A DNA stretch of 27,441 bases from positions 1 to 27,441 of the IMG/VR virus record IMGVR_UViG_3300025101_000140; one strand, 5' to 3'. Shown here piece after piece: positions 1-27,441 of this stretch. The notes below the pieces were generated by a model, which saw only the letters and a program-made list of their open reading frames with translations, made no database searches and was not told the origin of the DNA. The first letter of the stretch is position 1, and every line of letters starts with the position of its first letter. The position numbers and the translations under genes are program-made. This DNA is from a virus.

Positions 1-15
1 AGAAAGGAAAGACTA

Positions 16-171
16 ATGAAATCAAAGACTTACAAGAAACAAAAAAAACTTATTGACATTTATGATGAGTCTGCTATACTAGATGAAAATGTAGATGAGT
101 TTTTATTTGGGCAAGATGACGATACTATTGTTAGTACAGTCAATCAAGTTGAAGATGAAACTTATGATTAA
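16..171 (+). CDS. Small acidic early protein, unknown
   Basis: A 51-residue open frame starts MKSKTYKKQKK and ends VEDETYD. The start has a good ribosome site, AAGGA, about six bases upstream. The first eleven residues are strongly basic, while the rest is rich in Asp and Glu with no membrane segment. It is the first of a run of tiny tightly packed genes typical of the early region of a T7-like phage, where many products interfere with host proteins. I do not recognise a family. A promoter-like pair lies inside the gene. The coding call rests on the ribosome site, the clean frame and the neighbouring gene spacing (22 bases to the next start). Confidence 0.6.
   Translation: MKSKTYKKQKKLIDIYDESAILDENVDEFLFGQDDDTIVSTVNQVEDETYD
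53..80 (+). promoter_or_regulatory. Sigma70-type promoter inside the first gene
   Basis: TTGACA at 53-58 and TATACT at 75-80 are separated by 16 bases, and TG at 72-73 gives an extended -10 (TGnTATACT). It would start transcription near 87, inside the 51-residue gene, and serve the gene starting at 194. It matches 11 of 12 consensus positions. The position inside a coding region makes it less certain than the intergenic ones. Confidence 0.5.
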
Positions 172-193
172 TAAATAACAAAGGGAGTATAAA

Positions 194-370
194 ATGAGTG
201 GAGTAAAAAATTGGTTAATGGAAATGCAAGAACATTCTCAGTACTTAATAGACACAATGCAAGTAGATGAAGCAAGAAAACATTTCATAGATAAATATGG
301 TGAGTCTCAAGTAAGTGTATTTAATGATGAGTATTCTTTTATGATGAGTGAGGGATACATTTATGAATAG
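194..370 (+). CDS. Small early protein, unknown
   Basis: A 58-residue frame, MSGVKNWLMEM to EGYIYE, preceded by the ribosome site AGGGAG about seven bases before the ATG. It is acidic, with several Met and aromatic residues and a probably helical N-terminal half (WLMEMQEHSQYLIDTMQ). No family is recognised. Its stop overlaps the next gene's start region by eight bases, so the two are probably translated together. Its small size and position in the early block suggest a host-modulating accessory protein, but no sequence feature shows this. Confidence 0.6.
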   Translation: MSGVKNWLMEMQEHSQYLIDTMQVDEARKHFIDKYGESQVSVFNDEYSFMMSEGYIYE

Positions 371-569
371 ATATGTAATAGTATGGTTCTTACTAGGAAT
401 AGTATGGGCATGGGGATTGATTGCAATAGTTGGAGTTTTAATAGGATATAATAAAGATGTTGCAGACATTTATCATATCGAACAAAATAAAATACCCAAT
501 GCAATTAATACAGTTGAAACAATACCAGTTGAAGTATATAAATTAGAAAGGACAGATGATGAGTTGTGA
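363..569 (+). CDS. Small single-span membrane protein, unknown
   Basis: I place the start at the ATG at 363 (68 residues). A GTG at 348 would add five residues, but GAGTGAGGG at 346-354 lies at the right distance to act as ribosome site for the ATG. Residues 4-27 (VIVWFLLGIVWAWGLIAIV) form one strongly hydrophobic membrane segment right at the N-terminus, which could be a signal anchor. The tail is hydrophilic and acidic, ending TDDEL. It overlaps the genes on both sides by a few bases. No family is recognised; a small early inner-membrane protein is as far as the sequence goes. Confidence 0.6.
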   Translation: MNRYVIVWFLLGIVWAWGLIAIVGVLIGYNKDVADIYHIEQNKIPNAINTVETIPVEVYKLERTDDEL

Positions 570-852
570 GTACCATGAGCAATATCTAGAAAACAAATTA
601 GATATGTGGCGAGAAGAAATTTATAGTGAGTATGAAAAGTATTTCTCACCAGAAGAAATAGATATATTACAAAGAATTATGTTTGACGAGTTAGACATGG
701 ACACAATGAAAGAAAAAATGATAGACTTCTTTAATGATAATCCTTGCCCGTCAGAAGATTTAATATCGGGAGAACAATACTTTGATATGTTAGATTATAA
801 TAATTGTAATGAGAAAGAATTAAGAGATAGACTAATAACAGACTTAGGATAG
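556..852 (+). CDS. Acidic early protein, unknown
   Basis: A 98-residue protein starting MMSCEYHEQYLE, with two adjacent ATGs (556 and 559) behind a GAAAGG ribosome site. It is very acidic (many Glu and Asp), apparently all helical, with three Cys and no membrane segment. Phage early proteins of this character are often inhibitors or DNA mimics, but there is no motif here that proves such a role. It overlaps the membrane-protein gene by 14 bases and is followed after eight bases by the next start. I do not recognise a family. Confidence 0.65.
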   Translation: MMSCEYHEQYLENKLDMWREEIYSEYEKYFSPEEIDILQRIMFDELDMDTMKEKMIDFFNDNPCPSEDLISGEQYFDMLDYNNCNEKELRDRLITDLG

Positions 853-860
853 GGGGAACA

Positions 861-1025
861 ATGGGAGCAGACAAAGTAGTAGCAAGACTAAGATATATTC
901 TAGATGAATTCAAACAAGAAAAGAATATACCTTATTACAGAATAGAAGATATAATAAAACATTTTGATAGAGAACAAAGTGATATGCTTGATACTTTATA
1001 TAAAGAATCTAGTAATATAACTTGA
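861..1025 (+). CDS. Small helical early protein, unknown
   Basis: A 54-residue frame, MGADKVVARLRYIL to ESSNIT, directly behind a strong ribosome site (AGGGGGAAC at 851-859). The composition is mixed charge, and the sequence reads as one or two helices: a basic, Leu-rich first helix and an acidic second one. Its TGA stop (1023-1025) lies within the -35 box TTGACT of a promoter for the next gene, showing how tightly the region is packed. No family is recognised. Confidence 0.6.
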   Translation: MGADKVVARLRYILDEFKQEKNIPYYRIEDIIKHFDREQSDMLDTLYKESSNIT

Positions 1026-1050
1026 CTTTTATAAATAAAAATGTTATAAT
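1022..1050 (+). promoter_or_regulatory. Sigma70-type promoter, near consensus
   Basis: TTGACT at 1022-1027 and TATAAT at 1045-1050 are separated by exactly 17 bases, matching 11 of 12 consensus positions. The -35 overlaps the stop of the upstream gene. Transcription is predicted to start near 1057, only three bases before the ATG at 1060, so the GGGGG ribosome-like run at 1051-1055 would mostly be left out of the transcript. Confidence 0.7.
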
Positions 1051-1059
1051 GGGGGACTT

Positions 1060-1266
1060 ATGTTTAGACGAATAATAAAAACAATGTGGGGTCAAAATCC
1101 AGAAACAGATATAGATGGGTATGATAGTCCAGACCCAGATGATTTGACTATTGACAACGCATATAAAACTAGATGGATATGGTATCATACTATATTAGGA
1201 ATAGAATTATTTATAATAATAGTATTGTTAACAGGAATACTAGTAGTATTGGGAGTTAAGCTATGA
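1060..1266 (+). CDS. Small C-terminally anchored membrane protein, unknown
   Basis: A 68-residue protein. The N-terminal 40 residues are hydrophilic (a basic start MFRRIIK, then an acidic DGYDSPDPDD stretch), and residues from about 43 to 66 (WYHTILGIELFIIIVLLTG and following) form one long membrane segment near the C-terminus. This suggests a tail-anchored inner-membrane protein with its soluble part in the cytoplasm. The start is preceded by GGGGG at 1051-1055. It overlaps the next gene by four bases (ATGA), so the two are probably translationally coupled. No family is recognised. Confidence 0.65.
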   Translation: MFRRIIKTMWGQNPETDIDGYDSPDPDDLTIDNAYKTRWIWYHTILGIELFIIIVLLTGILVVLGVKL

Positions 1267-1655
1267 CTAAAAAAGGATTTACAAAGTTTGATATTGACTT
1301 ATCTTACGGACAGATACGAGAAGATAAAGTCAAAGAAATGTTTGAAAGTAAAACGATTGAAGTTAAAAGTGAAAGGTCATGGTGGAGAAAGACTGGCAAC
1401 ATAGCAGTAGAGTATGAGTATAGAGGTAAGCCTAGTGGTATATACAAAACTGAAAGTGATTACTGGTTTCATAGATTAGAATTAAAAGAAGGTGAGTTCT
1501 GTACTCTTGTGTTCCCTACAAAAGTATTAAAAGGAATTGTAGATAAGTACAAAGATAAACTAACTAAGAATGTTGGTGATAGTAATGCATCTAAGTGTGT
1601 GATGATACCAATTAAAAAAATATTCAATGAAGATTTTTATTCAATGAGTGAGTAA
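1263..1655 (+). CDS. Possible PD-(D/E)XK-fold nuclease
   Basis: A 130-residue protein whose central part, IEVKSERSWWRKTGNIAVE at about 32-50, then RGKPSGIYKTESDYW at about 54-68, looks like the active-site strand pair of a PD-(D/E)XK nuclease: Glu33 and Lys35 form the (D/E)xK part, Asp12 or Glu20 could be the upstream acid. The TGN...SGI..T.(A/S)DYW pattern is one I recall from other marine phage proteins of similar length. It would be a small DNA-processing or degrading enzyme in the early region. It overlaps the previous gene by four bases and the next by one (TAATG). The fold call is from motifs read by eye only. Confidence 0.5.
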   Translation: MTKKGFTKFDIDLSYGQIREDKVKEMFESKTIEVKSERSWWRKTGNIAVEYEYRGKPSGIYKTESDYWFHRLELKEGEFCTLVFPTKVLKGIVDKYKDKLTKNVGDSNASKCVMIPIKKIFNEDFYSMSE

Positions 1656-1843
1656 TGCAATCTTATAAATTATTATTTAACAAAGACTTTGAAAATTTTG
1701 TTAGTGAATATATATCAAGTTCACTAAAAGAAAAAGATATTATTGTACAAAGAAGAACAATAAAAAAACTACTAAGAGAATCACAAACATATTGGACTTT
1801 AATAAAAAGAGGGGAGCGACTATATGACTACGATAACAAATGA
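1655..1843 (+). CDS. Small basic protein, unknown
   Basis: A 62-residue frame starting at the A of a TAATG overlap with the putative nuclease gene, so it is probably translated by re-initiation. It is Lys and Arg rich in its second half (QRRTIKKLLRESQTYWTLIKRGERL) and appears fully helical, which would fit nucleic-acid binding, though no motif proves it. It overlaps the next gene by 20 bases. No family is recognised. Confidence 0.55.
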   Translation: MQSYKLLFNKDFENFVSEYISSSLKEKDIIVQRRTIKKLLRESQTYWTLIKRGERLYDYDNK

Positions 1844-2063
1844 AGCTAGAGAATTGTTCCGTGTTTTAATCAAGGGCGATTTAAATGAGGACAGTATTAC
1901 ATGGTACATACAAACAGTTTGGGATTGTTTACCTCAAGTAAAAATCAAAGATAATCAATACCTTAGCTACCTTAAAGAACAAAACAAGAACATAAGACAA
2001 AGAAACCATTTACGAATTGTGGATAACAATAAAAAAGTTCTTGACAATGAAATCGAATCGTGA
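1824..2063 (+). CDS. Small protein at end of early block, unknown
   Basis: A 79-residue frame, MTTITNEARELFRVL to NEIES, with a clear ribosome site (GGGGAG) eight to nine bases before the ATG. It is helical, with a basic middle (KNIRQRNHLRIV) and an acidic start. Its last codons hold a perfect -35 box (TTGACA, 2041-2046), and its TGA stop falls in the promoter spacer, so the coding region and the promoter are interleaved. It is the last gene before the non-coding control region. No family is recognised. Confidence 0.6.
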   Translation: MTTITNEARELFRVLIKGDLNEDSITWYIQTVWDCLPQVKIKDNQYLSYLKEQNKNIRQRNHLRIVDNNKKVLDNEIES

Positions 2064-2069
2064 TATAAT
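2041..2069 (+). promoter_or_regulatory. Perfect-consensus sigma70 promoter (upstream copy)
   Basis: TTGACA at 2041-2046 and TATAAT at 2064-2069 with a 17-base spacer match all 12 consensus positions. Start of transcription is expected near 2076. The transcript would run through the AT-rich region and over the second promoter into the SSB and replication genes. The -35 lies inside the upstream coding region. Confidence 0.85.
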
Positions 2070-2088
2070 CTATATAGATTTTTAAAGA

Positions 2089-2123
2089 GTTATTATTTTA
2101 ATTATAATAAAAACAATAATAAC
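2089..2123 (+). repeat. Nine-base inverted repeat in AT-rich control region
   Basis: GTTATTATT (2089-2097) is repeated in inverted form as AATAATAAC (2115-2123), with a 17-base AT-only-plus-one-C loop. It sits just after the predicted start of the first strong promoter. It could be a protein-binding site, a weak RNA hairpin or a part of an origin. No T-run immediately follows the stem, so it is not a standard terminator. Confidence 0.5.
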
Positions 2124-2132
2124 ATTTTAAAA

Positions 2133-2170
2133 TATTTTTAAATAGGATTTTTATGTTCTATTTTTAAATA
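2133..2170 (+). repeat. 12-base direct repeat TATTTTTAAATA, two copies
   Basis: The identical 12-mer TATTTTTAAATA occurs at 2133-2144 and 2159-2170, with 26 bases from start to start (about two and a half helical turns). It lies just upstream of the second promoter, whose -35 begins at 2184. AT-rich background makes short AT repeats common, but two exact copies so close together between two strong promoters look like operator or origin iterons. Confidence 0.5.
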
Positions 2171-2183
2171 CCGCATTATGTTG

Positions 2184-2212
2184 TTGACAAGTAGATTGTT
2201 CTATGATATAAT
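2184..2212 (+). promoter_or_regulatory. Perfect-consensus sigma70 promoter for the replication genes
   Basis: TTGACA at 2184-2189 and TATAAT at 2207-2212 with a 17-base spacer match all 12 consensus positions. Start of transcription is expected near 2219, giving a leader of about 40 bases before the SSB start at 2259. It is the second perfect promoter within 170 bases in the same direction. Confidence 0.88.
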
Positions 2213-2258
2213 GCAAACATTAAAATAACATTAACAAATAACATTAGGAGAAAACATT

Positions 2259-2687
2259 ATGGCTACAGTTCAAGGAAAAGCATACTGGGCATCTATCACT
2301 AGACCCAATACAACTTTCGACCCTGTTTATCAGATTGACTTAGCAGTTGATGATGATGTTGCTAAAGACTTTAGTAGCAAAGGTATCACTGTTAAAGAAG
2401 ATGAGCGAGGTAAGATTGTTAAATTCAAACGCAGAGTAAATCGTGCAGATGGTACGAGTAATCCTGCACCTAAGCTAGTTGACTCTGCTAAGAATTCTAT
2501 TGATGTTCTTGTAGGTAACGGTTCACAAGTGAAAGTTATGTACAAAGAATACGATTGGAATTACGCAGGTAAATCTGGTGTAGGTTTAGACTTACAAGCT
2601 GTTCAAGTTATCGACTTAATCCCATACGGAGAAGAGTTTGATAAGGTTGATGGCTTCGTCGCAACCGATTCCGTTGATGAATTTTAA
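2259..2687 (+). CDS. Single-stranded DNA-binding protein, T7 gp2.5-like
   Basis: A 142-residue protein beginning MATVQGKAYWASITRPN, a start I recall from phage SSBs of marine podoviruses. It would coat single-stranded DNA at the fork and recruit polymerase and helicase. The C-terminus is acidic and ends in an aromatic residue (TDSVDEF), the hallmark tail by which T7 gp2.5 and bacterial SSBs contact partners. The middle is beta-rich and basic (KIVKFKRRVNR), as expected for an OB fold. It is shorter than T7 gp2.5 (232 residues). The ribosome site AGGAG precedes the ATG. It heads the replication operon behind two strong promoters and is followed after 27 bases by the primase-helicase. Confidence 0.82.
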   Translation: MATVQGKAYWASITRPNTTFDPVYQIDLAVDDDVAKDFSSKGITVKEDERGKIVKFKRRVNRADGTSNPAPKLVDSAKNSIDVLVGNGSQVKVMYKEYDWNYAGKSGVGLDLQAVQVIDLIPYGEEFDKVDGFVATDSVDEF

Positions 2688-2714
2688 TTAACTTAAAATG
2701 ATTGGGGCGACACA

Positions 2715-4367
2715 ATGGATAACAATAACTTTGTTAAGTATCACATAGCTTGTGATAAGTGTGGGAGTAGTGACGCAAGAAGTGTAAATAAAAATGGTAG
2801 TTCTTACTGTTTCTCTTGCAACACTTACTTCCCACCAGAACAAACTAATATAGATGAGGGCGACACAATGGGCATACAAGCAGTTCAAACAAAACCAATA
2901 ATAATAGAAAATAACGTAGGTACTTTTAGTGCTATCGGCGATAGATGTATCAACGAAGACACAGTAAAAAAGTATGGGGTCAAGGTTATCAGCGACGCAA
3001 GTGGCACGATAGACAGACACATCTACCCATACTATGACTCGACTGGTTCTCTTTTAGCTACCAAGACTAGGTATGTGAAGAATAAACAATTCTCGATAAA
3101 GGGTTCAACCTCTGACTCTGGATTGTTCGGTCAGCAGTTATACAATGGTGGTAAATATGTTACCATAACAGAGGGTGAGATTGATGCGTTATCAGTCTAT
3201 CAATTACTTGGTTCGAAGTATGCAGTAGTTAGTATCAAGAATGGTGTTGCGTCTGCCCTCAAAGATATTAAGAAAAGCTATGATTGGTTAGACCAATTCG
3301 ATAACATTGTTATTAACTTTGATAATGATGATGTCGGTAGAGAAGCAAGTAAGAAAGTTGCAGAGTTGTTCGCCCCATCAAAGGTTAAGATATTAAAATT
3401 ACCAGAAGGATACAAAGACGCTAACGATTTACTTAAAGCTAATAAGTATCAAGAGTATATTAAATCATGGTGGAATGCACCTACCTATGCACCAGACGGT
3501 ATCATTAAAGGTGAGTCACTACTAGAAGAAGTACTTGCTCCAGTCGTAAGGTCAACAGTTAATTATGGTTGGCAAGGACTAGACGAGATGACTTATGGTA
3601 TTCGTAGTGGTGAGTTGGTTACATTTACTGCAGGTACAGGACTTGGTAAAACTTCTATCATAAAAGAATTAGTATACAATCTATTCAAGAATACAGAAGA
3701 AAAGATTGGTATGATTATGCTTGAAGAAAGTCCTAAGATTACCGCACTAGATATCATGAGTGTAGAAGCTAATCTACCTTTGCGTAGACCAGACATTCAC
3801 ATGAGTGATGAGGACAAGAGAAAATATTTTGATGCTACTGTTGGTACTGGTAGGTTCTACTTCTATAAACACTTTGGTTCTAATTCAGTAGATAACATTG
3901 TATCTAGAGTTAGGTATATGGCTAAGGCTTTAGATTGTAGATATATTGTACTCGACCATGTTAGTATGGTCGTATCATCTCAAGAGTATGGAGATGAAAG
4001 AAAGGCACTTGATGAGATTATGACAAAGCTCAGAACACTTGTTGAAGAAACAGATATAGCTTTGGTTCTTATCTCTCACTTGCGTAGACCAGATGGTAAG
4101 GGACATGAAGAAGGGGCAGCAACTTCTCTATCACAACTTAGAGGTTCGGCTTCTATTGGTCAGTTATCTGATATGGTTATTGGTCTTGAAAGAGATGCAC
4201 AGAATGATAGTCCTACTGTAAGGAATACAACTTGCGTAAGAGTATTAAAGAATAGATTCATAGGTATGACTGGCCCAGCTACATATCTATACTATGACAA
4301 AGAAACTGGTAGACTACACGAGACTGAGAAACCAACTGGTGAAGAGTTTGAAGATGAAACATTATAA
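2715..4367 (+). CDS. Primase-helicase, T7 gp4-like
   Basis: A 550-residue bifunctional replication enzyme (T7 gp4 has 566). The N-terminal zinc-binding primase domain has Cys13, Cys16, Cys32 and Cys35. A TOPRIM domain follows with Glu153 in TITEGEIDAL and the acidic cluster INFDNDDVGRE near 200-210. The helicase domain begins around 265, with Walker A AGTGLGKT at 306-313 and later motifs including IVLDHVSMV and LISHLRRPDG. It would synthesise RNA primers and unwind DNA at the fork as a ring. The ribosome site is GGGCGA with CACA before the ATG, and the same 14 bases recur inside the gene before Met52. It is followed 14 bases later by the polymerase. Confidence 0.93.
   Translation: MDNNNFVKYHIACDKCGSSDARSVNKNGSSYCFSCNTYFPPEQTNIDEGDTMGIQAVQTKPIIIENNVGTFSAIGDRCINEDTVKKYGVKVISDASGTIDRHIYPYYDSTGSLLATKTRYVKNKQFSIKGSTSDSGLFGQQLYNGGKYVTITEGEIDALSVYQLLGSKYAVVSIKNGVASALKDIKKSYDWLDQFDNIVINFDNDDVGREASKKVAELFAPSKVKILKLPEGYKDANDLLKANKYQEYIKSWWNAPTYAPDGIIKGESLLEEVLAPVVRSTVNYGWQGLDEMTYGIRSGELVTFTAGTGLGKTSIIKELVYNLFKNTEEKIGMIMLEESPKITALDIMSVEANLPLRRPDIHMSDEDKRKYFDATVGTGRFYFYKHFGSNSVDNIVSRVRYMAKALDCRYIVLDHVSMVVSSQEYGDERKALDEIMTKLRTLVEETDIALVLISHLRRPDGKGHEEGAATSLSQLRGSASIGQLSDMVIGLERDAQNDSPTVRNTTCVRVLKNRFIGMTGPATYLYYDKETGRLHETEKPTGEEFEDETL
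2856..2870 (+). promoter_or_regulatory. Probable internal translation start in primase-helicase
   Basis: GAGGG (2856-2860) lies seven bases before an in-frame ATG (2868-2870, Met52). The 14-mer GGGCGACACAATGG at 2858-2871 exactly repeats that at the gene's own start (2705-2718). Initiation here would give a 499-residue protein lacking the zinc domain, like T7 gp4B. Confidence 0.65.
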
Positions 4368-4381
4368 CAAGGGCGAAACTA

Positions 4382-6112
4382 ATGAGAGTATTTTTAGATG
4401 TTGAAACGACACACATTGTCAATAACAGATTACCCGACAGGATATTTCTTATTGTATGTAAGAGTGAGAAAGGTATTACATACTTTAGAGAGAATGAAAT
4501 GGATAAGTTTGTTTCTTATATTGATAACTACAATGAGTTTGTTGGACATAACATTATAGGATTTGATGCACCAGTTATTAAAAAGATTGTTAATATTGAC
4601 CTACATGATAAAGGTAAAGTCATTGATACTTTAGTTTTATCGAGACTGTTCGACCCAGTTAGAGAGGGTGGACATTCTTTAAAATCTTTTGGAGAGAGAT
4701 TAAAGTTTGGTAAGCTAGACTTTAAAGACTTCTCTGAATACTCTGATGAGATGCTTGAGTATTGCATCAGAGATGTAGAGCTTACGGAAAAAGTTCTTGG
4801 TTATTTGATTAGATACAACCCAGACTTTTCTCGTGAGGCGATTAGACTAGAGCATGAGACATCTAGGATAATCACACAACAAGAGAACAATGGTTTTCTT
4901 TTTGATGTAACGAAGGCAGACCTTCTGTTAGGTAAGTTAAGAGAGAAGATAAATGAAATTGAACAGAAGGTTAGAGAACGATTTACACCACTGCCAACCT
5001 TCGTCAAGATAGTTAAACCTCGTTATCGTAAAGACGGTTCTCTGAGTACGGTTGGACTGAATAGTCTGGGACAGGGGTGGGTCAATGTTATGGGAGATTT
5101 TTCTCTCATAGAAATGAAAGAGTTTAATCTTGGTAGTCGACAACAGATTGCCAGACATCTCCGACACTTTGGTTGGAAGCCGACTAAGTTTACTGAACAC
5201 GGACAACCAATAGTAGATGAGAAAGTTCTACAAGGTATTACAAATATACCAGAAGCAGAACTTATCAAAGAGTTTCTACTACTGCAGAAACGAATTGCTC
5301 AAGTTGAATCTTGGGTAGAAGCAGTAGCAGAAGACGGGAGAGTACACGGAAGAGTGATAACCAATGGTGCTATCACTGGTAGAATGAGCCACCAGTCGCC
5401 CAATATGGCTCAAGTTCCTGCAGTGTATTCTCCCTACGGAAAAGAATGCAGAGAACTTTGGGTAGTTCCAGAAGGCTATAAACTAGTGGGAGTAGATGCT
5501 TCTGGTCTTGAGTTAAGAATATTATCCCACTACATGAACGATAAGGAATATATAGATGCTATCATTAATGGAGATATACACACAACAAATCAAAATCTTG
5601 CAGGTCTTAGCAGTAGAGACCAAGCAAAGACTTTCATCTATGCCTTCATTTATGGGGCAGGTGACGAAAAACTCGGAGCTATCTGCGGCGGGTCTAGAAA
5701 TCATGGGAAGGCGATTAAAGATAGATTTCTCAGAGGTACTCCAGCCCTTGCAAACTTTAGAAAGCGAGTGGACAAAGCTACTGGAAAAGGTTGGCTCAGA
5801 GGAATCGACGGAAGAAGACTCAAAATCAGAAACAGACACTCCGCCCTCAACACCTTAATACAAGGTGGTGGTGCGATAGTTATGAAGAAAGCTTTGATTC
5901 TTTTAGATGAACAAGTTAATAAACATAAACTAAATGCAAGACCTGTTGCTAATGTTCACGATGAGTTTCAATATGAAGTACTGGAATCTCAAGCAGAAGA
6001 CTTTGGTAATCTTGCAGTTGATTCTATTGTCAATGCAGGTAAAGAACTAGGAATTAGATGTCCTTTAAATGGAGAATATAAATATGGAAACAACTGGCAA
6101 GAAACACACTAA
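4382..6112 (+). CDS. DNA polymerase, family A, T7 gp5-like
   Basis: A 576-residue replicative polymerase. The 3'-5' exonuclease domain has Asp6 and Glu8 in FLDVETT, Asp62 in GHNIIGFDAP, and YCIRDVELTEK with Asp131. Polymerase motif A is VDASGLELRIL (Asp372), motif B is QAKTFIYAFIYGAG, motif C is VHDEFQYEV (Asp527). The residue matching E. coli Pol I position 762 is Tyr420, as in T7 and many lytic phages. T7 gp5 has 704 residues, and the missing length may include the thioredoxin-binding insert, so processivity may work differently. The ribosome site is GGGCGA again. Its end overlaps the exonuclease gene by 29 bases. Confidence 0.93.
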   Translation: MRVFLDVETTHIVNNRLPDRIFLIVCKSEKGITYFRENEMDKFVSYIDNYNEFVGHNIIGFDAPVIKKIVNIDLHDKGKVIDTLVLSRLFDPVREGGHSLKSFGERLKFGKLDFKDFSEYSDEMLEYCIRDVELTEKVLGYLIRYNPDFSREAIRLEHETSRIITQQENNGFLFDVTKADLLLGKLREKINEIEQKVRERFTPLPTFVKIVKPRYRKDGSLSTVGLNSLGQGWVNVMGDFSLIEMKEFNLGSRQQIARHLRHFGWKPTKFTEHGQPIVDEKVLQGITNIPEAELIKEFLLLQKRIAQVESWVEAVAEDGRVHGRVITNGAITGRMSHQSPNMAQVPAVYSPYGKECRELWVVPEGYKLVGVDASGLELRILSHYMNDKEYIDAIINGDIHTTNQNLAGLSSRDQAKTFIYAFIYGAGDEKLGAICGGSRNHGKAIKDRFLRGTPALANFRKRVDKATGKGWLRGIDGRRLKIRNRHSALNTLIQGGGAIVMKKALILLDEQVNKHKLNARPVANVHDEFQYEVLESQAEDFGNLAVDSIVNAGKELGIRCPLNGEYKYGNNWQETH

Positions 6113-6980
6113 GACTTTAGATACATTAGTTGATGATGTAAATGATGTACTCATTGGTATCTCTAGTGGTAAAGCACCAGATGTTAGTGAAGGACAGATA
6201 AATAAATTTTTAAACAATACAAAACTTGCTCTGCTAGATTGGTTACAACCAAGAAAAAGTTCTGGTAAAGGTTTAAGAATGTCTGTCATTGGTAGACCTG
6301 CTCGTCAACTTTGGTATGATAATCATATAAAAAGAGATGACAAAGAAGAAGTATATGACCCTTCTATGCAATTAAAATTTTTATATGGTCATATCTTAGA
6401 ACACTTATTATTGTTTCTTGTTGAAGTATCTGGACACACGGTAACTGCACAACAAAAGAAAGTAAAGGTAGAAGATGTCAATGGTCACATGGACTGTAAG
6501 ATTGATGGTGAAGTTGTTGATGTTAAGTCTGCTTCTGCCATGTCATTTAAAAAGTTTAAGAATGGAACTCTATATGAAGATGACCCGTTTGGATACATAG
6601 CACAATTAGCAGGTTACGAACACAATGAAGGTACAAGTAACGGAGGATTGTTTGCAGTAAACAAATCGTCTGGAGAGATTGCATTATTTAGACCAGACGA
6701 ACTAATGAAACCAAATGCAAAAGATTTAATTAATAACTTAAAGGAAAAACTAAAACAAAATGAACCACCTGAAAAATGCTATCAACCAATTCCTCATGAC
6801 AAAACTGGTAACCTTAAACTTCCTGTTGGGTGTGTGTACTGTTCTCATAAGTTTGTTTGTCATTCTGATTCTAATGATGGCGACGGACTCAGAGTGTTCA
6901 AGTATGCTAACTCAAATGTATTCATGACTAAAGTAGTTAACAAACCAAAAGTTGAGGAGATAACTGCACAGTATGAATAG
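6084..6980 (+). CDS. Exonuclease, PD-(D/E)XK superfamily
   Basis: I prefer the ATG at 6084 (298 residues, METTGKKHTK) because GGAG at 6071-6074 lies nine bases before it; an ATG at 6069 would add five residues. Active-site motifs are visible: Asp in GHMDCKIDG, then VVDVKSASAM as the (D/E)xK strand, then a GYIAQLAGYEH helix of the QxxxY type seen in lambda exonuclease and Cas4-like nucleases. Near the C-terminus is a Cys cluster, CVYCSHKFVC, like that of Cas4, but I see no N-terminal Cys to complete a Fe-S site. It takes the place of T7 gp6 exonuclease, degrading host DNA or removing primers. It overlaps both neighbours. Confidence 0.8.
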   Translation: METTGKKHTKTLDTLVDDVNDVLIGISSGKAPDVSEGQINKFLNNTKLALLDWLQPRKSSGKGLRMSVIGRPARQLWYDNHIKRDDKEEVYDPSMQLKFLYGHILEHLLLFLVEVSGHTVTAQQKKVKVEDVNGHMDCKIDGEVVDVKSASAMSFKKFKNGTLYEDDPFGYIAQLAGYEHNEGTSNGGLFAVNKSSGEIALFRPDELMKPNAKDLINNLKEKLKQNEPPEKCYQPIPHDKTGNLKLPVGCVYCSHKFVCHSDSNDGDGLRVFKYANSNVFMTKVVNKPKVEEITAQYE

Positions 6981-7284
6981 AAAAAAAATAAAAGTATTAA
7001 GACAAAAAGCTAAAGAGTTTTTAGTTTTGTGGTTACAATCTTTACTTCCAGAAGAAGAAAAAGATAAAGTTAACATAGATAATATATTAAGTTTAATGCC
7101 ACAACAAACTCATTACATACATAACTTTCAAATACATTTAAGTGCTTGGTCATTTAAATGGGTAATGAAAAGATTAAAAAGAAATCCACATTGGACATTT
7201 GAAGACTTACAACAAAGTGCTTCACCTAGTGCACGACAACTTAGAAAAGAAAGGATGATAGATGAAGGTCCGATATCGTTCTAA
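6973..7284 (+). CDS. Conserved phage protein, unknown
   Basis: A 103-residue basic protein, MNRKKIKVLRQKAKEFLV to GPISF. The pattern of a Lys/Arg-rich first helix, LWLQSLLPEEE, then LMPQQTHYIH and a basic WSFKWVMKRLKRNP helix recalls small proteins seen beside the exonuclease and endonuclease genes of other T7-like marine phages. Its function is not known to me. A basic helical protein between two nucleases may bind DNA. It overlaps the exonuclease by eight bases and endonuclease I by 23 bases. Confidence 0.65.
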   Translation: MNRKKIKVLRQKAKEFLVLWLQSLLPEEEKDKVNIDNILSLMPQQTHYIHNFQIHLSAWSFKWVMKRLKRNPHWTFEDLQQSASPSARQLRKERMIDEGPISF

Positions 7285-7627
7285 ATTTGAAGAGAACATT
7301 GTTAACGAAATTAAAAAGAAAAAGATAAGATATAAGTATGAAGAGTATGAGATTGATTATATTCAACCTGCTATTGATAGGACTTACTTACCAGACTTAT
7401 ACTTTCCAAAGACAAACATATTCGTTGAGTTAAAAGGAAGATTAACTATCGAAGATAGAAAGAAACATTTATGGATACAAGACCAAACAGATTTTGATAT
7501 TCGTTTTTGTTTTATGAATGCAAACAATAAAATAAGAAAGGGTTCTAAAACTAAGTATAGTGATTGGTGCGAAGCTAATAATTTTATTTGGTGTGATAAA
7601 GATATACCTTTAGATTGGATGAAATAA
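7262..7627 (+). CDS. Endonuclease I (Holliday junction resolvase), T7 gp3-like
   Basis: A 121-residue protein (T7 gp3 has 149). The conserved RYRSKFEENI start supplies the first acid (Glu10 or Glu11), then TYLPDLYFP gives Asp45, and IFVELKGRL gives Glu56 and Lys58, together the four-residue site of the T7 endonuclease I family. Later IRFCFMNANNKI matches the family's IRF.F strand. The enzyme would cut branched DNA, helping resolve replication intermediates before packaging and breaking down host DNA. AAAGGATG lies just before the start. It overlaps the preceding gene by 23 bases, and its TAA shares a base with the next ATG at 7627. Confidence 0.88.
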   Translation: MKVRYRSKFEENIVNEIKKKKIRYKYEEYEIDYIQPAIDRTYLPDLYFPKTNIFVELKGRLTIEDRKKHLWIQDQTDFDIRFCFMNANNKIRKGSKTKYSDWCEANNFIWCDKDIPLDWMK

Positions 7628-7875
7628 TGAAGATAACTAAAGAGAAGGCTTACATAATACTAACACCTAACACACCAAGAGAAGGTGATGTAGGATTAGA
7701 AATGATAAACTATACTGAAGACCCATCAGTTGATACTATATCGTATGGTATTCGTTGGTTGGTAACTAATAACCCAGAGCTTTTATATTACATAGGAGCT
7801 AGAGAAATGGAAATGGAAGTAATAAATAGCTTAGCGAAAGGAAGAATAAAAGATGAAGACCCAAGCTTACATTGA
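7627..7875 (+). CDS. Small protein, unknown
   Basis: I start at the ATG at 7627 (82 residues, MKITKEKAYIIL), which overlaps the endonuclease stop as TAATG. An ATG at 7615 would add four residues. GGATGAAA at 7617-7624 can serve as ribosome site. It is acidic and mixed alpha/beta in appearance with no clear motif. It overlaps the next gene by 23 bases. Its position between endonuclease I and a nucleotide-metabolism cluster suggests a role in DNA metabolism, but there is no direct evidence. Confidence 0.6.
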   Translation: MKITKEKAYIILTPNTPREGDVGLEMINYTEDPSVDTISYGIRWLVTNNPELLYYIGAREMEMEVINSLAKGRIKDEDPSLH

Positions 7876-8128
7876 TAGAGCAAAAGATATAGTCTCTACT
7901 GATAGAGAAAAAACACACGGTAACAAAAAAATAAACCACGATAATATTGCAAAGATGTGGTCAGCTTATCTTGACTTTGACATTAGCGGTCGTGATGTCG
8001 CATTGATGATGGTATTATTAAAAGTTGCAAGAACTAAAGCAGGTTCGCATAACACAGATGATTATGTTGACATGGTTGGTTATAGTTCTATTGCAGGTGA
8101 ATTAGCGGAAGGAGAAACAAATGACTAA
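7853..8128 (+). CDS. DUF6378-like protein
   Basis: A 91-residue protein with the pattern I recall for DUF6378: a REKTHGN motif near residue 18-24, IAKMWSAYLDFDISGRDVALMMVLLKVART in the middle (split over 33-62), then a DDYVDMVGYSSIAGE end. The HG, WSAYL, DVA.MM..LK.AR and DY.DM.GY blocks are its conserved parts. It is all helical and may be related to the MazG/dUTPase-like all-alpha nucleotide hydrolases, which would fit its place directly upstream of ribonucleotide reductase; that link is inference. It overlaps the reductase gene by eight bases. Confidence 0.65.
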   Translation: MKTQAYIDRAKDIVSTDREKTHGNKKINHDNIAKMWSAYLDFDISGRDVALMMVLLKVARTKAGSHNTDDYVDMVGYSSIAGELAEGETND

Positions 8129-10055
8129 TAATAATTATTTACCAACGACCTATCAACAATTTATACATGCATCAAGGTATGCAAGATTTGTTGAGTCAGA
8201 AAAAAGAAGAGAGACCTGGGAAGAAACTGTATCAAGATACTTTGACTTTATGCAGGAACATTTAAAAACTAATAACAAATATAGTTTACCAAAAGATTTA
8301 AGACACGAACTAGAAAACGCAGTTCTTAGTTTAAGTATCATGCCTTCTATGAGAGCTTTAATGACAGCAGGAAATGCTTTAACAAAAGACCACACTGCTG
8401 GTTATAATTGTAGTTATATGCCTATCAATGATGTAAGAAGTTTTGATGAGATAATGTATATACTTATGTGTGGTACTGGTGTTGGTTTCTCTGTTGAAAG
8501 AGATTATGTAGAACAGTTACCAACTATTGCTGAAGAGTTTGAAGATAGTGATACTGTTATTGTAGTACAAGATAGTAGAACTGGTTGGGCAAAATCTTTA
8601 AGAGAACTACTTGCTATGTTATATGGTGGTCAAGTTCCAAAGATAGATGTAACTAAAATAAGACCAGCAGGAGCTAGACTTAAAACATTTGGTGGTCGTG
8701 CTAGTGGACCTCAACCTCTTGTAGATTTATTTGACTTTGCAATTACCACATTTAAAAACGCTTCTGGTAGAAAGCTTGACGCTCTTGAGTGTCATGATTT
8801 AGTTTGTAAGATTGGAGAAGTTGTTGTTGTAGGTGGTGTTCGTAGGTCAGCTTTAATATCATTAAGTAATATACAAGATGATAGACTTCGTAATGCTAAG
8901 AGTGGTTCTTGGTGGCTTGATAATGGACAAAGAGCATTAGCTAATAACTCTGCATGTTATACTAGACGACCAGACATGGCTTTATTTATGTCTGAATGGA
9001 AAGCTTTATATGATAGTAAGTCTGGTGAGAGAGGTATCTTTAATAGACAAGCCGCTATTGATAAGGCTAAAGAAAATGAAAGACGAGATAGTGACCATGA
9101 GTTTGGTACTAACCCTTGCTCTGAGATTATACTAAGACCATATCAATTCTGTAACCTTACAGAAGTTGTTGTTCGTAGTGCTGATACTAATAAAATACTA
9201 AAAGAAAAAGTTAGGTTAGCCACAATACTTGGTACATTTCAATCTACTCTTACTGACTTTAAATACATTCGTAAGATATGGAAACAAAACACAGAAGATG
9301 AAAGACTATTAGGTGTATCTCTTACTGGTATTATGGATAGTAAACTTACTAACAATCCAGATAAAGGATTCTTATCTAACTTAAAAAATGTTGCAGTAGA
9401 TACTAACAAAGAGTTTGCTAAACGATTAAAGATAAAACAATCTGCCGCAATCACTTGTGTAAAACCTAGCGGAACAGTAAGTCAGTTAGTTGATAGTGCT
9501 TCTGGTATTCACACCAGACATAATCCTTACTACATAAGAACAGTTAGATGTGATAAGAAAGACCCTCTGACTCAGCTTATGATAGACCAAGGAGTTCCTA
9601 ATGAACCAGATATAACTAAACCAGATTCAGTTATGGTGTTTTCTTTTCCTACCGCATCACCAAGTGGTTCAGTAACTAGAAATGATATGTCAGCTATACA
9701 ACAATTAGAGTTGTGGTTGAAGTATCAAAGAGAATGGTGTGAGCATAAACCTTCTGTAACTGTGAGTGTTAGAGAAGATGAGTGGATGGAGGTTGGTGCT
9801 TGGGTATATAAATACTTTGATGAAGTTTCTGGTATTAGTTTCTTACCTTATACTGACCACATATATAAACAAGCTCCTTATCAAGACATAGAAAGAAAAG
9901 AATATCTTGAATTAAAAAAGGATATGCCAGCTACTATAGACTTTAGTCAGCTTGTTAATTATGAATCAGAAGATAATACTACAGGCTCTCAAGAGCTTGC
10001 GTGTACTGGTGGTGTTTGTGAGTTAGTTGATGTCACTGCACCACAGGAGGATTAA
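8121..10055 (+). CDS. nrdJ: Ribonucleotide reductase, class II (adenosylcobalamin-dependent), monomeric type
   Basis: A 644-residue enzyme that reduces ribonucleotides to deoxyribonucleotides for phage DNA synthesis. Cys97 in GYNCSYMP and Cys344 in PYQFCNLTEV fit the pair oxidised each turnover; Cys333 in GTNPCSEI fits the thiyl-radical Cys. PSGTVSQLVDSASGIHTRH is the conserved phosphate-binding and active-site block. Cys628 and Cys633 (CTGGVC) near the C-terminus match the CX4C pair that passes electrons from thioredoxin in the Lactobacillus leichmannii enzyme (739 residues). No small subunit or glycyl-radical site is seen. The ribosome site is GGAGAAACA. It needs a cobalamin cofactor from the host. 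It overlaps the DUF6378-like gene by eight bases. Confidence 0.93.
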   Translation: MTNNNYLPTTYQQFIHASRYARFVESEKRRETWEETVSRYFDFMQEHLKTNNKYSLPKDLRHELENAVLSLSIMPSMRALMTAGNALTKDHTAGYNCSYMPINDVRSFDEIMYILMCGTGVGFSVERDYVEQLPTIAEEFEDSDTVIVVQDSRTGWAKSLRELLAMLYGGQVPKIDVTKIRPAGARLKTFGGRASGPQPLVDLFDFAITTFKNASGRKLDALECHDLVCKIGEVVVVGGVRRSALISLSNIQDDRLRNAKSGSWWLDNGQRALANNSACYTRRPDMALFMSEWKALYDSKSGERGIFNRQAAIDKAKENERRDSDHEFGTNPCSEIILRPYQFCNLTEVVVRSADTNKILKEKVRLATILGTFQSTLTDFKYIRKIWKQNTEDERLLGVSLTGIMDSKLTNNPDKGFLSNLKNVAVDTNKEFAKRLKIKQSAAITCVKPSGTVSQLVDSASGIHTRHNPYYIRTVRCDKKDPLTQLMIDQGVPNEPDITKPDSVMVFSFPTASPSGSVTRNDMSAIQQLELWLKYQREWCEHKPSVTVSVREDEWMEVGAWVYKYFDEVSGISFLPYTDHIYKQAPYQDIERKEYLELKKDMPATIDFSQLVNYESEDNTTGSQELACTGGVCELVDVTAPQED

Positions 10056-10057
10056 AG

Positions 10058-10294
10058 ATGACAAAGAAAAAGAAAGAAGGAGTTATCGCTAGTTATAGTG
10101 TTATAGTCAACACTGAAGGACAGTTGATATCAGAAGTGTCAGCTCTTCCAGAAGATGAAGCAGATATTATGAATGAAACATTTAAAAGGAGTGAAGAAGA
10201 GAAACATTTTTATATTGGTCTTGTAAAAGAACTTAGATTAAAGTTTAAAGAACTAGAACAATGGATTCAAAAATATGTTTCATCTATTAACTAA
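10058..10294 (+). CDS. Small protein after ribonucleotide reductase, unknown
   Basis: A 78-residue protein starting MTKKKKEGVIASYSV two bases after the reductase stop, with an AGGAGG ribosome site. The N-terminal half looks like beta strands (VIASYSVIVNTEGQLISEV), the C-terminal half a charged helix (KELRLKFKELEQWIQKYV). No family is recognised. It shares its last base with the next start (TAATG), so expression is probably coupled to both neighbours. Confidence 0.62.
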   Translation: MTKKKKEGVIASYSVIVNTEGQLISEVSALPEDEADIMNETFKRSEEEKHFYIGLVKELRLKFKELEQWIQKYVSSIN

Positions 10295-10674
10295 TGATAT
10301 ATTTTGTATACGGAACATTAAAGAAAAACCACAGACTAAACTGGATACTAGAAGAGTCAGAGTTTGTAGGTGAGTGTGAAACATTACACAGTGAGTTTGA
10401 TATAAAAGATTTTTCTCAAGGTTGTTTTCCTATTGTATATAGGAAAGAACCAGGATATAAAATTAAAGGTGAAGCTTATAAATTAAAGGGTGATGTTGAA
10501 CGGAGTGTTCATTTGTTAGAGATAGGAGCAGGATATAAACCTGCAGAAATAAAGATAGATAAAGATGTTAATGAGAAATGTATTATGTTTGTTTACCCAG
10601 CCAAGCCTACAATGGCTATCTCTGATAGCTTTATATCTACCAGAGACAACACAAAAGAATGGTTAAATCCTTAG
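10294..10674 (+). CDS. Gamma-glutamylcyclotransferase-like protein (GGCT/AIG2 fold)
   Basis: A 126-residue protein starting MIYFVYGTLKKNHRLN. The YGTL motif (residues 6-9) is the signature of the GGCT/AIG2 fold, and Glu76 in LLEIGAGY fits the catalytic acid of cyclotransferases. The length is typical. Such enzymes release 5-oxoproline from gamma-glutamyl amines; in a phage the substrate is unknown, possibly glutathione-derived or gamma-glutamyl-modified compounds. It is the last gene of the right-reading arm. Its TAG stop overlaps the TAA stop of the opposite-strand gene in the four bases TTAG at 10671-10674. Confidence 0.82.
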   Translation: MIYFVYGTLKKNHRLNWILEESEFVGECETLHSEFDIKDFSQGCFPIVYRKEPGYKIKGEAYKLKGDVERSVHLLEIGAGYKPAEIKIDKDVNEKCIMFVYPAKPTMAISDSFISTRDNTKEWLNP

Positions 10675-10904
10675 ACTTCCTCTACAGGAACAAACTTTCC
10701 TTCACAGAAATAATCAAAACCTTTAAGTTTCATTCCATCATAGTTTCTAAATTCATGTAACAATGAATCTACTAATATAACTTTATTATCAAACAAATAG
10801 TCTTGACATTTTGATTCAGATATGAAATGCATATCTTCTAGATATGTCATGCGAGTTTCATCTACATCCGCATATGAAAGCATCACGGATAATATCCAAA
10901 TCAT
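10671..10904 (-). CDS. Small exported or membrane protein with two Cys, unknown
   Basis: A 77-residue protein starting MIWILSVMLSYADVDE. The first ten residues are hydrophobic and may be a short signal sequence cut near SYA. The mature part is acidic with two Cys (SESKCQDYL and DYFCEGKF) that could form a disulfide in the periplasm. I recall small two-Cys proteins of this style beside holin-like genes in marine phages; their role is not established. Its start overlaps the stop of the holin-like gene (ATGA), and its stop overlaps the end of the opposite arm. Confidence 0.6.
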   Translation of the reverse strand: MIWILSVMLSYADVDETRMTYLEDMHFISESKCQDYLFDNKVILVDSLLHEFRNYDGMKLKGFDYFCEGKFVPVEEV

Positions 10905-11338
10905 TTCTTAACTAGACTTCCGCCGAAGTATAATCCTGTAATTGCAGCTACCAAGTTGGTATCAAGAGGTGTAATAACTATTCCTCTATGAGCCATCGGT
11001 ATCCATTGCATAACTTCTTTACCTTCAAAGAATAAGAAGCCAGGTTTAAATTCTAAATAACCTACGATTACTTGTGCTTGTGGGTCTATTAGTGGTAATA
11101 TTTTAGGAAGAACTACGATAGCAAAGATAGCAGTTAGTGCTATGATTCTTCGTGTCCATTGGAATCCTACGTTCTCATATTCTCTAGCTTCTTTAAAAGC
11201 TTCTGTCTGAACTTCTGCTCTTTGTATAAGCATCTTTTGTTCAGCTTGTTTAGCTTTAATACTTTGAGACCATATACTCATAACCCCACCGAGCACTGTT
11301 GAACCCAGCATGGTTATCATTTCAAACGGAATACCCAT
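10901..11338 (-). CDS. Holin-like membrane protein
   Basis: A 145-residue protein with three hydrophobic segments at about 6-22 (MITMLGSTVLGGVMSIW), 63-84 (RRIIALTAIFAIVVLPKIL) and 126-142 (NLVAAITGLYFGGSLV). Between the first two is a charged helix (QSIKAKQAEQKMLIQR). The QWTRR before the second segment and the ITPLDTNL before the third recall a family found in many marine phages and often labelled holin or structural. Placement in a cluster with an 18-residue cationic peptide and a small exported protein supports a lysis role; direct evidence is absent. The short gap from the peptide gene suggests coupled translation. Confidence 0.6.
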   Translation of the reverse strand: MGIPFEMITMLGSTVLGGVMSIWSQSIKAKQAEQKMLIQRAEVQTEAFKEAREYENVGFQWTRRIIALTAIFAIVVLPKILPLIDPQAQVIVGYLEFKPGFLFFEGKEVMQWIPMAHRGIVITPLDTNLVAAITGLYFGGSLVKK

Positions 11339-11339
11339 T

Positions 11340-11396
11340 TTACAATCCTAATTTAGCTCTAATCTTTTTGATTAGTTCTTTTACTTTTTCTATCAT
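11340..11396 (-). CDS. 18-residue cationic amphipathic peptide gene
   Basis: A tiny frame encoding MIEKVKELIKKIRAKLGL behind a strong ribosome site (AAAAAGGAGATAAA just before the ATG at 11396). Hydrophobic residues at 2, 5, 8, 9, 12, 16 and 18 fall on one face of a helix; the other face carries five Lys, one Arg and two Glu, so the net charge is about +4. The stop is immediately followed by the start of the holin-like gene. It could be a real membrane-active peptide or a leader that sets translation of the holin-like gene. Length alone makes it uncertain. Confidence 0.5.
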   Translation of the reverse strand: MIEKVKELIKKIRAKLGL

Positions 11397-11450
11397 TTTA
11401 TCTCCTTTTTAGGGGGGTGCTAAGGTATCAGACACCTCCGATTTGTTAAT

Positions 11451-11521
11451 CCTCGTGCATCCTAGAGCGTTTTTTTTCGTCTAAAATGCACTAAAAATTG
11501 CCTCCTGCCCCAAACACGAGG
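11451..11521 (-). repeat. Seven-base inverted repeat after the hsp20 stop
   Basis: CCTCGTG (11451-11457) pairs with CACGAGG (11515-11521), which ends right at the hsp20 stop codon; the loop is 57 bases. On the minus strand the loop has an A-run and a purine-rich GGCAGGAGGCAA stretch. No T-run follows, so it is not a normal terminator. The whole stretch 11397-11521 holds no gene I can support, and is visibly less AT-rich than its surroundings. Confidence 0.4.
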
Positions 11522-11959
11522 TTATTTTACTTTTATTGTTTTAGCTTTCTTTTCTTCTGGAAGATTAAGTTTCATCTTAATTAAAAGTATACCGTCTTTT
11601 AATTCAGCATCTTTTACTTCAAGATGTTCTGCTAAAGTCCACTTACGAGTGAAAGACCTAGCAGCTATTCCTCTGTGAAGAAAACTATTCTCTTCATCTT
11701 TGTTTTCTTTTGAAGCTGATACAGTTAATGTATCTTCTTTTACTTCAACATTGACATCGCTCTTACTGAATCCAGCTAAAGCCATCTCAAGTTCGTAACC
11801 ATCATTACCTATCTTACGTATATTGTAAGGTGGATAACTCGGTGCTTCAAAGTCTGAGAGTGAAGATAGTTGGTCGAACAATGAATCGAATCCAACTGTT
11901 AAGTTTTTAAATGGGTCTGCATTAAATACAAGACCTCTTCTATTTGTAGGTAGGTTCAT
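11522..11959 (-). CDS. Small heat-shock protein, Hsp20/alpha-crystallin family
   Basis: A 145-residue IbpA-like chaperone. The alpha-crystallin domain runs from about 44 (YNIRKIGNDGYELEMALAGF) to about 130. Visible family features are the ALAGF block at 60-64, the strand GIAARSFTRKWTL, the conserved GILLIKM strand and a C-terminal I-x-V anchor (Ile142, Val144), which docks between subunits. It would hold unfolded proteins, perhaps during virion assembly. Hsp20 genes are known in T4-like cyanophages. It has its own perfect promoter and a leader of about 105 bases with two hairpins, and AAAGGAG precedes the ATG. It is flanked by non-coding stretches on both sides, unlike the packed genes around it. 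Confidence 0.92.
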   Translation of the reverse strand: MNLPTNRRGLVFNADPFKNLTVGFDSLFDQLSSLSDFEAPSYPPYNIRKIGNDGYELEMALAGFSKSDVNVEVKEDTLTVSASKENKDEENSFLHRGIAARSFTRKWTLAEHLEVKDAELKDGILLIKMKLNLPEEKKAKTIKVK

Positions 11960-12067
11960 AATTAACTCCTTTCATTAAGCAAGTTATTGTTGTTGTTATA
12001 TTTAGAATGCTACCTTAGCCATTCCAAATCTCTAGTAGAAACCTTAGTATTTCTACAATAGTATCTT
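11960..12067 (-). promoter_or_regulatory. Structured hsp20 leader with two hairpins
   Basis: The predicted 5' leader contains two stem-loops. Hairpin one has a perfect seven-base stem, GTAGAAA (12035-12041) with TTTCTAC (12050-12056), and an eight-base loop. Hairpin two has an eight-base stem with one bulge: GAATGCTA (12005-12012) with TAGC (12016-12019) and ATTC (12021-12024), and a three-base loop. Neither covers the ribosome site. On the minus strand both contain CTAAGGT. A six-codon frame (MAKVAF) at 12002-12022 overlaps hairpin two. Confidence 0.55.
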
Positions 12068-12071
12068 CCAT

Positions 12072-12100
12072 ATTATAACATAAAAATATTTAATTGTCAA
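12072..12100 (-). promoter_or_regulatory. Perfect-consensus sigma70 promoter for hsp20
   Basis: On the minus strand TTGACA (12100-12095) and TATAAT (12077-12072) are 17 bases apart, matching all 12 consensus positions. The -35 begins directly after the TAG stop of the upstream gene. Transcription should start near 12066 and cover hsp20 and perhaps the lysis genes below it. Confidence 0.88.
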
Positions 12101-13237
12101 CTATTCTTTGCCTCCAAAATTAAATTTAATTCCTGCTCCTATAGAATCAAGACTTCCTGTAATACCTATATTATATTTACCATCTTCGCTTGTATATCCA
12201 ACATAAGTGTCACCCATAGCATCAAATGTATATTTATCTTGTATCTGTTTAACAATATTAGTTTCTTCGATTGGTTCAGGATTAGCATATGTTATGTTAA
12301 AGTCATTAAGAAATGAATTATTATTAAAGTTTTGTTTAACAGTTTTAGTATTCATTGACTCTTTAACCATGCCACTTTCTTTTATAGATTTCATATTAGC
12401 TTCCTGGTTTTCTTTAAGTTGTCTGGCTTCTCTTTCATCTCTAGTTTCTTGTCTAGTTTCTTTATTACCACCACCACCTTGACCTTGACCTGGACCTGCT
12501 CTACGTCCACCTTTTAAACCACCTCTACGAGACTGACCTTGACCACCATATTTAAATGGTTTTCTTTCTGGAATTATTTGTGATTCATTCAAACTATTAT
12601 ATAAATTTATAGCTTTATCAAAATCTTCTTCTTTGTAATATAAACCAGGAGGAACAGAATTACTTTTATTTTCAACTACAGTTATAACTTTCATTAAATT
12701 TTTCATTTGATTGTTATCATTAAAATCTAATTTTTTTGGTAACACTTTATTTAAATCTTTATAATAACTTTTATATACTTTTCCAGATTCATCATTTTGT
12801 GCATACTTATTTATAATTCTTTTAAGGTCGTTTGTTTGATAGTTTTTTATAACATTAATTATATCAACTAATCCTTCTTCTTTACTATTATATTTTCTAT
12901 AACTAGTCCCTGTTTTTTTTCCTTCATAAGTTTTACCACCCCAAGTTTGACCACCAAACGTACCCTTTTTAATATTACCTGGATTATTATTTATATAAAA
13001 TTTATTAATAGCCTCTTGTCTTTTAACAGGAACTTTAACTTTTTCTTTATCTATGTTAGCTCCTTCACTAGCTTTTATTCTTCCAAAGTATTCTACTAAA
13101 TCTAAGGGACTTGTTCTTGAATACCCTGAACTACTATAACGAGATAGTTTGTTAGAACCCGAATCAAAAAGACCATAGGCTAAGTTTCCAACCTGCATAA
13201 ATTCATGTAAAAATCTTTTGCTTGACATTCTACTCAT
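12101..13237 (-). CDS. Virion protein with lysozyme/transglycosylase-like domain
   Basis: A 378-residue protein. Residues about 82-192 carry an INNNPGNIKKGTFGGQTWGG start, EEGLVDIINVIKNYQTNDL, IINKYAQNDESGKVYKSY and LMKVITVVEN, the layout I recall from virion-associated peptidoglycan-degrading domains of the NNPGNI type. Such a domain would open the cell wall as DNA enters. Residues 229-258 are a Gly/Arg/Gln-rich linker, followed by a charged helix and a beta-rich C-terminus (DAMGDTYVGYTSEDGKYNIG). The start overlaps the 1227-residue gene's stop as TAATG. It is the last gene before the hsp20 promoter. The catalytic call is from motif memory only. Confidence 0.6.
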   Translation of the reverse strand: MSRMSSKRFLHEFMQVGNLAYGLFDSGSNKLSRYSSSGYSRTSPLDLVEYFGRIKASEGANIDKEKVKVPVKRQEAINKFYINNNPGNIKKGTFGGQTWGGKTYEGKKTGTSYRKYNSKEEGLVDIINVIKNYQTNDLKRIINKYAQNDESGKVYKSYYKDLNKVLPKKLDFNDNNQMKNLMKVITVVENKSNSVPPGLYYKEEDFDKAINLYNSLNESQIIPERKPFKYGGQGQSRRGGLKGGRRAGPGQGQGGGGNKETRQETRDEREARQLKENQEANMKSIKESGMVKESMNTKTVKQNFNNNSFLNDFNITYANPEPIEETNIVKQIQDKYTFDAMGDTYVGYTSEDGKYNIGITGSLDSIGAGIKFNFGGKE

Positions 13238-16200
13238 TAATTATTTTCCTTAAGTTTAGTTACTAATTGTTTGACGTATCCACCTTTGTTATACCTTAAT
13301 GATTCTCCAGGTCTAGAAGCAGATTGTCTTTTTATTTGTTGTTTATAGTTAAATGGTTCTTTATATATCATAAATGGAATACCAACTCTATCTAAAGCTG
13401 CTCTTATTGTTGGTAGTGGAATTACTTTATAAGCATTTCTAACTGCTTTATCGTAATCTCCAGTTATTGCCCCCACTGTTGTTTGACCTATATCATTTAT
13501 AATACTAGCTCCTGGAAAAAATTCTAATACATTTTCAGAACCATAACCAACAGTTTGATTTAATACACTAGTAGGTAGCCATCCTAGATTACCAGATAAA
13601 TTTAAAGCATGTCCAAGCCACTTATTAGTATCTGTTTCTACATCAGTTTTAATTTCACCGTATCTTGCAAATTCTCTTAAATTATAAATAGCACCATAAA
13701 CAGTTAAAGCTCCTAACATTCTAAATAGTTGAGCTTGTTCGCTACTTTCTGCTCTTGCTATAAGAGCATTTGTTTGTGAAGATTTTGCTTGTGCCCAAGA
13801 ACTAAACTGACCTAGTATTCTTAACATAGGATTTCTTGTTTGCGTAAAAAGTAATCTGTTACCAACAGTTGGTATAATAGCATCTCTATCAGCAGCCTTT
13901 GAACCTATTTTATTTAATATTGATTTAGCTACATCATCACCAAGAGCATCATCAATATTTCTAAAAGAACCTATTTTAAGTATGTCATCAAAAGAATTAA
14001 TACCTAAAGTACTTAAATGTTTTATGTCTTCAAGAGTAACTCTATCTATATTTTGTAACTCATCTAAAGATTTAGCATTATTTTGTTGTGCTTTTATAGC
14101 TAAAGCTCTAGCTGTTTTGTGACCGTCAACTAAACCTACATTAAAAGCATATCTTCTAGCAAGGCTGGTTATACCTTCTAATCCAATATACTTAAAAAAC
14201 TTTTCATTAGACTTACCAATTAAATCTAAGTATCTAGTGTAGCCACCTTGCTCAGCACCAGTAAACATATCTTTCATTAAAGTTCTAGTTAAACCTTCAT
14301 CTGCTATTGCTAAAGCTTCTGCTCCACCTTTTTCGTTTTTAGCTCTTAGTGAAGTTCTATAAATTCCTTGTAACGAAGAACCAAACCATCTACTGTTTTG
14401 CATAGGTTGAATTAAATCACCAAGGTTAGCTATAGTAACTTTATCCATCATAGTAAAGTTACCAAGAGTAGAAAGAGTAGCTATAATATTTCTTTCAATT
14501 TGATTACCAACTCTTCCGTGTCTACCAAAGAAAGAATTAACAGCATTGACCATGGCTTCTTTATCACCATCTAATTTTGTTTTAGCAGAGAAAGGTAACT
14601 CATTTACTTTTTTAACACCAAATTCTTTTTTGTATTGGTCATTAAGTCTTGTAAAATATCCTTTTAATAACTGTCCTTCAGCTCCAAATTTTCTAGCAAA
14701 CTCTACAGACTTGACACTATTTCTTACTAAATCAGAAAGAACAGCACCCACATCATTTATTAAATATTTTTCCATTATTTTTTCTACATCATCATAAGAA
14801 CCTTGAAGTATTCTTTCTTTATTAATGTGTTCACTGAGAGGTAAAATAAATTTAGATTTAGATTTTGTGTCTGTTAATTGTGATGCAGTTTTATCTAACA
14901 GTTGTCTTTCAAACGAAGCTGTTTGTCCTTCAAAATATTTTTCAGCGGCTTTTCTAGCTTCTGCTGGTGTTAATGGTTTTTTAGTATAAGCAGGAGTGCC
15001 ATCTCGATTTGTACCTATTCTAACTTTATTGTTTTTACTAGCATTTTTAGTTATATTTTGGAAAACTTTTCCCATATCTTTTAAAAAAGCTAACTTGCTT
15101 TCTTTAGATTGATTAACTATTGCAAAATTAATTTTTCTTGGAAAGTAATTAGCTATAATTTCAGACTCTTTTATACCTACTTGATTGTAGTAAGTTCTAA
15201 AACTTCCTAAAAAATCTTTTATTCTTACAGCTAAGTCTTGAGCTTCTTTTGAAAATGTTCCTTTTGCTCCTCTTACAATAGCAAGTGCTTCTTCTTGTTG
15301 TTGTAGTGTGGTGTTACGAAGCACACCTTTTTTACCATAAATAGCTCTTACAAACATTTGAAATGTTCTTTGACTAGAAGACTCTATGTTTTGTGAGTAT
15401 CCTGTAAGTCTAGCACCTTCTCCTTTTATAACTCTACCTAATGCATCTAGTCTTGGAGTAGTATCAAACTTACGAAACATCATATTAGAAAACTCATCTA
15501 CCACTCCACCCCTTGCAGAAAGTTTTGTAGATTGACTAGTTGCTAATCCTAAATTAAATCTATTAGCTCCTTCAAGTGCTCTTCCAAAATTACTTATATA
15601 ATTTCTTAATAGTTGAGTTGAGAATTCTATCTGAGTATTTTTTGGAATACCTTTTAACATTCCACTTCTTAGTGCTCTACTAGCAAGACCTAATGAAGCT
15701 CCAGCAGCTACATAATTTTGAAAACCATCCTCTGAATCAGCCCATATAACTCCAGCACCAGCTCCCATACCAGCACCTATAATCGGTCTTGTTAAATTAA
15801 TTGCTAAAGCTCTTCCTATTTGAGATTTTAAACCGCCTATAGCATGTATTTGTTCTATTACAGCTACATTATAATCATATTCTTTTTTGGCTTGTCGTTC
15901 TATTCCAAGTTTAATTTGTTTATTTAGTTCTCTAGCAACTGAATTTGGACCTAATTTTTTTATTCCTGCTTCTTTTAAAAGTTTTACCTCAGCTGAACTT
16001 AAATTTTTTATTAAAGTTTCTAAAGCTTTAGGGTCATCAGATTTTAAACCTAGTTCGTTTATTTTTTTTATTATATTTTGTTTAGGTAAAATAAAGTTAA
16101 GGTAGTTATTATCTTCTGCAGCAAGTTCTTTAAATAGTCTTTTTATTTCAGGAAGACTACTTATTTTTTTGACTTGGTCTAATTGTTTTTGTGATAAGTT

Positions 16201-16920
16201 TAAACTTTGAACTTGATTCTTTTTTAGTAATTCTTCAACAGCTTCTTTTTTTAATTTATCACCACCAAAAAACTTAGGTGCTACTTTACCAGCAACTTTA
16301 CCTATACCAGCACTAATACCCATAGCTACAGGAGAAAGAACAGCACCTGCCGTAGCTCCAAATAAAATATCATCACCTGTTAACTCTTGACCAGTTGCAC
16401 TTTTTTTTAGAGCTGTAGTACCACCACCAACTGCTGCTCCTAAACCTGCAGTAGCTGCTGTAGCTGCCGCATATTTTTTATATCCTTTGTAAGCTCTTCC
16501 TGCTTGAGCTGCTCTTGCCCAAGGCATAGCTAAATAAACTGGGTCAGTAACCATAACTAATGCACGACCACTTAATACAGCTCCATCTGCGTCATATTTA
16601 CCATCTTTAAATTCAGGAAACTCTTCAAATATTTTTTGCTGTCTTTCTCTTTCTATTTGTTGTATAGTTTTAGGACTAAAAGCAGCATATGTAAGTCTAC
16701 CTACATCACCAAGTAAATAAGTTTCTTGAGCAGCACCATACTGAGCTTTTCGTAAAGCAGTAGGTTCATCTATACTAGGTTGAGAAACAACACTAGTATC
16801 AGCTTCTTTCATAAAGAAAGGTCTGTTAGTTTCTTTCTCTTCTTTTTCTTCTGTTATAGGAGATTCTACCGAAGAACTTTCTAAACTCTTCATGTAGAAA
16901 GGTCTATTATTGTTATCCAT
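13237..16920 (-). CDS. Large internal virion protein (T7 gp16-position)
   Basis: The largest gene here, 1227 residues. The length, last-but-one position in the virion operon, and mix of long helices with Gly/Ala-rich hydrophobic stretches at about 148-172 (AAATAATAGLGAAVGGG), 187-206 (FGATAGAVLSPVAMGISAG) and 375-395 (PIIGAGMGAGAGVIW) suggest an ejected protein that crosses the cell envelope with the DNA. It opens with a duplicated motif, NRPFYMK then NRPFFMK at about 5-11 and 32-38. It ends with YNKGGYVKQL, similar to a motif in a 48-residue protein upstream. No enzymatic domain is recognised. The start lies one base after the previous stop. Known families would call it internal virion protein; I infer by position. 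Confidence 0.65.
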   Translation of the reverse strand: MDNNNRPFYMKSLESSSVESPITEEKEEKETNRPFFMKEADTSVVSQPSIDEPTALRKAQYGAAQETYLLGDVGRLTYAAFSPKTIQQIERERQQKIFEEFPEFKDGKYDADGAVLSGRALVMVTDPVYLAMPWARAAQAGRAYKGYKKYAAATAATAGLGAAVGGGTTALKKSATGQELTGDDILFGATAGAVLSPVAMGISAGIGKVAGKVAPKFFGGDKLKKEAVEELLKKNQVQSLNLSQKQLDQVKKISSLPEIKRLFKELAAEDNNYLNFILPKQNIIKKINELGLKSDDPKALETLIKNLSSAEVKLLKEAGIKKLGPNSVARELNKQIKLGIERQAKKEYDYNVAVIEQIHAIGGLKSQIGRALAINLTRPIIGAGMGAGAGVIWADSEDGFQNYVAAGASLGLASRALRSGMLKGIPKNTQIEFSTQLLRNYISNFGRALEGANRFNLGLATSQSTKLSARGGVVDEFSNMMFRKFDTTPRLDALGRVIKGEGARLTGYSQNIESSSQRTFQMFVRAIYGKKGVLRNTTLQQQEEALAIVRGAKGTFSKEAQDLAVRIKDFLGSFRTYYNQVGIKESEIIANYFPRKINFAIVNQSKESKLAFLKDMGKVFQNITKNASKNNKVRIGTNRDGTPAYTKKPLTPAEARKAAEKYFEGQTASFERQLLDKTASQLTDTKSKSKFILPLSEHINKERILQGSYDDVEKIMEKYLINDVGAVLSDLVRNSVKSVEFARKFGAEGQLLKGYFTRLNDQYKKEFGVKKVNELPFSAKTKLDGDKEAMVNAVNSFFGRHGRVGNQIERNIIATLSTLGNFTMMDKVTIANLGDLIQPMQNSRWFGSSLQGIYRTSLRAKNEKGGAEALAIADEGLTRTLMKDMFTGAEQGGYTRYLDLIGKSNEKFFKYIGLEGITSLARRYAFNVGLVDGHKTARALAIKAQQNNAKSLDELQNIDRVTLEDIKHLSTLGINSFDDILKIGSFRNIDDALGDDVAKSILNKIGSKAADRDAIIPTVGNRLLFTQTRNPMLRILGQFSSWAQAKSSQTNALIARAESSEQAQLFRMLGALTVYGAIYNLREFARYGEIKTDVETDTNKWLGHALNLSGNLGWLPTSVLNQTVGYGSENVLEFFPGASIINDIGQTTVGAITGDYDKAVRNAYKVIPLPTIRAALDRVGIPFMIYKEPFNYKQQIKRQSASRPGESLRYNKGGYVKQLVTKLKENN

Positions 16921-16921
16921 A

Positions 16922-18901
16922 TTATTCTTCTGTGATTGGTCTAAATCTAATAGTGGTTACTGGTCTATCAAACTCATTTACTACTGTATCAGGATAAGAC
17001 TCATATTTTGTTCCATCTTGAGTAGTTATAGTGTCTCCAACACTCATCATATTATTACCACCAGTTCCAAACATTTCTTGTTGAGAACCACTTGGAGCTT
17101 CGTAAGATAAATTATTAAGATAATCAGCTGTTACTAAATTTTTTTCTATAGCTTCAGATAAGTTCATTTTAGAAACATCTGGAACAATTTCTTGCATTTG
17201 ATTATCTACAGATTTTTTATCAAATACTTCTGAAGAACCAGATTCTTGAGTGCCTAACCATATATTATATTGTTCCATAACTGAAGAAGGTATAGCACTT
17301 TTTTGTGCTTCATCTAACTGTGGTAAAAGTTCTTGTAAAGATTTAAATGTGTCTGTTTCACCACCTATAGTGTAACTCTGACCATCTTCAGAAACAGTTG
17401 CAATTTCAGATTTAATTTCACTTGCTTCTTCTTGAGGATATAATATTTCTGCAACTTTAGCATCTAAAATAGAAGCAACAGCAGCCATTGTTTTTCCTTC
17501 ATCTTCTCCAAATTGTTCTAAAGTTTTATTTAGCTCTTCTTGTAAGTATGGCATAGTATCTACCATTACATTTGTATCATCTATTGATTTTACTTTATCA
17601 GGTAAACCAACATAAAGAGGTAAAATATGTGCAGGAATAATATAAGTTCCTTCTACTGGATTATCAGGTCCGAAAGTATCTGTGCTTAAACTAATAATTC
17701 TTCTAGGTAATTCAAATTCTAATCTTTGAAGTAATGCCTGTTTATTATTATTAGCATCATTACCTGTTTCCCATCCAGCTTTATGATAATTAGCTTCTGC
17801 TATTTCCATTATTAAAGTTTGAGTTCTATTATATAAATGAGCACCTTCTGCTTTAGTTCCTAGTACTTTACTTCCTGCATAATCAGAAAGAACTTCTAAA
17901 TCAGCTTTAGGAAGAGTAGCTTGAATAGCATTAAATGTATCTTGAACAAAAGCACTAGATTGGTCATCTGTTTGAGATTTAAAATTATTTTCTATTCTGT
18001 TAAAAATAGCTGTTTGTGATGCTTTATCACTTTTTTCGTCAGACGTAAGAAGGTCGTCATCTTGATATACTAAAGGAAAAGCAGCTGGGATATTTAAATT
18101 TATAGTCTCACCAGAGTTTTTACTAATTATAGCTGTTCCAGCAACTGTTCCTTCTTCAGCAGAAGATTCTGGTCTAGCTTTAAACTCTACTTCTACTTTA
18201 TCATCGCTACTACGGAACGGAGAATCAAGAGCTTTTTGATACCCACTATTCATATCTGCTTGTAGTGTTTCTAAAGCTTTAGAACCTTTGTCTTCTTTAT
18301 TAAATAATTTTTGAGATAACGTAGAAAAAGTTCCTTTAGATATATCTTCTTCAGCTTTAGTAACTAAACTTTCATCATAAAAATCTGATAGTTGTGGTTT
18401 AACAGGCATAGCATCACCAATGTATTTATAACCTGTAACTTTTCCATCTTCTCCTGTTACTTCTTGAATTCTAGCCATTTCATTTTGTAACTGTAAATCT
18501 AAACCACTACCTGTTTCTATTTTCGTACCAGTAGAAGGTATAATACCTTTAACAGTTAACGCACCTAAAGCTATTTCTCTTTTTGTACTTCCAAGAGCTG
18601 ATGAAGAAGCTAAACTTTGTAAAGCATTATTCATTTCACCAGTTTTTTCAGAATCTACTCTGTACTGTTCTTGTCTATTTGCAAATAATAAGTCAGCTCT
18701 TTGTCTAAAATATTCTTTATCTTTGGCTAATTGTTCACCTCTTTGTTTTATTAATTCTTGTCTTTCTTTTAAAGCATCGCCTGCTAATTCTCCAGAAACT
18801 TGTAAAGCTCCTTCTGGGTCTTTATGTAACATATAAGCAGCACCTCCAGCAAGTGCTAACTTTGCTGCTTTTTTTAAAAAATTATTATTATCTTCAGCCA
18901 T
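16922..18901 (-). CDS. Virion-type protein, 659 residues, unknown
   Basis: Begins MAEDNNNFLKKAAKLALAGG with a short Ala/Gly-rich hydrophobic stretch (residues 12-25), then a long Glu/Arg/Gln helix region (about 35-75, ELIKQRGEQLAKDKEYFRQR). The rest is acidic and mixed, without a motif I know. It sits between the acidic 203-residue protein and the 1227-residue protein, within the structural operon, and shares its start base with the upstream stop (TAATG). A role as an internal core protein like T7 gp15 is possible by position. It is probably in the virion, but sequence alone does not prove it. Confidence 0.6.
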   Translation of the reverse strand: MAEDNNNFLKKAAKLALAGGAAYMLHKDPEGALQVSGELAGDALKERQELIKQRGEQLAKDKEYFRQRADLLFANRQEQYRVDSEKTGEMNNALQSLASSSALGSTKREIALGALTVKGIIPSTGTKIETGSGLDLQLQNEMARIQEVTGEDGKVTGYKYIGDAMPVKPQLSDFYDESLVTKAEEDISKGTFSTLSQKLFNKEDKGSKALETLQADMNSGYQKALDSPFRSSDDKVEVEFKARPESSAEEGTVAGTAIISKNSGETINLNIPAAFPLVYQDDDLLTSDEKSDKASQTAIFNRIENNFKSQTDDQSSAFVQDTFNAIQATLPKADLEVLSDYAGSKVLGTKAEGAHLYNRTQTLIMEIAEANYHKAGWETGNDANNNKQALLQRLEFELPRRIISLSTDTFGPDNPVEGTYIIPAHILPLYVGLPDKVKSIDDTNVMVDTMPYLQEELNKTLEQFGEDEGKTMAAVASILDAKVAEILYPQEEASEIKSEIATVSEDGQSYTIGGETDTFKSLQELLPQLDEAQKSAIPSSVMEQYNIWLGTQESGSSEVFDKKSVDNQMQEIVPDVSKMNLSEAIEKNLVTADYLNNLSYEAPSGSQQEMFGTGGNNMMSVGDTITTQDGTKYESYPDTVVNEFDRPVTTIRFRPITEE

Positions 18902-19512
18902 TACTCTATTTCCTTTTCTTGTTCAGTGCCTATTCCTAATTCTTCTGCTGTTGGCAGCTCTTCTACTTTTGCAAGCAATGAAGGTTCAACACTAGACTTT
19001 CTAATTTTTTCTGGTTTAATATCTTTTAATTTTTTTTCTGATTCTTCCATATATACATTTTTTTGTTCATCATCTAAATCTTCATCTTCTTCTGCATAAA
19101 TAACAGGTTCAATATCATTTTGTTCTGCAATAGCAATAAGAAGATACATTAAAGGTTCAATAGATAATAATAAAAGGTCAGGATTAATTTTACCATTAGC
19201 CATAGAGGTATAAAGTATCATTTGTGTTAACTCATCAATAGGAGTGCTATCTAAAAATAAACCTAATAACTCAATGTAATTTTCTTCTTCTGTTATTTTT
19301 AAAAATAAATCTTCCATAAACGGTCTAACCTCTGAATATTGTGAAGGTCTTTCCCAAGGAAATTTACTATCAGGAGACATAGTTAAACTTTCTCCAGGAG
19401 TAGGAGAATCAAAAGGGTCTACAGAAGTACCATCATCTGTGGTAATCATGTTAGCTATTTCTTCTGGCACTTCTCTATTTTCTATAGGTTGTATATTTTC
19501 TTCTTCTTCCAT
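18901..19512 (-). CDS. Acidic virion-operon protein with SLT..P..PWERP motif, unknown
   Basis: A 203-residue strongly acidic protein. The block PGESLTMSPDSKFPWERPSQ at about 39-58 is one I recall from proteins of similar size in many marine myo- and podoviruses, where its function is unknown. A helical core follows (residues about 65-135, including LILLS-type Leu-rich segments but no clear membrane span), then a charged tail. Its high acidity and place just upstream of the large internal proteins would fit a scaffold or chaperone for virion assembly. That is inference. The ATG at 19512 lies two bases after the previous gene's stop. Confidence 0.6.
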   Translation of the reverse strand: MEEEENIQPIENREVPEEIANMITTDDGTSVDPFDSPTPGESLTMSPDSKFPWERPSQYSEVRPFMEDLFLKITEEENYIELLGLFLDSTPIDELTQMILYTSMANGKINPDLLLLSIEPLMYLLIAIAEQNDIEPVIYAEEDEDLDDEQKNVYMEESEKKLKDIKPEKIRKSSVEPSLLAKVEELPTAEELGIGTEQEKEIE

Positions 19513-19514
19513 TT

Positions 19515-19676
19515 TTATTTTATCCTTTTTAATAAATCATCTAGTGGGTTTTCTGGTAAGTTAAATTCTTCTTTTCTTTTCTTTTCTTTTTCTTTTCTGA
19601 GTTCATCGAAGTCAAACTCAAGTTGTTCTTCTGTATTGTTTGGTTTTTTTGGCGATTCGTTTTGGCTGCTTAACAT
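19515..19676 (-). CDS. Small charged helical protein, unknown
   Basis: I start at the ATG at 19676 (53 residues, MLSSQNESPKKPNN) because AAAGGGAA lies eight bases before it. An upstream ATG at 19727 has no ribosome site and would overlap the previous gene by 110 bases instead of 59. After a polar start the protein has an acidic run (EEQLEFDFDELRKEKEKK), probably a short coiled coil, and ends DDLLKRIK. No family is recognised. It closes the block of small genes. Confidence 0.55.
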   Translation of the reverse strand: MLSSQNESPKKPNNTEEQLEFDFDELRKEKEKKRKEEFNLPENPLDDLLKRIK

Positions 19677-19866
19677 GTTGTTTTCCCTTTCGAGTTCCCT
19701 TACGTTTAGCTCTTGACGTTGCTGCATATTCTGCAGGTGTCAAAGCCTTAATAGCGGCAGACGGTAGATATCGTTCTCCTGTCTCTGAAGATTTCTTACC
19801 TGACTTAGTTCGCCACTTCTGTTTAGTCCAAGACTTAAGACTTCTTTGACTTTTTTTTAGTGCCAT
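19618..19866 (-). CDS. Small basic protein matching the C-terminal half of DUF5872
   Basis: An 82-residue, very basic protein. The series SLKSWTKQKWRTKSGK, ETGERYLPSAAIKALTPAEY and then RAKRKGTRKGKQHVKQPKRI matches the C-terminal half of bacterial DUF5872 proteins as I remember them (LEKWT..W.T..GK, RYLP..A...L...E, K..GKQ). The N-terminal half of that family resembles another small gene at 20403-20591. It has no Cys and no membrane segment. Charge suggests nucleic-acid binding, perhaps with packaged DNA. It overlaps the gene at 20152 by 32 bases. Confidence 0.65.
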   Translation of the reverse strand: MALKKSQRSLKSWTKQKWRTKSGKKSSETGERYLPSAAIKALTPAEYAATSRAKRKGTRKGKQHVKQPKRIAKKTKQYRRTT

Positions 19867-20152
19867 CGTGTTTCTTCTTTAAACTTTCTTTTGCTTTTTT
19901 TGCAATCCTTGCTTGTTCTGGTTTGCCACCAAACTTACTTCTTTGTTCCATGACCGTGAGTATCTGTATCTTTCGAGCATATGGTTTATTGATTCGTCTA
20001 ACTTTTGCGACAGTAGCTCTAGCATCAGCAGGTGTGGCATATTTTATTCTAACAGTATCTTTAGGGTTTTCGTCAGTATATAAACGACGACCACTACCTT
20101 TTGGTTTTTTTCCTGTTCCTACTTTCGGGTCTTTTTTTAATGACTTTGACAT
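19835..20152 (-). CDS. Small basic protein, GRRLYTDE type, unknown
   Basis: A 105-residue basic protein. GTGKKPKGSGRRLYTDENP at about 12-30, then DTVRIKYATPADARATV, and a Lys-rich tail (KKAKESLKKKHDGTKKKSKK). I recall the KP.GSGRRLYTDE..-DTV..K..TP.D.R pattern in small proteins of cyanophages and other marine phages; the function is unknown. Its start lies 59 bases inside the gene at 20264 and its end overlaps the 82-residue gene. The whole block encodes basic polypeptides of this sort. Confidence 0.65.
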   Translation of the reverse strand: MSKSLKKDPKVGTGKKPKGSGRRLYTDENPKDTVRIKYATPADARATVAKVRRINKPYARKIQILTVMEQRSKFGGKPEQARIAKKAKESLKKKHDGTKKKSKKS

Positions 20153-20264
20153 GTTTTTGGTCTTCCAATATTTTTTCTAAAGTTGCTGCTTGACTAGCAT
20201 GTAGCTTAGAAGCTTTCTTTAAACCTTTAATTATTTTATTTAATCTTGTAGTATAGTGAGGCAT
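20094..20264 (-). CDS. Small basic protein, 56 residues, unknown
   Basis: MPHYTTRLNKIIKGLKKASK to KKTKR, behind AAAGGAAA eight bases before the ATG. The ATG shares a base with the upstream stop (TAATG). It is a single basic helix (ATLEKILEDQKHV in the middle) with a Lys/Arg-rich end that is read through a 59-base overlap with the next gene in another frame. No family is recognised. Overlap and ribosome site support it being translated. Confidence 0.55.
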   Translation of the reverse strand: MPHYTTRLNKIIKGLKKASKLHASQAATLEKILEDQKHVKVIKKRPESRNRKKTKR

Positions 20265-20410
20265 TATTTTATTTCCTTTAATGGTCTCTTTGGTTTATTA
20301 ATAACAGCTCCACCTTTATTGTAACCCATTCTTTGAGCTACTTCTGGTGCTTTTTCTTTTAGTGCTCTTAGTCCAGCACCCTTTGAACCTTCTGGTATTG
20401 GTTTAGCCAC
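20264..20410 (-). CDS. Small protein with GYNKGG motif, GTG start, unknown
   Basis: A 48-residue frame starting at GTG (20410) behind an excellent AGGAGGAGG ribosome site six bases away; there is no nearby ATG. The sequence AKPIPEGSKGAGLRAL then EVAQRMGYNKGGAVINK resembles small proteins of marine phages that combine P.P.G..GL with a MGY(or F)..GG.V motif. A similar YNKGG motif ends the 1227-residue virion protein. The role is unknown. It overlaps the upstream gene by eight bases. Confidence 0.58.
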   Translation of the reverse strand: MAKPIPEGSKGAGLRALKEKAPEVAQRMGYNKGGAVINKPKRPLKEIK

Positions 20411-20591
20411 GATATCCTCCTCCTGCTTTCTTATAAGCTTTAGCTAACATTTGTGCTTTGCGGGCTGACCATTGTCCTGGTCCTCCACCTTTACTACCTG
20501 CTTTTATTCTGGCAAATATTCTTTTTCTTAAACCAGGTTTTGTATAGTTACCTGCTTGATTTACTTTACTTTTAGATTTTTTTGCAGCCAT
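20403..20591 (-). CDS. Small basic protein matching the N-terminal half of DUF5872
   Basis: A 62-residue protein starting MAAKKSKSKVNQ at the ATG of a TAATG overlap, with GGAGG ten bases upstream. A TTG five codons upstream is not needed. The core, LRKRIFARIKAGSKGG then GPGQWSARKAQMLAKAYK and GGGYRG, matches the first half of DUF5872 proteins as I remember them (LR..I...I.AG.KGG.PGQWSARK.QLL...Y...GGGY). Its partner half appears to be the gene at 19618-19866. Function is unknown; its charge suggests DNA binding. Confidence 0.65.
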   Translation of the reverse strand: MAAKKSKSKVNQAGNYTKPGLRKRIFARIKAGSKGGGPGQWSARKAQMLAKAYKKAGGGYRG

Positions 20592-20725
20592 TAAATTAAC
20601 CTCCAATATTCTGCTAATTTTTCTTGAGAAGATTGTCTATTTTTTTCTAAGTCTTTCTTTTTATTTTTTATAATTTGAGACTTATATTTAGGTGTTCTTA
20701 ATTCTTTAGCCACTGGGTTTTTCAT
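20591..20725 (-). CDS. Small basic protein, NPVAK type, unknown
   Basis: A 44-residue frame, MKNPVAKELRTPKY to EYWRLI. The N-terminal NP(V/F)AK.LR pattern followed by Lys-rich text is one I recall from tiny proteins in the structural regions of cyanophages; no function is known. Its start overlaps the end of the upstream gene by four bases, and its stop shares a base with the next ATG, so it is part of a coupled chain of tiny genes. Confidence 0.55.
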   Translation of the reverse strand: MKNPVAKELRTPKYKSQIIKNKKKDLEKNRQSSQEKLAEYWRLI

Positions 20726-20943
20726 TCTATAATTTTTTTAATCTTTAATCTTCCCATATCTTCATACACTTCTGCTTTTACTTCCTTACAACTCATGTAT
20801 ATTCCTTCTTGTCCCTCTCCTATATTTCTAGAGATAATACGTTTCTGTTTAAGACAATCACTAAGACCCTGTGTAGGAACCATTTCTACGGTCGAACCAT
20901 TCTGTATCATCAGAATTGCAAAGACAACTTTAATGGTTTCCAT
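20722..20943 (-). CDS. Small possibly exported protein with two Cys, unknown
   Basis: A 73-residue protein starting METIKVVFAILMIQNG behind AGAGGAAAG. The hydrophobic VVFAILMI may be a short signal sequence; the remainder has Cys at SDCLKQKR and YMSCKEVK, which could bond outside the cytoplasm. The architecture resembles the 77-residue gene at 10671-10904. I recall similar two-Cys proteins in marine phages with no known role. It overlaps the upstream membrane-protein gene by 14 bases. Confidence 0.58.
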   Translation of the reverse strand: METIKVVFAILMIQNGSTVEMVPTQGLSDCLKQKRIISRNIGEGQEGIYMSCKEVKAEVYEDMGRLKIKKIIE

Positions 20944-21313
20944 TCTTTCTTTCCTCTAAGTCTATTAATCTTTCTTCATGAAACTGTATGACCATATCAT
21001 TCTTAAGTATCATTGGAATCTCTGACTCCATCTGTTCTTTAAGTTTGTCTACATTTTCCCCAAGATACTCAACTAACATGTAAAGTTCTTGGACTTGTGG
21101 ACTAACCATTCCGCCCTTGGGAACAGAATCTATAAAAGTATTAGCAGCTTCAAGGTCTTTCTCCATCAGCTGTAATTTTGTTTCTATATTATTAAGTCGC
21201 TCAACGACTCCAAACCCGAACCAAGCACCCACAAGACAAGCGCCAATAATAGTAATAAGGTTACGCGCTGGCATTGAGATAGGGGTGTTTTCATTTATAT
21301 CTAACCTTTTCAT
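20930..21313 (-). CDS. Membrane-anchored coiled-coil protein, possibly spanin-like
   Basis: A 127-residue protein with one membrane segment at about 17-37 (ARNLITIIGACLVGAWFGFG) and then a long coiled coil (VERLNNIETKLQLMEKDLEAAN and onwards to about 120). The short positively charged N-terminus suggests the coiled coil lies outside the cytoplasm. This layout fits an i-spanin (Rz-like) or a membrane-anchored structural protein. The following two-Cys gene, overlapping by 14 bases, would then be in the o-spanin position, but it has no clear lipobox. The role is inference. Confidence 0.55.
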   Translation of the reverse strand: MKRLDINENTPISMPARNLITIIGACLVGAWFGFGVVERLNNIETKLQLMEKDLEAANTFIDSVPKGGMVSPQVQELYMLVEYLGENVDKLKEQMESEIPMILKNDMVIQFHEERLIDLEERKNGNH

Positions 21314-21314
21314 T

Positions 21315-21599
21315 TTACCATTTAACTTTGTCAGCCCAATAAGCTGCAGACATTTTACCTTTTCTAATATTCTTACCGTGCCTAGCTTTAAAAGATTTAC
21401 GTTTAGCTTTCATTCTAGCTGACTCACCTGCTTTAGGTTTACCTGCAGTCTTTGCTCCTTTTTGACCAAACCTAATTGTTTTTATTTTAGTACCTTCTTT
21501 TGCTACAACAATGTGAGACTTCTTAGGATGATTAGGAGTTCTTTTTGGTTTATTATATCCAGATACTCCAGCTCTTTTTAATCTAGAATCTTTAGACAT
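21315..21599 (-). CDS. Small basic conserved phage protein, DUF6321-like
   Basis: A 94-residue protein rich in Lys and Arg. The series SRLKRAGVSGYNKPKRTPNH, then KKSHIVVAKEG, IKTIRFGQKGAKTAGKPKAG and MKAKRKSFKARHGKNI, ending KMSAAYWADKVKW, is a conserved pattern I recall as DUF6321 from marine viruses and some cellular genomes. The name and the number are from memory. Its function is unknown; the basic, ribosomal-protein-like composition suggests nucleic acid contact. It opens the small-gene block, sharing its first base with the 453-residue gene's stop. Confidence 0.7.
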   Translation of the reverse strand: MSKDSRLKRAGVSGYNKPKRTPNHPKKSHIVVAKEGTKIKTIRFGQKGAKTAGKPKAGESARMKAKRKSFKARHGKNIRKGKMSAAYWADKVKW

Positions 21600-22960
21600 T
21601 AAGCTAACCTATAATCTTGATTTCCTCTTAAGTCTAGTTGTTGTCTTTCAAAACCATCTGCAAGAGTTTTAGTTAATAACGCACCACTTTTATTGTAACT
21701 TCCTTTTGTATCTCCATAACTAGAATTAAATGCATTTAAAGAAGCATCACCATATCCAGTTTGACCATATGCATATTGTTCTTCATCAGCTGATGCTGCT
21801 AAATAAGAACTAGCATAATCTAATGCTTTAGTTTTACCTTTATCAAGTAAACTAGAACCACTTTCTACAGCACTAGAATCAAACACAGGAACATCTCCTA
21901 CATTAGTATAACTTCCTGTATTAAACATAGAGACATCACTGACACCTCCTTTTGCAGAAGTAAGTTTTGCTTTTGCACCAGTATAACTATACCCACCTGG
22001 AGCACCAGGAGCATCACCTGGATTAAATGCAAAGTCTCCTGATGTAGCATAATCAATATCATATACAGTACTAACTTTACCTGGTCCTGCAACTTGTTCT
22101 ACTGATACCATACCATTATTTTTTGTATATTGATGTGCACTATAATCATCAAGTTTGTATTGTTGTTTAATAGTGTTATGATACTTTTGAGCATCAGCTG
22201 TCATTTGATTATAAATACCTGTTTTGTTCCAAGCTGCGTTTAAAATTTTATATGACTGTGCATTAGCAGCGTTAGCTACTGCCGCATTAACACCTCCAGT
22301 TTGAACTACACCACTAGCACCTGCAACAAGACCAGACTGTCCTGGAATTGTAGCTGCAGATTTAAATACTTGTTGAGCAACTGTACCAGGAGCACCACGA
22401 GCACCAGTTAAAACAGTTTGAGATACAAATTTTTGTGTACCCATTCCTGCTTTACCAGTAAGCACATCTTTAGTTCCTCCTAAAAAATTACCCCAACCTT
22501 CAGCAAAGTTTCCTTTACCAAAACTTCCTATAGTTTTAGATAATGTTTGAGTTATACCTTTATAAGTACTACCTACAAATTGAGCACCTCTATAAGCATA
22601 ACTTCCTAAAGTTTTCATAGCACCTGTTAGTCCTGAAGTAAATCCAGGGGCCATTCCTCCAGGCATAAGAAAACTTCCAAGGTTACCCCATGCTGTACTA
22701 GCTATACCACTTAAACCTCCAAGTAACCAAGGCATAGCAAAAGACATGGCCATCATACCTATTGGTCCTATCTTATTACTAAACTTAGCAAACTTAGTTA
22801 TTGCACTTTTACCGAATTTTTCAATTCCTTTCCATGCGTCTTTAGCAAGTCCTTTTATTCCTTTAGCAACTTTTTTAACAACTTTAGTAATAGGATTTTT
22901 TTTAACAATCTTTTTTACTTTTTTAACTGCTTTTTTTACTTTTTTAACAAACGAACCCAT
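21599..22960 (-). CDS. Virion-type protein with lysine-rich N-terminus
   Basis: A 453-residue protein. The first 45 residues have repeated VKK units (MGSFVKKVKKAVKKVKKIVK), one or two strongly cationic helices, followed by a hydrophobic Gly/Met-rich stretch at about 65-90 (IGMMAMSFAMPWLLGGLSG). The rest is Gly, Ser, Ala and Tyr rich with few charges, typical of virion proteins. Such a tail could bind DNA or insert in membranes on ejection. The ATG at 22960 is nine bases after GGAG and the gene overlaps the HlyC-like gene by 17 bases, so the two are probably co-translated. I know no characterised homologue. Confidence 0.62.
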   Translation of the reverse strand: MGSFVKKVKKAVKKVKKIVKKNPITKVVKKVAKGIKGLAKDAWKGIEKFGKSAITKFAKFSNKIGPIGMMAMSFAMPWLLGGLSGIASTAWGNLGSFLMPGGMAPGFTSGLTGAMKTLGSYAYRGAQFVGSTYKGITQTLSKTIGSFGKGNFAEGWGNFLGGTKDVLTGKAGMGTQKFVSQTVLTGARGAPGTVAQQVFKSAATIPGQSGLVAGASGVVQTGGVNAAVANAANAQSYKILNAAWNKTGIYNQMTADAQKYHNTIKQQYKLDDYSAHQYTKNNGMVSVEQVAGPGKVSTVYDIDYATSGDFAFNPGDAPGAPGGYSYTGAKAKLTSAKGGVSDVSMFNTGSYTNVGDVPVFDSSAVESGSSLLDKGKTKALDYASSYLAASADEEQYAYGQTGYGDASLNAFNSSYGDTKGSYNKSGALLTKTLADGFERQQLDLRGNQDYRLA

Positions 22961-23399
22961 AATTTTTTTCTCCTTTTGTAAATGCGTGTCCTATTTTTTT
23001 AACTTTTGTTTGACCAAACTTATCTTGTCCAAGTCTTATCCAATTTATTTTTTTCTTATCTCCAAATTTTTCTGCAAGATTTCTTTGTGTCCATCTATGT
23101 AATGTTAAAATATTTCCGTCATTACATATTGTATCCATATGCCATATATGTTTACCGTTATTCCACCAACTATCATCTTCTATCATTCCAGTTTTTTTAA
23201 ACTTATTAGCTGAGTCTGTATTCATAAAAGCCCAACTAGTATAAGCAAAAGGTATATCTCCTCTTCTAAAAACTCTATATTGATTAAGTTTTATTGGTGG
23301 TAAAACTTGTTGTAAGATGTGTTCTACATCTCCTTTAAATATATTTTTATAAACTTTTGCAGTTGACATTAAATGAACTGCAGCTTCTACATCATTCAT
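22944..23399 (-). CDS. HlyC/RTX toxin acyltransferase-like protein
   Basis: A 151-residue protein that by eye follows the HlyC (toxin-activating lysine acyltransferase) pattern: HILQQVLPPIKLNQYRVF matches the VLPAI..NQY block, DIPFAYTSWAFMN matches YPVAYCSWANLS, and NGKHIWHMDTIC matches SGDRKWFIDWIA. Asp89 fits catalytic Asp92 of E. coli HlyC. The other catalytic residue, His23 of SPLHRNW, aligns with Tyr17 in TAKVYKNIF, so activity may be changed or another His (9, 27) may serve. HlyC moves a fatty acyl group from acyl carrier protein to toxin lysines. The gene directly precedes and overlaps a lysine-rich virion gene. Confidence 0.72.
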   Translation of the reverse strand: MNDVEAAVHLMSTAKVYKNIFKGDVEHILQQVLPPIKLNQYRVFRRGDIPFAYTSWAFMNTDSANKFKKTGMIEDDSWWNNGKHIWHMDTICNDGNILTLHRWTQRNLAEKFGDKKKINWIRLGQDKFGQTKVKKIGHAFTKGEKNYGFVC

Positions 23400-23404
23400 T
23401 ATTT

Positions 23405-25432
23405 TTATAATAAAGTTATAGCGTAACTTGCTAAATTTTTAATAGCAGTATATCTATCTTTTTCTGCAGATTGTTCATTACCTAAAGCTGCAATAGCTAC
23501 TTTAGCTTTTCTGTCTTGGTCATTTTCAGATGCTTCATATTCCCATTTAGCTGCATCTCTCATTTCTTGCCATAAAAAAGATAAACCTTGATTACTTAAA
23601 TTAAATGCATTCATAGCATTAGCTTGATTAACTGCATTTACACCTGCAGTATTAGCTGTATTTGTTTGTCTTCTCCATTGTACATTTGATTGCTCAATAG
23701 CCATAGAGTTTTGAATATTAAATTGGTCTTTTTGAAAAGCTAAATTAGAATTAAATTGGTCTATTTGTGTATTAAGTTGGTCAGTTAATTTTTCTGCTTC
23801 AAGTTGATTACCAGCATTAACTTGTGCTACTTGATTTTTTTGAGTAGCATTAAACTGAGACATAGCATCAGCACGAGCAGAATTTTGTTGAGCAATATTA
23901 GCTGCAAGATTAGCCATAAACTGGTCAGTTTGTGATTGACTAGTAGCATTAAATTGTCTAGATGCATTATTAGCAGCTTGGTCAGATAACATAGCTTGTT
24001 GTCTTTGTTGTGCAGTTAACATAGCAGCTTGTTGATTATTACTAAGATTAGTCATATCAAGATTTAAAAATGCTTGTGCATTTAATACTTGAGCTTGTTG
24101 TCTATTATTTAATTCAGACATATCCATAGCTGCAAGATTAGCTGCGTTTTGCATAACAGCTTGTTGAGAATTATTTAAATTTTGTAATCCAAATGTTCTA
24201 AATAAATTAGAGTTAGATATAACAGCTTGTTGTTTATTATTAAGATTAAGAACATCAAGACCTGCAATAGTTTGAGCATTAGCAAGAGCAACTGACTGTT
24301 TGTTATTCATTCCTGCTAACTCCATTTGTTGTTGGAGCTGTGCATTAGTTACTGCACCTTGTTGATTATTAGCAAGGTTTTGTAATCTTACTGCTTGTTG
24401 TTGTTGTGCAGTTGCAATAATAGATTGTTGTTGATTACCAAGATTAGCCATTAACAACTGTTGTGTATTACCTGCAGTTTCTATAGCAGCTTGTTGTTGA
24501 AATTGTGCACCAGTTAACTGTGCTTGAAATTGTTGTTGTTTAGTTAGTACTTCAGCTTGTTGTTGATTGTTAAGATTAGCCATAGCAGCTTGTTGTAACT
24601 GTGTAGCATTTGCTTGTGCAATAGGAATAGCACTTTGAATAATAGCATTTACTAAAGCTTCTCTACCAATAGAAGAACGACTCATTCCTCTTGATGCAAG
24701 ATTTTTATCTACAGCTTCAACTGCTCCTCTTGCCCATGTAGGAATAGTACCACTATCAATACCATCTAATAATTTTTCCATTTGACCTGACACAAGTGTA
24801 TCAGCAGGAAGTGAAGCTATCTGTGCATTAACCGCAGCAGGCTGACTAACAGTAGCAGCAGTTATAGCAGAAGGATTAGTTCCTATAGCTCTACTAATAT
24901 TACCTGGAAGACCTGCAGTTTGTGCAGTAATAGTTGCTTTCTGTCCAGTAATAGCAGCAGATAAAGTTTGCGGATTAACATTACCTTGTGCTGCTTGAGC
25001 AATAGCTTGAGATACAGGATTAGCTGTAGCAGCTGTAGCAGTACCAGTTACAGTTCCTCTTGTTTGAGCAGCTACTTGTCTATTTGCAGCTAGGTTAGCT
25101 TGTGTAGCTCCAGTTGCAGCAGTTGGAGTTCCTACAGTAGCAGCAGTCATTGTTCTTTGAGTTAAAGCACTAGGAGCACTTGTAGCTGATGTCTGTCCAG
25201 CTGCAGCTGTAATATTAGCAGGTGCTGTTACTTTTTGTTGTCCTGCAGTAGTAGTTCCAGCAGCTGTAGGAGATTTCATTAGTTCATTAGATTGAACAGT
25301 TTGCTTTGTATATTTTTGTTTAGCTGCTGCTGCTATCTTAGGGTCAGATACCTGGTCACTAAGATAATTAGGTATTGCTGTATTTTTTATCATCCCTCTA
25401 GCTCTGGATTCGCTTGGTATCTTACTTGCCAT
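23405..25432 (-). CDS. Ala/Gln-rich virion protein with nine 22-residue repeats
   Basis: A 675-residue protein. Residues about 55-215 are low-complexity Ala/Thr/Gln. A short ordered-looking section (about 215-285) follows, including LLDGIDSGTIPTWARG and RGMSRSSIGREALVNAI. Residues 287-484 are nine gap-free 22-residue units of the LNNxQQA type. The C-terminal 190 residues are Asn/Gln-rich helix with FNAT repeats and a charged end. I recall similar Gln/Asn-rich repeat proteins in the virion operons of marine podoviruses and myoviruses. It may be an internal core or ejected protein. The start follows the 47-residue gene by two bases, and it lies five bases before the HlyC-like gene. Confidence 0.68.
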   Translation of the reverse strand: MASKIPSESRARGMIKNTAIPNYLSDQVSDPKIAAAAKQKYTKQTVQSNELMKSPTAAGTTTAGQQKVTAPANITAAAGQTSATSAPSALTQRTMTAATVGTPTAATGATQANLAANRQVAAQTRGTVTGTATAATANPVSQAIAQAAQGNVNPQTLSAAITGQKATITAQTAGLPGNISRAIGTNPSAITAATVSQPAAVNAQIASLPADTLVSGQMEKLLDGIDSGTIPTWARGAVEAVDKNLASRGMSRSSIGREALVNAIIQSAIPIAQANATQLQQAAMANLNNQQQAEVLTKQQQFQAQLTGAQFQQQAAIETAGNTQQLLMANLGNQQQSIIATAQQQQAVRLQNLANNQQGAVTNAQLQQQMELAGMNNKQSVALANAQTIAGLDVLNLNNKQQAVISNSNLFRTFGLQNLNNSQQAVMQNAANLAAMDMSELNNRQQAQVLNAQAFLNLDMTNLSNNQQAAMLTAQQRQQAMLSDQAANNASRQFNATSQSQTDQFMANLAANIAQQNSARADAMSQFNATQKNQVAQVNAGNQLEAEKLTDQLNTQIDQFNSNLAFQKDQFNIQNSMAIEQSNVQWRRQTNTANTAGVNAVNQANAMNAFNLSNQGLSFLWQEMRDAAKWEYEASENDQDRKAKVAIAALGNEQSAEKDRYTAIKNLASYAITLL
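23981..24574 (-). repeat. Nine tandem 66-base coding repeats (22 residues each)
   Basis: Within the 675-residue protein, nine consecutive units of exactly 22 residues run from residue 287 to 484 without insertion or deletion. Well conserved units include LNNKQQAVISN, LNNSQQAVMQN and LNNRQQAQVLN at their starts, with Leu or Met at position 1, Asn at 2 or 3, Gln at 5-6 and Asn/Ala/Gln at 11-13. Protein similarity is higher than DNA identity, so the repeat is old and kept by selection. Confidence 0.8.
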
Positions 25433-25434
25433 AA

Positions 25435-25578
25435 CTATCTTCTCTTTCCTTGTCCTCTATACTTTTTAAAACTTGCTTTCTTTTTTTTATTCATAGTACT
25501 AGTTATTGGATTACGACCTATTGAAGTTCCTTTTAATACAGGAACATGCCCTTCTTGTGATTTCCAAATTTTTGCCAT
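25435..25578 (-). CDS. Small basic protein, 47 residues, unknown
   Basis: MAKIWKSQEGHVPVLKGTSI to YRGQGKRR. The first part looks like a short beta structure and the second (MNKKKKASFKKYRGQGKRR) is almost wholly basic. It starts two bases after the XhlA-like gene's stop and ends two bases before the 675-residue gene. I recall small proteins with a basic tail like this in marine phages but know no function. Confidence 0.55.
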   Translation of the reverse strand: MAKIWKSQEGHVPVLKGTSIGRNPITSTMNKKKKASFKKYRGQGKRR

Positions 25579-25579
25579 A

Positions 25580-25783
25580 CTACATTAAACTTCTTACAAT
25601 AAGGTAACACATCTGAGCAAAAACAGTTCCGCCTACTACCCATATAAACTTTGATAGTCTATCAATATCTTGAGACATGTGTTCAAGATGGTTATCTTTT
25701 ATAGTGTCTATTTTTTGATGAATTAATTTTAAATCACCTTCTATACGAATAATGGCTTCTTTGTTTTCTTGCTCAGTTGACAT
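25580..25783 (-). CDS. XhlA-like (haemolysin/holin family) small membrane protein
   Basis: A 67-residue protein. Residues 1-43 are a charged coiled coil (AIIRIEGDLKLIHQKIDTIK and on), then one membrane segment at about 45-65 (FIWVVGGTVFAQMCYLIV). This is the layout of the XhlA family of phage and Bacillus PBSX-like lysis proteins, which anchor to the membrane and work with a holin. It lies in the structural operon between two small genes, at a distance from the other lysis candidate at 10901-11338. A different membrane role is possible. Confidence 0.6.
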   Translation of the reverse strand: MSTEQENKEAIIRIEGDLKLIHQKIDTIKDNHLEHMSQDIDRLSKFIWVVGGTVFAQMCYLIVRSLM

Positions 25784-25787
25784 AGTA

Positions 25788-26006
25788 TTAACTTTCTTTT
25801 TTAACTTCTTCTTTAACTTCGGTAGAAAGTTCTTTAACTTCTTCTTGAAGAATAGAAGAGTAATGACTAACTAATATATCTAAGTTATTTAAATCTGCTA
25901 ACACAGCATTTTTTTTCTGTGCTAAAGTTTGTAACTGTGCAAATGAAAACTTACCTTTATCATTTAGTTTAGTTTCATCATATTCTTTATCGTCTAATTT
26001 AAACAT
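25788..26006 (-). CDS. DUF6447-like small protein
   Basis: A 72-residue protein, MFKLDDKEYDETKLNDKGK to KKES. The start pattern FKLDDKEYDE.KL.DKGK..F.QLQ.L is one I recall as DUF6447 in marine phages; the name is from memory. A helix of about 30 residues (AQLQTLAQKKNAVLADLNNL) follows, and the tail is Glu/Lys alternating. No function is known. It lies in the tail-fibre end of the virion operon and is four bases before the XhlA-like gene. Confidence 0.6.
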   Translation of the reverse strand: MFKLDDKEYDETKLNDKGKFSFAQLQTLAQKKNAVLADLNNLDILVSHYSSILQEEVKELSTEVKEEVKKES

Positions 26007-26042
26007 TTATTATTGTCCTTTTTCTTCGCCCAATAATTTTTA

Positions 26043-26342
26043 TTAATCGCTTAATGTGCTAACATCAAAACTATTGTCAACTGTATCAACTGCTGGTGGG
26101 TTTTGGTGTACGTTATGTTTCTTTGCAAACATATCATCCCAATGTGCCTCATCCATAAGTGTCAACAGTTCAGCTTTTGTATAATCACCTGGTACTTTTG
26201 ATGGTGCATCTATCTTTTCAGATTTATTAAATGTATGAGAAAAGTCACCGTCAGTATATTTATACTCAACGGACCATTCTGTTACATTACCATCAGCATT
26301 TACTTTAGGTTTAGCTGATATCCATGTTTTAGTTACTGCCAT
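26043..26342 (-). CDS. Small conserved phage protein, perhaps DUF7936-like
   Basis: A 99-residue protein, MAVTKTWISAKPKVNADGNV to VSTLSD, one base after the tail fibre's stop. The first half is beta-rich (VTEWSVEYKYTDGDFSHTF), the second half helical (TKAELLTLMDEAHWDDMFAK) with an acidic tail. I recall similar proteins next to tail-fibre genes of cyanophages, where they may be minor virion proteins; I think of DUF7936 but cannot check. A role with the fibre is suggested only by position. Confidence 0.55.
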   Translation of the reverse strand: MAVTKTWISAKPKVNADGNVTEWSVEYKYTDGDFSHTFNKSEKIDAPSKVPGDYTKAELLTLMDEAHWDDMFAKKHNVHQNPPAVDTVDNSFDVSTLSD

Positions 26343-26343
26343 A

Positions 26344-27441
26344 TTATTCTCCTTTTAGAGTGTTTACTTCATTTTGTAGAGTTGTTACTTGAGCCGACAA
26401 CTCTTGTACGGCTTTTATTAATGGTACAGTCAGTGTAGCATATTCAATAGACTGTTTGCTTGAGTATGCAACTTTATGTCCAGAAAAACTAACACCAAGT
26501 TCATTACAAACAGCTTCAAGTTCTTGAGCTATTAAACCATCAAATACATTATCTTTTTCTTCTTCTTTAATTGGTTTTTTATTACCATCTTCAAAGATAT
26601 CAGCATACTCCGCTGGATTACGCCTTTTAAATTTTCGAGGTTTTAGTTTGTTTACAAAATCTAATCCTAAATCTCCATCAACAATATCTTTTTTTATTCT
26701 TTCATCAGAGTATGTGCTAAAAGAAACTTGTCCTTTAATTGCAGTAACATTTGTGTTTCCAATATGTACTTCATTACCTTGTCCTGATGTTATGTCAGAA
26801 CCAAGGATAGTTGTATTATCTTCATTGTCTGCTGATGAATGAGGTCTTGAATTATAACCTACAATAGTACAATTATCTCCACTACCTACATAAGAAGCAC
26901 CAGCATCCCTACCTATCAAGGTATTATTATTTCCAGTGTCCATTCCAGTTGCGGCAAGCCTGCCTACTACAACATTTCCAATTCCTGAAGTTAAATCGTT
27001 CGCTGCCTCCTCACCAATTAATATGTTTTTATTACCAGAATTAACCCCTACTCCAGCATTTTTACCTATGCAAACATTTTCAGAACCGCCAACAATTCCA
27101 TTACCAGCTTGCATACCTAATGTAGTATTATTATTGCCAGTCATACTATTAGCAGACATAGAATTATAACCTATTGCAGTATTATTATCACCAGACGTTA
27201 ATCCATCTAAAGCATAGTTACCTACTGCTACGTTAAATTCTCCACCAGCTACTGAGCCACCAAGTGCGTGAGTACCAATAGCTAAGTTATGGTTTTCGGT
27301 ATCTGCATCATCATACGTTGTATAACCAATGGCAATAACATGACTGCCTGTTGTATTTTGTTCTGCTGCTTGATAACCAATAGCAATAGTTTCAGACATA
27401 CTTGTTGCTTCTTTTGCTGCTTCTTTTCCTATAGCAACATT
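26344..27441 (-). CDS. Tail fibre with YadA-like repeats and S74 intramolecular chaperone (partial)
   Basis: The frame stays open to the window edge: before the Met at 27399 it reads NVAIGKEAAKEATS, another repeat unit with no ribosome site, so the gene continues beyond the window. The visible 365 residues hold repeated N..AIG..A or N...IG elements (for example DNNTAIGYNS, ENVCIGKNAG, NKNILIGEEA), the left-handed beta-roll repeats of trimeric adhesins. The C-terminal 125 residues from STYSDERIKKDI are a Peptidase_S74 chaperone domain (GLIAQELEAV, YATLTVPLIKAVQELSAQ). Ser231 (counting from that Met) fits the self-cleaving Ser. It folds a trimeric receptor-binding fibre and then cuts itself off. 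Confidence 0.9.
   Translation of the reverse strand, partial: NVAIGKEAAKEATSMSETIAIGYQAAEQNTTGSHVIAIGYTTYDDADTENHNLAIGTHALGGSVAGGEFNVAVGNYALDGLTSGDNNTAIGYNSMSANSMTGNNNTTLGMQAGNGIVGGSENVCIGKNAGVGVNSGNKNILIGEEAANDLTSGIGNVVVGRLAATGMDTGNNNTLIGRDAGASYVGSGDNCTIVGYNSRPHSSADNEDNTTILGSDITSGQGNEVHIGNTNVTAIKGQVSFSTYSDERIKKDIVDGDLGLDFVNKLKPRKFKRRNPAEYADIFEDGNKKPIKEEEKDNVFDGLIAQELEAVCNELGVSFSGHKVAYSSKQSIEYATLTVPLIKAVQELSAQVTTLQNEVNTLKGE

Follow-up and report, generated by a model that had tools for sequence, protein, structure and literature searches.

The primase-helicase gene and its probable second start

The window, that is the whole stretch of 27,441 nucleotides analysed here (IMGVR_UViG_3300025101_000140), comes from a Pelagibacter-type podophage to which HTVC115P is the nearest isolate, with megablast matches at 74.5% DNA identity in its replication genes. 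An open reading frame on its plus strand (2715..4367, as are all features below on that strand) codes for a primase-helicase of 550 amino acids and 61.4 kDa (phrog_239, E 1.9e-186; Toprim, DnaB_C and Helic-prim_T7_N), and its profile matches the structure of T7 gp4 (6n7i) along its length with an E value of 1.9e-157. Direct reading places a zinc-binding motif, CxxCGSSD...CFSC, at residues 13-35 (2751..2819), with cysteines that are invariant in the alignment, and a domain match to PF21268 at residues 69-130 (2919..3104) marks the start of the primase core fold. A single protein homologous to T7 gp4 thus carries the zinc motif, the primase core, Toprim and a DnaB-type helicase.

The 14-mer GGGCGACACAATGG occurs at 2705-2718 and again at 2858-2871, so that the first-pass annotation was right in placing exact copies at the gene start and 153 bases further on, in frame, at Met52. 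The two ATGs lie at 2715 and 2868, and no further copies with up to 3 mismatches were found elsewhere in the window. A first-order Markov model expects the 14-mer 3e-6 times per window strand, a post hoc figure, given that the window contains 39 different 14-mers that occur more than once; the repeats shown within 200 bp are mostly of low complexity or come from the gene at 23405-25432. The second ATG (2868..2870) is codon 52 and the sole in-frame ATG ahead of codon 292, and it sits between the zinc motif and the primase core, 17 residues ahead of PF21268. The start of the full-length form is preceded by the ribosome site GGGGCGACACA at 2704..2714 and the internal start by GAGGGCGACACA at 2856..2867, the latter read in the protein as EGDT (GAG GGC GAC ACA). 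Translation from Met52 would give a gp4B-like short form of 499 amino acids and 55.7 kDa (2868..4367), which lacks the zinc domain.

Strength of the internal site and comparison with T7

Duplex energies were calculated against the canonical anti-Shine-Dalgarno sequence, which was assumed for the host. The internal site is if anything the stronger (-6.1 vs -5.1 kcal/mol for the first), with GAGG placed 8 nt ahead of the ATG, a suitable spacing for a ribosome site, and it beats the best site in 76/76 control stretches of the primase-helicase gene. Across relatives 15/37 clusters reach -5 kcal/mol at the linker against 4.3 expected from the control stretches, an excess to be read as indicative since the clusters are related to each other. 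When synonymous codons were redrawn with the protein held fixed, there was no excess of Shine-Dalgarno strength in the window (p 0.93): random codons gave a site at least as strong in 93% of trials because Glu-Gly-Asp codons, however chosen, make a fair ribosome site. We therefore do not take strength alone as evidence. The codon choice is not tuned for Shine-Dalgarno pairing and what is conserved is the sequence GGGCGAC. A search for hairpins over both sites gave no consistent or strong RNA structure (unpaired probability 0.26-0.73).

The arrangement resembles that of T7 gene 4, a homologous primase-helicase gene that has, in the linker separating zinc motif from primase core, an in-frame internal start with a ribosome site of its own. 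Why T7 makes the short gp4B form has never been clear, since the long form alone supports growth. The internal start with its second ribosome site gives T7 forms of 63 and 56 kDa (PMC12593628), to be compared with the predicted 61.4 and 55.7 kDa in the window; the long form is required, but a mixture of long and short works better than the long form on its own and improves the coupling of unwinding to synthesis (reviewed in PMC12593628). The annotated gp4B start (11754 in the T7 record) is Met64, 12 residues before the PF21268 fold that begins at residue 76 of T7 gp4. With 17 residues in the window against 12 in T7 the second start therefore falls in the same linker. The two proteins are nevertheless only ~36% identical, their linker sequences are unlike, and T7 has a strong AGGAGG at both starts where both window starts carry GGGCGACACA; the window products, unlike those of T7, are predicted from sequence. 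The first-pass annotation had likened the internal start to that of gp4A/4B, and this is supported by the equivalent place, the ribosome site and the nucleotide-level conservation described below, from which we infer translation of a short form as probable.

Conservation of the internal site

Relatives of the locus were collected and the linker between zinc motif and primase core was read in each. Codons were counted in 24 non-redundant genes of the window clade and the HTVC115P clade, which are not independent, so that the counts overstate the evidence. The Gly codon at the internal site is GGC in 24/24 of these genes, where GGC makes up 11% of Gly codons, and among 37 invariant-Gly columns this is the sole one fixed for GGC. 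The Asp codon that follows is GAC in 23/23, the 24th gene (L072) having Glu (GAG), and the residue before the Gly varies between E, R and G with a codon that always ends in G (GAG, AGG or GGG). Nucleotides that are kept where amino acids vary are the signature of a site that is read in RNA or DNA.

Every window-clade locus that covers the place carries GAGGGCGAC at the internal site. In the relatives at 82-84% identity the linker is 6 residues longer than in the window and made of different residues, and GAGGGCGACACAATG is still intact. The HTVC115P clade (73%) mostly has AAAGGGGCGACATG, coding for Arg-Gly-Asp-Met. The internal start codon is ATG or TTG in relatives: three loci (L079, L080 and L083) have TTG in place of the ATG, and there the ribosome site is stronger, GGGGGCGACTTG. 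HTVC115P itself (MN698247; 73% identical) has GGGGCGACA at the first start and GGGGCGAC-ATG at the internal one, though its internal codon is Met56 and its linker differs. Counted over loci the GGCGA motif is found at the first start in 27/28, 39/41 and 32/57 of the window, HTVC115P and HTVC103P clades, and at the internal start in two of them, the window and HTVC115P clades (28/28 and 41/41). On the whole the relatives fit an internal start kept by selection. Set against the refuting condition of the first-pass annotation, relatives that lack the internal ATG or ribosome site, they give a mixed result: the site is retained in almost all near relatives, but is missing from HTVC103P, HTVC104P and their subclade, at 58% identity.

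Possible dual starts in other phage lineages

An internal start at the boundary of zinc motif and primase core is also found in HTVC031P and related pelagiviruses, which are ~45% identical to the window protein. It lies ~9 codons past the zinc motif, mostly behind (A)AGGAG, so that both the sequence of the ribosome site and its place differ from those in the window. The start codon varies as well: among 18 non-redundant genes it is ATG in 8, TTG in 7 (with 2 more shifted by one codon) and GTG in 1, and Leu or Val codons other than TTG and GTG were never found there, although TTG makes up 11.5% of Leu codons and GTG 8.9% of Val codons. Both the HTVC115P and the HTVC031P records annotate the long protein only. 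In the L030 group the internal site reads GAGGATAACATG.

The HTVC103P clade has an internal ATG with AAGGA in part of its tree, but the site has been lost in HTVC103P, HTVC104P and their neighbours. Between the major lineages gains and losses cannot be polarised because the tree has long branches. Most roseophage relatives are without a strong internal site. Cyanophages related to P-SSP7 (L046, L346-L425) have one Met 13-16 codons past the zinc motif in 64/64 distinct primase-helicases, mostly without a Shine-Dalgarno site, which is likewise missing from the main starts inspected; this Met may represent a dual start of the same sort that works independently of SD pairing. On the comparison of these sequences, a similar dual-start arrangement has probably been kept in several Pelagibacter phage lineages.

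Origin of the shared start sequence

The first-pass annotation had proposed that the start region itself was copied. The close relatives give no support to a recent copy: a near-identical locus (L011), L013, L014 and most relatives at 82-84% carry GGGCGACAACAATGG at the first start, one base longer, and at the internal site GGGCGAC(A/G)CAATG or GGGCGACGACATG, with GGGCGACACAATG in nearly all. The perfect 14-mer is thus probably a secondary one-base match that arose when the first site lost a base, added to a shared core, GGGCGAC, of greater age. We rejected a recent tandem duplication of the start region, since identity stops at 14 nt and L011 and L013-L014 differ between the sites, and also homogenisation between the starts, since loci with a one-base departure at the first start (L023, L068) show no matching change at the internal start.

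An old event, in which the first start region was copied locally into the linker, is doubtful. In both the window clade and the HTVC115P clade the two starts have GGGCGA(C) in common, and the core is rare at other starts; moreover the HTVC103P clade, which is more distant, has the first-start core GGGCGACA as well, so that the first start is probably the older of the two. However, the likeness ends at the ribosome site and ATGG with unrelated flanks, the spacing is unequal between the two sites in most relatives, and the exact 14-mer is limited to the nearest ones. That the 7-base core GGGCGAC was copied into the linker long ago is possible, though not provable.

GGGCGA at other gene starts

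The first-pass annotation had also noted a GGGCGA ribosome site at the DNA polymerase gene, which the start contexts bear out (4371..4376, ATG at 4382), and had taken the motif for the local style of ribosome site, which they contradict. GGGCGA occurs within 22 nt of 3/38 listed window starts, namely the primase, the internal primase and the polymerase start only, and in HTVC115P at the primase alone among 34 plus-strand CDS starts. These listings rule out GGGCGA as a genome-wide ribosome-site style in either phage.

Several observations concern the polymerase start and its surroundings. In the window (4371-4382), and past the primase stop in L072 and L015-L026, it has (G)GGCGA as at both primase starts, unlike other genes. 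In many HTVC115P relatives (L053, L060, L064) the polymerase seems to start at a GTG with GGGCGA just inside it (GTG GGC GAT), which looks like an upstream shift of the start across a former ribosome site. A small MDKEQLDKIEKKLDKLN-like ORF lies directly behind the primase stop, ahead of the polymerase, in some HTVC115P relatives (L056, L058). In L183, at about 15411-15428 (HTVC115P 45411-45428), GGGCGA is part of a terminator-like intergenic inverted repeat, GGGCGAGATTAATCGCCC.

The restricted distribution raises the possibility, in our judgement an unlikely one, that GGGCGAC is conserved, in addition to ribosome binding or in its place, as the binding site of a putative regulator such as a phage replication protein, and that such a regulator exerts joint translational control over both primase-helicase forms and the polymerase. 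The conservation exceeds what Shine-Dalgarno pairing needs, the codons used do not maximise that pairing, and among gene starts the motif is confined to the primase (two starts) and the polymerase. T4 replication proteins repress their own messages. A precedent for such control is the autogenous translational control by the phage ssDNA-binding protein described for T4 and RB69 in PMC535899. Against a regulator stand the single-base departures at one start (L023, L068) that are unmatched at the internal start, the HTVC115P polymerase start, which is without the motif, and the weak RNA structure of the sites noted above; no binding protein for GGGCGAC is known. If it were true, one regulator acting at three starts would set the ratio and the amount of replisome parts in these pelagiphages.

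That the 14-mer match is a codon coincidence, forced by a linker peptide EGDTM important to the protein, is very improbable: the same peptide does give a fair ribosome site under most codon choices, but the peptide varies (EGDTM, EGDAM, EGDDM, RGDM, RGENM, GGDL) while the nucleotides GGGCGA are kept, and GGC and GAC are fixed despite being minority codons.

Function and significance of a predicted short primase-helicase

Our preferred reading is that the primase-helicase gene has two translation starts of the T7 gp4A/gp4B type, to which we give a probability of about 0.85, internal translation being what we infer from the sequence. What we observe directly is the two sites, where they lie with respect to the domains, and their conservation at the nucleotide level. 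Ribosomes that initiate at 2715 would make the full protein with zinc domain, primase core and helicase, and those that bind the internal site would start at 2868 and make the 499-residue form without the zinc domain. By analogy with T7, and on that analogy alone, the predicted zinc-less form would unwind DNA without priming at specific sites. The two forms could form mixed hexamers or work in parallel, which would dilute the zinc domains, and as in T7 such a mixture might couple unwinding and synthesis better.

The dual start is new for these phages and of a kind already known from T7; among the titles and abstracts listed from an open-access library, none described such a start inside the primase gene of a pelagiphage. 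The comparative support from the pelagiphage sequences is stronger than the T7 comparison alone gives. An internal start kept across distant pelagiphages, with ATG, TTG and GTG exchanged for one another, is evidence from nature that it pays to retain the short form. A comparison is at hand in the HTVC103P lineage, in which the site has been lost, and phages of each type are available in culture.
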